Shown: positions 1 through 64,000 of the stretch, piece by piece | Layout: the number at the start of each line of letters is the position of its first letter | Numbering within the stretch: position 1 is the first letter of the stretch | Assembly (NCBI RefSeq): GCF_019977315.1 | Contig: NZ_AP024652.1 | Coordinates: 1,922,001-1,986,000, forward strand | Length of the DNA stretch: 64,000 bases | Origin: Arthrobacter sp. StoSoilB22 | GTDB taxonomy: Bacteria > Actinomycetota > Actinomycetes > Actinomycetales > Micrococcaceae | Direction: 5' to 3' | Notes under the pieces: generated by a model | Told to the model about the DNA's origin: nothing | The model's database searches: none | Seen by the model: the letters and a program-made list of their open reading frames with translations, nothing else | Translations under genes and position numbers: made by a program

Positions 1-20
1 TATGTTCTAATCTTGTTTGA

Positions 21-302
21 ATGAGACCAAAGCAAGACTCCATAGCTTTCGCCCGCATGGTGGCCCAGATAGACGCCGACAATAGGCACCCCAAGCCTGA
101 CGACGGCAAGATCATCGAGCTTGAGCCCGGTGGTCAGCCTCTGGTTCGCGTGGGGGAGATCTATGGTCGAGCGATCAAATACACGCGGACGTTTGGGCTG
201 GTTGAGTGGGTGGATGACGGACGCGTTTATCACGTGGAGTGGTTCCCGGCTGGACAGGTCAAGCGGGTGGACCAGGAGTCCTGGCGGGGGCGGCCGCTGT
301 AG
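21..302 (+). CDS. small hypothetical protein
   Basis: A 93-residue soluble, charged protein of unrecognised family. It has no signal peptide or membrane segment. The middle (about residues 33-75) alternates short beta-like stretches, for example around LVRVGEIYGRAIKY and RVYHVEWFPAGQV, which would suit a small beta-barrel or SH3-like fold; that is inference only. Only 20 bases of upstream sequence are available and no clear ribosome binding site is visible, so the start is uncertain. Confidence 0.5.
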   Translation: MRPKQDSIAFARMVAQIDADNRHPKPDDGKIIELEPGGQPLVRVGEIYGRAIKYTRTFGLVEWVDDGRVYHVEWFPAGQVKRVDQESWRGRPL

Positions 303-537
303 GGTGATGCCGAATCGGGAATGCCCTCAAACGACCCTCGACACCGAAGACGCAAAGGCTAGAAGTGTTTGCGCGCCTAGCCCAGGCTCGTGGCGACTGC
401 TGTCGATGCTGCTCAATCGCCACCATGGATGGGTGCAGGCGCCGGCTTTGCGATGATGACCGCTTTCGATAGATCCTGGACCCTAAAGCAGTAATCGAAA
501 ACCATGTCCGTGGGGCGAGAAACTGATAAAGCCGCCC
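303..537. other. intergenic, nothing recognised
   Basis: Between the small hypothetical gene and the end of the HEPN-like gene. A plus-strand frame runs through part of it but has no ribosome binding site and no recognisable composition. Confidence 0.4.
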
Positions 538-1122
538 TTAGGGTCGCTTACGCAGCTCGTCTCGCACGTCATCCAAAAGGTCAAAGAAATCGCCGGGCCC
601 CACTGTGCCGCTATAGAGCGCGGTTGTACCATGCATGGAACTGTCCAGCTCGATGCTTCGGAGATTTGCCGGGAACTTCGGCTCGTGACCTACGAAGTGC
701 CATCTGTTGCCATGGGCCGCTGCATTTCGAAGGTGCCTGAGGAACTCAAGTATGGGTGACGAACTGTCCCTCAGCCCGAGCTGATCGAGGTCGTCTGCCA
801 GCCTGGTGACGATAAACATTGCGGTGAAGGGTAGTACGTCTCCTCCCAGCCCCAAGCCTCTTCCATTGTCGTTACGTGCCCGCTTCAGCCAGTAATTGAT
901 GTTCTCGGAACTGGCCGTTGAACCGTCAGCCCTCACGACCGTGAGTGGACTCGTTGATAGTTCAGGCGTGATCTCATCCATGACCCGCTCCATGAAGCCT
1001 GCTGGGTGCATTAGGGCGACCATTGCGAGCTGAACACCAACAAAGGACGTTTTGTAGTTCTCAGCATTGGTTGCTAGCTCGGCCGCCGATGAGGGACGCG
1101 TGCTTTGGGTCGAAGTCGTCAT
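538..1122 (-). CDS. HEPN-motif protein (pEK499_p136-like)
   Basis: A 194-residue helical protein. Residues 125-141 read as a helix ending in LRHLRNAAAHGNRW-type sequence, containing R132-x4-H137, the RX4-6H signature of HEPN domains. In that superfamily the Arg/His pair forms a metal-independent RNase site. The layout, with the motif in the last third after a long helical region, resembles the HEPN family first described from a resistance plasmid (pEK499_p136). It lies alone downstream of a membrane-protein gene and near the mobilisation genes, with no visible antitoxin partner. The motif is seen directly; RNase or defence activity is inferred. No good ribosome binding site precedes the ATG. 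Confidence 0.6.
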   Translation of the reverse strand: MTTSTQSTRPSSAAELATNAENYKTSFVGVQLAMVALMHPAGFMERVMDEITPELSTSPLTVVRADGSTASSENINYWLKRARNDNGRGLGLGGDVLPFTAMFIVTRLADDLDQLGLRDSSSPILEFLRHLRNAAAHGNRWHFVGHEPKFPANLRSIELDSSMHGTTALYSGTVGPGDFFDLLDDVRDELRKRP

Positions 1123-1227
1123 CGCACAAGCGTAAGGTCGGTAATGCCGCTGTCTTTCCTGTGCAAGTGTTCGTTCACTAGAGGCGAAAGAACATTTGAG
1201 TATGAGGTAGATAGCAGTTGTGGTACC

Positions 1228-1749
1228 TCAGTGCGGCCGGTGTCCTCGGACAGGTGCCCACGCCAGGACATGGTCGCCGCTGATCCGGTAAGTCTCGGGC
1301 CACGGAGCTCCCGGCCGCACTTGGGTGGGATCTGGTCGAATCAGCAGGACAGAACCCGGCCAGATGGGCTCGGGAAGCGCTTCGATCCAGGCTGGCTGGA
1401 TGTAGTCGAAACGGTTCCACCTGATAGTGACCCAGGCGCCTGTCGGCTGAGGGGCGTCGACGGTTAGGATCGTGATTTCAGTCGTAGTGCCGCTGCCCCC
1501 TTTTAAACCCTCGAGACGCTTCCATTGAGCGTCGGTTTCCGATTGCCACCGCTGTAGGCCGTGAAGGCGCCGACTCCAGACGACAATGAGGAGGACACTT
1601 ATGGCAGCGACGGTCAGCAGCAGCCAATAGGTACCGGTAACCGTAGGGGCCAGGGCGGCCAGAATTGGGGCAATAGCCAGCGTCATTGCGCTCGCAATGA
1701 TAAGAGCGGGTGTTGCTACTCTCGGCTTGAGGGCTGGGTTCATCTGCAT
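1228..1749 (-). CDS. two-helix membrane protein, unknown function
   Basis: A 173-residue protein with two adjacent hydrophobic segments (about residues 12-34 and 41-58), then a short basic linker and a soluble C-terminal domain rich in Trp and Pro (about 60-173). The topology suggests a membrane-anchored cytoplasmic domain. It follows the relaxase/helicase genes on the same strand by about 20 bp, so it is probably co-transcribed with them. The position is like that of small membrane genes in actinobacterial mobilisation operons, but I do not recognise the family. Confidence 0.6.
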   Translation of the reverse strand: MQMNPALKPRVATPALIIASAMTLAIAPILAALAPTVTGTYWLLLTVAAISVLLIVVWSRRLHGLQRWQSETDAQWKRLEGLKGGSGTTTEITILTVDAPQPTGAWVTIRWNRFDYIQPAWIEALPEPIWPGSVLLIRPDPTQVRPGAPWPETYRISGDHVLAWAPVRGHRPH

Positions 1750-1768
1750 ACTTGCTCCAACATCCAGT

Positions 1769-3925
1769 TTAAAGCTGCAACCCCGCGCTTGTCAGGCTTA
1801 TTGGGGAGTCGAACCCATACAAGTTGGCGACATCTGTTAGCCCTGGCTCTGATGTGGCAGCATGGGTGATTTCTTGCCGTAGGTGGCTCCACTGCGCTCG
1901 CTGTTCCCATTCCCAGTCCGCCGGAGTCGGACCGAGGGGCAGAGTTGTATTGACACACCATCGATCCCTATACAGTGCCACCTCTCGAGTCAACGCGGCC
2001 CACTTGAAAGGGTCTGCGCCCGCCCCGATGTCCTGGCGCAATTCTGTGGTCCATTCAGGCTCATCAAGTAGCGCCGCGTTGGCGACGCGTTCCGCACGGT
2101 TCCCAATCCGCCGTCGTACTTGGTCCAGCAACTCTGCGAGGTCTGGTCGGTCTGTCGTCAGCTGCTCAGTCAACGGATCGATGGGCTTTTGGGGCATCGC
2201 CGGGCAGAACCTGCGAAGCCGGGCGTGGATAACGGCGGTCAGGTCCTGTCCGCTGGCCTCAGAGCTCAAACTCTCGCTCAAGACCCGCAGGGCTCTTGGC
2301 CTATTTATGTTGCTGGCTCGCCGCCAGGCAGCGACGGCGGCGCCCCAAGCTGGAGAGTCGCGCATCTCCTCAGAGCGGCCGGGCATGAGACCGTCGATAG
2401 CCTTTGCGAGTTCCAAGCCCGCAGCGATTTGAGCCAGGTAATCGTATTCGCGGCTCAGCCGCTCCAAGCTGTCGGCGTGCTGCCGTTCGAAGTCCTGAAT
2501 CTCGTGAGCCGTTCGTTCCGCACCTTCCGCAGCAAGGACCTCGCCGAGGATCACCCGCCAGCTAGAACGGGCACTCGGGTCCAGGATCTCGTCCTCGTCC
2601 GGGTCGTTCTCGCTCACATAGGCTGTGTTCGAGTGCCGGCCCCGGGTCATGCTGACATAGAGCAGCTCGCGCGTGAGGCGGCCGGGAGTCACGACGGTGT
2701 GGCCGGTGTCTACTGTGAGGCCTTGACTGCGATGGGCTGTGGTGGCGTAGCCCAGCTTCAGGGACGCCTCAACGTACGTGCTCGGCAAGAGTAGGGCTGC
2801 TCCGCTGTCTTTACGTATCGCCCGCAGAGCACCGGGGGACCTATCGACGTCCGTGACTTCGAGGAGCGTCCCATTGCGAAGGAACTCACCTCGATCGTCG
2901 CGAATGGATCTGTCATTCCGACGGGCAATAACGACGTCGCCACGCCCGGCTCTAAGCCCGCCCCTAAGGACCAAGGTACGTTCCGCGTCCACGTCACCCA
3001 GACTGACCCGGTCAGCTTGGGCCCGTTCATTGAGCATTTGGACGGTCTCGTTATCAGGAGCTATCAAGACCGAGACCCGGCCAGCCAGGACATCCGAGTG
3101 CCACGCCGAGTAGGCACGGTCGACCATGTCCGAATAGTGGCCATGCCTGATGCGACCGTGGTCCTCATACTCTGCAAGCACAGACGGACGACCCTCACGC
3201 AGCCCGAGGGAGGCTGACCGTTCCCAAGGATCCTTGAAACGCCAGATCGTGCTCAACCGGGCTGCTTTCCCTTGCCGATCAAGCCAACCAAGCACACCGC
3301 CGGCATCGATGGAATCGAGCTGGGCGGGATCTCCTACCAAGAGGATCTTTGCACCGGCGTCCTTGGCTTGGCGGATCAGGGCAGCGAGCTGGAGCGTTGA
3401 GACCATGGAGGCTTCATCGATGATCACCAGCTGATTGGGACGAAACTGCCATTGGGTCTGTTCAGCGGATAGCCGAGCGACCTCTTGTTGAAGGCGGCTA
3501 ACGATTGGGCCCCTGGTGGCCGCTGCCACACGGAATCGATCGTCCGCTCGGAAGAACCGCTCTGCCCGCTCGGCCGCACCAGACCCAACGGATTCATGCA
3601 GCCACTTAGCGACGTTCTCGGTAACCATCCGCAGCTCCGAGCCAAGAACCTCGGCGCTCGCAGCAGCCGGCGCCAAACCAACAACACTGCCCTTCCCATA
3701 CGTTGCCTCCCACGCTGCTTTGACCGCGCCAAGGGTCGTCGTCTTTCCGGTCCCGGCCGGCCCGACGATGGCGTCAAGCATGCACGAGCTCAAAAGGACA
3801 TCCGACGCGGCCGCCAGTTGGTCATTGTGCAGGGGTGACCCTTCGCCGTTCCTGTATGAGGTGAGTGTCTGGAACGTGAGGTCGACAGGGACGGCTGGCC
3901 CCTCGTCGTCGTTCTTAGCCACCAT
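1769..3925 (-). CDS. MobF conjugative relaxase, helicase half (TraA/TrwC C-terminal)
   Basis: This 718-residue product carries the RecD/TraI-type superfamily 1 helicase of a MobF relaxase. Visible motifs are Walker A GPAGTGKTTT (residues 55-64), Walker B LVIIDEASM with D170-E171, the motif III region LLVGDPAQLDS, and the C-terminal TTAHRSQG and YVSMTRGR motifs. In conjugation this half unwinds the transferred strand. It continues the relaxase directly: the residues after the relaxase stop fit this frame if one T of a TTTT run is skipped. The start given is an ATG preceded at good spacing by GAGGA, which overlaps the relaxase TGA. The half could therefore be made separately by coupled re-initiation. 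The open frame itself extends upstream to 4096, but that part is out-of-frame relaxase sequence. Confidence 0.85.
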   Translation of the reverse strand: MVAKNDDEGPAVPVDLTFQTLTSYRNGEGSPLHNDQLAAASDVLLSSCMLDAIVGPAGTGKTTTLGAVKAAWEATYGKGSVVGLAPAAASAEVLGSELRMVTENVAKWLHESVGSGAAERAERFFRADDRFRVAAATRGPIVSRLQQEVARLSAEQTQWQFRPNQLVIIDEASMVSTLQLAALIRQAKDAGAKILLVGDPAQLDSIDAGGVLGWLDRQGKAARLSTIWRFKDPWERSASLGLREGRPSVLAEYEDHGRIRHGHYSDMVDRAYSAWHSDVLAGRVSVLIAPDNETVQMLNERAQADRVSLGDVDAERTLVLRGGLRAGRGDVVIARRNDRSIRDDRGEFLRNGTLLEVTDVDRSPGALRAIRKDSGAALLLPSTYVEASLKLGYATTAHRSQGLTVDTGHTVVTPGRLTRELLYVSMTRGRHSNTAYVSENDPDEDEILDPSARSSWRVILGEVLAAEGAERTAHEIQDFERQHADSLERLSREYDYLAQIAAGLELAKAIDGLMPGRSEEMRDSPAWGAAVAAWRRASNINRPRALRVLSESLSSEASGQDLTAVIHARLRRFCPAMPQKPIDPLTEQLTTDRPDLAELLDQVRRRIGNRAERVANAALLDEPEWTTELRQDIGAGADPFKWAALTREVALYRDRWCVNTTLPLGPTPADWEWEQRAQWSHLRQEITHAATSEPGLTDVANLYGFDSPISLTSAGLQL

Positions 3926-3935
3926 GACTTCATCC

Positions 3936-5333
3936 TCAAAAGGCAAGCATGGACTCATCCGTGTAGAGGCGCGACCCGTGGAAGTCGAAGACGCTGCGCC
4001 CGGCGAATCGCAGATCATCAGCGGCATCCGCCGGGACGCAGTACCGATACTGATTGAGTGGCACGGACTGGCGCTCCGCCGCGGTGGCCACGGCATCGAT
4101 CAGTGCGTTGCGGTCGTCGGGGGAGGCGTAGCGGATCTCTGCGCAAACACGCTCACCCTCGGCGATCAGGTTCCAGCGATTCCAGGTTGAGCGCTTGGCC
4201 GCCACACGCTGTCGGGTGACGAGCCCGACGGCGGCAATCCAATACGGGGCGAAGTCGCCAATACGGAACGGACGTGAGCGGGAACGCCGAATGGTGGAAG
4301 CTACGACGGACTCGGGATCAAAACCTTTGGCCGTTGCTCTGTCGCGCCACTGTGTGGAAAGCAGTCGCAGAGGCGAGGGCGAGGCGTTCTTGGGAGTGCG
4401 AGTCGAGAGGGTTGCTTGTTGGCGCAGTTTGACGGTGGTCGTCGCTGTCGGGCGAGCTCCGTGGTCGGTGGTCCACTGTTTGACCAGGCGGTCGGTTTCG
4501 ATGTCGATGAGCCTTGAGCGGTTGGAGAATTCGCGGACAAGGGCTTCAGCGATGCCAGTGAGTTGCTGGCTTGGGTTGTGAGTGTTTTGCGATGGGGCTC
4601 GGATGTCGGTTTCTGTGCCGAGGCTGGTGTGCAGAGCATCGAAGAGGAGTCCGTTGTAATGTTCGCTGGCGGCGACGACGGCCTTGTAGAGGGAACGAGA
4701 GTCAAGGGTGACCCAGGCGCCGTCCGTTATGCGCTGGACTCGGTTGGCGATGACAAGGTGGGTGTGGAGCTGAGGGTCGCCGGCGCGGGATTCCCAATGG
4801 TCGAATGCTGCGGTGATGACTCCTTTGGTGCCGATGTGTGCCACTCCGTTTCGGCTGGTCCTCGTGTTGATGACATGCTCTTCCATCCACGCCAGCGTTG
4901 CTTCCACTGCCTCGTGGTGGGTCTGCAGAATCTGCTCCTGAAGGTAACGCGGGCTGAGTGCCCATAGCGTGGAGACGGACTTGGGGACGCTGAACGTGAG
5001 GTCGAAGCCGGCGACGGCGTGCGTGGTTGCTTTTTGACTGCTGCCTTCATGGCTGATCGGCGGCTGCCCGTGGGGTCTCCCTGGCGGTTCCTTGCTGTCG
5101 GGGTGGGTTGCGTCTTGGAAGATGGCACGTGCATCGGATTCGGTGACTTTATCTCCTGATGTGCGGGCAATGCCGCGTAGTCCGCTGCCCAGCCACCGAC
5201 CCTGTGGTGTTCCGGTCTTCATGTAATAGCTGATGGTGTCTGGGGGAGTAGGGGAGAAGTCGTCCAACATCGTGGACTTGAACAGGTATTTGAGCCCTGA
5301 TCGTACGGAGAGCCTGGCGATCGACATAGTCAT
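3936..5333 (-). CDS. MobF relaxase, N-terminal transesterase half (TrwC/TraA)
   Basis: A 465-residue relaxase domain. The likely catalytic tyrosine is Y16 in SGLKYLFK. An actinobacterial MobF signature SYYMKTGTPQGRWLG lies at about residues 35-49, and the metal-binding three-histidine motif is H179, H190 and H192 in DPQLHTHLVIANR. It nicks oriT and remains bound to the 5' end during transfer. Full-length MobF proteins carry the helicase on the same chain. Here the frame stops at TTT TGA (3936-3941) and the helicase follows one base out of frame. ATG overlaps the stop of the upstream small gene (ATGA), indicating translational coupling. Split either by a 1-base insertion or by a functional frameshift/re-initiation site. 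Confidence 0.88.
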   Translation of the reverse strand: MTMSIARLSVRSGLKYLFKSTMLDDFSPTPPDTISYYMKTGTPQGRWLGSGLRGIARTSGDKVTESDARAIFQDATHPDSKEPPGRPHGQPPISHEGSSQKATTHAVAGFDLTFSVPKSVSTLWALSPRYLQEQILQTHHEAVEATLAWMEEHVINTRTSRNGVAHIGTKGVITAAFDHWESRAGDPQLHTHLVIANRVQRITDGAWVTLDSRSLYKAVVAASEHYNGLLFDALHTSLGTETDIRAPSQNTHNPSQQLTGIAEALVREFSNRSRLIDIETDRLVKQWTTDHGARPTATTTVKLRQQATLSTRTPKNASPSPLRLLSTQWRDRATAKGFDPESVVASTIRRSRSRPFRIGDFAPYWIAAVGLVTRQRVAAKRSTWNRWNLIAEGERVCAEIRYASPDDRNALIDAVATAAERQSVPLNQYRYCVPADAADDLRFAGRSVFDFHGSRLYTDESMLAF

Positions 5334-5668
5334 GGCCGCGCTCCCGTGCGGTTTCTCGATGGGAGCCAGCCGCGCCGTCGCAGAATGTCGAGTGTCACTG
5401 GGTCGAGGGCAATACCTTTAGCGCGCGAAATTTGTAGCAAAACGGCTGCCACACGGGCGAGGTCTTGGACGTTCGTTCGCTGGGCTCGCTTCAGGCGCAG
5501 GACTTCGTTGTGCAGGAGGCCGTTCCTGGTCTCCAGTTCCGCGTAGATGGTATGCAAGCGTTCCAGTTCGGAGGACTGCGATCGCAGCTCTGTCAGAAGG
5601 CGGTCTACAGGGTTGGCGCCGTTTCCAGGATTTCCATCTGTTCGCTGTCCGGAGCTCTGCTTGTTCAC
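5330..5668 (-). CDS. small coiled-coil mobilisation accessory protein
   Basis: A 112-residue protein starting with GTG. Residues 20-62 form a clear heptad coiled coil, followed by a helical segment and a basic C-terminus. Its 4-base stop/start overlap with the relaxase and its position as first gene of the operon suggest a relaxosome accessory role (MobC/TraY-like position), but there is no recognisable ribbon-helix-helix motif. Function is inferred from context only. Confidence 0.6.
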   Translation of the reverse strand: MNKQSSGQRTDGNPGNGANPVDRLLTELRSQSSELERLHTIYAELETRNGLLHNEVLRLKRAQRTNVQDLARVAAVLLQISRAKGIALDPVTLDILRRRGWLPSRNRTGARP

Positions 5669-5775
5669 ACCAGTTCATGTGATCAGCACTCTCGCTCAGC
5701 ATGATTTCGTGCTCAGCTGGCCTTGGGTGCCAGAGGTGTGATGCGATTGGTGGTGCGGTCGTTTGGGGGGAGCTC

Positions 5776-6579
5776 GTGATTGTCCGCGGGGTCATCTACG
5801 TGGTGGCGATGCAGTCGCCTTTTGCTGGCATCACCCGTGTCGGGCTGACCGTCGCCGGCCGCCTCGGCGAACAACTCGCCAGGGCACGCGAACAAACACT
5901 CCGCCGCGCCCAGGCAGCCGAAGAACAACAAGCCCGGGAACTGCAGGCACGCTTCGACGCCCAACGGGCAGCAGCCCGCGCACAACTGGCCCCCGTCAAG
6001 GACGAGCGTTGGTGGGACACCGCCACCGGCCGGGACATCGAAAGAGTCCACGAAACAGCAACAGCCTGGAAAAACCACGACCCCGCCGCCCGCGACGCCG
6101 CCCACACCATCAAGGAGCAGATTCAGAAGCGCTACGGCCTCGACGTGAACAACCTCAGCGCCGACGAAGCATCCGTGGCCACGGCGCTGGCCAACGCCGA
6201 ACACGACCGCGAACAAGCCGACAAAGAACGCAGCACCGCCCGCGAAGAAAACACCCAAGCAACCGGCCTGCTCGCCGAAGCCGAACGCGAAGACCGCCAC
6301 CGCCAACAGGACGTCACCGAAGAGAACCAGCGCCCCGAAGCGCTCCGCGACGAGGCCGGCATCACGTACGACTCAGCCGAGCGCCGACAAGAACTCGCAG
6401 CAAGCTTTGACGGCATCGCCGACAAAGAAGCAGTCCAAGCAAGACTGGCCGCCGACCAAGACCAAGGCACACCACCCAGCGCGGCTGTAGCCAACGCACC
6501 AGGGCGAACCCCTAAAGCCCGCACAACACGCGGAGCCGGCGGACAGACAAAGTTCCTTCAAAAAGGCATGAGCCGCTAG
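5776..6579 (+). CDS. coiled-coil protein divergent from the relaxase operon
   Basis: A 267-residue, strongly charged, Ala/Glu/Arg-rich protein, mostly one long alpha-helical coiled coil (about residues 25-205) ending in a basic Gly/Lys/Arg tail. GTG at 5776 is chosen as the start because a GGGGGGAG stretch lies just upstream. An in-frame ATG at 5809 begins MQSPFAG and is the main alternative; the frame is open further upstream without a ribosome site. Proteins of this type accompany mobilisation loci of actinobacterial plasmids, but I do not recognise the family. Codon use is strongly GC3-biased, unlike the decayed DNA downstream. Confidence 0.6.
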   Translation: MIVRGVIYVVAMQSPFAGITRVGLTVAGRLGEQLARAREQTLRRAQAAEEQQARELQARFDAQRAAARAQLAPVKDERWWDTATGRDIERVHETATAWKNHDPAARDAAHTIKEQIQKRYGLDVNNLSADEASVATALANAEHDREQADKERSTAREENTQATGLLAEAEREDRHRQQDVTEENQRPEALRDEAGITYDSAERRQELAASFDGIADKEAVQARLAADQDQGTPPSAAVANAPGRTPKARTTRGAGGQTKFLQKGMSR

Positions 6580-6719
6580 GACATTAAGCCAAGCGGGTCT
6601 GGACCGGACGCTCTTTCCTTCCGCGTTATTAGTCCTGCGTATCCGTCAGCATTCAGCTATGCCGGAGCTGCGGCACTGTTACCGGCACCGCCGTTCATGT
6701 TCGACAGGCGAGTAGAGCA

Positions 6720-6952
6720 AACGAGATGGACCTCCCAGATACGCCACAGGCTGTGGCACATTTGAGGGCCCCATGACCGGAAGGCAATTGTCCAGACACT
6801 GTCTGGACAATTGAAATGTAAGCGTCAGTGGTGGCGATTAGGGTTGATTCATGACCCAGATCGAGCCGGACCTCCCCGAAGATTACGCAGCTGCACTCTC
6901 TACCCTCAAGGGGCTGGTGCGGGAGGCTCAACTCAGGGCACAGCGGGTAGTC
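6720..6952 (+). pseudogene. two remnants of DUF1016/YhcG-type nuclease genes
   Basis: Two short pieces match the intact DUF1016 gene at 29941. First, DTPQAVAHL at about 6738-6764 corresponds to its residues around 103-109. Second, an ATG at 6851 begins a frame whose residues PEDYAAALSTLKGLVREAQ correspond to the family N-terminus. The second piece is cut at about 6952 by an IS3-family end. The order (middle piece before N-terminal piece) means they come from two gene copies or a rearrangement. Confidence 0.5.
6785..6813. repeat. 29-bp perfect palindrome, 13-bp arms
   Basis: Arm CAATTGTCCAGAC, spacer ACT, then the exact reverse complement. An almost identical palindrome (arm CAATTGTCCAACA, 3-base spacer) lies inside the intact DUF1016 gene at 30236-30264. 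Confidence 0.8.
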
Positions 6953-7095
6953 AGTGGCGCTTCGCCCTTGCGGGCCACATCAATAACGTCCTGGCGGAAC
7001 TCCGCCCCATAAGCTGTGGGCATGGTCAACACCTTCCACGAGCACAAGCTCGCTAGGTCAAGGAGTCAACAGAACCGGGGGCAGTCCCTTCCCTA
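6953..7095 (-). mobile_element. IS3-family left-end fragment
   Basis: The reverse complement closely matches the start of the IS3-like copy at about 54365-54490: the same non-coding leader (GACTCCTTGACCTAGCGAGC and following), then the first codons of orfA (MPTAYGAEFRQDVIDVAR). Only about 140 bp remain and it interrupts a DUF1016 remnant. Confidence 0.75.
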
Positions 7096-7219
7096 ATTCT
7101 CCTGTAGTCGCTTGACCATGTGCTGGCTACTCTTCGTTGGGAACCAGCCCGGCGACCGCCCGGCAGCCCAGGCTTCCTACGAGATGTCGGCGCATTGTTA
7201 CTTGGGCCCAAGAGACGAA

Positions 7220-7258
7220 AGCCTCAAGGGACGACCTCCGTGGCCGCCCCTTGAGGCT
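7220..7258 (-). terminator. hairpin terminator after tctA
   Basis: Perfect 11-bp arms AGCCTCAAGGG and CCCTTGAGGCT with a 17-base loop, just downstream of the last codon of tctA on the minus strand. No long T tract. Confidence 0.65.
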
Positions 7259-7281
7259 GTGTTTCGCGGGTCAATAGGCGC

Positions 7282-8829
7282 CTATACCTTTTCGGTGGTG
7301 GTCGATGCCTTTTCGAATTCGTTCAGAACGCCGACTTCCTTGGCAGTGCGGCGTTCCCATCGCTTGATGACCTGCGGGACGATGGCTACCAAGATCACCA
7401 GCGAGTAGGCGACGATGGAGAACGGCGAGGAGACCAGCTGGGTGAAATCGCCATCGGCTATGGACATGGCCCTGCGGAGTTGGGTTTCGGCCAACGGTCC
7501 CAGGATCGCCCCGATGATGAGCGGGGCAATCGGAAAACCATACTGCCGTAGGAAATATCCGAGGATGCCGATGATCAGCATGATGTAGACATCGAATACT
7601 GATCCGTTGATGCTGTAGGCGCCGAGCAGCGCGAACGTGGCGATGCCGGCGTACAGGTACGGCGTGGGGATCAGGAGGACCTTGGCCCACAGGCCAACCA
7701 GTGGCAGGTTGAGCAGGAGCAGCATGACGTTGCCGATCAGCAACGCTGCCACCAGACCCCACACGAGCTGCGGTTCCTTTTCCAGCAGCAGGGGACCGGG
7801 CTGCAGCCCGTACTGCTGGAAGGCGACCAGGATGACTGCGGCGGTTGCCGACGTCGGAAGTCCCAAGGTGAGCAATGGCATGAGGGAGCCAGCGGCGTTG
7901 GCGTTGTTGGTCGCTTCCGGTCCGGCGACGCCTTCGATGGCGCCTTTGCCGAACTGCTCGGGATGCTTGGTGAGCTTCTTTTCAAGGGCGTAGGACATGA
8001 AGGTGGGGATCTCGGAGCCCCCCACGGGAATGGCGCCCAGAGGCCACCCGATGACGGTGCCGCGCAGCCAGGCCGGCCAAGAGCGGCGCCAGTCTTCGCG
8101 TGTCATGGTGGCACGCCCCTTGAGTTCCATGAACTTGGGTTTACTTTTGCGCATTTTCGCGGCAAGGAAGATCGCCTCGCCCATGGCGAAGAGAGCAACG
8201 ATCAAGACGACTGTGTCGATGCCGTCGAGCAGCAGGGGAACGCCAAAGGTGAAGCGTGCCGACCCGGATTGGGCGTCGAGGCCGATGATGCCAATGACCA
8301 GGCCGATCCCAACGCTGGTGAAGCCACGTGCGGCGGAAGACCCGAGCAACGCTCCGACGGTCATGAATGCGACCACCATGAGGGCCAGATAATCCGCCGA
8401 GCCCAAGCCGATGGCGATATCCACCACATATGGGGCACAGAATGCCAGCGCCAAAGTGGCGAGGGTGCCTGCGACGAAGGATCCGATGGCGGCCGTGGCC
8501 AGCGCGGCAGCCGCCCTGCCCGCACGGGCCATCTTGTTGCCTTCGATGGCCGTCATCATGGACCCGGATTCTCCGGGTGCGTTCAACAGGATAGATGTGG
8601 TGGATCCGCCGTACATGGCGCCGTAGTAAATACCTGCGAAGAGGATGAATGCGGCCGACGGCGGCATGTTGTACGTGACCGGCAGCAGCAGGGCGATGGT
8701 GAGGGCCGGGCCGATGCCGGGCAGAACACCGACAAAAGTGCCGGCGATGACGCCCAGCAGGGCGAAGAGTAGGTTCTCGGGCGTCGCCGCGACGGCAAAG
8801 CCCTGAATGAGCCCGTTGATTCCTTCCAT
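7282..8829 (-). CDS. tctA: tripartite tricarboxylate transporter, large permease TctA
   Basis: A 515-residue integral membrane protein of the TctA family with about 11-12 hydrophobic segments. It includes the family's conserved early stretch [17 protein letters not shown] (about residues 35-51) and the [14 protein letters not shown] region (about 74-87). Together with TctB and the lipoprotein TctC it imports a carboxylate using the ion gradient. Length is normal. The ATG is preceded by TTAAGGAA at good spacing and lies 12 bp after tctB. Operon order is tctC-tctB-tctA. The substrate cannot be read from sequence; tricarballylate, citrate-like and aromatic dicarboxylates are known family substrates. 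Confidence 0.93.
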
Positions 8830-8841
8830 GGGGAAACTTCC

Positions 8842-9333
8842 TTAAAGGATCCCGGCCAGCACACCCGGAGGCAGGAAGATGCCCAGAGGTCGTGTGAACA
8901 GGAGATAGATGGCAAAGGAGAGCGCGATCGAGGCGACGCCGACGCGCCAGCTGAGCCGGGCACCGAGGGTAACGGCAATGCCGAAGAACGACAATGCGCA
9001 GGCGATGACGTAACCGGCAGGTTCCAGCAGTACGGCGAAGGCAAGGACGGAAGCCAGCAGCATGGCAACGCGGCGTTTGTTCATGGGAAGGGTTGGATCT
9101 ACCAGTTCGCCTTCCTCCGGTGAGGCACTATTGCCTCGGAGCACATCGATGACGACGAAGGCCGATGCGATTGTTAGCAGGGTGCCTATGGCGTACGGCA
9201 TGAACCGCGGCCCTACGTTGCTTGCTGCCACTGGTTCATTGATGAAGGTGGTCCCGACCAGAATGAAGATGCCCGTGGCAAGGGTGAGCCCGGCGAAGAC
9301 GAGCTCACCCTTGTTCTTGACGCTGATGGTCAT
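8842..9333 (-). CDS. tctB: tripartite tricarboxylate transporter, small permease TctB
   Basis: A 163-residue protein with four hydrophobic segments (about 13-32, 41-60, 86-118 and 124-148), typical of TctB in length and topology. Its ATG overlaps the tctC stop (ATGA) and it precedes tctA. The pair TctA/TctB forms the membrane part of the importer. Confidence 0.88.
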   Translation of the reverse strand: MTISVKNKGELVFAGLTLATGIFILVGTTFINEPVAASNVGPRFMPYAIGTLLTIASAFVVIDVLRGNSASPEEGELVDPTLPMNKRRVAMLLASVLAFAVLLEPAGYVIACALSFFGIAVTLGARLSWRVGVASIALSFAIYLLFTRPLGIFLPPGVLAGIL

Positions 9334-10340
9334 TTCAGTCCCAGCGTGGTCAGGATTTCCTGGGTGCTGGTCTGCTGTTCCTCTAGGTCTGCAGCGAACT
9401 TGTCGCTGTCAAGGAATTGATCGGACCAGCCGTTGGTCTTCAGCGTTTCCTTCCAGGTGCTGCTCTGGGACAGCTTGGCGAAAACGTCGGACAGGGCCTT
9501 ACGATCAGCGTCGCTGACACCGGGGGGCGCGAAGATACCGCGCCAATTGACCAAAACTGCGTCAGCGTAGCCTGCGTCAACCACGGTGGGGGCATCGGGT
9601 GCCAGATCGAGGGGTTTGTCCGAAGAAACGGCCAGGATCCGCAACTTGCCTGCCTCGACTTGGTCGGCGAACTCGCCGTAGCCAGCGATTCCGGCAGAAA
9701 CTTTGTTGCCGAGCAGGGCAACGAGTGCTTCGCCGCCGCCGGAGAAGGTGACGAAGTTGACTTCAGTCGGCCTTACGCCGGCATTCTGGACCAGTTTTCC
9801 GCCCCAGATGTGGTCGATTCCGCCCTGGTTGCCGATTGCGATCGGATTTGCGCCCGGGTTGGACTTGAGCGCGGTGAGGAAGTCGTTGAGGGACTTATGG
9901 GGGGACTCCGCCGGGACAACGATGACTTCGTATTCACCGATAAGCCGGGCAATCGGGGTGAGGTCACTGAGCTTGTTCGGGGCAGAGTTGGTGATGGTGG
10001 CCCCAACCAGGGACAGGCCGCCGAGCATGAGGTCTTTGGTCCCGGTTTTCTGGGTGAAGTTCGACAAGGCAACGGTGCCACCGGCGCCTTGGGTGTTGCG
10101 GACCTCGATCTTCTTGCTGAGGTTCTCGGACTTAAGTGACTTCTCGAGAGCGCGGGCCGTCTGGTCGTATCCGCTGCCTGGGCCCGAGGGGGCGTCGATG
10201 GTGAGCTCCTGGGCGACTGAGCTCGCGGTGTTTTGGTTGGGGTTGGTTGCCGCCGGGCCGCATCCGGTCAGCATGATCGCAGCGGCAATGGCTGCACCGG
10301 AACCGGCAAGGAGCCGACGGCGAGGGGGAGTGATCTTCAT
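9330..10340 (-). CDS. tctC: tripartite tricarboxylate transporter, solute-binding lipoprotein TctC
   Basis: A 336-residue binding protein. The N-terminus has basic residues (PPRRRLL), a hydrophobic core and the lipobox MLTGC with C27 as the lipidation site. The mature part shows TctC/BugT features such as the G-G-I-D-H-I-W loop (AIGNQGGIDHIWGG) and a C-terminal helix. ATG at 10340 is chosen because it gives a normal signal peptide and follows GGAAA; in-frame upstream ATGs would add an unusual 19-residue extension. It is first in the operon. An inverted-repeat operator-like site lies at 10396-10438. Confidence 0.9.
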   Translation of the reverse strand: MKITPPRRRLLAGSGAAIAAAIMLTGCGPAATNPNQNTASSVAQELTIDAPSGPGSGYDQTARALEKSLKSENLSKKIEVRNTQGAGGTVALSNFTQKTGTKDLMLGGLSLVGATITNSAPNKLSDLTPIARLIGEYEVIVVPAESPHKSLNDFLTALKSNPGANPIAIGNQGGIDHIWGGKLVQNAGVRPTEVNFVTFSGGGEALVALLGNKVSAGIAGYGEFADQVEAGKLRILAVSSDKPLDLAPDAPTVVDAGYADAVLVNWRGIFAPPGVSDADRKALSDVFAKLSQSSTWKETLKTNGWSDQFLDSDKFAADLEEQQTSTQEILTTLGLK

Positions 10341-10395
10341 TGATTTTCCGCTTTCTTCTGTCATGTCCGTGATGGACGACACAAGCATGCCAACC

Positions 10396-10438
10396 ATTCT
10401 GGTTTTTCACAAGATAAAAAACCAGAATTTGGTTTTTT
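10396..10438. promoter_or_regulatory. AAAAACC/GGTTTTT inverted repeats before tctC
   Basis: Two overlapping symmetric elements: ATTCTGGTTTTT (10396-10407) paired with AAAAACCAGAAT (10417-10428), and AAAAAACCA (10416-10424) paired with TGGTTTTTT (10430-10438). The same half-site recurs at 11581-11618. Likely operator of the GntR regulator encoded between them (inference). Confidence 0.65.
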
Positions 10439-10592
10439 CCCTATAAAAAGACCATTGAGGGCTGTATGCGGCGGAAGATAGGCCGGAGTGTCCGGGCTTA
10501 GTATCGCGGAAGCGTGGAACCGCGGAGGAGAGGGGTTTTATCAGCCAACGCCTCGGTGGGATCGATGTCGCAATGCGCTGCTGCGCGACCGA

Positions 10593-11492
10593 TCAGCCCC
10601 GGGGGACCTGGCGGGTTTTCTCGCTGCCGACCGTTGAGAGATGGGCCCGGAGGTGATCCGAGGCGGCCCGCAGTTCGCCAGCCAGCAACAACCGTGCGAG
10701 CTCCACGTGTTCCGCGCATCGCAGGATGGCGCGCTCGGGAACCAGTGCCTGGCGGTATTCAATGAGGCGGCGCAGGCGGTTGATGCGGGCGAGGCCTTCA
10801 ATGAAGAAGTCATTGTTGCTGCATTGGGCGACGGTCTCGTGGAAGCGGGTGTTCAGGTCGAACAATTCAGCGCCGGAGATGGTCCAGATCCTGCCATCAA
10901 CGAGTTCCTGCTGTTCTGCCATACGCTGGCCGATGCCCTCGCGGTCAAGGACGAACGTATCCTCCAGGATGGCAGCCGGTTCCACGACGAGCCGGAAGTG
11001 ATAGCTGTCCCGGTATGACTTGACAGATGTTAGAACCGGGAGGAATTCCCACCCATAGCCTGGGAGCGGGGCAATCCAGCCTTCTGCAGAGATCCTCCTG
11101 AGCAACTGCCCGACCTGGGCTCGTGTCAGGCTGTAGCGGCGCATGAGCCCGTTCTCCGTGACCCTCTCCGGCAAGGCACCGTTCAGCCGGTCCTCGGCAA
11201 TCTGCATGTAGGCGCTGTCGTCATCGCCGGCGTCGGTCGTGCCGGCGAGGGCAACGTCAGGCCCGGACCTGGCAACGACGTAGCCGCCTCCCTCGGTCCG
11301 CGCCAGGGTCCCTTCGGCCAGCAGGCCCTGAAGGGCCTTCCGGATGGGGGAGCGGGAAACCCGGAGGCGCTCGGCAAGGAAGCGCTCGGTGATCCGGTGG
11401 CCAAGTGCCGGGCGCTCGTCCCGCAGGTACGTGCGGATCTCGGTTTCGATCATGGATGTCAGTTCCGTGCTCCCGGCGACAGTCGTTGTCAC
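10593..11492 (-). CDS. GntR-family regulator with FCD-like domain
   Basis: A 299-residue regulator. An N-terminal winged helix (about residues 10-75) carries the GntR recognition pattern FLAERLRVSRSPIRKALQGLLAEG, and a C-terminal all-helical FCD-like ligand domain (about 150-290) includes FHETVAQCSNN. It is longer than typical FadR-type members because of an extra region at about 75-150 that itself looks like a second, degenerate winged helix (GLMRRYSLTRAQVGQLLRRI). GTG start with GAAGGGAA upstream. It lies between tctCBA and the lactonase operon and probably controls both through the shared inverted repeats. Confidence 0.87.
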   Translation of the reverse strand: MTTTVAGSTELTSMIETEIRTYLRDERPALGHRITERFLAERLRVSRSPIRKALQGLLAEGTLARTEGGGYVVARSGPDVALAGTTDAGDDDSAYMQIAEDRLNGALPERVTENGLMRRYSLTRAQVGQLLRRISAEGWIAPLPGYGWEFLPVLTSVKSYRDSYHFRLVVEPAAILEDTFVLDREGIGQRMAEQQELVDGRIWTISGAELFDLNTRFHETVAQCSNNDFFIEGLARINRLRRLIEYRQALVPERAILRCAEHVELARLLLAGELRAASDHLRAHLSTVGSEKTRQVPRG

Positions 11493-11580
11493 GTGCGGTT
11501 CCCTTCGCTTGCGTCCGATCCAACACCAACGGTACCGGGAGAGGCATCCCTTCGACCCCTTATTGGCATTTTACGCACCT

Positions 11581-11618
11581 AAAAACCGAAACTAGGTTTT
11601 TTGTGCTTGCAAAAAACC
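11581..11618. promoter_or_regulatory. AAAAACC/GGTTTTT inverted repeats before the lactonase operon
   Basis: AAAAACC (11581-11587) pairs with GGTTTTT (11595-11601), and GGTTTTTTG (11595-11603) pairs with CAAAAAACC (11610-11618). The half-site is the one found before tctC, so one regulator, probably the adjacent GntR, likely binds both. Confidence 0.65.
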
Positions 11619-11686
11619 AAAATACACTTTACGGTTGTTATGTACGTCACCGACGTTCGCCACACAAAGCAGTGAGGAGAGTTCCA

Positions 11687-12568
11687 ATGTCCGATGTGAT
11701 CCATCGCGTAGTGCCTGAGGGGTCGATCGACACTCACGTGCATGTCTTCGATCCAAAGTGGTTTGCCTACGCCGACGATCGCGACTACACCCCGGCCGAG
11801 GCCGATCTTGAAGCCGTTCAGGCCTACGGTGACAGCATTGGGCTTGACCGCTTCGTCTTCGTCCAGCCCAGTGTTTACGGCACTGATAACTCGGCCCTGT
11901 TGGCGGCCTTGAAACTCCACGGAGCCGACCGCGCACGGGCCGTGGCTGTCGTGGGACCGGAAACCTCAAACGGTGAACTCGATGTACTCCATGCAGCCGG
12001 CGTCCGAGGGCTGCGGCTGAACGTTAAATCGAACCCCGACGGCGGCAAAGCGGACATCCGCGATCCGTTGAGGGCGCTCATTGCCCGGGCTGCGCCGTAC
12101 GGCATGGCCGTGGAAATCTTCTGCAGCGCTTCGTCGCTGGCTGGAGCATCCGACATCATTGCCGCCTCGCCTGTACCGGTCATCCTGGACCACTTCGGCG
12201 GTATCAAAGTCGCCGAGGACGGGAGAGCCTCCGGCGCTGAGCAGGTCATCGAGCTGTTGGGCCTGCCCCATATATGGGTGAAGCTCTCAGCACCGTATAG
12301 GATCGCCGCCATCGGGACAGGATCACCGGCCATCCCCGAGATTGTGCAAGCCCTGGTTAAAGCCCGGCCTGAGCGCCTCGTCTGGGCCTCCGACTGGCCA
12401 CACACCGGCGGCGGCGCAGACCGAAAACGCCGGGGACCGGACGCCGTCGAGCCCTTCCGGGACATCGACGACATCGCCGAAACCACCGGCTTTGTGTCCT
12501 GGCTCAAGTCCGAACAGACTGCACGCCAAATCCTCGTGGACAACCCCTCCACGCTTTTCGACTTCTAA
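11687..12568 (+). CDS. amidohydrolase-2 family lactonase (LigI / galactarolactone-isomerase-like)
   Basis: A 293-residue TIM-barrel hydrolase. H17 and H19 in DTHVHVFDP form the N-terminal metal motif. Other family marks are VFVQPSVYGTDNSALL, VILDHFGG and the C-terminal WASDWPHT with the catalytic aspartate. Relatives hydrolyse 2-pyrone-4,6-dicarboxylate or isomerise/hydrolyse aldarolactones and muconolactones, so a cyclic carboxylate is the likely substrate. The ATG has GAGGAGAG upstream; the open frame is longer but the extension is promoter/operator DNA. First gene of the 11.7-17.5 kb operon. A paralogue with a Tat signal is at 18156. Confidence 0.85.
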   Translation: MSDVIHRVVPEGSIDTHVHVFDPKWFAYADDRDYTPAEADLEAVQAYGDSIGLDRFVFVQPSVYGTDNSALLAALKLHGADRARAVAVVGPETSNGELDVLHAAGVRGLRLNVKSNPDGGKADIRDPLRALIARAAPYGMAVEIFCSASSLAGASDIIAASPVPVILDHFGGIKVAEDGRASGAEQVIELLGLPHIWVKLSAPYRIAAIGTGSPAIPEIVQALVKARPERLVWASDWPHTGGGADRKRRGPDAVEPFRDIDDIAETTGFVSWLKSEQTARQILVDNPSTLFDF

Positions 12569-12593
12569 CCCCAAAACTATTCCGAGGACGACG

Positions 12594-13949
12594 ATGTCTA
12601 CCCAAAAGACCCGCACTGAATCCCAACCACCACAAACCAAAAGCGGCATCGTTCCCAAGGGCCGTGCCTTCTGGTGGAAGCTCATGGACACCGACGTCGG
12701 CATCATTCCGCTGCCGGTTTACCTCCTCCTGATCATCCTGCTGATTGCCTTTACCGCGACCAAGGGCGTCACCGGGGAACTGGCCATGGTCATCGCCATC
12801 TCCGCCGTCTTTGCCTTCACTCTTGGAGAGATTGGTAATAGGCTGCCTCTGGTCCGGCAGATCGGCGGAGCCGCCATCTTGGTGACCTTCATTCCCTCGC
12901 TGCTGGGCTACCTGGGCCTGGTGCCGGAACCAATGAAGAAAGCCGTTGGCGACTTCTTCTCCTCCAGCAAGGTCCTGAACCTCTTTATAGCCGCCGTCAT
13001 CGTCGGCTCGATCCTCAGCATGGATCGCCGCATCCTGATCAAGGGCTTCCTGAAGATCTTCGTCCCGCTCCTGGCCGGCAGTGTCCTGGCCATCGTCTGC
13101 GGAACCGCCATGGGGACCCTCCTCGGGCTGGGCCTGCATGACACCTTCTTCTTCACCGTTGTCCCGATCATGGCCGGCGGCGTCGGTGAAGGAGCGATCC
13201 CGCTGACCATCGGCTACTCCCAGATCCTCGGCATGGACCAAGGCGAAGCGTTGGCCCGTGTCCTGCCCCCGATCATGGTCGGAAACCTGACCGCCGTTCT
13301 GCTGGCGGGCATCTTGTCCCTGATCGGCAAGAAGTTCCCGCATTTGACCGGCAACGGCCAACTCCAGCCCGGCAGCAGCGACATGCTTGACGAAACGGAA
13401 GAGGAAAAGCCCGCTGGTCTGGACCTTAAGGCGATAGCAGCTGCCGGCATCACCGCCGTCTGCCTCTACCTCCTCGGCGTTCTGGCCTTCGAACTGTTCG
13501 ACTGGCCAGCACCTGTGGTCATGCTCTTCGCAGCTGTGCTGCTCGCCTTGGCTCACGGTGTTTCACCTCGTATCCAGGCCGGCTCCAAGGTCGTCTACAA
13601 GTTCGCCCTCACCGCTGTGGCATTCCCCATCTTGTTCACTTTCAGCCTCATTCTGACCCCATGGCAGAGCCTGGTAGCAGGTTTCGCCCCGGCCAACCTG
13701 ATCACCATTGTGACCACCGTGACGGCCATGGTCGGCGGCGGATTCCTCGCCGCGCGCTGGGTCAAGCTGCACCCGGTTGAGTCAGCCATTGTCACCAGCA
13801 CGCACAGCGGCATGGGAGGGGCGGGCGACATCGCCATCCTGACCGCCAGCAACCGCATGCGTCTGATGCCCTTCGCCCAAATCGCAACCCGCATCGGCGG
13901 CGGGCTCACCGTAGCCGGCGCACTGATCCTCATCAGCATCATTCACTAA
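12594..13949 (+). CDS. 2-hydroxycarboxylate transporter family (CitS/MleP-like) symporter
   Basis: A 451-residue membrane protein with about 11-12 hydrophobic segments. It has both re-entrant GGxG motifs of the 2HCT family: GGVGEGAIPLTIGYS in the middle and GMGGAGDIAILTASNR near the end. They are followed by LMPFAQIATRIGG, which holds the conserved arginine that binds the carboxylate in characterised members. It likely imports a 2-hydroxy di- or tricarboxylate such as malate-, citrate- or tartrate-like acids. The start follows CCGAGGACG and lies 25 bp after the lactonase. The operon region therefore has two independent carboxylate importers. Confidence 0.9.
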   Translation: MSTQKTRTESQPPQTKSGIVPKGRAFWWKLMDTDVGIIPLPVYLLLIILLIAFTATKGVTGELAMVIAISAVFAFTLGEIGNRLPLVRQIGGAAILVTFIPSLLGYLGLVPEPMKKAVGDFFSSSKVLNLFIAAVIVGSILSMDRRILIKGFLKIFVPLLAGSVLAIVCGTAMGTLLGLGLHDTFFFTVVPIMAGGVGEGAIPLTIGYSQILGMDQGEALARVLPPIMVGNLTAVLLAGILSLIGKKFPHLTGNGQLQPGSSDMLDETEEEKPAGLDLKAIAAAGITAVCLYLLGVLAFELFDWPAPVVMLFAAVLLALAHGVSPRIQAGSKVVYKFALTAVAFPILFTFSLILTPWQSLVAGFAPANLITIVTTVTAMVGGGFLAARWVKLHPVESAIVTSTHSGMGGAGDIAILTASNRMRLMPFAQIATRIGGGLTVAGALILISIIH

Positions 13950-13996
13950 CGCCCTCAATAGACTTCCCGACCACGCACTTCCCGAAAGGCACCACC

Positions 13997-15082
13997 ATGA
14001 AGATCCTCGTACTCCCCGGCGACGGCATCGGCCCCGAAATCACCGAAACCACCCTCGACGTCCTCAATACGGTGGACCAGATCCACAACCTCGGACTGGA
14101 ATTCGAACAAATGGACATCGGACTTAAGAGCCTCGCAGAGCGGGGCACCACCCTCCCGGACGCGGTCATGGAACGTATCCCGCAGGTGGACGGCGTCATC
14201 CTGGGGCCGGTCTCCCACTACGAATACCCCACCAAGCAGGAGGGCGGATTCAACCCCTCAGCCGAGTTGCGCATCCAGTTCGAACTCTTTGCCAACGTCC
14301 GTCCCTGCCGCTCCCGCGATGGCCTGAGTATACTGCGCACCCCGATGGACTTGATCATCGTGCGTGAGAACACCGAGGGCTTCTACTCCGACCGCAACAT
14401 GTTCGCCGGTACCGGAGAATTCATGCCTGACGAGAACATGGCCCTGAGCGTCCGCAAGATCACCGCCAAGGCCTCTGAACGTGTGGCCCGTGCCGCCTTC
14501 GAAATCGCGCAGGGCCGGAACAAGAAAGTCACGGCCGTCCACAAGGCCAACGTCGTCAAGCTTTCCGACGGCCTGTTCCTCCGCGAAGTCCGCAAGGTTG
14601 CAGCTGAGTTCCCTGACGTCGAGCTCGAAGAACTGATTGTCGACGCAGCAGCAGCGTTACTGATCCGCAAGCCCCACGATTTTGATGTCATCGTCACCAC
14701 CAACATGTTCGGTGACATCCTCTCCGACGAAGCATCCGAACTCTCCGGAAGCCTCGGTCTTGGTGGGTCACTGAACGCCGGCGACAACATTGGTGTGGCT
14801 CAGGCCCAGCACGGCTCGGCCCCCGACATTGCCAACAAGGGCATCGCCAACCCGACCTCCCTGATCCTGTCGGCAGCCATGCTCCTGGACTGGCGAGGAC
14901 GTCGCGACAACAACCAAGCACTCATCGCCGCCGCAGCAGACATCGAAACCGCTGTCGAAACGGTCCTGGCCAACCCGCTGACCCGCACCGGCGACATCGG
15001 TGGCTCCCTCGGTACCCGCGAATTCGCGGACGAAGTCATTGCTACCCTGCCCCGGGAACGCGTCGCACAGGCAACCGCCTAA
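13997..15082 (+). CDS. isopropylmalate/tartrate-type beta-hydroxyacid oxidative decarboxylase
   Basis: A 361-residue member of the isocitrate/isopropylmalate dehydrogenase family. It begins with LPGDGIGPEITE, has the substrate segment RENTEGFYSD at about 119-128 and the metal-binding aspartates in TNMFGDILSDEASEL, and carries the nicotinamide-nucleotide loop GSAPDIANKGIANP. The family uses Mn/Mg and NAD(P) to oxidise and decarboxylate 2-hydroxy-3-carboxy acids. Surroundings (2HCT transporter, lactonases) favour tartrate-like or substituted malate substrates over leucine biosynthesis. Starts 48 bp after the transporter with AAAGG upstream. Confidence 0.87.
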   Translation: MKILVLPGDGIGPEITETTLDVLNTVDQIHNLGLEFEQMDIGLKSLAERGTTLPDAVMERIPQVDGVILGPVSHYEYPTKQEGGFNPSAELRIQFELFANVRPCRSRDGLSILRTPMDLIIVRENTEGFYSDRNMFAGTGEFMPDENMALSVRKITAKASERVARAAFEIAQGRNKKVTAVHKANVVKLSDGLFLREVRKVAAEFPDVELEELIVDAAAALLIRKPHDFDVIVTTNMFGDILSDEASELSGSLGLGGSLNAGDNIGVAQAQHGSAPDIANKGIANPTSLILSAAMLLDWRGRRDNNQALIAAAADIETAVETVLANPLTRTGDIGGSLGTREFADEVIATLPRERVAQATA

Positions 15083-15121
15083 CCGCTGGCGCGCGATACC
15101 TAATCGAAGGAAAAGAACAAC

Positions 15122-16498
15122 ATGATCTCCACGATTAACCCGGTGACCGGTGAAACCACGGCCACTTTCCCCGCTCACACCACAGCTGAGGTTCAGGCCA
15201 AGCTCGACGCTGCCGTTGCAGCGCAGAGCCAGTGGCGCCTCGTTCCCGTGGAAGACAGGGTCCAGGTTCTGCGGAACACGGCCAAGGTCCTGCGTGAAAA
15301 CAAGGCTGAATACGCCGCCCTGATCACCCTGGAAATGGGCAAACCGATCACCGAAGCCGAGGCCGAGATCGAGAAGTGTGCGCTCACGGCCGAGTACTAC
15401 GCCGAAACCGCGCCCGCGCACCTGGCACCGGAACAGATCGCCTCTTCCGCCGCTTCCTCCGGCGTTGTTTTCGATCCCCTTGGGGTGGTGCTGGCGATCA
15501 TGCCGTGGAACTATCCCTTCTGGCAGTTCTTCCGCTTCGTGCTCCCTGCCGTTGCCGCCGGTAACGGCGCGATCTTGAAGCACGCCAACAACGTCCCGCA
15601 GGCAGCCCTTGCCGTTCAGGACATCATGGAACAGGCCGGACTCCCCGAGGGGCTGTTCGCTACCGTGCTGATCGAATCCTCCGAAGTTGCCGCCCTGATC
15701 GCCGATGACCGCATAGCGGCCGTGACGTTGACCGGTTCGACGCAGGTTGGTTCCATCGTGGCATCCCAGGCCGGTGCCGCCCTGAAAAAGCAGGTCCTGG
15801 AACTCGGCGGCTCGGACCCGTTCATTGTCCTGGCCGACGCCGACGTCAGAGCAGCAGCAAAAACGGCTGTCAAAGCCCGGTTCACGAACAACGGCCAGTC
15901 CTGCGTGAACGCCAAGCGGTTCATCGTCGACGAGAAAATCGCCGATGAATTCGTGGCCGAGTTCACCGCCAACACCAAGGCCCTGATCGTGGGGGATCCC
16001 ACAGACCCGGCGACAACCATAGGCCCGATGGCAAGAGAAAATCTGCGCACCGAACTCCACGACCAGGTCACCCGCACCTTGGCCGGCGGTGGCCAGCTCG
16101 TGCTGGGCGGGAACGTCGTGGACGGACCCGGTTACTACTACGAGCCGACCATCATTGATCATGTCAAGCCCGGCCAGGCAGCGTTTGATGAGGAAACCTT
16201 CGGTCCCGTTGCCGCGATCATCCGGGTCTCCTCCACCGAGGAAGCCATCACCCTGGCGAACCAGTCCGAGTACGGCCTCGGCGCCGCGCTGTGGACCCAG
16301 GACACCGCCGCCGCCGCGGCGGAACTGCTCCCAAAGATCGACGCCGGTGCCGTGTTCATCAACGGCATGGTCGCCTCAGACCCCCGGCTGCCCTTTGGCG
16401 GGATCAAGAAGTCCGGTTACGGCCGCGAACTCGGTTCCTACGGCATCCGCGAATTTACCAATATGAAAACCTTCTGGACCGGCCCCGCCACCAACTAA
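15122..16498 (+). CDS. NAD(P)-dependent aldehyde dehydrogenase (succinate-semialdehyde type)
   Basis: A 458-residue ALDH of the GabD-like subfamily. Visible are the MPWNYPFWQ oxyanion region, the general base glutamate in LELGGSDPF and the nucleophilic cysteine in NNGQSC. ALDHs of this kind oxidise short semialdehydes to acids, and here it probably follows the decarboxylating dehydrogenase. Start ATG at 15122 with GAAGGAAAAG upstream. Confidence 0.9.
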   Translation: MISTINPVTGETTATFPAHTTAEVQAKLDAAVAAQSQWRLVPVEDRVQVLRNTAKVLRENKAEYAALITLEMGKPITEAEAEIEKCALTAEYYAETAPAHLAPEQIASSAASSGVVFDPLGVVLAIMPWNYPFWQFFRFVLPAVAAGNGAILKHANNVPQAALAVQDIMEQAGLPEGLFATVLIESSEVAALIADDRIAAVTLTGSTQVGSIVASQAGAALKKQVLELGGSDPFIVLADADVRAAAKTAVKARFTNNGQSCVNAKRFIVDEKIADEFVAEFTANTKALIVGDPTDPATTIGPMARENLRTELHDQVTRTLAGGGQLVLGGNVVDGPGYYYEPTIIDHVKPGQAAFDEETFGPVAAIIRVSSTEEAITLANQSEYGLGAALWTQDTAAAAAELLPKIDAGAVFINGMVASDPRLPFGGIKKSGYGRELGSYGIREFTNMKTFWTGPATN

Positions 16499-16506
16499 GG
16501 ACAGCA

Positions 16507-16965
16507 ATGACCCGCATACCAACAGCCCTTTCCTCTGTGGACGCCGTGATCCTCCGCCCCAAGGAACTGCCCCGCAAAGACCGCGGAAACGGCGCCTCCA
16601 CTGTTCCCCTGGTCGGGGCACACTTGGGCTCCACCACGTTCCTGAACGGCATCACCACGTTCGCTCCCGGCGCCGCAATCGGCCACCACTCCCACAACTG
16701 CGTTGAATCCGTTGCCGTCATCGAAGGCACCGCCTACGTCGACATCGACGGCACGGAACACTACCTGGAGACCTACGACACCACCTTCGTGCCAGCGAAC
16801 ATCGTCCACCGGTTCAGGAACGCATCCGAGACCGAGGAGATGAAAATCCTCTGGACCTACGCCTCCATCGACGCCACCCGCACCATGGCCGGAACCACCG
16901 ACCGAACCCGCATCGACGAAGAACAAGCCAACCAGCCACCCGTCATGGAAGGAGTCCACGCGTGA
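16507..16965 (+). CDS. cupin-domain protein
   Basis: A 152-residue single-domain cupin. The first cupin motif reads GHHSHNCVESVAVIEGTAYVDI (metal-binding His residues and Glu) and the second FVPANIVHRF. Such proteins bind a metal and act as isomerases, small dioxygenases or ligand sensors. Position between ALDH and the ABM gene, with a 4-base overlap to the latter, makes it part of the catabolic operon. Exact reaction unknown. Confidence 0.82.
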   Translation: MTRIPTALSSVDAVILRPKELPRKDRGNGASTVPLVGAHLGSTTFLNGITTFAPGAAIGHHSHNCVESVAVIEGTAYVDIDGTEHYLETYDTTFVPANIVHRFRNASETEEMKILWTYASIDATRTMAGTTDRTRIDEEQANQPPVMEGVHA

Positions 16966-17261
16966 TCCACGAAATCGCCACCCTCACCATCACCCCAGGC
17001 TTCGAAGCAGACTTTGAAGCTGCGGCCGCCAAAGCCGTGCCGCTATTCCAGAAAGCCAAGGGTGCTCTCAGCTGGCGCTTGGAACGGACCATCGAAACCC
17101 CCAACGAATACACCCTCACCGTCGGCTGGGAAACACTGGAGGACCACACCGTGGGTTTCCGGGAATCCGCAGATTTCCAGCAATGGCGCGAACTCGTCGG
17201 GCCCCACTTCGCCGCACCCCCTCAGGTCAAACACACCCAACACACCTACCAAGGATTCTGA
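16962..17261 (+). CDS. antibiotic-biosynthesis-monooxygenase (ABM) fold protein
   Basis: A 99-residue ferredoxin-like protein of the ABM/dimeric alpha-beta barrel family: IATLTITPGFEADFEAA opening, WRLERTIETPNEYTLTVGWETLEDH middle and a C-terminal FAAPPQVKHTQ segment. Homologues serve as small oxygenases or dimeric barrel isomerases in catabolic operons. Starts with GTG whose last two bases belong to the TGA stop of the cupin gene. Confidence 0.8.
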   Translation: MIHEIATLTITPGFEADFEAAAAKAVPLFQKAKGALSWRLERTIETPNEYTLTVGWETLEDHTVGFRESADFQQWRELVGPHFAAPPQVKHTQHTYQGF

Positions 17262-17263
17262 CG

Positions 17264-17512
17264 GTGGCAACAGTCGTACCCGCTACCGCCCCGGGAGGGA
17301 TCCTGCCGACCGGACGGATCGTCAGGGACTGGGCACAGTTGGCCGAAGGGTCGTGGGTTGAAGTCGTGAGCGAAACCGAACCCTTGGTGTACGCCCGCGT
17401 CGATGCTGTGTCACCGGATGGATCCATCATCTGGCTGGTCACGGCAGGCACCGGCCTGCGCACCCTGCACCTGGACACCGATCTCATCACCCTCTATCTC
17501 CACACCCCATAA
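17264..17512 (+). CDS. small hypothetical protein, end of operon
   Basis: An 82-residue soluble protein starting with GTG directly after the ABM stop. It is rich in beta-forming residues (WVEVVSETEPLVYARVDAV, IIWLVTAGTGLRTLHLD), suggesting a small beta-barrel. I do not recognise it. It is followed by the operon terminator. Confidence 0.55.
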   Translation: MATVVPATAPGGILPTGRIVRDWAQLAEGSWVEVVSETEPLVYARVDAVSPDGSIIWLVTAGTGLRTLHLDTDLITLYLHTP

Positions 17513-17516
17513 CGCA

Positions 17517-17556
17517 ACAGGGGATGCCCGGCCAGTCAGCCTGAGGCATCCCCTGT
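17517..17556 (+). terminator. operon terminator hairpin
   Basis: Perfect 12-bp arms ACAGGGGATGCC and GGCATCCCCTGT, followed by CCTTGTT. It closes the 11.7-17.5 kb operon. Confidence 0.8.
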
Positions 17557-17616
17557 CCTTGTTAACGCTCATCACGGTTAACCCTCGTCACGCCGCCGCA
17601 TATACAAAGGAGCTCC

Positions 17617-18020
17617 ATGACCATCGTCGCCGGATACGTCCCTACCCAGGAAGGCGCCGCAGCCCTGGACTACGCCATCGCGGAGGCCAAAAAGTCAGGC
17701 AGCCTGCTGGTTGTCGTCAACTCCTCACGGGGCACGACTCTAGTGGACCGAAACTACGCAAGCCCGGAAGAAGTGGACGATGTCGAAGAGCGCCTCGCCA
17801 GCGGAGGTCTCGACCACATGGTTCTCCAACCCGTACGAGGCCAGGACCCCGCCGACGAAGTCCTCGACGCAGCCGAAAGACACAACGCCGAACTGATCGT
17901 CATCGGCATTCGCAGCGCACGCCCGTGGGCAAACTCATCATGGGCAGCACTGCTCAGCGCATCCTTCTTGAAGCCTCTTGCCCGGTCATGGCGGTCAAAG
18001 CAGGCTGGCGAGTGGACTGA
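17617..18020 (+). pseudogene. universal stress protein (UspA), single-base frameshift
   Basis: The first 100 residues are a normal Usp fold (TIVAGYVPTQEGAAALDYAI, ending HNAELIVIGIRS). The expected ending (SPVGKLIMGSTAQRILLEASCPVMAVKAG, nucleotide-binding G-2x-G-9x-G-S region) is present but one frame over. A single C appears to be missing at about 17914-17918. Read in the original frame the product would run on to 18159 as nonsense. AAGGAG precedes the ATG. Either a recent mutation or a sequence error. Confidence 0.8.
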
Positions 18021-18155
18021 CCACATCGGCGGCCGTATCGCTTCAGCTGCATCATCAACGGCCCGGCCCCGATTGGGACCGTTTCAGCACGTCCATAGCC
18101 AGAACCGCCTTCACTGCCTGCGCACTATCCAGTCATTACTCAAAGGAGAGAGAAC

Positions 18156-19148
18156 ATGATCCAACGCGCCCCGCGGACAGCCGCAGCAAAAACCCCGTTG
18201 CCCCGCCGTGTCGTCGTCCAAGGCATCGTGGCCGGAGCGGCAATAGTGGCGTTTGGCTCCACGGCAGCGCAAGCATCCGCTGACAGGGAAACACCGTTTT
18301 CGGCCGGAAGAGGACGGGCCCGATACAAGGTTCCCGGACAGGCCACGGACGCGCATATGCACATCTACGACCCGGTCAGGTTTCCATATCCCTTCCCGGG
18401 AGCCACACCACCGCCGAGAGCAACTGTCGCAGACTACCGGCTCCTGCAAGAACGAACCGGAACTAAGCGCACCGTAGTGGTGACCCCCTCAAACTACGGC
18501 ACAGACAACCGCTGCACTCTTGAGGCAATCGGTCAGCTCGGCCTCCGCAGCGCCCGCGGGATCGCGGTCATTGACGACAGCTTCTCCACTGCCCAACTCC
18601 AGGATCTGCACCAGGCTGGCATCAGGGGCATCCGATTCAACCTCACCCGCCCAGGCGGCGCGGGAGCCGAACTCATCCGCTCCTTGGCCGCCCGGATCGC
18701 CCCGCTGGGATGGCATGTACAAATCCACATGAGCGCCGAAGGGATACTCGAAAACTTGAAAAGCATCAACGATCTGCCTACCGACCTGGTCATTGACCAC
18801 ATGGGCCGCATCCCTGGGTCAGCAGGAACATCCCACCCCGCCTTTGAGGCCATCACGAGACTTCTTGATGGAGGCAAGACGTGGGTCAAGCTCTCCGGGG
18901 TCTACCACGAGTCCCAGGACGGGCCGCCCACGTACGCCGACCGTGGGGCCATCGGCGCCGCATTCGCCCGGTACGCCCCAGACCGCATGGTCTGGGGAAG
19001 TGACTGGCCTCATCCCACAGCATCCCGCGGAGAAGTCCCGATGCCCGACGATGCAGCCATGCTCGACATGTTCGCCAACTGGGTGCCGACCCGGCAGGAA
19101 CGCAAACGCATTCTGGTGGACAACCCAGAGAAGCTCTACGACTTCTAG
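18156..19148 (+). CDS. Tat-exported amidohydrolase-2 lactonase paralogue
   Basis: A 330-residue amidohydrolase with H67/H69 in DAHMHIYDP, VVVTPSNYGTDNR, VIDHMGR and WGSDWPHP. It is clearly related to the gene at 11687. Unlike that one it has an N-terminal extension with twin arginines (LPRRVVVQG, R17-R18), a hydrophobic stretch and an AQA cleavage-like site, indicating Tat export. The best guess is an extracytoplasmic lactonase or isomerase opening a cyclic acid before import. Strong ribosome site AAAGGAGAGAG. Followed by a hairpin terminator. Confidence 0.85.
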   Translation: MIQRAPRTAAAKTPLPRRVVVQGIVAGAAIVAFGSTAAQASADRETPFSAGRGRARYKVPGQATDAHMHIYDPVRFPYPFPGATPPPRATVADYRLLQERTGTKRTVVVTPSNYGTDNRCTLEAIGQLGLRSARGIAVIDDSFSTAQLQDLHQAGIRGIRFNLTRPGGAGAELIRSLAARIAPLGWHVQIHMSAEGILENLKSINDLPTDLVIDHMGRIPGSAGTSHPAFEAITRLLDGGKTWVKLSGVYHESQDGPPTYADRGAIGAAFARYAPDRMVWGSDWPHPTASRGEVPMPDDAAMLDMFANWVPTRQERKRILVDNPEKLYDF

Positions 19149-19172
19149 GCCAACCACACACACAGATTCGCA

Positions 19173-19208
19173 TGGCCCCGGGCGGATATCGCAAACAGCC
19201 CGGGGCCA
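19173..19208 (+). terminator. terminator after exported lactonase
   Basis: Perfect 11-bp arms TGGCCCCGGGC and GCCCGGGGCCA with a 14-base loop, 25 bp after the stop. Confidence 0.75.
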
Positions 19209-19279
19209 CAGTTGGTTCAGGCGGATGCACGAACTATTCAGCATTGCATTCGACTTGGCATACAACATTGAAGACCTGC

Positions 19280-20155
19280 GCCAACTTGAGGGAACTTCCG
19301 GGCCGGATGTTGGGAATCTTGTAAACAGCTTTTCCCGACACGCACGGCTTCTCGCCCAGGAAACTGCAGTACATGTCAGCAATAGTGCGTGCTTGGGACG
19401 CCAGAGCAAATGTGCCACAAGCCGTGGCACATTTGGTGTGGGGACACATCCGCTCCATCTTCGACGAAGCAACCACCGCCGACGAACGCGACTGTTACGC
19501 CGCCGCAGCCGTGAGTGCGGATGGTCGCGGAACACCCTGCTGAACATGATGATAAACCGTTCGATGGAACGCACGCAGAGCACTTCGAACTTCACCTGCC
19601 AGCTCGCGTTCCCTGACTCGGAGCTGGCACTAGAGATGGCCAAAGACCCCCACAACTGAGAATTCCTAGGGCTCTCCGGCGAGGTTGCCGAACGCAAACT
19701 CGAAAACGCCCTGACCACCGGGTCACCGAAACCCTGCACGAACTTGGCCCGGGCTTCTCCTTCGTCTGCTGGCAATTCCACTTCAACGTCGACGGAGACG
19801 ACTCCTACATAACCTGCTCTTCACCACAGAACGGCTCCGGTAAATGGTCATCGAGCTGAAGACCGGCCGCTTCCGGCCGGCTTGCGCCGGTCAGCTCAAT
19901 TTTCTACGTCACCCTGGTCGATGACGTCCCCCGTCGTGGTTTCCACAACGAGACCGTCGGCAACCTGATCTGCGGCACCAAAAACGACCGCAGCGTCCGA
20001 TACAGCCTCTGGAGCAACACCTCACCCATGGCAGTCGCCGCTCACACCTGGGACAAACTCCCCGCCGCCGACGAACAATCGCAGCCCAACGAAGACACCT
20101 CGTCGCAGCCCACGACTAGGCCGAACCCGGCTATGACCCAAGCGCCGACCAATAG
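19280..20155 (+). pseudogene. decayed DUF1016/YhcG PDDEXK nuclease gene
   Basis: Pieces in shifting frames align in order with the intact gene at 29941. They read GFSPRKLQYMSAIVRAWD, NVPQAVAHLVWGH, CGWSRNTLLNMMINRSMERT, FPDSELALEMAKDP and, further on, LIELKTGRF-like and NLICGTKNDRS-like stretches. Several frameshifts and stops destroy the frame. A palindrome at 19408-19434 falls at the same place as palindromes in the other copies. Confidence 0.8.
19408..19434. repeat. 27-bp palindrome in the DUF1016 pseudogene
   Basis: Perfect 11-bp arms AAATGTGCCAC and GTGGCACATTT with spacer AAGCC, encoding the PQAVAHL segment. The arm sequence differs from the intact gene's palindrome but the symmetry and position are the same. 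Confidence 0.75.
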
Positions 20156-21132
20156 TCTTCCTTGACGCCAAAACGGGCGGGGCGTTTGGATCTCCTTAAC
20201 GCCGCCCTCACAACTCTGTTCCGGGTGAAGGATGGCGTTGAAACAAAGTGCAGGAGTGCCTCTCGGAGGTATATATCCGGCCGTGCCGAGCCGGAACCTG
20301 TGGCACCGAATTCGGCGCACGAAGTCGCTGACGTTTCCTGCGCATCAGCCATCGGGCGCTGCATGACTCGGCCGCGGTCAATATTCCGCTGAGGCTCACC
20401 TTCGAGGGGGCCGGCGCACGAAACTTTTGATCGACGTCGAGTTGCACACATCGTTCACCCTCGACGGGCAAGAACGGGGGTGGAGCCTACGACGGGAATG
20501 GCCGTGAACTCATCCGGTTCCTCCCCGAGAAGTCCGGCACAGGGCAGTTCCGCACGCGCTTAACAGTCCGATCCCTTGACTGGCACAGCGAGGAGCTCAC
20601 GGTGGACACGTCCCGGGCGCAGGGTCGCGTCGGGGTGGCAGAATGGTTCTGGTCCTGGATGGCTGTCCGAAAGGCCGATTCCTGCCAGAACGAATGTCAA
20701 CCGGTTAGGATGAGGGCAATTCATGCATCGGTTGGGCCGGGTGAACAGCTGCAAAGCCTGACCCACATTTTGATGTTTTCTAAAGGGCTTAAGGTATCTA
20801 AAGCGAAAGTTACCTCTTGCCGTGCTGATTCGACCTTGAGGATATAGCGGCCTTCCCTCATCACCTTCTCTCCGCAGCGCGGCACGTACCCTTCCTTGCC
20901 AACGGGTCCTGCTGCGCAAACGTGGACGCCAGAAGCGTTCAACGGTTTCCTTCTTTCAACGTTTCCGGGCATTGACGGACGCAAGCGCAATCGAAGAGTT
21001 CGCTTGCCAGCCCTGCCCTCGGACAGGTGAAGTTAGAGCGTTCTCAACTGGTCTTTGCCAGATCCCGGGAGTGACGCTTCGCCGATTCTGGGGGTTGATC
21101 CAGCAGGCCGCCGCTGCTGGCGATGGGCCTTC
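20156..21132. other. no supported gene
   Basis: About 1 kb with only short overlapping frames on both strands. One minus frame (20721-20990) has a cysteine pair region and regular composition, but no ribosome site or recognisable family. Probably decayed DNA between modules. Confidence 0.4.
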
Positions 21133-22671
21133 TTATCGGCGGGATCCGTTTGACGGACCAGGGCCAGTCGTCTCCGGGGAGGCTGCCTTTGCTTCGATCT
21201 CCGCCACGCGTTCTCCTCGGGTCTTCTCACTCAGCTTCTTGGACGGAAGAAAGATGATAGCGAGGACGGTGCAGATGGCCAGCGGGACAGAGGACATGAA
21301 GGCATTCGCGGCCCCGCCCGCGTACGCTTCTTGGACGATTCCTCGGAGGGGGCTCTGCAAGGGAACCGATGTCGGTGATACGGGTGATGTCGACCTCGGC
21401 TGCGTTGATCCCAGCAGCATCCAGGTGTGCCCGGTTGTCGAGGACGATGGACTTCGCCTGCCAAGTAAGGACCGCTCCGAGCACTGTGACTCCGAAGGTG
21501 CCGCCGAGGCTCCGGAAGAAGGCCACCCCGGCGGTGGCCACGCCGACTTCGCGAGGGTCGACGTTGGCCTCTGCCATGAGGACGAGATTTTGCATGATGC
21601 ATCCGATTCCTATGCTTACCAGCGCCATGTAGGCCCAAAGGAAGGTCATTGGTGTTTCCGTTCCGATCGTCCCCAGAAGTGTGGTTCCGATCAGAAGGGA
21701 TGATGCGCCGCCAACCATCCATGGTTTCCAGTTCCCCGACTTGCTGATGAGGGCGCCGATAACGGTTGAACTGACTGTTAGTGCTATTACCTGAGGGAGT
21801 GCTATGAGGCCGGATTCTGTGGTGGAGGCACCTCGGGCAAGCTGGAGGTACTGGCTCATGAAGACTGCTGTGCCGTAGGTCGCGATTCCTACTGAGAGGC
21901 TTGCGATCACGGTGAGCACGAATCCTTTGTTCCGGAACAGTGTCAGGGGAATGATCGGTTCCTTCGCCCGTGCTTCCACGAGTAGGGCGAGGACCAGAAT
22001 GAGTGCCGACCCCCCCCGGACAGGAGGGCTGATGTCCAGGAGATCCATTCGAACCCGGAGCCTCCCAATGAGGCCCATACGAGTAGTCCCGATACTCCGG
22101 CGCAAATAAGCAGCGCCCCGGCGTAATCGATGGCGACGGATCCCCCTTGCCTGGCAGGCAGCTTAAGGGTCAGTAGGACGACGATGAGTGAGACAACCGC
22201 GACCGGGATGGTTGCGAGGAAGTTCCAGCGCCAGCCGAATACGTCGGTGATTAGGCCGCCGAGAAGCGGCCCCCCGATAGTTCCCACTGCCATGACCGCC
22301 CCGAACAATCCCATGTACTTTCCACGATCGCGCGGGCTGATGATTTCAGCCAGAACAATCTGGGTAAGCGTGAGCAGGCCGCCCGCTCCCGCACCCTGGA
22401 CAATCCTTCCTGCGATCATTGTTGTGGGTTCAAAGGCGATTCCAGCCACTGCTGATCCGACGATGAAGATGCCCAGGGCGGCCACAACAAGTCCTCTTCG
22501 GCTCAGCAAGTCAGCCAATTTGCCCCACACGGGCGTTGTGATGGTGATGGCCAAGAGTGAGCCGGTGACCATCCAGGTAAGGGTGGATTGAGTTCCACCG
22601 AGGTCAGCAACGATGCGGGGCAGCGACGTGGAGACTATCGAGCTGGAGAGCATCGCGACGAGCAAACCCAT
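21133..22671 (-). pseudogene. DHA2-type MFS transporter (14 TMS), two frameshifts
   Basis: Three consecutive frames give one drug/H+ antiporter-like protein. The first (22671-about 22018) holds the N-terminal half with PRIVADLGG, GKLADLLSRRG and the antiporter motif C-like GPLLGGLI. The second (to about 21350) contains the middle and late helices. The third (to 21133) ends AYAGGAANAFMSSVPLAICTVLAIIFLP and a charged tail. The switches fall at C8 on the plus strand (22010-22017, one G short on the coding strand) and at G5 (21348-21352, one extra). A normal N-terminus is also missing: an in-frame stop lies shortly upstream of the first ATG. It follows the SDR gene on the same strand. Confidence 0.8.
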
Positions 22672-22784
22672 AAGCAGTCCGGTCAGGATTGAACCGACAG
22701 GGACGTTTTCCTGCGTTGCGTCGCGGGTGGCAGTTCAGGGCATTTGTTGTCTGGTCCTTGGGTCTTTAGATTCGGCCGGACTCC

Positions 22785-23591
22785 CTACTGAACGCCGACG
22801 GCCAGGTCTGCGAGCAATCGTTCTACTCGCGCGCGTGTACGTTCGAGGACGCCCTCACCTGGGCCGACGTGAACGGTGCCTGCTTCGACGGCTCCGAGCG
22901 CTGCCTCGGCGACTTCCCGGGGGGTCAGGGACGCTCCCAGATCACGGATTGATCGTGGGGTCGATGGGGGCAGTGTGATGGCGCCCAGGCTCGCGGAGTT
23001 GTGACCAAGAGGTGTATCGACCAGTCCTGGGCAGAGGACCGTGGCCCCAAGCACTGGATTGACCTGCTTCAATTCAAGGTCCAAGGTCTCTGTCAGGCCC
23101 ACCACCGCATGCATTGTGGCGGTGTACGGTGAGCGCGACGGCAGGGGTGAAAGCCCGCCTGACGATGCTGTGTTCAAGATGTGGCCACGGCCCTGGGCTA
23201 TGAGCTGTGGAGCGAACGCGGTGGTTCCATTGATGACGCCCATCAATTTGACGCCAATCATTCGCTGCCACGTCTGCTCATCCTGTTCCCACAGGGGGGC
23301 CGCTGGCGATATAAGTCCCGCGTTGTTGCACACAAGATCCACCCGGCCAAACAGCCTCATGGTTTCCGCTGCCAGCGCCTCGACTGATCTGCGGTCGGCG
23401 ACGTCGACCGGGTACCCCACCACGTGGGCCCCGCTTTTGTTCAAGAGGTTGAGCGCAGGTTCCAGGGCATCCTCACGGATGTCTGAGATGATGACGCGCG
23501 CACCGCGGTGTACCAGCGATTCTGCGAGCCCGAAACCTATCCCGCTGGCACCTCCGGTGATGACCGCTACGGTGTCTGAGTTGATGTGCAT
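22785..23591 (-). CDS. short-chain dehydrogenase/reductase with altered active site
   Basis: A 268-residue classical SDR. The nucleotide-binding TGGASGIG is at 12-19, NNAG at 89-92 and the catalytic serine region TASSGG at 141-146. The active-site tyrosine is Y156 in SPYTATMHAV, but the lysine of the YxxxK motif is methionine (M160), and the codon is a clear ATG. That lysine orients the cofactor and lowers the tyrosine pKa, so oxidoreductase activity may be lost. PG motif (CPGLVDTPL) follows normally. It lies downstream of the GH3 gene by 13 bp in a common operon. Substrate unknown; might act on a glycoside or its aglycone. Confidence 0.87.
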   Translation of the reverse strand: MHINSDTVAVITGGASGIGFGLAESLVHRGARVIISDIREDALEPALNLLNKSGAHVVGYPVDVADRRSVEALAAETMRLFGRVDLVCNNAGLISPAAPLWEQDEQTWQRMIGVKLMGVINGTTAFAPQLIAQGRGHILNTASSGGLSPLPSRSPYTATMHAVVGLTETLDLELKQVNPVLGATVLCPGLVDTPLGHNSASLGAITLPPSTPRSIRDLGASLTPREVAEAALGAVEAGTVHVGPGEGVLERTRARVERLLADLAVGVQ

Positions 23592-23604
23592 ACTGAGTTG
23601 ATCC

Positions 23605-25860
23605 TTAGATTGCAGCGTTGAGTTTCTGAAGAAGCGCGGCGACTTCGGGGCGGGGGAGATGCTGGCCGCCGCTGAGTGACCTGATGCGGCCGATCGGAAT
23701 GCGAAGGCCCGATTGATTGGCGTCGATGCCCAGTTCTTCGGAGGCTACGCTTTGCCGTTCGCGGTGTTGCTTCTGCATGAGCGAACCGACGATTTTGGCT
23801 CCGATGGGGTCGGCGAGGACTTCAGCGATGGTTGAATCCTCCGTGAAGGGGACACGGACGTTGTCGCCTTCTATGTCGATCGACGAGGTCAACCGTAGGT
23901 CGCGGCTGGAAGCAGCCGCGTGAATGAAGTACGTCCCCTCTTCCACGACCCAGCGCTGCAAACGGGTATCCCAATAGGCGAGGTCATCCCGAGGAATCGT
24001 TAGTGTCACGACGGTAGATTCGCCGGCGGGCACGAGTACGTTGCGGAAGCTGCGGAGTTCACGAGGCGGCCTTTGGACGCCGTCTTCCTTCGAAACGTAC
24101 AGCTGAACTACTTCACGGCCGTCCCGCTTGCCGGTGTTGGTGACGGTCACCTCGGCGGTGATGCCGTCTGCATTCGCGCTGAGCTGCAGGTTTTCGTAGC
24201 TAAAGGACGTGTACGAAAGCCCGTGCCCGAAGGGGAAAGCGACATCCCGCTCGAGCCGGTCGTAGCCACGGTAGCCAACAAAGATGCCCTCGCCGTACCG
24301 GACGTGAAGCTGGTCGCCCGGGTAGGTCAGGTAGGAGGGGGCATCCTGAAGGCGCAGCGGCACGGTTTCCCCGAGCCGCCCCGATGGGTTCACATCCCCG
24401 AAGAGGACATCGGCGATGGCCCCGCCGCCGGCCTGACCCAGGATTGCAGCATCCAGAACGGCAGGGACCGTCTGGGCGACTTCGTGGAGGCGGACCACAC
24501 CTCCATGAACTATCACTGCGACTGTGCGCGGCTGGACAGCTGAAACGGCTGCCAGCAGGTCAAGCTGGACGGACGGGAGCTCAATTGTTACGCGGTCCGT
24601 TCCTTCGGCCTCGTCAGCTGCTGTAAGTCCGAGGAACACAACGGCGACATCTGAGATGGCCGCGAGTCCAACCGCTTCATCGCTCAGTTTCCGAGCATCA
24701 GAGCCGTCGTGACGGTAGCCCTCAGCCGAAACGATCTCCGCGTCTTTAGCGAGCTGCTGCATTTCAACGAAAGGCGAGTCGGTCTTCGTCGGTACGACCC
24801 GTGAGCTGCCGCCGCCTTGGATGCGTGGATCGGTAGCAAAGGGTCCTATGACGGCGACCCGTCCATCGCGGTCCAACGGAAGTACCTGGTCTTCATTTTT
24901 CAGCAGGACCACCGCGCGCCCGGCGACTTCCCGAGCCAAAGCATGGTGGGCATCGATGTCCAGGGATTCGACTGCGTGCAGGTCCCGGGCTTCCCGGGCT
25001 CGATGAGCGAGCTGAACCATCCGCTCGGAGCTGGCATCGACGAGTGCGCTGTCCAGAGCACCCGTTCGGACGGCCTCGACCACTTCGGCGTCGGCCGCTT
25101 GATCGCCGCCGGGCATTTGAAGGTCCAAGCCGGCCTGGACTGACCGGACCCGGTCCCCAACAGCACCCCAATCGCTGACCACTGCACCTTCAAATCCCCA
25201 CTCTTCCCGAAGGATGTCGTTGAGGAGGTGTCGGTTCTCTGTTGCCGGCGTTCCGTTGATCCTGTTGTATGAAGCCATGACGGTCCAAGGCTTCGCTTCT
25301 CGCACCACGCGTTCGAATGTCCGAAGGTAAATCTCGCGAAGCGGGCGTTCATCGATGTCCGAACTGACACGCATTCGGTCGAGTTCCTGGTTGTTTGCAG
25401 CGAAGTGCTTGAGGGATGCACCAGCACCTCGGCGCTGCAGCCCTCGAACCCAGGCTGTTCCCATCACGCCGCTCAGTAGGGGGTCTTCGGAGAAATATTC
25501 AAAGTTTCTTCCGCAACGGGGATCGCGCTTGATGTTCACTCCTGGGCCGAGGAGTATGTCCGTGTTGAAGTATCGGGCTTCGGTCCCGAGTGCTTCACCG
25601 ACACGTTCCACAAGCTCGGGATCCCAAGTCTGGGCAAGGGCAACAGCAGGAGGGAAACAAGTGGCAGGCTCGCTACGGGCGATGCCCATATGGTCTTCAT
25701 CGCCGGCCTGATGGCGAAGGCCGTGGGGGCCATCTTCCATCACAACGCGGGGAATTCCATTTGGGGTTTTAGTCACCCAAAAGGCAGCGCCGCTGCCCAA
25801 AGAGGCTTTCTGCTCAAGGTTAAGCTCTTCCGCAGCGGTGCTGTTCGTCTGGTTTTCCAA
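23605..25860 (-). CDS. glycoside hydrolase family 3 beta-glycosidase
   Basis: A 751-residue GH3 enzyme. The order is an N-terminal TIM barrel with EDGPHGLR and KHFAANNQE, the nucleophile aspartate in VVSDWGAV, the alpha/beta sandwich domain (GRVAVIGPFATDPRIQGGGSS), then a C-terminal fibronectin-III-like domain (TVTNTGKRDGREVVQLYVS). It has no signal peptide, so it cleaves imported glycosides in the cytoplasm. The start codon is TTG (25858-25860) preceded by GAAAGGC. It sits between the transporter and the SDR and completes a glycoside uptake and hydrolysis operon. Confidence 0.93.
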   Translation of the reverse strand: MENQTNSTAAEELNLEQKASLGSGAAFWVTKTPNGIPRVVMEDGPHGLRHQAGDEDHMGIARSEPATCFPPAVALAQTWDPELVERVGEALGTEARYFNTDILLGPGVNIKRDPRCGRNFEYFSEDPLLSGVMGTAWVRGLQRRGAGASLKHFAANNQELDRMRVSSDIDERPLREIYLRTFERVVREAKPWTVMASYNRINGTPATENRHLLNDILREEWGFEGAVVSDWGAVGDRVRSVQAGLDLQMPGGDQAADAEVVEAVRTGALDSALVDASSERMVQLAHRAREARDLHAVESLDIDAHHALAREVAGRAVVLLKNEDQVLPLDRDGRVAVIGPFATDPRIQGGGSSRVVPTKTDSPFVEMQQLAKDAEIVSAEGYRHDGSDARKLSDEAVGLAAISDVAVVFLGLTAADEAEGTDRVTIELPSVQLDLLAAVSAVQPRTVAVIVHGGVVRLHEVAQTVPAVLDAAILGQAGGGAIADVLFGDVNPSGRLGETVPLRLQDAPSYLTYPGDQLHVRYGEGIFVGYRGYDRLERDVAFPFGHGLSYTSFSYENLQLSANADGITAEVTVTNTGKRDGREVVQLYVSKEDGVQRPPRELRSFRNVLVPAGESTVVTLTIPRDDLAYWDTRLQRWVVEEGTYFIHAAASSRDLRLTSSIDIEGDNVRVPFTEDSTIAEVLADPIGAKIVGSLMQKQHRERQSVASEELGIDANQSGLRIPIGRIRSLSGGQHLPRPEVAALLQKLNAAI

Positions 25861-25896
25861 TGTGGCGCCTTTCTGTTCTCTACGCTAGGGGGCTTG

Positions 25897-27207
25897 TCAG
25901 CGCGTCTTCTTGAGCATGCTGAACAACACGCTGGATGCAAGCAGTAGGCCGCTGGCCGCCAGGAAAGCTGGCGCGAACGTCCCGGCGATCGCTATGACAC
26001 CCGAGGTCAACGCGGGTGCCACGGCCTGTCCGCCAGTCGCGGCGACGTTGAGGAAGCCCAGGTCCTTCGCTGCCCTATCGCCAGCGGGGAGGACTTCTGT
26101 GCTGACCGCTTGTTCGATGGAGTTGTAGATTCCTCCGCCGATGCTGTTGGCTACGCCGTAGACAAGGATCGCCCAGGGAGCTTGGACGAAGAATAAGAAT
26201 CCTGCGCCGAATGCCATCAGAACGGAGGCGCCGATGATGAACACCTTGCGCCGCTTGAGGCGGTCGGAGATCGGACCGATTGCCGTGCCGACAAATACGG
26301 ATCCGAACAAGGAGATGATGCCAAGAAGTGGCATGATCGATGCTGCTTCCTGCGTACTGGCCCCTAGGTAGTCCTTGATGATGTAAAGCTGATACCCAGT
26401 AACGACGTAGGTGCCGACAATATTCAGGACCCTCCCAAAGAACACCAGGTAGTAGTCCCGGGATTCCCGAACGGGGAATGCGAAGGCGGCAAGGAGGACC
26501 TTCGAAGTAAACGGTTCGCGAGGCTGGTGCCGGTTTGAAGCTTCAGGTGCGATGAGTGCGACGAACGGTCCTGCAAGAAGCATCAGTCCGGCGAAGATAT
26601 ACATGCCCGTGGTTGGGTCCGTGAGGAAGCGCGGTGCAGTGATCTGGCCCATGACTGCGATTCCCAGCAACTGGCCCAGTCCGTAGAGCGCCGACATGGT
26701 GCCGCGGCGGGCTTTGGGCACGCGATCGGGCAGCATGGCGATCAGCGGTGCGATGACAGCGTTGAGGAAGAACTGGAACAAACACCAGCCGAAGACCATC
26801 ATCGGAATGGTGGTTGACCCTGCCACGAGGGCGAGTGAAGCCGAAGCGCCAACAGAGCCGAAAATCATCCACGGGGTGCGGCGACCGAAGCGGGACCGTG
26901 TCATGTCGGACAGCGCACCGAAGAGGACGTTCGCGATGGTCGCGACCAGGACGCCGCTCGTGGCCAACATGGCAACAACCGCGATTTTGCTGTCGGGGTC
27001 GATCATCTCGATTCTCGCCGGAAGCAGCACGGCGTTGAAGGCCATGAACGGACCAAGGCAGAGCATTGATCCAAGAGTCAGGGCCAGGCCGACTCGTACG
27101 GGGCGCCATGGTTGCGCAGGAATGGCGGGGCTGCCTTCCAAGGCTGTGGTGGTCTCGTTCATCGTTGAACTTTCTGTAGTCGAGAGGGTGCGGATCCATG
27201 GAGGCAT
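25897..27207 (-). CDS. MFS/GPH-like glycoside transporter
   Basis: A 436-residue transporter with 12 hydrophobic segments. The loop between helices 2 and 3 reads GALSDMTRSRFGRRTPWMI, the pattern of glycoside-type secondary importers, and a second cytoplasmic loop GPISDRLKRRKV follows in the C-terminal half. Most likely imports the glycoside cut by the adjacent GH3 enzyme. ATG at 27207 is chosen because TAAGGAGAG lies just upstream; that ribosome site is itself part of the 36-bp palindrome at 27213-27248. An ATG at 27162 is the alternative. Confidence 0.87.
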   Translation of the reverse strand: MPPWIRTLSTTESSTMNETTTALEGSPAIPAQPWRPVRVGLALTLGSMLCLGPFMAFNAVLLPARIEMIDPDSKIAVVAMLATSGVLVATIANVLFGALSDMTRSRFGRRTPWMIFGSVGASASLALVAGSTTIPMMVFGWCLFQFFLNAVIAPLIAMLPDRVPKARRGTMSALYGLGQLLGIAVMGQITAPRFLTDPTTGMYIFAGLMLLAGPFVALIAPEASNRHQPREPFTSKVLLAAFAFPVRESRDYYLVFFGRVLNIVGTYVVTGYQLYIIKDYLGASTQEAASIMPLLGIISLFGSVFVGTAIGPISDRLKRRKVFIIGASVLMAFGAGFLFFVQAPWAILVYGVANSIGGGIYNSIEQAVSTEVLPAGDRAAKDLGFLNVAATGGQAVAPALTSGVIAIAGTFAPAFLAASGLLLASSVLFSMLKKTR

Positions 27208-27212
27208 CTGCG

Positions 27213-27248
27213 GCTCTCCTTACCTACACCCCTGTAGGTAAGGAGAGC
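27213..27248. promoter_or_regulatory. 36-bp perfect palindromic operator in the TetR/transporter divergent region
   Basis: 16-bp arms, left GCTCTCCTTACCTACA and right its exact complement, with a CCCC spacer. A further half-like site CTACCTACAGGAG follows at about 27258-27270. It separates the minus-strand transporter operon from the plus-strand TetR gene and includes the transporter's ribosome binding site. TetR-type proteins bind palindromes of this kind; the pairing is inference. Confidence 0.8.
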
Positions 27249-27296
27249 GTACAGTGCTACCTACAGGAGCGCAAGTAGTGTGAGAGGATCGATTAC

Positions 27297-27869
27297 ATGA
27301 CGACACTTCGAACCCGGCTAGTGGCAGAGGAGCGAAAGGCGCAGATTGTTAAAGAGGCCGAACTGCTGATTCGGACGAACGGATTTCAGGGCTTTTCAAT
27401 ATCAGCCCTGGCAGAAGCTTGTGGCCTAACAAGGGCCGGCGTACTGCATCATGTCGGCTCCAAGGATCAACTACTGATCGACGTTCTAGAAGCCAAAGAG
27501 CGGGAAACCGGCGAGGAAACGTCCGCTCTTATCCAAGCCATAGGCCATCCGACAGCCCGTGAAGTCTTGGATCTTTTGATGCGGCGCAACATGGAGCGAC
27601 CCGAAATCATGCTCCTATTCACAGTTCTGGCGGCCGAATCATTGAACCCGCAGCACCCGGCGCACGACTACTTTGCTGAGCGGCTGCAGCGCGGCGCGCG
27701 ACGACTGGCGCCTCTGTTGGGAGGAGACAGTCAGAATGCTGAGAATGCGGCCATCGAGATCCTCTCGTACATGGATGGGCTACAGCTGAATTGGCTCAGA
27801 GACGGGGAGATTGACCTGTGGGCCAGGTGGTCAGCTTTCGCCGACCGGTACTTTGGCAGCGTCGGTTAG
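27297..27869 (+). CDS. TetR-family regulator of the glycoside operon
   Basis: A 190-residue TetR protein. Residues 15-60 form the winged helix-turn-helix region with GFSISALAEACGLTRAGVLHHVGSKDQLL, and the rest is an all-helical ligand domain. It is divergent from the transporter/GH3/SDR operon across a perfect palindrome, so it probably represses that operon until a glycoside or aglycone binds. Confidence 0.9.
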   Translation: MTTLRTRLVAEERKAQIVKEAELLIRTNGFQGFSISALAEACGLTRAGVLHHVGSKDQLLIDVLEAKERETGEETSALIQAIGHPTAREVLDLLMRRNMERPEIMLLFTVLAAESLNPQHPAHDYFAERLQRGARRLAPLLGGDSQNAENAAIEILSYMDGLQLNWLRDGEIDLWARWSAFADRYFGSVG

Positions 27870-28316
27870 ACGCGTTCACGCAGGGACGGCAGCGGGATTT
27901 TCGTCCTTAGGGCTGGCGGGTGATCTTCGGCGCCCGGCACGTCACAGTGACGCGGATAACGTCCGCGGCTAGGTCTTGGACGATCGGGTAGCTCCTTTTG
28001 ATCCGCCGCTTCGCGGCCGCAAGTTCCGCGGCCTGCCCACCCGTGATCCCGGGACGGTTCCCGCCTCAACCTCGGCCTTCTTCATGCACCCGTACAACGA
28101 AATGTATCCCGAAATCCTTCGCGACCCTTCACTGGAGTTGGAAAACGCGGCATAACAGGTGTGGACGAGCTATCTCATCCACTTCTACTCGTCCCACTCT
28201 AAAGCCGATAATGGACGATATGTCTTCTTGGTTACGAAGATCCGTGAACGTTCATCACATATTTCAGACGACGAGGATCCGGCCTGCACTGGCGGATTCT
28301 GCTGTATCCGTCTGCC
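27870..28316. other. no supported gene
   Basis: A minus frame here reads GGQAAELAAAKRRIKRSYPIV and similar, which looks once-coding, but it is broken by stops and has no start. Likely decayed DNA at the edge of the glycoside module. Confidence 0.4.
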
Positions 28317-29018
28317 TCATCGGGCAGGCACGTTCAGTTGTGCGGAGACCTGCACACGAACTTGGTCGTGTGGTTCTGGCGGAGACTGTTCGCGCAGTTC
28401 GGATAGGTGTGCGACCAAGATGTTCCTGTGCTCGGCAGACGAGTTTGGCCATCGGCTGGCGGCACTCTGAAATTCAGCTGAGGCTGCCAGAAGAACATCG
28501 AAGTACTTTTTTCGATCCGTCTCGTCTTCCAGCTCTGCATTGGCTTGCCGCGTTAGGTTATACAGATAGTTTGGCCAAGCGAGAACTTCTACAATCCCCG
28601 GTTCCTCCGGGTTCTCGATGTACCAGCGAAAAACTGCACCGTAAAGCCTACGGTGCAAACGTGCGATCTCCATTTCGATTAGTGGAAACGATGTGCTCAG
28701 TTCATGGGCCACGGTTAGTGCTTCAGCGACGGCGAATGTTAGTCGTTCTTTGCTCGCTTCCTGACGCTGGACTTCCAGTTGCAACCTCAGAGCTCGCTCT
28801 TGGGCTTCCTCGGCTGAAGCCGCCTGCCGTCGCAGCTCTTCTTGCGATTCTCTGGCGAGCGTCGCCTGGAGTTCCAGACTTCTCTCCGTCAGCTTTGACT
28901 GATGCCTGTTTGTGAGCGTGACAACGAGGATGGCGACTGCCGCCGCAGCGATCGCCCCAATTGTCGCCCCGAAGGTTCCACTCCAAAGCTGTAGCAGCCA
29001 CATCTCGTCGCTATTCAT
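28317..29018 (-). CDS. membrane-anchored coiled-coil protein, unknown function
   Basis: A 233-residue protein with one N-terminal membrane helix (about residues 10-36, GAIAAAAVAILVVTLT), a coiled coil rich in Glu/Gln/Arg (about 40-90), then a helical domain. N-out/C-in anchoring is likely. The second of two adjacent ATGs is taken. Lone gene with no visible partner; I do not recognise the family. Confidence 0.6.
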   Translation of the reverse strand: MNSDEMWLLQLWSGTFGATIGAIAAAAVAILVVTLTNRHQSKLTERSLELQATLARESQEELRRQAASAEEAQERALRLQLEVQRQEASKERLTFAVAEALTVAHELSTSFPLIEMEIARLHRRLYGAVFRWYIENPEEPGIVEVLAWPNYLYNLTRQANAELEDETDRKKYFDVLLAASAEFQSAASRWPNSSAEHRNILVAHLSELREQSPPEPHDQVRVQVSAQLNVPAR

Positions 29019-29021
29019 CAA

Positions 29022-29474
29022 AGTTGAATCCTAACGCCTAATTTCTGTCCCCTCCGAACCAACGCAGCGAAGTGTCGCTGCGTTCTGTACATTTCCAGTC
29101 CTCTATCGACCTCTACTCGTCCCGTTCTAAGGCCGATAACAGTGATTCCGTCGACCTGCAGATTCCCGGCGTTGTGTTAGTCAGGAACCCCACAACAACA
29201 ACGCAGGCAGGCCAACGAAAACAATAGACATGGTTCCCGGATCTGACAGGGATGTGGCTGTCATCCGGATCTCCCCGTCTTTGGGTGCGTAGACGTCATC
29301 TGCGTCTGGTAACGAATGTTACATCCAGTTTGTGCCACGGCTTATGGCACGATTTTGGTGCGGCAGTCTTAGACGCGGACCAGCCGACAGGGTGGGCAGC
29401 AGTGCGTTCTGGGGCGCGGGATTTCGGCAACAGGGACCTGGAGGCTCAGGAGCGTCCTCATTTATGCCAGTGGT
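29022..29474. other. intergenic with a DUF1016-type palindrome remnant
   Basis: No gene seen. GTGCCA/TGGCAC (29332-29337 and 29345-29350) and the surrounding codons resemble the second palindrome region of the DUF1016 genes, so this is probably a further scrap of that family. Confidence 0.4.
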
Positions 29475-29777
29475 CTAGCCTTCGCACTCGATGCAATACG
29501 CGTGGCCGTTGGATTCACGGGCCAACTGGGACCGGTGTCGGACCAAGAAGCACGAGTAGCAGGTGAACTCGTCCTCTGCCTGGGGAATGACCTGAACGAC
29601 GAGTTCCTCGGAGACGATTTCTCCTCCAGGCGTTAGACCCTCATCGAAGGCATCGGCCTCTTCTAATTCCTTGACCACACTGCGGGCATCCGGCGCGTTG
29701 GCGGATTTCAGCGCTTCCAGCGATCGGTCCTGAGACTCCTTTACGTCGGAGCGGAGATCGTCGTAGTCAGTTGCCAC
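29475..29777 (-). CDS. DUF4193 family protein
   Basis: A 100-residue acidic protein. N-terminus VATDYDDLR, an acidic centre and a C-terminal four-cysteine zinc-ribbon-like end (CYSCFLVRHRSQLA ... CIEC) are the hallmarks of DUF4193, a small protein family of actinobacteria with unknown role. GTG at 29777 fits the family N-terminus; the longer open frame upstream is unrelated sequence. Supports an actinobacterial host. Confidence 0.85.
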   Translation of the reverse strand: MATDYDDLRSDVKESQDRSLEALKSANAPDARSVVKELEEADAFDEGLTPGGEIVSEELVVQVIPQAEDEFTCYSCFLVRHRSQLARESNGHAYCIECEG

Positions 29778-29940
29778 TGAAGTGATTCTCTTTTCTGGTG
29801 TTCGATTCTGACGACACTGCAACGCGCACCACCGCGTCATTGTTCCCGCGGGCGAATGGCCTGTCGGAAAGGACTGACCGGAGAAGAACACTGGCAAGGA
29901 ACCGCATCTCCCCTCGCGAAGGACTATTAGGGTGGAGTGC

Positions 29941-30993
29941 ATGAGTGACGCACATGCCTTGGCCTTGTCCTCGGGCTATACCGATCTTTTGGCATCGCTC
30001 AAGGAACGCGTCCGGTCCGCGCGTCAGACCGCCCTTCGAACCGTCAACACACATCTCATCGAATTGTATTGGTCGATCGGCAGAACAGTGTTGGAGCGCC
30101 AGCAGGTCGAACAATGGGGGAGCGGGGACATGGGACGCCTAGCCGAGGACCTGCGGGCGGAGTTCCCCGAGATGAAAGGCCTGTCACGGTCCAACCTCTT
30201 CTACATGCGGGGTTTTGCCCAAGCTTGGCCGGACCCAATTGTCCAACAGGCTGTTGGACAATTGCCGTGGGGACACGTCACGGTGCTGCTGGACAAACTG
30301 GACAATCGACGTGACCGGGATTGGTACGCCGGCGCCGCAGTCGAGCACGGATGGTCCCGCAACGTCTTGCTGAACATGATCATGAACCGGACCTTGGAAA
30401 GAACCGGAGCGGCGCCCTCGAACTTTGTCCAACGGCTTGTTGGACCAGATTCTGAGCTGGCCCAGCAGGTCGCCAAGGACCCCTACAATTTCGAATTTCT
30501 GGGCCTGTCAGGTGAAGTTGCCGAACGGGATCTGGAACTGGCATTGACCAGCCGGATCACCGAAACCCTGCATGAACTCGGACCTGGATTTTCGTTCGTC
30601 GGCCGGCAAGTGCACTTCGACGTCGACGGCGACGACTACTACGTCGACATGCTGTTCTTCCACATGGACCAGAACCGGTACGTCGTTATCGAACTCAAAA
30701 CCGGAAAATTTCAGCCCGAGCACGCCGGAAAACTGAACTTCTACGTCGCCCTCGTCGATGACACGCTTCGCAGGGAACACCACAACGAAACTATCGGCAT
30801 CCTTATCTGCGGCACCAAGAACGACCGCAGCGTCAGGTACAGCCTTGGCCGCTCCACCTCGCCCATGGCCGTCGCGGCCTACACCTACGACAGACTCCCC
30901 GCAGCAGAACAGCAAGCGTTACCCAACGAAGGCAACCTTGTCGCAGCGCTCGAATGGGCAGAACCCGACGCGGTCGTGCCAAGCCGAGACTAG
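29941..30993 (+). CDS. DUF1016 (YhcG-type) PDDEXK nuclease
   Basis: A 350-residue protein. The N-terminal DUF1016_N region (about 1-160) includes YWSIGRTVLERQ and GLSRSNLFYMRGFAQAW. The C-terminal PDDEXK nuclease domain has D236 in YYVDMLFF, then E251 and K253 in VVIELKTGKF. Full length and intact. Members are found with mobile elements and restriction-like or defence loci; the function is not settled. ATG at 29941 has GGTGGAG upstream. Two palindromes lie inside the coding sequence (30236-30264 and 30427-30445). Remnants of at least two more copies occur in this window. Confidence 0.88.
   Translation: MSDAHALALSSGYTDLLASLKERVRSARQTALRTVNTHLIELYWSIGRTVLERQQVEQWGSGDMGRLAEDLRAEFPEMKGLSRSNLFYMRGFAQAWPDPIVQQAVGQLPWGHVTVLLDKLDNRRDRDWYAGAAVEHGWSRNVLLNMIMNRTLERTGAAPSNFVQRLVGPDSELAQQVAKDPYNFEFLGLSGEVAERDLELALTSRITETLHELGPGFSFVGRQVHFDVDGDDYYVDMLFFHMDQNRYVVIELKTGKFQPEHAGKLNFYVALVDDTLRREHHNETIGILICGTKNDRSVRYSLGRSTSPMAVAAYTYDRLPAAEQQALPNEGNLVAALEWAEPDAVVPSRD
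30236..30264. repeat. 29-bp palindrome inside DUF1016 coding sequence
   Basis: Arm CAATTGTCCAACA, spacer GGC, exact complement; encodes the PIVQQAVGQL segment. Near-identical to 6785-6813. A second smaller palindrome, GTCCAAC-GGCTT-GTTGGAC, follows at 30427-30445. Confidence 0.8.
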
Positions 30994-31459
30994 GCGTCAG
31001 CTGAGGCTACTCAGGTTCAGCAGAAACTGATGAACCAAGTATGACCCCTAATTGTCCGGGCCCGTAGACGATTCACTCATGCCACCATGGGCGCCCGGTG
31101 CTGGACACCAGAAGAACGCCGATAAGCACCCATATGTCGTCCTGAAGAGTCAAGGCCCTTAAGTGTCATGGTGACTTTCTGAGAGTCCAAAGCATGGTGT
31201 CAGAAAAGAGCGATTGGGGTTCTATTCTGACGTTCTGGGCTCTTCGTCCTGGCGTCAGGTTGAGGCGTAGTTAGACCTGACGTGAGTCCGAAAGGGACGA
31301 GGCTCGGCGAGGGTTGATTGAGGTGAAAATCCCGTAGCTGTGCGCGATTCCCGAGTCTTCGCCGGTCAACTTCATCCATGACTGTCGCCGCCTACAACTT
31401 CGAACGTAAACGCATGATCCTGCTCTACGCCCGATGGACTCGGCCAAGCCGCCGCCGTC
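30994..31459. other. no supported gene
   Basis: Lower-quality coding signal, no frame with a ribosome site. Probable junction DNA before the conjugation-gene remnant. Confidence 0.4.
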
Positions 31460-31790
31460 GTCTAACGCGACCAGGACAACGCGAACGTGCGCATCACTTC
31501 CGCGTCGCCCCTCAGCCCGCGCCTGGCTGATATTCGCTCTGTGGTGCAGACAGCGCAGGACGAAGCCGAGGGCGCAGGGGTGGTGAACTTCGGTCGGTTG
31601 TTGCCGCTGCCGTCACCGACCGTGCACGCCTCGAGGACGGCGTGGCCGCCGTAGAACAGACCTCCGGTACCTCCCTGGTACTGCTGCGCGCTTGCGGCCC
31701 ACAGGACATCGCCTTGGCCGCATCCCTGCCGCTGGGCCTGTTGCTGCTCAAACACTCCACTGCGCCCTCCGAGATTTAGGACGCCCTTTA
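31460..31790 (+). pseudogene. fragment of SCO6880-like conjugation protein
   Basis: In two frames the sequence reads SPRLADIRSVVQTAQDEAEGAGVVNFGRLL and then TDRARLEDGVAAVEQTSGTSLVLLRACGPQDIAFAASLPLG. This resembles the C-terminal part of SCO6880-type proteins that accompany VirB4-like ATPases in actinobacterial conjugation modules. Stops and a frameshift show it is not functional. Suggests that the ancestor element was self-transmissible. Family assignment from memory of the pattern, so moderate confidence. Confidence 0.45.
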
Positions 31791-32207
31791 GTGGTCGGGA
31801 TGAAACTCTTTCCCCTCGCCACCAGGGTCCAGGCCCCACCCGTCCCGGCTCATGGCCGCATTCGTGGGCTCCACGGAAGACCCCGCGCAGTCCTGCGTAG
31901 AACGTTGAAGTAGATGGGTTTTCCTGATTATTTTGAATCGCTGAGGATGAAAATGCCTTACTGACGTTCAATCATGCGTCGCCCCGACACCCCTTAATGC
32001 ATCAGCCAAAGGGCAAATCCATCAGCCATAACTGCATTCGTCAATGCCTCTGTCAATGACCATCCAACCACTATGTATCTCAATCATTTATACGTTGAGT
32101 TCAGGCCAATCCTCAATGGGATCCCACGGCCGACGCGGTTCAGCCGATGCGCAAATAATGAGGGGTTGAAAGGCGGGGAGGGGAGCAAGGTTTGAAATCT
32201 GAATACG
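31791..32207. other. no supported gene
   Basis: AT-richer intergenic stretch between the conjugation remnant and the decarboxylase-like gene; nothing recognised. Confidence 0.4.
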
Positions 32208-32633
32208 CTAGGGGGCGTATTTATTTGCCGAGGGGGCGTGCAGTTCCTTGTAGGCCGAAATGGTTTGCTCGGCGATCCGGAAAGCTTCCAACGCCGCTGG
32301 CGCCCCACAATAAACGAGAGTCTGTAGCAGGAACTCCTGGATCTGCTCTTCTGTCACCCCGTTGTTCAATGCTCCTCGGACATGCCCCGCCAGTTCAGAG
32401 GACCGGTTCAGCGCCGTCAACATGGCGAGGTTGAGCATGCTTCGCGTCTTCAGATCCAGCCCTGGCCTACTCCAAATCTCCCCCCATGCGTATTCAGTAA
32501 CGAGCTCCTGAACGGGCCGGGAAAAATCCCTCGCCTGGTCGAGTACCTTATCAACGTGCGCCGTCCCCATGACCTTCTGCCGCACCGCAATTCCCTTCAA
32601 AAATTTCTCGCTCTTTTCTTCTGTCCCTTCCAT
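32208..32633 (-). CDS. carboxymuconolactone decarboxylase family protein
   Basis: A 141-residue CMD/AhpD-like protein. The core helix pair reads VTEYAWGEIWSRPGLDLKTRSMLNLAMLTAL, then EELAGHV-type and GVTEEQIQEFLLQTLVYCGAPAALEAF. It resembles 4-carboxymuconolactone decarboxylase (PcaC), which acts in the protocatechuate branch of the beta-ketoadipate pathway, and lacks the CxxC of AhpD-type peroxidases. No other pca gene is near, so the actual substrate is open. Solitary gene. Confidence 0.8.
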   Translation of the reverse strand: MEGTEEKSEKFLKGIAVRQKVMGTAHVDKVLDQARDFSRPVQELVTEYAWGEIWSRPGLDLKTRSMLNLAMLTALNRSSELAGHVRGALNNGVTEEQIQEFLLQTLVYCGAPAALEAFRIAEQTISAYKELHAPSANKYAP

Positions 32634-33224
32634 AGTTACCCTCCTAGTATTCGTGATGGATTAGGGGCTTTATCTTGCTCAAGGATCTGCTCTATCAACG
32701 GGTGAGAGAGGAACCGGGGCGAGCAGAAAAGCCGATTCAGTACCATCGCATCTTGGGATAGTCACTACTTACGGTTTCCGTCGCCGGGCAGGCTGCCCGG
32801 ACTTCGGAGTGCCTGTTGCGGAGGGCGTGCCGGCCCGACGACGGAAGTGCGCCAAAAGCTCTCAGGAAGCTACGAGCTCCTCTATGGTGGCCTTTCGCGG
32901 GCTTCGGTGAGGTAGAGGCGCCAGATCAGGGTGGGTGTTTTGATTCGACCCGCCGTTGAACAGCCCTCGGATACATCACGGCTAGGACAGCCACAAGGCT
33001 TTCCACTGGAGGTACTGCGGCGATCCAATACTGGGGAGGGGCGAGCGCGTGTCTTCGTCAGCCCACTGGCGTCCCTTGGTAAGGGGTTTCACTGTACTCC
33101 TTTCCCTAGCGGCCCGAGAACGACGGTTCGTCCGTGTCCGGAAGGTAGGAGATAGCCAAATGGGTGTCCCTCTTCCTTGGCGCGGTTTAGGCGGCCCAGA
33201 CCTCGACGTTGTCCGTTCCGCAGA
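32634..33224. other. no supported gene
   Basis: About 590 bp. A short minus-strand frame near 32890-32945 reads TLIWRLYLTEARERPP and may be the end of a lost gene. Nothing else supported. Confidence 0.35.
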
Positions 33225-33440
33225 TCAGTCTGCGCATGGTCGGCTCGAAGATGACCCAAGCAGTTCCTGATCATGGGAGATGTCGTCAATGCGACCAATG
33301 CCGGTGCCCCACGTGGCGTCGTAAACCCACACCCGGTCACCCGCCCTGAGTTCGTTCCATTGCACCGCCGGCACCTGTCTGCACTCGGCGGTCCGCTTCG
33401 GAGATGCGGTCCGGTTCACGGTGATGGGGGGGTGCGTCAT
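33225..33440 (-). CDS. small hypothetical protein
   Basis: A 71-residue protein with the core WNELRAGDRVWVYDATWGTGIGRIDDI, which looks like a small beta-barrel. GGAG lies 7 bases before the ATG, and that ATG overlaps the stop of the preceding small gene (ATGA), so the two form a mini-operon. Family unknown. Confidence 0.5.
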   Translation of the reverse strand: MTHPPITVNRTASPKRTAECRQVPAVQWNELRAGDRVWVYDATWGTGIGRIDDISHDQELLGSSSSRPCAD

Positions 33441-33634
33441 GCTGATGCTCCAGTGACAGTTCGCCGGCGCCACACCGTGGCCTCACCCTTGTGGGCGGGC
33501 AGCACGTGGCCTTCCGGGAACTCTTGGACGTCGTTCGGCTCGGAGTCCGGGCTCCACAGGCCCGACACAGGGCAGTGGTAACCGGTGGGCAGGACAGAGC
33601 TGGCTCGTTCGCGCAGGAGGGCGATGCTCTTCAT
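33437..33634 (-). CDS. small hypothetical protein with CP...W...G pattern
   Basis: A 65-residue protein. The pattern CPVSGLWSPD ... FPEGHVLPAHKGEATVW resembles small YjzC-like bacterial proteins with a conserved Gly/Pro/Trp layout, but the match is loose. Coupled by a 4-base overlap to the next gene. Start could also be the ATG at 33646. Confidence 0.5.
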   Translation of the reverse strand: MKSIALLRERASSVLPTGYHCPVSGLWSPDSEPNDVQEFPEGHVLPAHKGEATVWRRRTVTGASA

Positions 33635-33681
33635 TGTTGAATACATCCTTTGTGTACATCATTCGTGGATCGGGCATTGCA

Positions 33682-33891
33682 TCATGGGAGCGGATCTCTT
33701 CGTCTGTGGACAGAGGCGCGCGTCGGTTTGACATCCGTTAGACCATTAAGGGTTTTTTGGCCAGGCCCGGCTTCGTCTTCCGTGTCGAAACTGATGATCG
33801 AGGCAACGGGTTCAAGAAGTTCTTCGGACAGTATCCTGGCCTCCTCGGTGACGTCTCTGAAGACCAGGGCTGCCGGGCTGTCGTACGCCAC
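33682..33891 (-). CDS. possible small hypothetical protein
   Basis: A 69-residue frame starting at GTG with AAGGG upstream, acidic in the middle. Composition is reasonable (VFRDVTEEARILSEELLEP) but no family is recognised and it may not be expressed. Confidence 0.3.
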   Translation of the reverse strand: MAYDSPAALVFRDVTEEARILSEELLEPVASIISFDTEDEAGPGQKTLNGLTDVKPTRASVHRRRDPLP

Positions 33892-33982
33892 TGAAACCCT
33901 TGGCAGCCTGGGTTAGGCAAGTGGCAGCCCGTGGGATGGCGCTGACCGACGTCCAGGGCTTGACTCCTTGAGCCTTTCCTTT

Positions 33983-35200
33983 TCAGGTTGCAGGTAGCAC
34001 TGTGGCGGTGCACTCGCCGAAGTCGATAGTTGAGCCCCCCGGGCCAGGGGCTGTTCCCCGGATGGTGACGGTTTGCCCGTCGGTCAAGAAGCTCATCTCG
34101 GTGTCCGGCGTCACTGCGAACGGTTCCTTTCCGGCCCAGGACAGTTCTAGGAATGAACCGCGCTGGCCTTTCTCGGGGCCGGACACTGTGCCTGAACCGA
34201 AAAAGTCGCCTGGACGCAGGGGAGCGCCGTTGACAGTCATGTGGGCGATCATTTGAGGTGCAGTCCAGTAGAGGGCGCTCACTGGGGGGCGGGAGACAGT
34301 ATGCCCGTCAACGATGACCTCCATGGTGATGTCGAGGCCCCATGGCTCCTCACCCTCGTCGTTGAGATACGGGGCAAGGGCAGGCCCTCGTGCTGGCGGG
34401 GTAATTCTGGCGGCGCTCAAGGCTTCAAAGGGCACGACCCACAGGGAAATTGTTGAGGCGAAAGACTTACCCAAGTAGGGGCCGAGGGGGACGTATTCGT
34501 AGGCCTGGATATCGCGGGCGGACCAGTCATTGAAGAGCACCACGCCGAAGAGATGTTGGGCGGCCGCGGCCACCGAGACTTCGCCGGCCGGAGCGGATCC
34601 ACCCAGGATGAATCCCATTTCGGCTTCGATGTCCAATCGGCGGGAGGGCCCGAAACTGGGGGAGCCGTTCTGCTCGGGCCGCAGGCCCTTAGGACGGGGG
34701 AAATCCTGGCCGGAAGGAATCACAGAGCCGGAGCGTCCGTGGTAGCCCACAGGCAGGTGTTTCCAATTGGGCAGCAACGGTGCTTCGTCCGGACGGAAGA
34801 TCTTGCCGACGTTGCTGGCGTGGTGTTCGGAGGCGTAGTAGTCGACGTAGTCGGCTACCGTGAACGGCATGTGCAGGAGAATATCGTCAACCGGATAAGA
34901 GGAGTCGGCGACAATTCCGTCCCCACCGGCAGTGGTCACGGCGTCGACAAGCCAGGCGCGCAAAGCCGTCCACGCCTCACATCCGGCCGCGAGCAGCGCG
35001 TCCAGATTCGAAGTTGAAATGGCGGCCCGGACGCTGCGGTCAAGTCCGCCCGTTGCATCGGCCAGTGCGGAAAGATCGATGGCCTGGTTGCCGAGGCGGG
35101 CACCCAGTCGAGGCTTTCCGTCAACTGGTGAGAAGGAAGCGTAGGGCAGGTTTTCGGGGCCGAAACCCTTAATTGCGAAACGGTCGGCGGCAGTAGTCAC
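33983..35200 (-). CDS. fahA: fumarylacetoacetase
   Basis: A 405-residue FAH-family hydrolase, last step of the homogentisate pathway (fumarylacetoacetate to fumarate and acetoacetate). Visible features are an N-terminal SH3-like domain, then DYVDYYASEHHASNVGKIFR, GYHGRSGSVIPSG, the metal-binding E-x-E region LDIEAEMGFI, and NDWSARDIQ in the catalytic core. GTG at 35200 fits the family N-terminus; the open frame continues upstream but through a hairpin. Same strand as hmgA. No maleylacetoacetate isomerase gene is visible in the window. Confidence 0.93.
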   Translation of the reverse strand: MTTAADRFAIKGFGPENLPYASFSPVDGKPRLGARLGNQAIDLSALADATGGLDRSVRAAISTSNLDALLAAGCEAWTALRAWLVDAVTTAGGDGIVADSSYPVDDILLHMPFTVADYVDYYASEHHASNVGKIFRPDEAPLLPNWKHLPVGYHGRSGSVIPSGQDFPRPKGLRPEQNGSPSFGPSRRLDIEAEMGFILGGSAPAGEVSVAAAAQHLFGVVLFNDWSARDIQAYEYVPLGPYLGKSFASTISLWVVPFEALSAARITPPARGPALAPYLNDEGEEPWGLDITMEVIVDGHTVSRPPVSALYWTAPQMIAHMTVNGAPLRPGDFFGSGTVSGPEKGQRGSFLELSWAGKEPFAVTPDTEMSFLTDGQTVTIRGTAPGPGGSTIDFGECTATVLPAT

Positions 35201-35243
35201 GGATGATCTTTCTGAGTGCAGGGGCAGGAAATTCGGGGTGGGA

Positions 35244-35277
35244 GGGTGCCCGCCCCGCTGGTTAAGGGCGGGCACCC
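35244..35277 (-). terminator. intergenic hairpin between the unknown hmg-operon gene and fahA
   Basis: Perfect 12-bp arms GGGTGCCCGCCC and GGGCGGGCACCC with a 10-base loop and no T tract. It may attenuate or stabilise transcripts inside the operon rather than end them. Confidence 0.6.
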
Positions 35278-35280
35278 CAC

Positions 35281-36177
35281 TTATCCCAGCCCTGGGGGGA
35301 ACAGGCCTAGAACGGCCAGGCTTTCTGCGGGCTCGGCGACGCTACACGTGCCAAAGGAGATGAAGAACTCGCGCCATGTTCCCGTGGAGGCACGCGCTAG
35401 ATTGGTCAGAGCGGTGGACTCCGTAGCAGCGAGGAGAGCCGCGACCCGGTCCACGCCTTCCCCCCGGAGGGCCGCCTCGGTGGCCATCGCGATGTTGAGG
35501 AAACCATGATGCGTGAATCCGGTAACCGGGTTCGTGTAGCGGATGGCCTCGTGCAGTCCGGCGGTGAGCTTGAACGGGGTGGATGCAGCGATGGTCTCGG
35601 TTAGTACTGCAGCGAGTTGCTCTGGGGTGGGGAACAGGTGAGCTTCCAGACCGCCGGTGCGGTATTTCAGGCGCAGGTCAGTGCCGGCTAATAGCTCCAA
35701 GGCCGACGCGGCAACCTGTTCATGGGTTAGCTCTACATACACCTGGATATCGGACACGGCTGCGGCCTGCTGAATCTGGGCGGCCCATATGTTCTTGTCC
35801 GATGGATCGGTCTTAAGCTCGATCGCGACCATCCGCAGCTGCGGTGCAATGTCTTTAGCGGCCTCAAGGGCGGCTTGCAGCTGCCCGGCGGGCGTGACTG
35901 CTGAGACGTTGATCGGGCGTCCACCAAGATTGAGCCCGGAGGCGATCTGCTGTGCCTTGGCCAGGTCCTCGAGCTTGAGCACGGCCGGCCCTACGGCCTC
36001 ATTGAGGCTATTCACTCGACGCTCGACGTAGTCAATAATTGCCCTGTCCAGCGGAGCCAAGCCGGGCGGGAAGGTGGCCGCGTCATCGAAGAAACCCCGA
36101 TACGGTTCTGCGAGAGCGCATTCATCCCGTGCTAAGGGCGTGGCGAGTGGGGACATTTCAGTATTCGGGGCTGTCAC
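35281..36177 (-). CDS. conserved unknown protein of the homogentisate operon
   Basis: A 298-residue soluble protein whose first codons overlap the end of hmgA (4 bases). Segments include PYRGFFDDAATFPPGLAPLDRAI near the N-terminus and LKYRTGGLEAHLFPTPEQLAAVL, then LTAGLHEAIRYTNPVTGFTHHGFLNI with several histidines. The regular alternation of strands and helices suggests an alpha/beta barrel. I do not recognise a named family. Tight coupling to hmgA and fahA suggests a role in homogentisate catabolism, perhaps the missing isomerase step or an aldolase-like side reaction (inference). Confidence 0.8.
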   Translation of the reverse strand: MTAPNTEMSPLATPLARDECALAEPYRGFFDDAATFPPGLAPLDRAIIDYVERRVNSLNEAVGPAVLKLEDLAKAQQIASGLNLGGRPINVSAVTPAGQLQAALEAAKDIAPQLRMVAIELKTDPSDKNIWAAQIQQAAAVSDIQVYVELTHEQVAASALELLAGTDLRLKYRTGGLEAHLFPTPEQLAAVLTETIAASTPFKLTAGLHEAIRYTNPVTGFTHHGFLNIAMATEAALRGEGVDRVAALLAATESTALTNLARASTGTWREFFISFGTCSVAEPAESLAVLGLFPPGLG

Positions 36178-37391
36178 CGCCCCGCCTCCTCAATCCACCG
36201 GCCGCCGGTCCAGGAGGACGCATACAGGCCGTCATCCGTGGCCAAAGCGGCTTCGCCCAGATCCAAGGGGCGGAACGTGTCAACCATGACTGCCGTCTCG
36301 TCGAAGTACTCTGCCCCGATCGAGGCTTCTATCGCCCCAGGCTGCGGGCCGTGCGGGTGTCCGCCCGGGTGGATTGAGATCGAGCCTTTTGCGATCCCGG
36401 AGCCCTTACGGGCCTCGTAGTCGCCGTCGACGTAGAACATAATCTCGTCTGAGTCTACGTTGGAGTGATAGTAGGGCACCGGCACGGCCAGCTCGTGATA
36501 GTCGACCTTACGAGGCACGAAGTTGCAGATCACAAAGTTGTGCCCCTCGAAGACCTGGTGCGAGGGTGGCGGCTGGTGCACCTTTCCGGTGAGCGGCATG
36601 TAATTCTTGATGTTAAAGACATAGGGATACAGGCACCCGTCCCAGCCAACAACGTCAAACGGATGGTGCGGCAGGATGTGAATGCTGCCTTGAAGCCCGG
36701 AGGTGCCTCGGCCGCGGTGCTTGATGTAGAGCTCCACATCGCTTTCCTCGCGCAGGAGAGTCTCGGTGGGACCTCGCAGGTCACGCTCGGAGTAGGGGGC
36801 GTGTTCCAGGAGCTGTCCGTACTTGGAGAGGTACCGCTTGGGCGGGGCAATGTGGGAATTGGCTTCGATGAAATACAACCTCGCCGTTTCGTCCCCGCGC
36901 AGTACCCACCGGTGGATAGTGGCCCGCGGGATCATGACGTAGTCACCTTCGGCCACCTCCAACGGGCCGAACTGGGTCTCGACCAGAGCAGAGCCGGCTT
37001 CAACGTAGACGCATTCGTCGCCCAGTCCATTCTTATAAAGGGGTGAAGTCGTTCCCACATGGGCGTAGGAGAGACGCACGTCCGAATTGCCCAGCACCAG
37101 CCTGCGCCCGGTCACGGCGTCGACGTCAGGCGTCTGCTCCTCCGTGAACAGGTCGTGCAACCGCAGATGCCGCGGCAGCAACGGGTCGTTGGGGGTCAGG
37201 CTCTGGTCGGGCAGCTCCCAGGTCCTCGCACCCACGAGGGCCGAGGGGATGTGCTGGTGGTAGAGCAATGCGGAGTCGAGCGAGAAGCCTTCCTCGCCCA
37301 TCAGCTCCTCGTATAGGACATTGCCGTCCTCGTCCTTAAACAGTGTGTGGCGCTGCTGCGGCACCGGGCCCAGCTGGCGGTAATAGGCCAT
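36174..37391 (-). CDS. hmgA: homogentisate 1,2-dioxygenase
   Basis: A 405-residue cupin-type ring-cleavage dioxygenase that opens homogentisate to maleylacetoacetate using Fe(II). N-terminal signature YYRQLGPVPQQRHTLF, central VEAGSALVETQFGPLEVAEGDYVMIPRATIHRW and C-terminal metal-site segments (HPGGHPHGPQPG; YYHSNVDSDEIMFY) are as expected for the bacterial form. First gene of the operon. A palindromic operator and a divergent MarR gene lie upstream. Confidence 0.93.
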   Translation of the reverse strand: MAYYRQLGPVPQQRHTLFKDEDGNVLYEELMGEEGFSLDSALLYHQHIPSALVGARTWELPDQSLTPNDPLLPRHLRLHDLFTEEQTPDVDAVTGRRLVLGNSDVRLSYAHVGTTSPLYKNGLGDECVYVEAGSALVETQFGPLEVAEGDYVMIPRATIHRWVLRGDETARLYFIEANSHIAPPKRYLSKYGQLLEHAPYSERDLRGPTETLLREESDVELYIKHRGRGTSGLQGSIHILPHHPFDVVGWDGCLYPYVFNIKNYMPLTGKVHQPPPSHQVFEGHNFVICNFVPRKVDYHELAVPVPYYHSNVDSDEIMFYVDGDYEARKGSGIAKGSISIHPGGHPHGPQPGAIEASIGAEYFDETAVMVDTFRPLDLGEAALATDDGLYASSWTGGRWIEEAGR

Positions 37392-37429
37392 GTCGGCTCC
37401 TTGTAATCGATGTTCCGTGATGCACCTCT

Positions 37430-37461
37430 CCCTAGATAGTAAATGGTTGTACTATCTAGGG
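37430..37461. promoter_or_regulatory. palindromic operator between hmgA and marR
   Basis: Perfect 12-bp arms CCCTAGATAGTA and TACTATCTAGGG with 8-base spacer. Position between the divergent hmgA and MarR genes and the CTAGATAGTA half-site suit a MarR dimer site. Confidence 0.8.
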
Positions 37462-37513
37462 GCAACCCTTTTTCGCTTAGAGGCAAACCAAACGACAAAG
37501 TAGGCTATGTGCC

Positions 37514-38080
37514 ATGACTGCTACCCTCGATTCATCGGCCACCCCGGAAAGGCCGCTGCAGGCTGGCCTCCCGGATTACTGGTCTTTCGTCGAGGCGGCA
37601 CAGCGCCGAATAGTTGAGGAGTTTCCTGACGCTGATCTGACTGCAAATCGTTTGTTTTTGTCCCTGAACCGCTCCTCGTCCACAGTTGTTTATGACTTTG
37701 AGTCCACGATCCACCGGCCCGCAGGTGGAACCTGGGCCAGCTTTCGTCTGCTTTTGGCTCTGTGGGTCTCCGGGCCTCTTAACCCGAACGAAGCGGCACG
37801 CCTGACGGGAATGAGCCGTGCGGCGGTATCCAATCTGACCGGCACGCTCATCAACAAGGGCCTGCTGTTGCGCGAGGCTTCCCCAGACGATGGGCGCTCA
37901 GTGACCCTGCAACTGACTGAAGCGGGCTTGGCGAAAATCCGTATGGAGTTCCACGCCCAAAACGAGCGCGAAAGCCAGTGGGCCGAAGCCCTCACCGAGG
38001 AAGAGCAGCGCACCCTGGTTGGACTGCTGGACAAGGTCATGGCCCACCGCGGCGCCATCGGCGCCCGCGACCGAAAATAG
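37514..38080 (+). CDS. MarR-family regulator of the homogentisate operon
   Basis: A 188-residue MarR protein. The winged helix includes LNPNEAARLTGMSRAAVSNLTGTLINKGLLLREASPDDGRSVTLQLTEAG (about 93-140), flanked by dimerisation helices. It is divergent from hmgA and likely represses it, with homogentisate or an aromatic precursor as inducer (inference). Confidence 0.88.
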   Translation: MTATLDSSATPERPLQAGLPDYWSFVEAAQRRIVEEFPDADLTANRLFLSLNRSSSTVVYDFESTIHRPAGGTWASFRLLLALWVSGPLNPNEAARLTGMSRAAVSNLTGTLINKGLLLREASPDDGRSVTLQLTEAGLAKIRMEFHAQNERESQWAEALTEEEQRTLVGLLDKVMAHRGAIGARDRK

Positions 38081-38090
38081 AGCCTGTGGC

Positions 38091-38114
38091 CCTGCCGGGC
38101 CTCAGCCCGGCAGG
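38091..38114 (+). terminator. terminator after marR
   Basis: Perfect 10-bp arms CCTGCCGGGC and GCCCGGCAGG with CTCA loop, 10 bp after the marR stop. Confidence 0.7.
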
Positions 38115-38175
38115 CTCAGCAGGAGGCCCAGTGGCCCCGCCTGTGGAGGCCTGTCCTGCAGACGCAATAGGGGAC

Positions 38176-38206
38176 CCGGCAGCAAGCTAGTGTTGCCGGA
38201 TTTTTT
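38176..38206 (+). terminator. Rho-independent terminator
   Basis: CCGGCA and TGCCGG arms with a 12-base loop followed by A and six T. A second, classical terminator after marR. Confidence 0.7.
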
Positions 38207-38682
38207 GTGCTCCCTTGGAACGCCGCCTTCGAAGGACTGAGCCGCTTTGCCCGACCTGATCTCCCAGGCAGTCTTTCTCGCCGGGCGATCCAGTTCCGGA
38301 GGGTGATGCGGGCCTGGCTAGCTGCGGCCGGGTTTTCTACCGCATCAATCTAGCCGGCTTCGACGTGTTGAAAGCCGCCGTTCTACTGGCCGGAGGAGGT
38401 GATGAGGATCTGGTTGCTGAACGCCTCCTCACATTAAGGCGGTGTTAGGACGCTAGGCCCCCTCGTGGGGCACGGCGTGGATCGCCCAGCGGCTGGAGAC
38501 AAGGCGGCATGGTCAATACGGCGACAGTGTCGAGGAATCCCGCGAGAGGTCACTCCTACGACTCGTGGGTTACCGGACAGGAATGCGTGTACGGACTAGG
38601 AGCATTGTGGGGGCTACGTTGCTGAACAGTCGTGCCGAATTTTCAGGTACGGTTGGAAAGGCCGCTGTGCCGCACGCAGAGC
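38207..38682. other. no supported gene
   Basis: Junction between the homogentisate module and the alpha/beta hydrolase; short mixed frames only. Confidence 0.4.
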
Positions 38683-39363
38683 TCAGCGTGCGGCCTCAAG
38701 CAATAGAGCCACGACCTCGTCGGGCCGATCGATCATTAGGTCGTGAGAGCCGGCGGTCGACGTGGCATTCCACCCCGGTTCGGTCTGCGCGCGAGTGTAG
38801 TTGTCGCGGAAATGGTCCATGCTGGCCCACCCCTCGGCCAAGACATACGTTCGAGGTATCGTCAGCTTAGCTTCGTGCTCGAGCTTGATCACCTGGTTGG
38901 ACGGTCCTCCGGGCATGGGCGTCATGCGGGATTCGACCCACTCTGCATCGGTCCCGTGCAATCCGAAGAACTCAGCCGTTGGTGGCGGCATGTCGCGGTG
39001 GTCCAGTGGCAGGCCTGCCAGTCCGCGTACCGTGTCTCCGCTTCTGGGGACGAACGCGTCGAGGTAGACGATCGAATGGGGACGGTCGGCGATGGCGTCC
39101 GCGACGCAGGTGACAGTCGCGCCGCCGTACGAGTGGCCGACCAGCACGACGTCAGTCAGGACTTCCCAGAGTATGAGATTGACGATGTCCGCAATGTGGG
39201 TGTCCATGTTCACGGAAGGTGAGTTCAGGTGGGATCGGTCGCCAACTCCTGTCAACGTCGGCGCGTGCACGGTGTGTTCGGGCCGAAGCTTGTTCGCCAC
39301 CCGCTGCCAGCACCAGCCACCATGCCAAGACCCGTGCACTAGAACAAATGTCGCCCTTGCCAT
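38683..39363 (-). CDS. alpha/beta hydrolase (methylesterase / EstC-like)
   Basis: A 226-residue alpha/beta hydrolase. The oxyanion region is VHGSWHGGWCW (about 9-19), the nucleophile serine is in GHSYGG, and the catalytic histidine is in GSHDLM near the end. It belongs to the hydroxynitrile lyase/methylesterase-like group of small esterases. ATG at 39363 gives the normal family start; the longer frame runs into the MarR gene. It faces away from the monooxygenase but shares its strand; possibly it hydrolyses an ester or lactone formed in the same pathway. Confidence 0.82.
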   Translation of the reverse strand: MARATFVLVHGSWHGGWCWQRVANKLRPEHTVHAPTLTGVGDRSHLNSPSVNMDTHIADIVNLILWEVLTDVVLVGHSYGGATVTCVADAIADRPHSIVYLDAFVPRSGDTVRGLAGLPLDHRDMPPPTAEFFGLHGTDAEWVESRMTPMPGGPSNQVIKLEHEAKLTIPRTYVLAEGWASMDHFRDNYTRAQTEPGWNATSTAGSHDLMIDRPDEVVALLLEAAR

Positions 39364-39478
39364 CTCTTTAGGTTGATACGATCGACCCAGTGACAGGACG
39401 ACGGTTTTGATGGTTGTGATGCTCTCTACTGGAGCGGTCTGTGAGGGTCGCGAAGAACGGGATCGCGCCGTCGCACCG

Positions 39479-40039
39479 TTAGTCCTGTTGGGGCCGAGCC
39501 ATCCGGGCATCCCGAATGGCTCGGCGACGCTCTGCCACTGTCGGCTCGGAACGCGCCCCAATGTCGGCCTGAGTCAGGTCTTCGATCAAGTCGCCAATGG
39601 TCGAGCTGAGCACGGCTCGTTGGGCCGGCGTCAGCTGAGACAGCATCGCTTCTTCGTGAGCGCGCCTTAGTGGGAGAATCTCCTCCATGAGTTCAGTTCC
39701 CTTGGCCGTCGGCACCAGCGCCGGCACCCGACGGTCGGTCGGCTGAACTTGACGACTGATAAGAGCCTGGCCCTCGAGCACTGAAATGGCGCGACTCACC
39801 TGGGCCTTGTCGACGAATGTCCGGCTCGCTATCGCGCCGACGGTCGTACCTGGTCGCCTGATCACCTGGTATAGCACCCGGTACTCCGCAACGGCCATGC
39901 CGAATTCATCTCCCACCAGCTTGGCCAGTCGGCGTTCCAGGATCTTGGCGAGGATGCTGACCAAGAAGGACAGCGATTGTTCCAGATCGTCGGCGCTGTT
40001 CGCTTGAGTCACCTCAGCCGCCTTTGGCGATAGGTTCAT
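39479..40039 (-). CDS. MarR-family regulator
   Basis: A 186-residue MarR protein with the winged helix TTVGAIASRTFVDKAQVSRAISVLEGQALISRQVQPTDRR (about 64-103) between dimerisation helices. It lies between the hydrolase and the first FAD monooxygenase on the same strand, making it a candidate controller of the monooxygenase regulon at 41-51 kb. Confidence 0.87.
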   Translation of the reverse strand: MNLSPKAAEVTQANSADDLEQSLSFLVSILAKILERRLAKLVGDEFGMAVAEYRVLYQVIRRPGTTVGAIASRTFVDKAQVSRAISVLEGQALISRQVQPTDRRVPALVPTAKGTELMEEILPLRRAHEEAMLSQLTPAQRAVLSSTIGDLIEDLTQADIGARSEPTVAERRRAIRDARMARPQQD

Positions 40040-40251
40040 AGAGTTCCCCGGACCTCTCTAGGCTGGTCGCAACATAGTTGTGATTACACTGATGATAATA
40101 CAAGAACATCCGCTAATGACGACTTTCTCGCGTGCCCCGGCGAGAAGAATGCGCCTGCCGCGGTACATTCCTCGGTGGCAACCGAGTTTAAGACGTCTCG
40201 AACGACTAAGGCTTACGCGGAGCTGAACCCCAGGCGGCTCACACTCCGTGA

Positions 40252-41463
40252 TCAGCGACTGGGCAATAGTCCTGTGGCTCTGAGTGACGTGATCATCGAG
40301 GCGTCGAGCGCATGTTCGTACGCGAGTGTCGGGTCGGAACAGATTCTTTTCATTCGATCATTGTTAGCGCTACGGACACTCGGGTCACGTTCTTCCATGG
40401 CCTTCTTGTTTCGTTCCGTGGTCGCGTTGATGTCGTTGATCGCGACGGGCCTGCGCAAGGCTTCGTATCGATCCAGGTCCGTGCTGCTGCCTCCGTTTCT
40501 CAGCACCGAAGTCAGTTCCCTGGTCAAAACGAAGGCGTCGTGCAATCCTCCATTTAGACCCATGCCGCCGAGGGGATTGTTGACGTGAGCGGCATCGCCG
40601 GCGAGGAACACCGCGTCCGATCGAAACCTGTCCGCAACGCGCTGGTGCACCCGGTAGACGGAGTTGACCAGGATTTCATAGGGTTGGTCCGAAGGGCAGA
40701 TGTTCTGCAGGCAGCGCTGGATGTAGTCCGATGACTGCGCTTTACTCGCGGCTACGTTCGGCGATACGGGGACGACGATTCGCCACATGTCAGGTATTTC
40801 GAGCAGTAGGAACCATTCGTCGGGGTCAGCTGTGTAGTTGATCGACTGGATATTCTTCATGGCACCTTTGAAGTCGAACTGCGTCCCAGCAACGAGAAAT
40901 TGTTCAGGGTGGGTGTACCCTTCAAAATTGATTCCCATGGCTTGGCGCACCGTTGACCTCGCCCCATCGCAGCCGATGAGATACCGGGCGTCAATGCGAC
41001 TCTCGCTTCCGTTGCTTGTCACTACGGCCGTGGCCCCCCCGTCGGAATTGGCTTGAACGTCAGTGACGTTGCTGGAGAACAACAAGGTCGCCGATGGCAT
41101 CATTTCAAGCTTCTCATGCAGCCAGCGGGTGAGTTTGAACTGTTCACATTGCAGCCGGAAAGGATACTTAGTATCCGCACTGAGGACCGATAGGTCGAGT
41201 TCCGCAACCGGACCAGTCGCACGGTCCCTGTACTGGATGACGGGGCATTGCAGCCCCATTGACAGCAGTGCGTCAGTTACGCCCGACGCGGCAAGCAAGT
41301 CAAGAGTTGCAGGATGGAATGTTGAGGCTCGGTAGTCCTCGATAGCTTCGGCGTTCTGGTCAATCAACACTACGTCGATTCCTTCCTGGGCGAGGAGGAA
41401 CGCGGCTAGTGCTCCCACTGGACCACCTCCCACGATCGCGACGTCAGTCGAGTTTTCGCGCAT
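40252..41463 (-). CDS. FAD-dependent aromatic monooxygenase, copy 1
   Basis: A 403-residue group A flavoprotein hydroxylase (PHBH/PheA-type). The FAD-binding GGGPVG is at 12-17, the ribose-binding acidic end follows LIDQN, the region around GCDGARSTVR is the DG motif, and FLAGDAAHVNNPLGGMGLNGG is the GD motif. Such enzymes hydroxylate phenols or N-heteroaromatics with NAD(P)H and O2. The ATG has AAGGAGAG upstream; the longer frame contains the promoter. Strikingly similar to the gene at 50904 over its whole length. Promoter with -35 TTGTCA and -10 TATTCT 17 bases apart (41516-41544, minus). Confidence 0.88.
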   Translation of the reverse strand: MRENSTDVAIVGGGPVGALAAFLLAQEGIDVVLIDQNAEAIEDYRASTFHPATLDLLAASGVTDALLSMGLQCPVIQYRDRATGPVAELDLSVLSADTKYPFRLQCEQFKLTRWLHEKLEMMPSATLLFSSNVTDVQANSDGGATAVVTSNGSESRIDARYLIGCDGARSTVRQAMGINFEGYTHPEQFLVAGTQFDFKGAMKNIQSINYTADPDEWFLLLEIPDMWRIVVPVSPNVAASKAQSSDYIQRCLQNICPSDQPYEILVNSVYRVHQRVADRFRSDAVFLAGDAAHVNNPLGGMGLNGGLHDAFVLTRELTSVLRNGGSSTDLDRYEALRRPVAINDINATTERNKKAMEERDPSVRSANNDRMKRICSDPTLAYEHALDASMITSLRATGLLPSR

Positions 41464-41515
41464 GAAGCTCTCCTTGTGATTCGAGGTGAGGCCGCTGGTG
41501 CAAGCCTCCAAGTAG

Positions 41516-41552
41516 AGAATATGATGTTGAATCATCATTGACAAGTCATTGA
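41516..41552 (-). promoter_or_regulatory. promoter and TCAWTGA operator of monooxygenase copy 1
   Basis: On the minus strand, -35 TTGTCA (41539-41544), 17-base spacer, -10 TATTCT (41516-41521), then about 50 bases to the ATG. The -35 box lies inside TCATTGACAAGTCATTGA (41535-41552, plus-strand reading), two TCATTGA units 11 bp apart. The same arrangement recurs at 50816-50852 and the motif at 42835-42852. It also lies upstream of the divergent aminotransferase. Confidence 0.75.
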
Positions 41553-41674
41553 AATTTGGCCACGCTGTATACATGAATGAGTCGGGACAGCTTGGGTGAG
41601 TGGCATTCGCTTCCCGCCGAAGCAGGCATCCGATAGTGGGCGAGCCCAAGAACATACGGAAGGTGCGACAGATC

Positions 41675-42793
41675 ATGCAGCGAACCACATCGGACGAATC
41701 GAGAGACCCCGGGTCGCCATTTCCTGTGCGCAAAAGGGTGGCCTTTTCTCAACACGGCGGATATGTAGCCGGAGCCAGATCAGCCCAAGGAGCTCTGTCT
41801 GGTCGCCTTGTTCGGCTTGCCAGTAACGAGAGCGCATTCCCGCCGCTGCCCGGAGTGATGAATGCGATCCACTCCGAAGAAGACGCAGTTGTGCGCTACC
41901 CGGATAATGACGCGTCAGAGCTTCGCTCCAGAATCGCCGAACACCACGGTCTTTCGAGTTCGCAGGTGGCAGTCGGGAATGGCTCCCTTGCGCTGGTCGA
42001 ACAGCTGATGCACGTGCTTGTTGACCCTGGGGATCAAGTGATCGTGGGTGATCCTTCGTTCATTGGATACTCCTCTGTGGGCAAAGTTGCACAAGCGGAC
42101 ATTGTGAGGGTGCCGCTTAGCGGCTCCAGCCTCGATCTGGAGGCGATGGCAGTCGCGATCACCGACCGAACCCGGATCATCTTCGTCTGCACCCCAAACA
42201 ATCCCACCGGCGGAATCGTTGGAGCGCTGGAGTTGGAGTCGTTCCTTAAAGCTGTCCCCACGGACGTTCTTGTGGTGATCGATGAGGCGTACCGGGAATT
42301 TGTCGACGATCCACGAGCAGCCAACGGCGTCGACTTCCTGGACCGCGCAAATGTGCTGTGCCTTCGAACATTCTCAAAGGCCTACGGCTTGGCTGGACTC
42401 AGAATCGGTTACGGACTGGGTGATCCGCAGCTAATTGCGGCCCTGAGATCTGTGCAGCTGCCGTTCGGCGTGAACGCCTTGGCCCAGCGAGCCGCAACAC
42501 TTTCCCTCGATAGCCAGACCGAGCTTGAGGGACGGGTTGCGACCGTCGTGTCCGAACGATTGCGCCTGGAAGAGGCGCTGACGGATATCGGACTTGACGT
42601 TCGGCCGTCCCAAGGCAACTTCGTGTGGATTGTGCTGGAGGAGGACACGGCTTCGACCGTGAAGGCACTGGCGGCTCGAGGCGTCCTCATTAGGGGATAC
42701 GGGCATGGCATGCGAGCCACCATTGGCTCGCCGGCCGACAATGACGCCTTCCTGACGGCCTTGACTTCAGTTCGTGATCGCACGGGCGAATAG
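41675..42793 (+). CDS. PLP-dependent aminotransferase, HisC-like (class I/II)
   Basis: A 372-residue fold-type I aminotransferase close to histidinol-phosphate/aromatic aminotransferases. RLASNESAFPPLPGV opens the family core, CTPNNPTGG and VVIDEAYREFVDD bind PLP, and the Schiff-base lysine is in LRTFSKAYGLAGLRIGYG. No other his gene is near, and the neighbours are an amino-acid importer, a ThDP enzyme and an ALDH, so it probably converts the imported amino acid to its 2-oxo acid. ATG at 41675 follows AAGGTG; an ATG at 41600 is an alternative. Confidence 0.87.
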   Translation: MQRTTSDESRDPGSPFPVRKRVAFSQHGGYVAGARSAQGALSGRLVRLASNESAFPPLPGVMNAIHSEEDAVVRYPDNDASELRSRIAEHHGLSSSQVAVGNGSLALVEQLMHVLVDPGDQVIVGDPSFIGYSSVGKVAQADIVRVPLSGSSLDLEAMAVAITDRTRIIFVCTPNNPTGGIVGALELESFLKAVPTDVLVVIDEAYREFVDDPRAANGVDFLDRANVLCLRTFSKAYGLAGLRIGYGLGDPQLIAALRSVQLPFGVNALAQRAATLSLDSQTELEGRVATVVSERLRLEEALTDIGLDVRPSQGNFVWIVLEEDTASTVKALAARGVLIRGYGHGMRATIGSPADNDAFLTALTSVRDRTGE

Positions 42794-42834
42794 ATAAGAC
42801 GATCTGCTGTTGAGCAGAAATAACCGGACTAAAG

Positions 42835-42852
42835 TCATTGACAAATCATTAA
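42835..42852 (+). promoter_or_regulatory. TCAWTGA operator before the ABC importer
   Basis: TCATTGACAAATCATTAA, 16 of 18 bases as at 41535, about 90 bp before the solute-binding protein gene. It contains TTGACA (-35-like), but the -10 at the expected spacing is poor. Confidence 0.65.
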
Positions 42853-42941
42853 TAGATAGAACATCATTGTTTGCAGGCTAGGTCCGGAATAAACCGAGTA
42901 GTTTCACCACCCCAACTAATCTTTGACAAGAAGGGCGCAAA

Positions 42942-43859
42942 ATGTTCGTCAAGAATAGGCGTAGCAATCTCCGTGGAGGAGTAGCCTTGATCGCAGTCGC
43001 GGCGATGCTGGTCACCACCTCTGCGTGTGGCAATGACTCGTCTTCGGCCTCGCAAACTACTACCAACCAGTCCGCGCCGCTTTATGAGAAGCTGCCAGCT
43101 TCAGTGAAGAAGGCCGGCGAGATCGTCGTGGCTTCGCCGTTGTCCAACGCCCCTTATATCTACACCGAATCCGACGGCAAGACGACGAAGGGCATCGTCC
43201 CGGAACTCGCCAAGGCGCTTGAACCGGTGCTTGGGGTCAAGTTCAGATTCGTCAACACCCCCTTCCCTGGCCTGATTCCCGGTCTTCAGGCGCAGAAGTT
43301 CGACATGATCTGGGGCGTAGTCACTGACACTAAAGAACGTGAAAAGATCATCGACTTCGTCGACTACCAGAAGGATGGGGCTACGTTCCTGGTGCGCGCC
43401 GGAAACCCGAAGAACATTTCGGACATGATGAGCATCTGCGGAAACAAAATCTCTTCATTGTCAGGATCGACGCAAACGAAGTTGCTAGAAAAAGAGTCGG
43501 AGAATTGTGTTGCCGCCGGCAAGCCTCCTATGGAGATCAAACTCTATGACGGTGCAGCCGAGTCGCAGCTAGCCGTTCAGAGCGGCAACGCCGACGTGTT
43601 TTTCACGGGCCTCGGTGCCGGCTTGTATGCGGAGAGCACTGCACCCGAAAAGTTTGAAGTAGTCGGCGACGTATATCAGGACCAGTTGTTCGGCGCCGGG
43701 TTCGCGAAATCGAATACGGAGCTACGTGACGTGTTTCAATCGGGCATCAAGAAACTCGTTGATGATGGATCGTACGTCGAGGTCTTCAAGCAGGGGGGCC
43801 TCGAACGACTTGCCCTTTCTGGCTCCTCGGACGTCACAGTCAACGGCGCAGCTGAGTAG
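42942..43859 (+). CDS. polar amino-acid ABC transporter, solute-binding lipoprotein
   Basis: A 305-residue family 3 binding protein. Signal peptide with lipobox TTSAC (C29). The mature part has VASPLSNAPYIYTESDGKTTKGIVPELAKAL and FDMIWGVVTDTKEREKIIDFVDY, the usual binding-pocket landmarks, and two cysteines at about 167 and 188 that could pair. First of three importer genes. It is probably induced with the pathway through the operator 90 bp upstream. Ligand: an amino acid or amino-acid-like compound. Confidence 0.9.
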   Translation: MFVKNRRSNLRGGVALIAVAAMLVTTSACGNDSSSASQTTTNQSAPLYEKLPASVKKAGEIVVASPLSNAPYIYTESDGKTTKGIVPELAKALEPVLGVKFRFVNTPFPGLIPGLQAQKFDMIWGVVTDTKEREKIIDFVDYQKDGATFLVRAGNPKNISDMMSICGNKISSLSGSTQTKLLEKESENCVAAGKPPMEIKLYDGAAESQLAVQSGNADVFFTGLGAGLYAESTAPEKFEVVGDVYQDQLFGAGFAKSNTELRDVFQSGIKKLVDDGSYVEVFKQGGLERLALSGSSDVTVNGAAE

Positions 43860-43861
43860 GC

Positions 43862-44779
43862 ATGATGGATCCCCGACAGGCAGATCTGCAACTTAGAACG
43901 GAGTCCGTGAAGAGTATGATGACGGACCCCCGCAAGGACTCATCCGACGACGGCGATGTAGTCAAAGCGGGCCGGCGCCGCAACTATGGGCAATGGCTGT
44001 GTGCAGCCGTGATCCTATTCTACGCCGCCGGCTTGATCTATTCGCTATCGCAGAATCCTAATATCGACTATCCGCTCATTGGCGGATACCTGACAAACCA
44101 GGCAATCTTGGACGGGTTGGTGACAACCCTCAAGTTGACGCTAATTTCAGGGGCGGTGGGCTGGATTGTCGGTATCCTTGTGGCCGTCTGCAGGTTGTCG
44201 AGCAATAAGGTGTTGTCGACGTTGAGCCTGCTCTTCATCTGGTTGTTTCGAGGGTCCCCGCTTCTCGTTCAAATCTTGATCTGGGGGAACTTGGCTCTAC
44301 TCTTCCAGACGATCAGTTTCGGCATACCGTTTACCGGCATATCGTTCTTCGAGGCCGACACGAACCTGATTGTCACACCGCTTGTCGCGGCGATTCTGGG
44401 TCTTGGCTTGAATGAGGCGGCATACATGGCTGAGATCGTCCGCGCTGGCATTATCTCAGTTGGGAAAGGCCAAGGTGAAGCGGCGAAAGCGCTCGGCATG
44501 TCCAGGGCACTTACGATGCGGCGGATTGTCCTGCCGCAGGCCCTCAGAATTATCATCCCGCCCACCGCGAACCAGATGATCAACCTACTCAAGGCCAGTT
44601 CGCTCGTTTCGGTGATTGCCGGCGGAGACCTCTTAACTAACGCCCAGATCATCTCGGCATCGAACCTTAAGACGGTTGAGTTATTGCTTGTTGCAACGTT
44701 TTGGTATTTGGCAGTCATTTCCGTCGCCAGCGTTGGGCAGTACTTCTTAGAGCGACGTTACGAGCGAGGTTACCGATGA
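43862..44779 (+). CDS. polar amino-acid ABC transporter, permease
   Basis: A 305-residue permease of the HisM/GlnP family: N-terminal charged segment, about five membrane helices and the cytoplasmic EAA loop [29 protein letters not shown] that contacts the ATPase. Two bases separate it from the binding-protein stop and its own stop overlaps the ATPase start, so the three are translated together. Confidence 0.9.
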
Positions 44780-45579
44780 AGGACGCAAGAGCCGCGGCAT
44801 CCGAAATTTCTGGAAGCCGGCCTGTGGTTGTAAGAAGTGAAAACGTACACAAGAAGTTCGGCAGCGTGGAAGTTCTCAAGGGAGTCGATCTCGAAGTCAG
44901 AGAAGGGGAAGTGCTGTGTCTTCTCGGACCGTCCGGCTCAGGAAAGAGCACCTTCCTCCGATGCATCAACCATCTTGAATCGGTTGACCGCGGCAAGTTG
45001 TATGTCGATGATGAACTTGTTGGCTACAAGGTGCGCAAAGGCCGCCTCTACGAGCTCAACGAACGTGACCTCTGCCGTAAGCGCGCTGACGCAGGCATGG
45101 TCTTCCAAAACTTCAATCTCTTCCCACACATGACAGTCCTCGAGAACATTGTGGAAGCTCCTGTTCGAGTCAAGGGCGAGTCGAAGGCAGCGGCGGCGGA
45201 GCACGCGCGGCAGCTCCTCGACCAAGTTGGACTGGGTGGTCGCGGAGACGCATTTCCCAATCAATTGTCAGGTGGACAGCAACAGCGCGTCGCTATTGCG
45301 CGCGCCCTGGCAATGAGACCCAAACTCATGCTGTTCGACGAGCCGACCTCCGCACTCGATCCAGAATTGGTGGGAGAAGTCCTTGCAGTCATGCGCGGCC
45401 TCGCCGAATCCGGCATGACGATGATCGTCGTCACCCATGAGATCGGATTCGCACGCGAGGTTGCTGACACCGTGGTGTTCATGGATGGCGGAGTTGTCGT
45501 GGAATCGGGTCCACCCGAATCCGTGATAACCAACCCACAGAATCCGCGAACGCAGTCGTTCCTTGCCAGGGTCCTGTGA
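44776..45579 (+). CDS. polar amino-acid ABC transporter, ATPase
   Basis: A 267-residue GlnQ/HisP-type ATPase. Walker [10 protein letters not shown] at about 51-59, signature [15 protein letters not shown], Walker [14 protein letters not shown] and switch histidine in [12 protein letters not shown] overlaps the permease stop (ATGA). One unusual segment at about 82-95 ([16 protein letters not shown]) also occurs in some amino-acid importers of this group. Confidence 0.93.
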
Positions 45580-45630
45580 CCCAAGCACACCAATCCACTT
45601 CCATTCAGCCATTGTCTTAGGAGAAGTAGC

Positions 45631-47262
45631 ATGCAGATCACAGGGGCGGAAGCCTTGGTTCGTCAATTGGCGTTGGAGGGTGTGACAGACGTATTTGGCG
45701 TGCCTGGCCTACAGCTCGACTTCGCTTTGGATGCTTTGGTCCAACACACACCCGAGATCCGATTCTTCGGAACACGCCACGAGCAAGCGGCCGCGTACAT
45801 GGCCGACGGATACGCTCGCACGACTGGGGATGTTGGGGTGTGCATGGTTGTCCCCGGCCCCGGTGTGCTCAACGCGGGTGCTGCTCTGGCCACGGCCTTC
45901 GCCTGCTCCTCGAGAGTCCTGTGCATCGCCGGCCAGATCCCCAGCTGGGCGATAGGACAGGACCTGGGATTGTTACATGAGATTCGCGACCAGAGTCACC
46001 TACTGCAATCGTTGACCAAGTGGTCCGCGATTGCCACGAGCCCAGAAGAAGTCCCCGGTCTTATTCATGAAGCTTTCCGGCAACTGCGCTCGGGACGTCC
46101 GAGGCCGGTTTCCGTCGAGATTCCTCCGGATGTTCTGGCGGCAACGGGAGACATTATGCTGGTGGATCCGTCCACCTTGACGCCAACGCCACGTGACTCT
46201 TCCGACCAGGAGGCCATCGGTCGCATCGAGTCGTATCTTTCCGCCGCCACAGCCCCGGCGATCTACGTGGGTGGCGGAGCGATCGCAGCCGCAGCCGAAC
46301 GGGAATTGCTCGAGCTGGCCGAACGTCTCGATGCGCCAATAATCCTGAGTCGCGGTGGGCGTGGAGCAGTCAGCGATCGGCATCACCTCGCAGTGTCCAA
46401 CTTGGCAGGTCGTCGGCTTCTCGAAGAAGCCGACGTGGTCCTTGTCGTAGGAAGTCGCTTCATCACGAGCATGGGCGATGTAGTGCAGACGAAATCGGGT
46501 GCCATCCTGCTGGGAGTCAACGCGGAACCATCGGACCTCCTCGAGCCAAGGAACTACCTCGTTTCGGTCGTCGGCGATGCCAGAGAGACGGTTGCGGCGA
46601 TCTCTGCGACTGTGACGGAAGGCCAGAGCAGACCCGATTGGCTGGACAGTATCGCAGCCGCCCGCAATTGGGCAGACGGAGAGATCGCAGCGCTAGAACC
46701 GCTCAGTTCGTGGCTCGATGCTGTTCGAGCCGGCATTCCCGACGATGGCGTTCTAGTCAGCGAGCTGACCCAGGTTGGTTACTTGGCGACCGTCGGGTAT
46801 CCCGTGTTCAAGGCGGGGTCCTACATTGCCCCGGGCTATCAGGGAACACTCGGGTACGGCTTCCCGACTGCTCTGGGCGCGAAGGTCGCCGCCGGAGCCA
46901 GAGCCGTCGTGTCGATCACAGGTGACGGCGGCTTCGGATGGGGCCTTTCAGAACTCGCGACTGCGAAAAAATACGGCATTGCCCTGGTCACGGTGGTATT
47001 CAACGATTCGGCATTCGGCAACGTCCGTCGTATCCAAGCAGAGCGGTTCGAGGAACGGTACATCGCATCCACCTTGGTGAATCCTGACTTCCTGAAGTTG
47101 GCTGATGCATTTGAAATCGATGCAGTTCGGGTTTCCGACCCTGCCTCACTCACGGCAGCGATCGAGAAAGCACTCGCTAACAATGCGCCCGCGCTGATCG
47201 AAGTGCCGGTCGGTGAGATGCCGAGTCCCTGGCCCCTTGTCATCGACGGCCCGATTAAGTAG
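45631..47262 (+). CDS. thiamine-diphosphate-dependent enzyme (acetolactate synthase/2-oxoacid decarboxylase type)
   Basis: A 543-residue ThDP enzyme with three domains. The activating glutamate E51 is in TRHEQAAAYMADGYAR, a central binding fold follows, and the ThDP/Mg motif begins GDGGFGWGLSELATA (about 430) and ends with the asparagine in VVFNDSAFGN. It lacks an adjacent small regulatory subunit of acetolactate synthase. Given the aminotransferase and aldehyde dehydrogenase on either side, it most likely decarboxylates a 2-oxo acid to an aldehyde (phenylpyruvate-, hydroxyphenylpyruvate- or benzoylformate-like); carboligation is the alternative. AGGAGAAG precedes the start. Confidence 0.87.
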   Translation: MQITGAEALVRQLALEGVTDVFGVPGLQLDFALDALVQHTPEIRFFGTRHEQAAAYMADGYARTTGDVGVCMVVPGPGVLNAGAALATAFACSSRVLCIAGQIPSWAIGQDLGLLHEIRDQSHLLQSLTKWSAIATSPEEVPGLIHEAFRQLRSGRPRPVSVEIPPDVLAATGDIMLVDPSTLTPTPRDSSDQEAIGRIESYLSAATAPAIYVGGGAIAAAAERELLELAERLDAPIILSRGGRGAVSDRHHLAVSNLAGRRLLEEADVVLVVGSRFITSMGDVVQTKSGAILLGVNAEPSDLLEPRNYLVSVVGDARETVAAISATVTEGQSRPDWLDSIAAARNWADGEIAALEPLSSWLDAVRAGIPDDGVLVSELTQVGYLATVGYPVFKAGSYIAPGYQGTLGYGFPTALGAKVAAGARAVVSITGDGGFGWGLSELATAKKYGIALVTVVFNDSAFGNVRRIQAERFEERYIASTLVNPDFLKLADAFEIDAVRVSDPASLTAAIEKALANNAPALIEVPVGEMPSPWPLVIDGPIK

Positions 47263-47278
47263 AGGAAAGAGCAACAAC

Positions 47279-48700
47279 ATGGCGACAACTATCCGCGACA
47301 GGATCTGGGCCGACGGCCAATGGACCAAAAGTTCCGGCGAAGGCTCGATCCCCATTCTGAATCCGGCCACCGAAGAGATCATCGGACACGTTCCACGAGG
47401 GACCGCCGCCGATGTTCACCTCGCAGCAACCTCCGCCGGCTCGGCTCAAGTTTCGTGGGCATCTCAATCTCCCGAGTATCGCAGCAAGGTGCTGAATCGC
47501 ATTGCGGACGGGCTGGAGAGGCGCCGCAGTGAACTCCGCGAACTGCTGGTGGCCGAGGTGGGGACGCCGAACCTCCTTGCCGACGACCTCCAAGTCGGCA
47601 TGGCAATCGACGTCTTCCGAGAAGCCGCAATGTATATCCAGTCCGAACAACTGGAAGAGACCATCGGATCCGCGACCGTACGGCTGGAGGCTGTGGGAGT
47701 TATCGGTGCGATAACGCCGTGGAACTATCCACTTTACCAAGCGGCTTTGAAGGTCGCACCGGCAATGGCTGCTGGATGCGCAGTCGTCATCAAGCCAAGC
47801 GAGATAGCATGTCTTGCGATTTTCGTGCTGGCCGAGGTAACCGACGAAGCTGGTGTACCTCCCGGTGTATTCAACCTGGTTACGGGAACAGGTGAAGAAG
47901 TAGGCGAGGCCCTGGTCAGACACCCATCGATCAATATGGTCTCGTTCACCGGTTCTGAACGTGCGGGACGACGCATCGCTGAAATCGCAAGTACGGTGCC
48001 GATCAGGGTAACAATGGAACTTGGCGGCAAGAGTGCAGCGGTCCTCCTCGATGACGGCGATCTGGAGGCCGCCGTCGCACACACGCTGAGCAATTGTCTA
48101 CGAAATTCCGGCCAGACCTGCGCGGCCCTTACACGCCTGATAGTGCCGGCCGACTCGATGGAACGAGCGGAACTGGCCGCGCGGAAATGGCTCGAGAACG
48201 TCGTCGTCGGGGACCCTACTGACCCAGCAACAACAGTTGGCCCCGTAACCACCGCCGAACAGCGGGCGAGGGTCTTGGAGTATGTCGGGATTGGAATTGC
48301 GGAAGGCGCCCGCCTGATCACCCCTGACCCTCGGACGGCCCCCGAACAAACAGGCTTCTTCGTGCCGCCCACCGTGTTCTCAGATGTCCGAGCCGACATG
48401 ACTATTGCGCAAGAAGAGATCTTCGGACCTGTTCTGGTCATCATCCCCGTAGCCGACGAGCAGGAGGCCGTCGCTGTTGCTAACGGAACGCGTTATGGCC
48501 TCTCGGGCGCCGTCTGGTCCGCGGACCGGCAGCGGGCTCGCCAAATCGCTTCCTTGATGCACGCCAGCACCGTTTATATCAACGGTGCAGCGTTCAACCC
48601 GTTGGCACCGTTCGGCGGATATCGAGGTTCAGGGTATGGTCGCGAGCGGGGCAAATACGCATTGGCCGAATATCTTCAGAGCAAGTCATACCTCGAGTAA
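47279..48700 (+). CDS. aldehyde dehydrogenase
   Basis: A 473-residue NAD(P)-dependent ALDH. The pattern is ITPWNYPLYQAALKVAPAMAAGCAVVIKPSE, the base glutamate in MELGGKSA and the nucleophile cysteine in NSGQTC. Starts 17 bp after the ThDP enzyme with AGAGGAAAG upstream, so the two are coupled. Best read as oxidising the aldehyde made by that enzyme to a carboxylic acid. Ends the importer/enzyme operon. Confidence 0.92.
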   Translation: MATTIRDRIWADGQWTKSSGEGSIPILNPATEEIIGHVPRGTAADVHLAATSAGSAQVSWASQSPEYRSKVLNRIADGLERRRSELRELLVAEVGTPNLLADDLQVGMAIDVFREAAMYIQSEQLEETIGSATVRLEAVGVIGAITPWNYPLYQAALKVAPAMAAGCAVVIKPSEIACLAIFVLAEVTDEAGVPPGVFNLVTGTGEEVGEALVRHPSINMVSFTGSERAGRRIAEIASTVPIRVTMELGGKSAAVLLDDGDLEAAVAHTLSNCLRNSGQTCAALTRLIVPADSMERAELAARKWLENVVVGDPTDPATTVGPVTTAEQRARVLEYVGIGIAEGARLITPDPRTAPEQTGFFVPPTVFSDVRADMTIAQEEIFGPVLVIIPVADEQEAVAVANGTRYGLSGAVWSADRQRARQIASLMHASTVYINGAAFNPLAPFGGYRGSGYGRERGKYALAEYLQSKSYLE

Positions 48701-49067
48701 GCCTCTTGGTGAGCTTCGAGCATCCCGCATGGCCGCGAGCGGCGTGCAACAAGAGCCAATGTGATTGGACCACTCTCCGATGCTCCGACTCAACTAAGGG
48801 CGACGGCAGCGCGTCTTGGGTATCCCGAGGGTGTGTTTCAGATGCTCGCCGCACGCGACGAGAGTTGAAGGGCAGCATTCCGTTGCGCAGGGATGACGGT
48901 TGGGTTGAGGGGATGAGCGGCCATCGTGTGCAACATAACTTGTCTCGTTGCCGGCGAAAGGTGGGCTTCGCTTTGAGGCTGATGTCGCACGAGACGAAGT
49001 ACGCGCTCTCGCCATACTGATGGCATGGAAGTGTGTCCTACTCGACTTTCTCGAAGGCGGGGACGTG
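48701..49067. other. no supported gene
   Basis: Intergenic between the ALDH gene and an IS3 fragment; short frames without support. Confidence 0.4.
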
Positions 49068-49367
49068 CTCGTGGAAGGATGTTGACCATGCCCACGGCTT
49101 ATGGGGCGGAGTTCCGCCAGGACGTTATTGATGTGGCCCGCAAGGGCGAGGATCCGCTGGGGCAGATTGCGAAGGATTTCGGGCTGTCGGTCACGATGTT
49201 GAAGCGTTGGATTGTCATTGACGAGCCTAAGAAATCCGGAGCCGGCCCGGCAGGCGATGATTCGGCCGAGATGAGGGAGTTGAAGAAGCGGAACCGCCTG
49301 CTGGAGCAGGAGAACGAGATCCTGCGCCGGGCAGCTGCCTATCTGGCCAGGGACATCAGCCCAAATG
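49068..49367 (+). mobile_element. IS3-family fragment with partial orfA
   Basis: OrfA starts at ATG 49088 (MPTAYGAEFRQDVIDVARK) and contains the helix-turn-helix LGQIAKDFGLSVTMLKRWI and leucine zipper RNRLLEQENEILRRA. Similarity to the copy at 54427 stops at LARDIS, where an IS110-type element begins. The upstream leader is shorter than in the other two copies. Confidence 0.8.
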
Positions 49368-49385
49368 ACTCTTCTACGGGTTCTG

Positions 49386-50110
49386 TCAAGCCATGATGGT
49401 TTGGAGTTGGCGGAAGATGAAGCGGCAGACATAGCGTTTGAGGTTCCGGCGGATTTCGCGGTCTGATGTCCCTGTCGCCCGGCTGCTGGTCACACAATTC
49501 TTGGTTTCGGTGTCGAAGCTCATGCGGGTGCGGACGATTACGTCGAAGGCCCGGTTCAGTTGCCGGTCGCCGGAGCGGTTGAGTCGGTGTCTAGTGGTTT
49601 TGCCGGAGGATGCTGGGCGTGGGGCGACACCTCCGAGTGCGGCGAAGGCTGCTTCTGAGCGGATGCGGCCGTGGTGGGAGTAGGCGCATATGATGATCGC
49701 TGTTGTTACGGGTCCGACCCGGAGATGGCTTGAAGCCCTGGCGCCAGTTCTTCGGTGAGCTGGCTGGTGAGTTTCTTCACTGCCAGGGGCGAGTTGTTTG
49801 GCTTCGACGCGTCCGATCTGGATCACGGGGTCGGTGCTGTTTGAGGTCCGCCAGGCAGCGATGGCGGAGCGTTGGTGATCCAACAGGGATCGGGAGGCCA
49901 GCAGTATTCTGATCGCGGTGCGGGGTCCAGCAGCGCGTGCTCTGTCACTGGTCTTTGGGCGCCCGAGGACAGAGCACGCGGCGGCATCGGAATCGATCGG
50001 ATCTGACTTGCCTTGCCGGTCAGTCCCCGCGATGAACGGGTGGGCGGCCTGACCTCGCCGACCTCGATCCTGGCGGCCGACAGCAGGGCGAGGAAGGTGT
50101 CCCAGTCACT
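49386..50110 (-). pseudogene. degenerate IS110-family transposase
   Basis: The C-terminal Transposase_20 domain is readable to 49386: GPVTTAIIICAYSHHGRIRSEAAFAALGG, PASSGKTTRHRLNRSGDRQLNRA and the basic tail RRNLKRYVCRFIF. The N-terminal DEDD part is in broken frames further upstream (for example ALLSAARIEVGEVRPP near 50060). Non-functional; no terminal repeats seen, as usual for the family. Confidence 0.75.
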
Positions 50111-50189
50111 TCGTCATGGGCCGCCACTGTGGGTCTTGCCTCTTGGGCGCTCCCGGTGATCGCGGGCGTAATTGTCCCTTACGGACCCG

Positions 50190-50819
50190 GCGTGGCCGCA
50201 TTCGACCCCGTCTTGGGGCGGTCGTTCTGACCGTCAGTCAAAAGCCCGGCAACGCGACTGCCGATTGCCCGTGTTGTGGTTGGCCAAGCAAGCCAAGTGG
50301 ACTAAGTGACTTCCGGGCCGGTCAGGGGCATCCAGAGCCACCCCGGCACGAGTCTCGCCGCGGCCGTTGCGTTGAGAACGATGCCCATTGCGGGGGAGGC
50401 CCCGGCGCAAAAGAGTGCGTTCTCTGTGAATCTGGCGAACTGCCACATCGGTGAGCCTCCCGCCTCATGAGCGGCCGCAGCAGCCGGTCGTATTCGCTGG
50501 GTACTGGATCCCTTGCGTGGGCGAGAACGCCCAGCCCGTCCAGATCCTGGAGGGTGCATTTCTTGGCTGTTCCCAACGGGTGAGTGGGCCGGATTGCCAC
50601 GCCGAAAGGGCGTTCAAGCACTCGATGGCGGCGCATGGTGGCCGGCGGATCCTTATGGACGATGGCCAGGTCCAAGGTGCCCTCTCCGGGCATCTTCAGT
50701 AATTGGGTGCTGCTGGCGTCTGCGATGTCCAATTTCACCGGGATCCGGGGCCAACAGGGGTCCAAGCTGGTCCTTGAGCCACCCGGCCGGTCCTTTCCCT
50801 CTGCCAAGGGAAGCTTCAA
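50190..50819 (-). pseudogene. truncated LysR-family regulator next to monooxygenase copy 2
   Basis: Minus-strand frames encode only the effector domain of a LysR protein: IPVKLDIADASSTQLLKMPGEGTLDLAIVHK, then VLERPFGVAIRPTHPLG. After a frameshift comes FARFTENALFCAG and a long C-terminal stretch ending near 50190. The DNA-binding domain (about 90 residues) is missing and there is an internal frameshift at about 50430. It resembles the LysR at 62864 in layout. It would be divergent from monooxygenase copy 2, so it was probably the original activator. Confidence 0.72.
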
Positions 50820-50852
50820 TGACTTGTCAACGATGTTTACACAACATATGCT
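50816..50852 (+). promoter_or_regulatory. promoter and TCAWTGA operator of monooxygenase copy 2
   Basis: -35 TTGTCA (50824-50829), 17-base spacer, -10 TATGCT (50847-50852), then 51 bases to the ATG. TCAATGACTTGTCAACGA (50816-50833) covers the -35 box, as at monooxygenase copy 1 in the same orientation relative to the gene. Confidence 0.72.
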
Positions 50853-50903
50853 CGGTCAGAGGCCGCGAACGCTGCCACGCACCGAGACTTGAGGAGAATG
50901 TAG

Positions 50904-52112
50904 ATGAGTTCACTGTCAACCGAAGTCGCCATCGTCGGGGGTGGGCCGGTAGGCGCCATGGCGGCTTTCCTCCTGGCGCAGCAAAACATTGACGTTGTCT
51001 TAATCGATCAAAATCCGGAGGCAATTGAGGACTACCGAGCCTCCACCTTTCATCCAGCGACACTCGATCTACTCCAGGCATCTGGCGTTTCTGACGCGCT
51101 CGTGTCGATGGGGTTGGTCTGCCCCGTCGTCCAGTACCGGGACCGGGCGCTTGGCCCGGTTGCGGAACTCGATTTGTCGATTCTCAGTGGAGACACTCGC
51201 TTCCCATATCGGCTGCAGTGCGAGCAGTTCAAACTGACGCGGTGGCTACATGAACAGCTTGCGACTATGCCTTCCGCGACTTTGATGTTTTCTAGCGACG
51301 TTACCGGCGTGGAGGCCATTACTGGCGAAGGAGCCACCGTCGTATCCACGTCTGCCGGCAATGAGGGCCGTATAAACGCACGCTACGTGATCGGCTGCGA
51401 TGGCGCCCGGTCCACCGTTCGGCGATCGGCGGGAATCAGTTTCGACGGATACACCCACCCTGAACAGTTTCTCGTCGCCGGAACGCGTTTTGATTTCAAG
51501 GGCGCGATGCAAAATATCCAATCGGTCAACTACACGTCGGACCCGGACGAATGGTTCCTCCTCTTGGAAATCCCAGATATGTGGCGCATCGTTGTGCCCG
51601 TCCCGGCCAACGTCGCTGCTGACAGCGCGCGATCCGAGGACTACATCCAGCGTTGCCTCCAAAACATCTGTCCGTCCGATGAGCCATACGACATTCTGGT
51701 CAACTCCGTCTACAGAGTTCACCAGCGCGTTGCGGCCAAGTTCCGGCTGGACTCGGTCTTTTTGGCGGGCGATGCAGCTCATGTTAATAACCCCTTGGGT
51801 GGCATGGGTCTCAACGGCGGCCTGCATGATGCTTTCACTCTCGCAACCGGGCTCATTTCGGTGTTGCGAGAGGGGAACGACCCAGGCACTCTGGATCGCT
51901 ACGAAGCGATTCGGCGCCCCGTTGCAAACAATGACATCAATGCGACAACGGAGCGAAACAAAAAAATGATGGAGGAACGCGATCCCGCGGTCCGGCATGC
52001 TAACAATGAGCGTCTGAAAACCATCCTTGCGGATCCAAAACTGGCATACGACTACGCACTCGATGCATCAATGATCCGCTCACTTCGAGGGACAGGCGTC
52101 TTGTCCCGCTGA
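50904..52112 (+). CDS. FAD-dependent aromatic monooxygenase, copy 2
   Basis: A 402-residue group A flavin hydroxylase with the same motifs as copy 1 (GGGPVG, GCDGARSTVR, FLAGDAAHVNNPLGG). By eye the great majority of residues are identical, including long identical runs around the GD motif. Differences cluster in the N-terminal third and at 140-160, where the substrate pocket may lie. GAGGAGAATG precedes the start. It is the outward-facing counterpart of copy 1; paralogue or isoenzyme with different substrate preference. Confidence 0.88.
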   Translation: MSSLSTEVAIVGGGPVGAMAAFLLAQQNIDVVLIDQNPEAIEDYRASTFHPATLDLLQASGVSDALVSMGLVCPVVQYRDRALGPVAELDLSILSGDTRFPYRLQCEQFKLTRWLHEQLATMPSATLMFSSDVTGVEAITGEGATVVSTSAGNEGRINARYVIGCDGARSTVRRSAGISFDGYTHPEQFLVAGTRFDFKGAMQNIQSVNYTSDPDEWFLLLEIPDMWRIVVPVPANVAADSARSEDYIQRCLQNICPSDEPYDILVNSVYRVHQRVAAKFRLDSVFLAGDAAHVNNPLGGMGLNGGLHDAFTLATGLISVLREGNDPGTLDRYEAIRRPVANNDINATTERNKKMMEERDPAVRHANNERLKTILADPKLAYDYALDASMIRSLRGTGVLSR

Positions 52113-52129
52113 AGCCCGCGCCGTAGGCA

Positions 52130-52169
52130 GCGGTAAGCCGCCCAAGATTCCTCGGAGGCGGCTTACCGC
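52130..52169 (+). terminator. strong hairpin after monooxygenase copy 2
   Basis: Perfect 13-bp arms GCGGTAAGCCGCC and GGCGGCTTACCGC with a 14-base loop, 18 bp after the stop. Confidence 0.75.
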
Positions 52170-53043
52170 GGCCCACCCGACATCTCCAAAGGATGTTTTG
52201 CTGCGCGACAACCAAATAGCCTGTGGGCGGCCCTATCTGACCGTTAATCACTATGGCCGTAGCTGCCGCTCACGCTCTTGGCATGGCGGCCGGCGTAATA
52301 CTCCGCGGCATTACCCATGAGATCAATACCATGCGTAACCAACTGACATAAAGGGCTACAGGTTTACGGAGCACCCCATCCGCGTTCAGGACCATGGCCA
52401 TGAACTTCGGCCTTCATCTTCAGCGCACCCACATTCAGGACGGGATCTCTCGGGCGTTGCAAACGGACCCTACGTGGGTCATAAAGACACATCGCCGCAT
52501 ACGATATCCGGCACTCCGCCCTTCTTGAGCACGACTCCTGGGTCCGGACTCAGCGTAGATCGCCACGCCCTGACTAGCCACACCCTCCGGCTTCTTACAT
52601 CTAAAGTCGCCAAAACCGCACGGAGCTATGTCTTCAGGTTATACATGGTTGCCGATATCGGTATTAGACCTTTGCGTAGAGCCTTCAGGAGAATGTGTTG
52701 CAGAGCACATTGCTGGGATGCCAAAGAGTTTGATCCGGGGTCCGAGTTGACAACGCCGTCAAGTCATCAGTGAGGATGGTTAGCTTGTTTCTTGGACGGG
52801 AAATCGTGTCCATATCTCGGGCACAGCCTGCGAAGCGGCGGCGGCATGGCCCGAGCGTACGAACATCAAGTCCGGGTATTCCCCCGCAACCGCACCTCTC
52901 ACGCGTCTGATTCGCCTGCCCAGAAATTCTCCCCCTCGAAGAAGAGGTGTATTGCATAAACGGGTACCTCCAAAAAACTCCGCCGACGAATCGCCATCCG
53001 CGAGTAAACCGTTCTAATCTAAAGAATTATTGGAGCAAATTGC
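52170..53043. other. no supported gene
   Basis: About 870 bp with lower GC and only short frames. No TCAWTGA site, repeat or family recognised. A ribosome site TTGGAG near 53030 belongs to the transporter gene downstream. Confidence 0.45.
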
Positions 53044-54297
53044 ATGAAACTGCAGAAATCTTCCCAATACCGGTGGGTCGTTCTGACCATGTGCTGGGCA
53101 ATCTTCACCATGACCTGTGTCGATCGCTCGTCATGGGGCCCTGCCTCGTCATTCGTTGGCCAAAGCCTTGCCGTCCCCGTAGCCGCCCTCGGCATCTTTG
53201 CAACGGGCTACTACATCGGCTATGTGGCCTCGAATGCCTTCGGCGGCTTCCTCACTGATTGGCTGGGAGGGCGCATGCTTTTGTCGGTCACGGGCGTGCT
53301 TGCCGGATTGGTCATGTTCGCTTTCGGATCGGTTGAGTCGACAACCACCGGCCTTGTCGTGCAAGGCCTCCTCGGCCTCTTCGCTGGTGCGGACTTTGCG
53401 GCTGGCCTCAAGCTTATTTCCACCTGGTTCCGGCCTGCACAGCGCGGGTTGGCCATAGGCATCTTCATGACCGCGACGTCGCTGGGCACGGTGATTGCCA
53501 ATGCCGTTGTTCCCCGCATCATCGCCGAATCGAGTTGGCGTGATTCATACCACATGTTTGGTATCATTACGATCATTATCAGCGTTTTAACCTTTAGCCT
53601 CGTCCGCAATGAGCCGCAGGATGTGGAGCGGGCCGACCATTCCGGGAGTGAATCCCGGTCTCTCCCGAACCTGCGCCCGCTCTTTACCAATCGTGACCTG
53701 CTCCTGTTGGGCCTCGCTGGTTTCGGAGGCGTTTGGGGAGCAACGGGATTCATCACGTGGTCTAACACTTTGATGGTCCGAGGAAATGGAATCGATCCTG
53801 TCGACGCGGGAATCGTCCTAGTGATGTTCTCAATCATCGCCATCGGGATCAAGCCAATCGTAGGCTGGGTGACCGATGCGCTGAGACTTGGGCAAAAAAT
53901 TCCTATCATCTTCATTTTCATAGTCTTTGGCTGCGCGCTGCTGCTCTTTGGACGCCTTTCGACGTTCACTCAGTTCCTGTGGTGCGCGCCGCTAGTCGGG
54001 TTCGGTGCATACGCGTTCTCACCGTTGACGGCAGCGCTCGCCCCAGTGCTGTCCGGGAAGACCTTGGCAGGCTCAGCGGCCGGTGGTGTGAACGCTGTAT
54101 GGCAGCTCGGCAGCGTGGCCGCGCCGGCACTGGTGGGAGCCGTCTACCAGGCAACTGATTCGTTCTATTCCGCTTTCGTTATCCTTGCCATTGGGCCCTT
54201 TGTTGGAGCGCTGATGGCATGCTTCATTCGTGCGCCGCGACCCGGAAAGAGCGCTGGCGACAGGGATGCTGCCGAAACCACGATCGTCGGAGCCTAG
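53044..54297 (+). CDS. MFS transporter (ACS/AAHS-like organic-acid permease)
   Basis: A 417-residue, 12-helix permease. Early cytoplasmic loop GGFLTDWLGGRMLL matches the motif between helices 2 and 3, with SSWRDSYHMFGI and a C-terminal half typical of the anion:cation or aromatic-acid symporters. Probably takes up or exports an acid of the neighbouring pathway. Starts ATG 53044 with GGAG upstream. Confidence 0.85.
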   Translation: MKLQKSSQYRWVVLTMCWAIFTMTCVDRSSWGPASSFVGQSLAVPVAALGIFATGYYIGYVASNAFGGFLTDWLGGRMLLSVTGVLAGLVMFAFGSVESTTTGLVVQGLLGLFAGADFAAGLKLISTWFRPAQRGLAIGIFMTATSLGTVIANAVVPRIIAESSWRDSYHMFGIITIIISVLTFSLVRNEPQDVERADHSGSESRSLPNLRPLFTNRDLLLLGLAGFGGVWGATGFITWSNTLMVRGNGIDPVDAGIVLVMFSIIAIGIKPIVGWVTDALRLGQKIPIIFIFIVFGCALLLFGRLSTFTQFLWCAPLVGFGAYAFSPLTAALAPVLSGKTLAGSAAGGVNAVWQLGSVAAPALVGAVYQATDSFYSAFVILAIGPFVGALMACFIRAPRPGKSAGDRDAAETTIVGA

Positions 54298-54339
54298 GTA
54301 TGTTGACCATGGACGTTAGGAACGCTCGGCGTGGTTAGG

Positions 54340-55253
54340 TGACATGAAGAAAACCTCCGAGGGGGCTGCCCCGGTTTTGTCGACTCCTTGACCTAGCGAG
54401 CTTGTGCTTATGGAAGGATGTTGACCATGCCCACAGCTTTTGGGGCGGAGTTCCGCCAGGATGTTATTGATGTGGCTCTCAAGGGCGAAGTGCCGCTGGC
54501 GCAGATTGCAAAGGATTTTGGGCCGTCAGTCACGACGCCGAAGCGCTGGATCGCCATCTCCGAACATAAGGAATCCGGGACCCGTCCGGCAGTGACGGAG
54601 TCGGCCGAGATGCGGGAGCTGAAGAAGCGCAACCGTCTGTTGGAGCAGGAGATTCTGCGCCGGGCGGCTACCTATTTGGCAAGGGACATCAACCCAGACG
54701 ATCTACCCGCTGGTCACGGGTCTTTCCGCCCACGGTGTTCCCTTGGCGGTGACCTGCAGGGTGTTGAAATTCAGTAAGCAAGGCTACTATCGGTGGCGGG
54801 CCCGTCAGTGACGGGATGGGACTGGGCGGATGCGCACCTGATTAACGCAGCCCTGGACATCCACGCCGACGATCCGGCATTCGGGTACCTTTTATCATCG
54901 ACGAGCTCCCGGAGAAAGGCATCACAGCGGGAGCTACGTGCAAGGCATCAGGTCGGTCTTCTCGAAGAAACCGGGCCTGAACCGCAGAGCCGGGCCACCG
55001 CTCCACGACGACCTGGTCGAGCGGGACTTCAGCGCGGCTGCGCCGAACGAGCTGTGACTGACAGACATCACCAAAATCGCAGAGTCGAGGGCAAGCTCTG
55101 CCTCTGCGCGGTGAAGAACGTCTACTTCGGCAGGATCGTCGGCTACTCGATGGACTCCCGGATGAAATCCTCGCTAGCCGTCGCCGCGCTGGAGAACACG
55201 GTGCGGGCGCGCCGGCCGGCCGGGACAGTGGTGCACTCGGATCGAGGGTCCCG
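54340..55253 (+). mobile_element. IS3-family element, degenerate, interrupted by IS30
   Basis: Leader and orfA (ATG 54427: MPTAFGAEFRQDVIDVALK, HTH and zipper) are followed by a decayed orfB in several frames. Recognisable are DDPAFGYL, KKPGLN-like and KNVYFGRIVGYSMDSRMKSSLAVAALENTVRARRPAGTVVHSDRGS. The last piece is the DDE core up to the second aspartate, where an IS30-type element is inserted. The remainder of orfB is not found on the other side. Confidence 0.8.
54427..54777 (+). CDS. IS3-family transposase OrfA (helper)
   Basis: A 116-residue OrfA homologue: helix-turn-helix QIAKDFGPSVTTPKRWIA, leucine zipper AEMRELKKRNRLLEQEILRRA. Compared with the 49088 copy it lacks two residues in the zipper and has proline and threonine in the recognition helix, so it may be impaired. 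Confidence 0.7.
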   Translation: MPTAFGAEFRQDVIDVALKGEVPLAQIAKDFGPSVTTPKRWIAISEHKESGTRPAVTESAEMRELKKRNRLLEQEILRRAATYLARDINPDDLPAGHGSFRPRCSLGGDLQGVEIQ

Positions 55254-55456
55254 GGGCGTATTCAACCGGTCGAAGCAATACCTGATCACGGAGGTGTTGG
55301 ATGTCGGTTCGAAATCGTCAGAAGCAGGTACGCGCGTAGCGAGGGCAGATCCCTTCATCGGGTCGGCCGTCGGGGGCGTGGCGCGAGGACCGGGTACGTT
55401 TCTGGGTCGCCATCGCTTCCGGTGCGAAGAACCGTGACGCCGGCGTCGCGGCGGGC

Positions 55457-56731
55457 GTGTCAGAACCGGTGGCGCATCGCTGGTTCCTGCACGCTGGCGG
55501 TGTGAATCCTCAGCTGGCCCCGACATTGTCCGGGCGGTATCTGTCCTCAAGCGACCGTGAGGACATCGCGTTGTGGCGTGCGCAGGACTGTGGGGTACGG
55601 GAGATCGCTCGCCGGCTGGGGTGTAGCCCGTCGACGATCTCGCGGGAGCTGCGTCGGAACGCGTCGACGATCTCGCGGGAGCTGCGTCGGAACGCGTCGA
55701 CGAGAACGTATCGCTTGGACTACAAGGCGTCTACAGCGCAGTGGCATGCCGAACGACGAGCCCGCCGCCCCAAGACCGCGAAGCTGCTCACGAACGATGC
55801 CCTCCGCGACTACGTCAACGACAAGCTCGGCGGACACGTCAGATCGGGCCGAGGAGAGCGCTTGGGCCCGGTCGGTCCGATCCGGGATGGGAAGGACAAG
55901 CCACATCGGGAGGACCGCGAATGGGTGAGGGGGTGGAGCCCTCAGCAGATCGCGAAACGTCTGCCAGTGGAGTTCCCGGATGATCCAACGATGCGGATCG
56001 CGCACGAGGCGATTTACCAAGCCCTTTACGTTCCGAGCCGAGGCGGACTCACGAGGCAGCAGGCGTGGCATCTGCGCTGAGGGCGCACGAAACGCACGCC
56101 AAGAGCGCGAACACGTCAGCAAGCCTGGGCGCATGTCACCGACGCGACAACTTTGAAGAAGAGACCCTCCGAAGCCGGCGAGCGGAAAGTCGCAGGCCAT
56201 TGGGAAGGGGACCTCATCATTGGTCTCAACCGGTCGGCGATCGCGACTCTGATCGACCGCATGACGCGTTTCGCCATGCTCGTTCATCTGCCTCGGCAGA
56301 AGGGTTACGGGCTGGTCAAGCCGACGAAGAATGGGCCTGCATTGGCTGGCTACGGGGCGGTCACGATGAAGAACGCACTCGTCCGGACTTTGGAGCCGCT
56401 CCCGGCGGACCTGCGACGCTCCCTGACGTGGGACCGCGGGAAGGAGATGTCCGCGCATGCCCTTCTGACGCAGGAAATCGGGTTGCCGGTTTATTTTGCC
56501 GACGCGAAGAGCCCGTGGCCGCGCGGGAGCAGCGAACATCTCAACGGGCTACTCCGGCAGTACTTCCCGAAAGGTACCGACATCTCCCGCTGGAGCACCC
56601 CAGAGATCCAAGCTGTCGCCGACATCATCAACTACCGGCCGCGCGGCGTCCTGGGATGGCGCACTCCCGCGGAAGCCTTCGCGGACCAGCTAAGCTCAGT
56701 CCCGAAAGCAACTGTTGCTTCGACCGGTTGA
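55457..56731 (+). pseudogene. IS30-family transposase, frameshifted, with duplicated HTH segment
   Basis: First frame (to 56080): N-terminal helix-turn-helix LSSSDREDIALWRAQDCGVREIARRLGCSPSTISRELRRNA, in which the 11-residue STISRELRRNA block occurs twice in tandem, then WSPQQIAKRLPVEFPDD. Second frame (from 56153): DDE domain with KVAGHWEGDLIIG, TWDRGKEMS and the glutamate region WPRGSSEHLNGLLRQYFPKG. A frameshift at about 56060-56150 separates them. Confidence 0.82.
55628..55693 (+). repeat. 33-bp tandem duplication in IS30 transposase
   Basis: The block beginning CGTCGACGATCTCGCGGGAG is present twice in exact tandem within the helix-turn-helix coding region, adding 11 residues without changing frame. 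Confidence 0.85.
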
Positions 56732-56861
56732 ATACGCCCGGGGCAGTCCCGTACTTGAGTAGATAGGTGCGGTCCGGCTTTGGTACCGGCTGGCACGGCC
56801 TACTTCGTTGGAGTTCTAGATGAAGCTTGATGACGTCCACGGGTTTCATGGCAGTTGTTGA

Positions 56862-59733
56862 TCAGGCCCGCTGATCGCATGGTAGCTGTCCTTGCTGCTT
56901 GTCAGTTGCTGGAGGGCTGTCGAGTAGCTGCGCCAGGTGTACTCCCCGCCGCTCGGTGAGATCGGCCAGCTGCGTGCGGCACGAGTAGCCGTCAGCAAGG
57001 ATTACAGTGCCTGGCGCCGCCGACGCGACGGCCGGAAGGAGCTGGTGTTCGGCCACGGCTACGGACACCTCGTAATGTCCGCGTTCCACGCCGAAGTTTC
57101 CTGCCAGTCCGCAGCATCCACCGAGCTTTTGTACGTTGGCACCTGCCTTCTTAAGCAACTGCGCGTCTGGGCTCCACCCCATGACGGCATGGTGATGGCA
57201 ATGTGGCTGGGCTACGACCGTTGTTCCATCAAGGTGTGGTGGTGTCCACCCCGGCACGGTTGCGAGGAACTCGGCGAGGGTGTGTGTCGCTGTAGAGACA
57301 GATTGTGCTGTCTCTGCCCCCAGCAGTTCTGAGGCTTCGGACCGCAGAACACCGGTACAGGAAGGTTCCAGACCAACGATTGGGATTCCTGCTTCCGCGT
57401 ATTCCTTCAACTCACTCACAGTGTTGCTAAGGATCCTCCGTGCGCTGTCCAATTGCCCCGTCGATATCCAGGTAAGACCGCAGCACAACGGTTTTTTTTG
57501 GGATGCGGACCTCGTAGCCTGCACTCTCCAGGACCCGGACGGCCGCGCGGCCGACTTCAGGGGTGAAGTAGTTGGTGAACGAGTCAGCCCACAGCAAAAC
57601 CGGGCCCCTTGCGGCGCTAATGGCAGGCCCGTCTATCCGTGCTCGTTTGTTGAACCAGGCGTCAAAAGTCTGCACGGCGAACGACGGGATAGTCCTACGG
57701 CGATCGATCCCTGCGAGTCTGAGCCCGGCGGTCCCCAGCCCGGGTATCCGCGTCAAAAAGTTCACAATGCGTGGAAGGCAAGATGCCAGGCGTGCCCACC
57801 GCGGCAACCAACCCAGGGAATAGTGCGTCACCGGCCTAAGCCGACCCTTATAGCTCTGGTGCAGTGTTTCGGCCTTGTATGCAGCCATATCCACCCCGGT
57901 CGGGCAGTCCGAAGCACATCCCTTGCAAGAGAGGCAAAGGTCCAACGCGTCATGAACTTCTGGAGACCGCCACCCGGTACCACCTTTGTTGATCATTTCC
58001 TGGAGGACCCGGGCGCGGCCGCGGGTCGAGTCCTTTTCTTCGCGCGTTGCCAGATACGAGGGGCACATCACTCCGTGTCCATTCGTGTTGTCCGCGCGAC
58101 ATTTGCCAACTCCGGTGCAGCGGTGCACTGCCTGACTGAAGTCCCCGCCGTCGTGGAAGTATCCGAAGGCAAGGCCTTTGCTGAGTGGCTTCGCCTGGGC
58201 GACCCGTACGTCAGCATCCAAGGGCTGGGGGTCCACGATAATACCAGGGTTGAGCACGTTGTCCGGATCCAGAATTCCTTTGACCTTGCCTAACAGTTCC
58301 AGAGCCGCTGGGGAATACATATAAGGGAGGAGTTCGCTGCGGGCGCGGCCGTCACCGTGTTCCCCTGACAGCGACCCACCATAGCCTGCTACTAAGGATG
58401 CCGCGTCTATCATGAACTTCCGAAACACGGATCTACCGTCGCTGCGTTCGAACGGCACATCCAGCCGGACATGCACGCAGCCGTCACCGAAATGTCCATA
58501 GGGCATCCCGACTAATTCATGTTCGACAAGTAGCCTGTCAAAGTCGCGGAGGTACGCCCCGAGTTTCTCCGGTGGCACGGCAGCGTCCTCCCAGCCCGAG
58601 TGGGCAGGGTGACCGGTCGGAGACCGGCCAGCTAGACCCGCCCCGTCCTCGCGGATCTTCCACAGGGCAGTCGCTTCCGCCGCATTTGTGATAATGCGTA
58701 CAGAGATTGCCGACTCCGCGGCCACACGGCGAGCTCGGTCAAGGACCTCAATTAGATCATCCCCAGCGATTTCGATGAACAGCCATGCGGCACCTTCTGG
58801 CAGATCGGGAACCGCTACCGTCCCCTTGTGGGATCGGACCACATCGACGATACGTGAGTCTAAGCCCTCGCAGGCCGTAGGGCGGAAAGGCATCACTTCC
58901 GTGACGGCGTCCCCCGCGGTACCAATGTCCGCAAACCCCAGCACCACCATGGCGCGATGAGCCGGGTCGGAAACCAGCTTAACGCCGGCCTCCAAAACAA
59001 GCGCTAGCGTCCCTTCGCTGCCAACCAGGGATCGGCGGAGGTCAAACTTGTTTTCAGGCAGCAGGTGTTCCAAAGCGTACCCCGACACCTGGCGGCCAAA
59101 CCGGCCAAATTCTGTCCTGATTGTTCCCAACTCGGACTGTACCAGCACTCGTAGGGCGTCCGTTTCCGCGCACGCGGGGGGGTCCTCGGGCCCCAGCAGG
59201 AGGCGGGTGCCTGTCCCCGACAGAACATCAAGATAATCTACGTTGTCTACGGTGCGCCCATACGCGAGGGTCCGAGACCCGCAGGCGTTGTTGCCGATCA
59301 TGCCACCGATGGAGCACCTGGTGTGAGTGGAGGGGTCGGGGCCAAACCGGAGACCAGCCGCCAGCGCCTCTTTCTGCAACACGGCATGCACCGTTCCCGG
59401 CTGAACTACTGCAGTCTGTGTTTCAGGATCAACGTGGATCACCTTGTTCATGTATCTGCTGAATTCGACGATCACACCAGTGCCGACGGCATTGCCTGCC
59501 ACAGAGGTACCAGCGCCGCGAGAAGTTATAGGAATTCCTCGGTCCCTGCATACTTCAAGGGTTTCAAGTACTTCTTCGGCGTCACGTGGAAAAACGACTG
59601 CTGCCGGTTTGGCGCGGTAGAGCGAAGCATCGCTTGAGTACGAGGACCGGGTCGTCTCGTCATCGCGCACGTCACGGATCCCCCGCCGACGGAGGTCACC
59701 GGCGAGTGTAGTAGGAGTCCCAATGCAATTCAT
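56862..59733 (-). pseudogene. FAD-linked D-2-hydroxyacid dehydrogenase with Fe-S and CCG domains, A8 frameshift
   Basis: First frame (59733-57427): FAD_binding_4 domain with TSRGAGTSVAGNAVG and GGMIGNNACGS, the FAD-oxidase C domain with YGHFGDGCVH and GEHGDG, then two 4Fe-4S motifs (CTGVGKC ... CP; CLSCKGCASDCP). The second frame supplies the CCG domain (KKPLCCGLTW, GLEPSCTG, AQPHCHHHAVMG, LGGCCGLAGNFG). They join exactly if one A of the A8 run (T8 at 57492-57499 on the plus strand) is dropped. This is the layout of Dld-II/GlcD-like membrane-associated dehydrogenases that oxidise D-lactate, glycolate or D-2-hydroxyglutarate. ATG at 59733 is chosen; a divergent GntR gene and a palindrome lie upstream. 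Confidence 0.85.
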
Positions 59734-59736
59734 GAG

Positions 59737-59753
59737 TAGCATGCTACATGCTA
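59737..59753. promoter_or_regulatory. TAGCATG palindrome between dehydrogenase and GntR genes
   Basis: TAGCATG-CTA-CATGCTA, 7-bp arms, immediately upstream of the dehydrogenase ATG and 27 bp before the GntR start. Likely GntR operator that also blocks the dehydrogenase start region. Confidence 0.6.
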
Positions 59754-59779
59754 GATGGCGATTTCTATAGAGTGGTGTC

Positions 59780-60517
59780 ATGACTTCGATTGACGAATCC
59801 CTTGGTCTATCCCCGCTCGGTCCACAGCAGGACTCGTTGGCGGAGCGGACCATCGCAGCCGTGCGTCAAGGAGTTCGATCGGGAGCACTTGTTCCTGGCC
59901 AGCTTTATTCGGTGTACCGGCTTGCCGAAGAGCTGGGCATCTCGCGTAGTCCGGTCAGGGAAGCGCTGCTCCGCCTCGGTGAAACTGGCATGATTCGGTT
60001 TGAACGTAATCGAGGCTTCCGTGTGCTGGTCCCAACGCCGCACGACATCGCTGAAATCTTCTCGATCCGGCTCGCTCTTGAGGTGCCGGCGGTGAGGCGA
60101 GCGACGTCCCGCGCCAGGAAAGAGGATCTCGTGGCGGTGCGCCTTAAATACGTCGCAATGGAGCGCGCTGCCGCAGCAGGTGAAGTGTCCGCGTTCGAAC
60201 TTTACGATCAGCAGCTTCATGCCTTGCTGATGGATGTTGAGGGCAGCATCCGAACCAAGGAGATAATCAGAAATCTGCGGGACGCCGTCAGGTTGGTTGA
60301 CGCCTCCACTCTTGTCCAAGACCGCTCGCTGACTGATGTACTTGTTGCGCACCTGCCCATCGTTGAAGCCTTCGAGGCCGGGGACGCCACGCTCGCAGCC
60401 CAGGCAATGAAGCATCATTTACAGGAGACGGGACAGCTACTTCTCCGCAGGGCGCTTGTAAAGCGTGGAGAGAATCCAGAAATGGAATCAATCCTCTGGC
60501 GGACTCTCATCGACTGA
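59780..60517 (+). CDS. GntR/FadR-type regulator
   Basis: A 245-residue regulator: winged helix with YRLAEELGISRSPVREALLRLGETGMIRFERNRGFRV (about 47-83) and an all-helical FCD domain containing the usual D/H metal or ligand residues (LYDQQLHALL; LVAHLPIVEAFEAGD; MKHHL). Divergent from the D-hydroxyacid dehydrogenase, as is common for LldR/GlcC-type regulators, so its ligand is probably a 2-hydroxy acid. Confidence 0.88.
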   Translation: MTSIDESLGLSPLGPQQDSLAERTIAAVRQGVRSGALVPGQLYSVYRLAEELGISRSPVREALLRLGETGMIRFERNRGFRVLVPTPHDIAEIFSIRLALEVPAVRRATSRARKEDLVAVRLKYVAMERAAAAGEVSAFELYDQQLHALLMDVEGSIRTKEIIRNLRDAVRLVDASTLVQDRSLTDVLVAHLPIVEAFEAGDATLAAQAMKHHLQETGQLLLRRALVKRGENPEMESILWRTLID

Positions 60518-61607
60518 TTCCCTGACCGGATGGCAGCGCCCAGGCAGCCATATGGGCGAACGGAGGTGCTCGTTGGTCGGTGCCTATAATCCGGCGCAGT
60601 TGTTTGACTGCATCGCATTGCCCATTTGGCCGCGGACTATAGAAGCGAGGACTTCGGTTCAGGGGAGGCCAAGTCTTACGTTTGCCTTGTGACTTATAAG
60701 GGAAGCCTGGGCTGACAGTGTGAACCGGCCGATCATCAGTTCATCTTTTTTCTCTTGGATCAGTATGTCGTTTTAGTGATAAAACTGCGCCTCTTTGAAC
60801 TGCAGCAACGGGCCGGCATCCTTCGAGACGAGCTGAATGCAAATGCTGACCTCCCGGCAACCTTACGCTTTGCCTGCGGGCCTTGGACCGCGGTTCGTAT
60901 GACGGCAGGTTTTCGATGACGTAGTCGGCGACGATACTGGCCTCTTCGGCCCGCTCAGGACGAGACGAAGTACTGTTTTCGCTAATCGCCTTCAGGTGAT
61001 TGCTGAGGGAGGGCCGCCGTAGCAATGGCGGCGGTATTGATACTGGGGGAGCATTCGCGGGGTCGCTTCCTTTCATTGCCGACCACCAGCCCGTCGAGGG
61101 CGAAGGGTCTGTTTGAGAGAAGGGCACCGGCCCAGTCGTCCGAATTCGAGTCACAAATGTCTGCGACGGGCAGCGCGGGGGAGGCCGGCCCTCCCCGCAT
61201 CCAGCCTGGCGCGCGGAGCATCCCGTTCGCCAAAAAGGCCGCCCAGCAGTGGGCCGCCGTTAGCGACGCGGCGCCGTGAGTTGGCGTCCACGGATGCCAG
61301 CTCCAGAGCAGAACATTGATTATGCAGCGTTGACATAGCAACAAAGTATCTGAACAATGTTATTCAGGTGTTTGGTTCGGGGGTTGCGCTGCGGCGGGGA
61401 AGCCGCAGTCAAGTTCTCCCTTGCCAGGTGATGCAGCTGTTTCTTGCCGCGAGCCAAATAACCGGTTGCGCAAGTTCGGCCCTCTACCGCAGTCGGCACA
61501 AGAACGTGTCCTTACTCGCGATTTCTTCCGCTGCGCTGACGAAAATGGGCAAGCAGAGTTTACGGGCATTAGCAGTTCGAGAAAATAGAGGATGTGAGCA
61601 GGCAAAG
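60518..61607. other. no supported gene
   Basis: About 1.1 kb. A minus frame ending at 60741 has coding-like residues (RPERAEEASIVADYVIENLPSYEP) but no start or family. Probably decayed. Confidence 0.4.
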
Positions 61608-62609
61608 ATGTGGGCGAAAGTTCTCAGCGCACCTTATTCCTTCGAGACAGTCAACATCGCCGAGCCGGTAGAGAGCGACGTGCCTGAGGGGCACGTGTTG
61701 CTCCGCTTCTTGGCTGCGGGGATGTGTGGCAGTGACGGCCCCTTCTACCGGGGCGATCCCGATCCGTGGGGAACTGGCAAAGGCGCGATACCAGGTGGTC
61801 CCGTCCACGAAATTGTGGGCGAAGTCGTCTTTAGCCGATCCCCACATCACAGGGTAGGTGATCGCGTTGTTGGTTGGGCTTCCCAATGCGACGGTTTGCA
61901 GGAGTACGTGATCTCCAACGGTGAGGGACTGTATAAATATAACTCCTCGCTGGACCCCAAACAGGCGATGCTTTTACAGCCTCTTGCCTGCGTCATATAC
62001 GCGTGCGAGCTTCTTGGTGATGTTCGGGAACAGCACTGCGCGGTACTGGGGCAAGGGCCCATTGGTGTGTTGTTTAGTCATGTCCTCAAAAATGCTGGCG
62101 CCGGTAAAGTGACAGGCGTAGACAGAATCGACCGCCGCGATATAGCCGCCAAGTTTGGTGTTGATGATCCGCAGTTTCTCTCGAGTGGCGCATGGGCGGC
62201 AAAGCTTGGAGTAGCGAGCTCGAATACCCGGAACGGGTGGCTTGGTGACGACCGGAACTCAGAGCGTCCCCAGGTCATTGTCGAAGCTATTGGACATCAA
62301 ACCAGCACGCTCAATCACGCAATCCAGGCCGTCCGTCCACGCGGACAGATCTACTACTTCGGCATTCCAGACGACAATTACTATCCCATCAATATGGACT
62401 GGATGCTGCGGAAGCATCTCACGCTGCGATCGGGGGTAACTCTGGATCGCCGGCGAGTCCTGGCATTGGCGGATGCCTACCTCGGGAAGCATCCTGAACT
62501 CGCAGGTGATTACGTGACGCATACATTTCCTGCAAACGAGGCGGCCGAGGCGTTCATGACCGCGTTCACTCCGGACATCGGTCAACTTAAAGTCGTGATC
62601 ACCGCCTGA
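61608..62609 (+). CDS. zinc-type alcohol dehydrogenase (MDR superfamily)
   Basis: A 333-residue medium-chain dehydrogenase. The catalytic zinc cysteine is in GMCGSD, with PGGPVHEIVGEVV as the usual H-E region and GQGPIG in the nucleotide-binding fold. The four-cysteine structural zinc lobe is absent, as in sorbitol- or threonine-type relatives. The open frame starts at 61368, but the family N-terminus begins at ATG 61608. Stands alone between decayed DNA and a LysR gene; substrate unknown. Confidence 0.83.
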   Translation: MWAKVLSAPYSFETVNIAEPVESDVPEGHVLLRFLAAGMCGSDGPFYRGDPDPWGTGKGAIPGGPVHEIVGEVVFSRSPHHRVGDRVVGWASQCDGLQEYVISNGEGLYKYNSSLDPKQAMLLQPLACVIYACELLGDVREQHCAVLGQGPIGVLFSHVLKNAGAGKVTGVDRIDRRDIAAKFGVDDPQFLSSGAWAAKLGVASSNTRNGWLGDDRNSERPQVIVEAIGHQTSTLNHAIQAVRPRGQIYYFGIPDDNYYPINMDWMLRKHLTLRSGVTLDRRRVLALADAYLGKHPELAGDYVTHTFPANEAAEAFMTAFTPDIGQLKVVITA

Positions 62610-62620
62610 GAGAAGCGTGA

Positions 62621-62833
62621 TCACGTCCCGAAAGAATCGCGGCGCCTGGTTCGCTCCAGCGCACCGATTGCGTCGATGGCTGCCTCGTGCGTCAGCGGAG
62701 TGAGTGTTGTCTCGATCGGCAGGTCCAGGACAACAGACGGGAGCGACCGCAATACCTCTGGGCCATCTTTTTCCGAAGCTACTACCGTGATTTGTTGCCT
62801 GTGCGACCGGACGACGAATCGGTGCATGCGCAC
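62621..62833 (-). CDS. short ORF or gene fragment divergent from LysR
   Basis: A 70-residue minus-strand frame with good composition near its end (VVLDLPIETTLTPLTHEAAIDAIGALER). No ribosome site is close to the ATG. May be the residual end of a gene once paired with the LysR regulator. Confidence 0.3.
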   Translation of the reverse strand: MRMHRFVVRSHRQQITVVASEKDGPEVLRSLPSVVLDLPIETTLTPLTHEAAIDAIGALERTRRRDSFGT

Positions 62834-62863
62834 AGCGGCGATAACCTCCGAGGAGCGGGTTCG

Positions 62864-63751
62864 ATGGAGCTACGACATATCCGGTACTTCCTCGCAGTCT
62901 CCGAGGAAGGCTCCTTCCTGCATGCTGCCCAGAAACTGCACATCAGTCAACCCGCACTGAGTCGTCAGATCGCCGACCTAGAACGGGATATCGGACAGCA
63001 GCTGTTTGAGCGGACACCCAAGGGGGTTTCCCCCACTCCAGCTGGAGAGGCCATGATCGTCCACGGGCGGCAGCTTCTTCGGCTTGAGTCGACAACCCGC
63101 GAAGTCGTGGCCTCGAGCATCCGCCGCGAACAGCCTGTGGTCGTGGGGGTCCCTCCTACGGTGTCGGAGCGGTGGTTCCTCGACCTTATTTCGGCATTGC
63201 GCACGGCCATCCCAAACGTTCCCCTTCAAATCTATGAAGCGTTTACCGCGGACCAGCTTCGCGTCAGCCGCGACGGACGAATTGACTTGATGCTTATCAA
63301 TCAGCGCCCTCCGGACAATCTGCGACGGCTGAAGCTGTCGAAAGTTCCCCGTCCTTTCGGTATCGCGGTCGCTCCCGGCCACCGGCTGTCAGCGAAGAAA
63401 GAATTGGTCTTTTCCGATCTCTCGGGCCTACGGATACTTGCGCGGGAGCAAAGCCAAGTGCCTGCTGCTCACGACCTCGCTATTCGCGAAATTGAGGATT
63501 CCGAAACAGTCGTGCTATGGAGCTACGGGCGCTTCGCCGAACATGCTAGAGCATGTGCACAGGCCGTGTGCGCCGACGCGGTGTTCTGTGGTGAGGCCGT
63601 GGCACGACGTCAACTTCCAGACTGGAACTGGCGGCCCCTCACGGGTCTGCAGTCCGCCATCACCCTGTGGCTCGCCTGGCAGCCCGACGCGCGCGACACG
63701 GTACTGGCCGTGGCCAGCGCTATCTCGGACATCAACGGAAGGCTCCGCTAA
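62864..63751 (+). CDS. LysR-family regulator
   Basis: A 295-residue LysR protein. N-terminal winged helix MELRHIRYFLAVSEEGSFLHAAQKLHISQPALSRQIADLE and a linker helix are followed by a periplasmic-binding-like effector domain (PPTVSERWFLDLISALR; RPFGIAVAPGHRL). ATG at 62864 has GAGGAGCGG upstream and gives the canonical start. Its effector domain resembles the truncated LysR at 50190-50819, suggesting related ligands and possibly the functional activator of the monooxygenase regulon. Confidence 0.88.
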   Translation: MELRHIRYFLAVSEEGSFLHAAQKLHISQPALSRQIADLERDIGQQLFERTPKGVSPTPAGEAMIVHGRQLLRLESTTREVVASSIRREQPVVVGVPPTVSERWFLDLISALRTAIPNVPLQIYEAFTADQLRVSRDGRIDLMLINQRPPDNLRRLKLSKVPRPFGIAVAPGHRLSAKKELVFSDLSGLRILAREQSQVPAAHDLAIREIEDSETVVLWSYGRFAEHARACAQAVCADAVFCGEAVARRQLPDWNWRPLTGLQSAITLWLAWQPDARDTVLAVASAISDINGRLR

Positions 63752-64000
63752 GAACCCAATGAACTACCCCGTCCGATGGGCCAGGTTTTGACTGAATTCC
63801 TAAAAATGTCCCCCAGCACCAAAAAAGTGCCCCGAACCCTCTGAGACTTGCCGACCCTGGTCACAGCTGGACTTGTTCTAGGCTGTGGACACCCAAGTCC
63901 GAGCCTTTCGGAGAAGAGCGGTGCCCGAGGATCTAAGCACCGCTGACAACTGGGAGTTTTGAAGAACCAGGGAAGGTCGACGATAGAGGCCGTGCGGAAC
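63752..64000. other. right edge, nothing recognised
   Basis: Contains A-rich stretches and short frames; possibly the start of another element that continues beyond the window. Confidence 0.35.

Follow-up and report, generated by a model that had tools for sequence, protein, structure and literature searches.

Two lactonase-type amidohydrolases, one with a predicted Tat signal, in a putative citrate-like lactone pathway of Arthrobacter

We find that one locus of Arthrobacter sp. StoSoilB22 is predicted to encode a TTT importer, a 2HCT carrier, an isocitrate/isopropylmalate dehydrogenase family protein (IDH-like), an SSADH-type aldehyde dehydrogenase, a cupin, an ABM-domain protein and two lactonase-type amidohydrolases, AH1 and AH2 (Table 1). 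Our favored reading, to which we assign a probability of roughly 45%, is that this cluster would catabolize a citrate-like hydroxytricarboxylic acid in equilibrium with its gamma-lactone, the lactone being opened on both sides of the membrane. The window analyzed here is the whole 64,000-nucleotide stretch of contig NZ_AP024652.1 (positions 1,922,001 to 1,986,000), and coordinates are those of the window.

Results

Pfam bore out the neighbors named in an earlier note on this DNA (TctC, 2HCT, Iso_dh, Aldedh, Cupin_2 and ABM); GntR/FCD and Usp are further Pfam matches nearby. Between the putative operon and AH2, whose start codon is preceded by AAAGGAG, lie a Usp gene with a frameshift and some 136 bases. 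In another locus, L121, a Usp homolog immediately follows TctA. A promoter scan returned 0 promoter-like sites (shuffled mean 1.6), and a terminator scan returned 2 terminator-like sites (shuffled mean 6.3).

Table 1. Features of the locus, in window coordinates.
Feature	Position	Strand	Evidence
TctA	7282..8829	-	Translation; 48% to ORF at same place in L017
TctB	8842..9333	-	Gene order; 32% to ORF at same place in L017
TctC binding protein with Tat-type signal, then lipobox-like LTGC (by eye)	9330..10397	-	PF03401
GntR/FCD regulator, divergent from AH1	10593..11492	-	Pfam; syntenic in L017
AH1, PF04909 amidohydrolase, proposed intracellular lactonase	11687..12568	+	Pfam; no signal; tree clade; LigI-like fold
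2HCT-family 2-hydroxycarboxylate carrier	12648..13949	+	PF03390 9e-127
IDH-like, proposed oxidative decarboxylase	13997..15082	+	PF00180 2e-96
SSADH-type aldehyde dehydrogenase	15122..16498	+	PF00171; nearest solved structures
Cupin_2 protein, module marker	16501..16965	+	Pfam
ABM-domain protein	16962..17261	+	PF03992
Universal stress protein (Usp) gene, frameshifted	17617..18159	+	Usual C-terminal part in frame ending at 18020
AH2 signal peptide (Tat, predicted; about 40 residues)	18156..18275	+	A-Q-A cleavage site picked by eye
AH2, Tat-signaled PF04909 amidohydrolase, proposed extracytoplasmic lactonase	18156..19148	+	Pfam; signal; LigI-like fold

The earlier note had assigned a twin-arginine signal to AH2 and none to AH1, and both assignments hold. 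The AH2 N-terminus, PRRVVVQGIVAGAAIVAFG...AQA, has a twin arginine, a hydrophobic stretch and A-x-A; only 7 of 20,000 shuffles of it combined RR and A-x-A with an equally or more hydrophobic stretch. At a hydrophobicity of at least 1.2, three of the 42 window ORFs of at least 250 amino acids pass (AH2, TctC and the ORF at 42942-43859). With TatC also found in its own genome, AH2 is a predicted Tat substrate. In its AlphaFold model, pLDDT is under 50 for residues 1-36, and the barrel begins with a strand at residues 64-68. AH1 shows no signal, even when translated from the most upstream start at 11405.

Similar signals recur in other bacteria. We applied the Tat test, with A-x-A not required, to 37 hand-chosen amidohydrolases (those of loci L060, L075 and L102 being left out), and 10 passed at 1.2 or above: AH2 and those of L020, L021, L082, L087, L092, L100, L114, L115 and L117. 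The L021 and L117 proteins are near-identical. The L111 amidohydrolase fails the formal test. Eight rhizobial loci combine IDH-like, AspRac and OtnK genes; six of these have an amidohydrolase, Tat-signaled in all six (L021, L082, L087, L092, L100 and L117) with motifs that differ among them, and two have none (L028 and L079). The Roseomonas locus L020 has a Tat-signaled amidohydrolase too. The note's suggestion that a cyclic acid is opened outside the membrane before uptake is thus a reasonable reading of the predicted signals, because Tat-signaled amidohydrolases turn up repeatedly alongside gene sets of this type. It is not a fixed rule, however: G230, Microvirga, Aquabacter and Cupriavidus have AH1-type proteins in which no signal was seen.

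Both amidohydrolases belong to PF04909 (Amidohydro_2; cog3618-type amidohydrolases), AH1 with 293 amino acids at 5e-36 and 125 bits and AH2 with 330 amino acids at 5e-49 and 168 bits, against a gathering cut-off of 26.4. They are 37% identical. When its own 4.55-Mb genome was searched with AH1, AH1 and AH2 were the only matches at E ≤ 0.001 (17 candidates scored); by simple arithmetic, the chance of a second match lying within 7.5 kb on either side of a first is about 0.3%. Related they are, but the term "paralogues" used in the earlier note applies only in a deep sense: because they sit in separate supported clades of our tree, we judge them distantly related and not recent duplicates. AH1 groups with seven amidohydrolases of IDH-bearing loci (support 99/98), which is no independent test of that association, since most tree rows stem from loci found by IDH searches. 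Neither protein groups with LigI, whose clade (100/97) comprises LigI and the amidohydrolases of L005, L010 and L013, the three that represent other family members in our tree; AH1 and AH2 are in other starred clades.

The AlphaFold models of AH1 and AH2 both match the TIM-barrel fold of LigI (PDB 4d8l), and the HxH, DH-motif His and catalytic Asp positions of LigI align in both. Among the carboxylate-binding arginines of LigI (R124, R130 and R217), R124 is kept in both proteins and R130, as aligned, in neither. The R217 position is R205 in AH1 versus H251 in AH2, where it adjoins a poorly modeled loop. Because this pocket residue differs, and with the gene absent from a syntenic relative, AH2 may act on a different substrate from AH1. 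The only NCBIfam match of either protein is 4-sulfomuconolactone hydrolase (NF042924), at 152 and 168 bits, below its cut-off of 500.

The 2HCT carrier scores 424 bits against PF03390 (gathering cut-off 26.2) and stays under the cut-off of NCBIfam ccs (389 of 549 bits). The nearest solved structures of the IDH-like protein are homoisocitrate and isocitrate dehydrogenases; among the 17 NCBIfam families listed, it reaches no cut-off (leuB 265 of 353 bits, TTC 225 of 470). In alignment it retains the substrate arginines of isocitrate-type enzymes, which bind the 2-hydroxycarboxylate, and polar residues at the gamma-carboxylate site (N-x-S, versus S-x-N in an isocitrate dehydrogenase). The aldehyde dehydrogenase is nearest to the succinate-semialdehyde dehydrogenase 4it9 and to Sad among solved structures, and it reaches no SSADH equivalog cut-off (best NCBIfam match NF006915, 557 of 730 bits). 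Aligned to 4it9, it keeps W135, R139 and S419, the contacts to the succinate-semialdehyde (SSA) carboxylate given in PMC7510979; among its relatives, the window protein included, all 26 have these W and R contacts, and all 25 that are readable at the third position have the S. Twelve proteins from other loci share 45-81% identity with the window cupin.

By sequence similarity, GntR, TctABC, 2HCT, IDH-like, SSADH-type, cupin and ABM genes constitute a recurring module in Actinomycetota and Pseudomonadota. One relative, G230, has a syntenic copy of the cluster without AH2 at the thresholds used. In the close IDH clade (25 loci), clustering recovered cupin in 15, SSADH in 14, GntR in 15, TctC in 13 and an amidohydrolase in 6, counts that are lowered by truncated contigs and to which BLAST labels add one cupin (L046). 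Cupin and SSADH occur together, at the chosen thresholds, in 23 loci, of which 11 have TctA, 6 aconitase, 19 IDH and 10 a lactonase-family gene (amidohydrolase 8, seven-bladed lactonase 2, SMP-30 1; one locus has two). Note that 17 of these 19 IDH-bearing loci are either finds of an IDH search or the window itself, and that of the 23 loci six are neither, two of them with IDH. Cupriavidus L019, with cupin, SSADH, IDH and amidohydrolase, fell outside the 23 (SSADH 49%). Related loci carry aconitase (AcnA), citrate carriers, PrpF or TcuAB; TcuAB with PrpF-type genes occurs in the more distant IDH-group loci L022 and L023, which have neither SSADH nor the module cupin. Some other module loci encode a TIM barrel nearest to, and under the cut-offs of, hydroxypyruvate and 2-oxotetronate isomerases, enzymes that work on 3-hydroxy-2-oxoacids, and some carry OtnK/OtnC. 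We found no description of the gene set in open-access literature searches, and within that literature the earlier remark that it matches no familiar pathway still applies.

Discussion

In the citrate-like pathway that we propose, AH2 would open the gamma-lactone outside the membrane, because the lactone ties up the 2-hydroxyl and the 2-hydroxycarboxylate recognized by 2HCT carriers appears only after opening. The open acid would be imported by 2HCT or TctABC, and AH1 would open any lactone that gets into the cell or forms again within it. The IDH-like enzyme could then oxidize the 2-hydroxyl and remove the 3-carboxyl, the cupin and ABM proteins (elsewhere also the isomerase-like TIM barrel) might rearrange the 2-oxoacid to a C4 semialdehyde, and the SSADH-type enzyme would oxidize this to a C4 dicarboxylate. 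Leading candidate substrates would be hydroxycitrate lactone, which would yield malate, and isocitrate lactone; homocitrate lactone was considered as a further candidate, the nearest solved IDH relatives being homoisocitrate dehydrogenases. We abandoned a paraconate/itaconate scheme, in which hydroxymethylsuccinate would lead to SSA, since the 2-hydroxycarboxylate-binding arginines are kept in the IDH-like protein. Several findings count against the proposed pathway: the window shows no decarboxylase of known kind for converting the 2-oxoacid to a semialdehyde; 2-oxoglutarate from isocitrate would require neither SSADH nor cupin; an amidohydrolase is present in only 8 of the 23 module loci; AH2 is missing from G230, stands apart from the operon and differs from AH1 in a pocket residue; TcuAB with PrpF-type genes comes from distant IDH-group loci lacking SSADH and the module cupin; and the rhizobial OtnK/OtnC variants point to a substrate more hydroxylated than citrate.

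A bolder version would make this a widespread, previously undescribed pathway for 2-hydroxycitrate-type lactones (hibiscus and garcinia acid and their relatives), in which a Tat-exported amidohydrolase opens the lactone for a 2-hydroxycarboxylate carrier, the IDH-like enzyme gives 3-hydroxy-2-oxoglutarate, and cupin, ABM and isomerase proteins give malate semialdehyde for the SSADH-type enzyme. We regard it as rather improbable in this full form. It has support beyond gene position, because other loci have the isomerase-like TIM barrel and some have OtnK/OtnC.

Alternatively, AH2 could be an exported hydrolase that arrived by horizontal transfer, acts on a substrate of its own and landed beside the cluster, leaving only AH1 in the pathway. 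We consider this unlikely, though a serious contender. Only this genome, among 394 of its class, has AH2 at 1e-60; the best 40 listed plasmid relatives are 40-50% identical and all from Proteobacteria; and six such plasmid loci (L111-L116) have no annotated IDH, with RraA and SMP-30 genes in three. The absence of AH2 from G230, the frameshifted Usp gene upstream and the altered pocket residue fit as well. However, each of the six Tat-signaled rhizobial relatives of AH2 comes from a locus that includes IDH-like, AspRac and OtnK genes, in five cases also SSADH or cupin, and both amidohydrolases of the genome are located together.

The aldarate-lactone, pyrone and muconolactone substrates thought plausible in the earlier note have lost ground, and assignments to LigI/PDC, 4-sulfomuconolactone and aldarate were downgraded in light of cut-offs, tree and neighborhoods. 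That AH2 resembles galactarolactone isomerase and the cluster consumes glucaro- or galactarolactones is very unlikely in our estimate. AH2 shares an 11-row clade with 4mup, the D-galactarolactone isomerase Atu3138 of Agrobacterium, which is among its nearest folds, but a branch of 2.53 leaves that placement unsure, visual inspection of the ORFs of 8-24 kb revealed no aldarate dehydratase, and the aldarate route is not known to include an IDH-type decarboxylase. A pyrone or muconolactone route from aromatics is slightly less probable still: LigI is the nearest solved relative and 4-sulfomuconolactone hydrolase the sole, subthreshold NCBIfam match, yet both proteins lie outside the LigI clade, R217 is not conserved in AH2, and no ring-cleavage gene was recognized by eye among the same ORFs. 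Given the IDH arginines, the SSA contacts of the aldehyde dehydrogenase and the aconitase, citrate carriers, PrpF or TcuAB of related loci, hydroxycitrate or isocitrate lactone appears to fit better.

If the citrate-like reading is true, plant-associated bacteria would be among the members of at least two phyla that share a catabolic pathway for lactone-forming citrate-like acids. It would also exemplify lactone opening ahead of import, enabling a hydroxy-acid carrier, and would give names to amidohydrolase, IDH-like, cupin and ABM branches that reach no specific NCBIfam cut-off here.

Several known systems share parts of this arrangement. LigI, the 2-pyrone-4,6-dicarboxylate (PDC) lactonase, has the fold and aligned catalytic residues in common with AH1 and AH2, but these fall outside its clade, AH2 lacks an R217 equivalent and has an export signal, and no PDC pathway gene was recognized nearby. 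Atu3138 shares a clade and fold with AH2, but at about 30% identity and on a very long branch, with no aldarate pathway genes recognized at the locus. The transporters and neighbors of tricarballylate/aconitate and citrate uptake systems (TctABC, TcuAB, PrpF and AcnA) occur in related loci, whereas no TcuAB, PrpF or AcnA was recognized among the window ORFs of 8-24 kb. The L-ascorbate pathway of Ralstonia reportedly pairs a 2-carboxy-L-lyxonolactone hydrolase with a PdxA-type oxidative decarboxylase. There too, an amidohydrolase opens a carboxylated lactone ahead of decarboxylation by a dehydrogenase-family enzyme, much as we propose here; the Arthrobacter cluster would differ in having an IDH-type in place of a PdxA-type decarboxylase, the SSADH, cupin and ABM set, and a lactonase predicted to be exported.

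Two amidohydrolases in one cluster

The two proposed lactonases, AH1 and AH2, lie where the earlier note had placed them, and both match PF04909. Its claim that one lacks a signal while the other is a twin-arginine (Tat) protein also held, because sequence tests found none on AH1 and a Tat-like N-terminal signal on AH2. The proteins share 37% identity, and AH1 matched only itself and AH2 in its own genome (E ≤ 0.001), which also encodes TatC. The nearest PDB structure to the AlphaFold models of both AH1 (mean pLDDT 89) and AH2 (mean pLDDT 83, with residues 1 to 36 below 50) is LigI, the 2-pyrone-4,6-dicarboxylate lactonase.

We inspected the ORFs between positions of approximately 8 and 24 kb in the window; beyond the genes searched by family, functions were judged by eye. 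AH1 is followed on the plus strand by genes for a 2HCT carrier, an isocitrate/isopropylmalate dehydrogenase family (IDH-like) protein, a succinate-semialdehyde-type aldehyde dehydrogenase (SSADH-type ALDH), a cupin, an ABM protein, a short unnamed frame, a universal stress protein, and AH2. GntR and TctCBA occupy the minus strand of the cluster. AH2 has its own ribosome-binding-site-like AAAGGAG and thus may be produced separately from the operon. A frameshift interrupts the universal stress protein gene, and the usual C-terminal part lies in a different frame, which ends at 18020; since a homologue directly follows TctA at another locus (L121), the gene may be linked to the importer. The TctC binding protein, with a Tat-type signal and a lipobox-like LTGC, may also be exported by Tat.

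Coordinates of features in the window
Feature	Position	Strand	Remarks
TctC	9330-10397	-	
AH1	11687-12568	+	293 aa
Universal stress protein gene	17617-18159	+	
AH2	18156-19148	+	330 aa
MFS-like transporter	21227-22671	-	Apparently split into two overlapping frames (by eye), probably a frameshift
Further ORF	42942-43859	+	Passes a simple Tat test

Proposed substrate and pathway

The IDH-like protein reached no NCBIfam cut-off, and its nearest solved relatives are homoisocitrate and isocitrate dehydrogenases. It keeps the substrate arginines and has N-x-S versus the S-x-N of isocitrate dehydrogenase 6ltf, at what we take to be the gamma-carboxylate site. In the alignment, the ALDH keeps W135, R139, and S419, through which the carboxylate of succinate semialdehyde is bound according to PMC7510979. 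Across loci, window included, the W and R are present in 26 of 26 sequences and the S in all 25 that were readable. A TIM barrel encoded at other loci is nearest, below cut-off, to hydroxypyruvate and 2-oxotetronate isomerases. Among the 23 loci with the module (the gene set recurring around the cupin and SSADH), six have an aconitase, and citrate carriers also occur. PrpF-type and TcuAB genes were found chiefly next to a more distant IDH group, with a TcuA-like gene also at one locus of the close clade (L047). Together, these observations favor a citrate-like hydroxytricarboxylate as the substrate. In the pathway that we infer, a C6 hydroxytricarboxylate would yield a C5 2-oxoacid and then a C4 semialdehyde acid; substrate identity and the conversion of 2-oxoacid to semialdehyde are its weakest steps.

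Such a substrate would offer a reason for placing AH2 outside. When isocitrate or hydroxycitrate closes into its gamma-lactone, the 2-hydroxyl is taken up in the ring; as 2HCT carriers transport 2-hydroxycarboxylates, the lactone would be expected to become a 2HCT substrate only after opening. AH2 would open the lactone outside the membrane, making the open acid available to the carrier, and AH1 would open, inside, any lactone that came in by TctABC or re-formed.

Recurrence of the gene set

Within the family (245 genomes, own included), an AH1 relative at 1e-40 was found only in its own genome and in one other, G230. Its syntenic locus (L017) matches the window's arrangement, TctCBA and GntR included, with identities of 42% for AH1, 65% for 2HCT, 79% for IDH, 70% for ALDH, 77% for cupin, and 56% for ABM. 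AH2 is missing from this relative (no match at 1e-45). At L018, a second locus of G230, ALDH-cupin-ABM is accompanied by genes for CitMHS-type and GntP-type carriers, an Ldh_2-like gene, and one resembling a 7-bladed lactonase. Across the class (394 genomes, counting the one with the window), IDH at 1e-110 occurred in three and AH2 at 1e-60 in its own genome only.

The gene set was readily found beyond the class, in Roseomonas, Microvirga, Aquabacter, Cupriavidus, Shinella, Ensifer, rhizobia, Nonomuraea, and others. These loci came from plasmid matches and a scan of genome_contigs, with the best 80 of at least 561 relatives from the scan. Across 25 loci in the close IDH clade, we counted cupin (15), GntR (15), SSADH (14), TctC (13), TctA (12), ABM (8), Ldh (8), TIM barrel (8), amidohydrolase (6), and aconitase (4); 10 of the 23 loci with cupin and SSADH have a member of at least one of three lactonase families. 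Such counts are purely descriptive, as searches with IDH or cupin supplied most of the loci and some of the contigs are short. IDH was present in two of the six module loci from other searches (L017, L018, L027, L029, L030, and L117). We found no description of the gene set in the open-access literature searched, which is weak evidence of novelty.

Eight rhizobial variant loci (L021, L028, L079, L082, L087, L092, L100, and L117) combine an IDH-like gene with Asp/Glu racemase and OtnK. Seven of them (L100 is the exception) encode an iron-type ABC permease, several have RraA, AcnA, SSADH, or cupin, and L021 and L117 additionally have TpiA. This content suggests a related, more hydroxylated acid, with a route ending in DHAP. 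Separately, one protein family recurs close to IDH in L035, L046, L049, and L063. Its L035 member is a PF00144 serine hydrolase, an enzyme that could free the acid from an ester.

Two lineages and their relation to LigI

In a midpoint-rooted tree of 36 amidohydrolases, AH1 groups with seven proteins of IDH-bearing loci (99/98). AH2 falls in a separate clade (99/95); its companions there are rhizobial, Methylobacterium, Roseomonas, and Paraburkholderia proteins, plus the Agrobacterium structure 4mup at the end of a very long branch. Three amidohydrolases of other family members (L005, L010, and L013) group with LigI. Other genomes of the family (L005 and L007-L013) encode amidohydrolases without a signal, approximately 34 to 36% identical to AH2. 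An AH2-type protein is encoded at six of the eight rhizobial variant loci, L028 and L079 being the two that lack one, and all six proteins have a Tat signal. A Tat signal is also found on the AH1-type protein of Roseomonas (L020), the other AH1-type proteins tested having no signal. Export is thus predicted in both lineages, and the window combines an unsignalled amidohydrolase with a signalled one.

Aligned to LigI, both AH1 and AH2 keep the HxH motif, the DH-motif histidine, and the catalytic aspartate, which in LigI is D248 and has been mutated in PDB entries. They differ at one of two arginines, R124 and R217, that we take to be functional pocket residues of LigI. AH1 has equivalents of both, the second being invariant in all 10 rows of its alignment, whereas AH2 retains the R124 equivalent and has H251, which adjoins a poorly modelled loop, in place of R217. 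Because of this replacement, AH1 and AH2 may differ in lactone preference.
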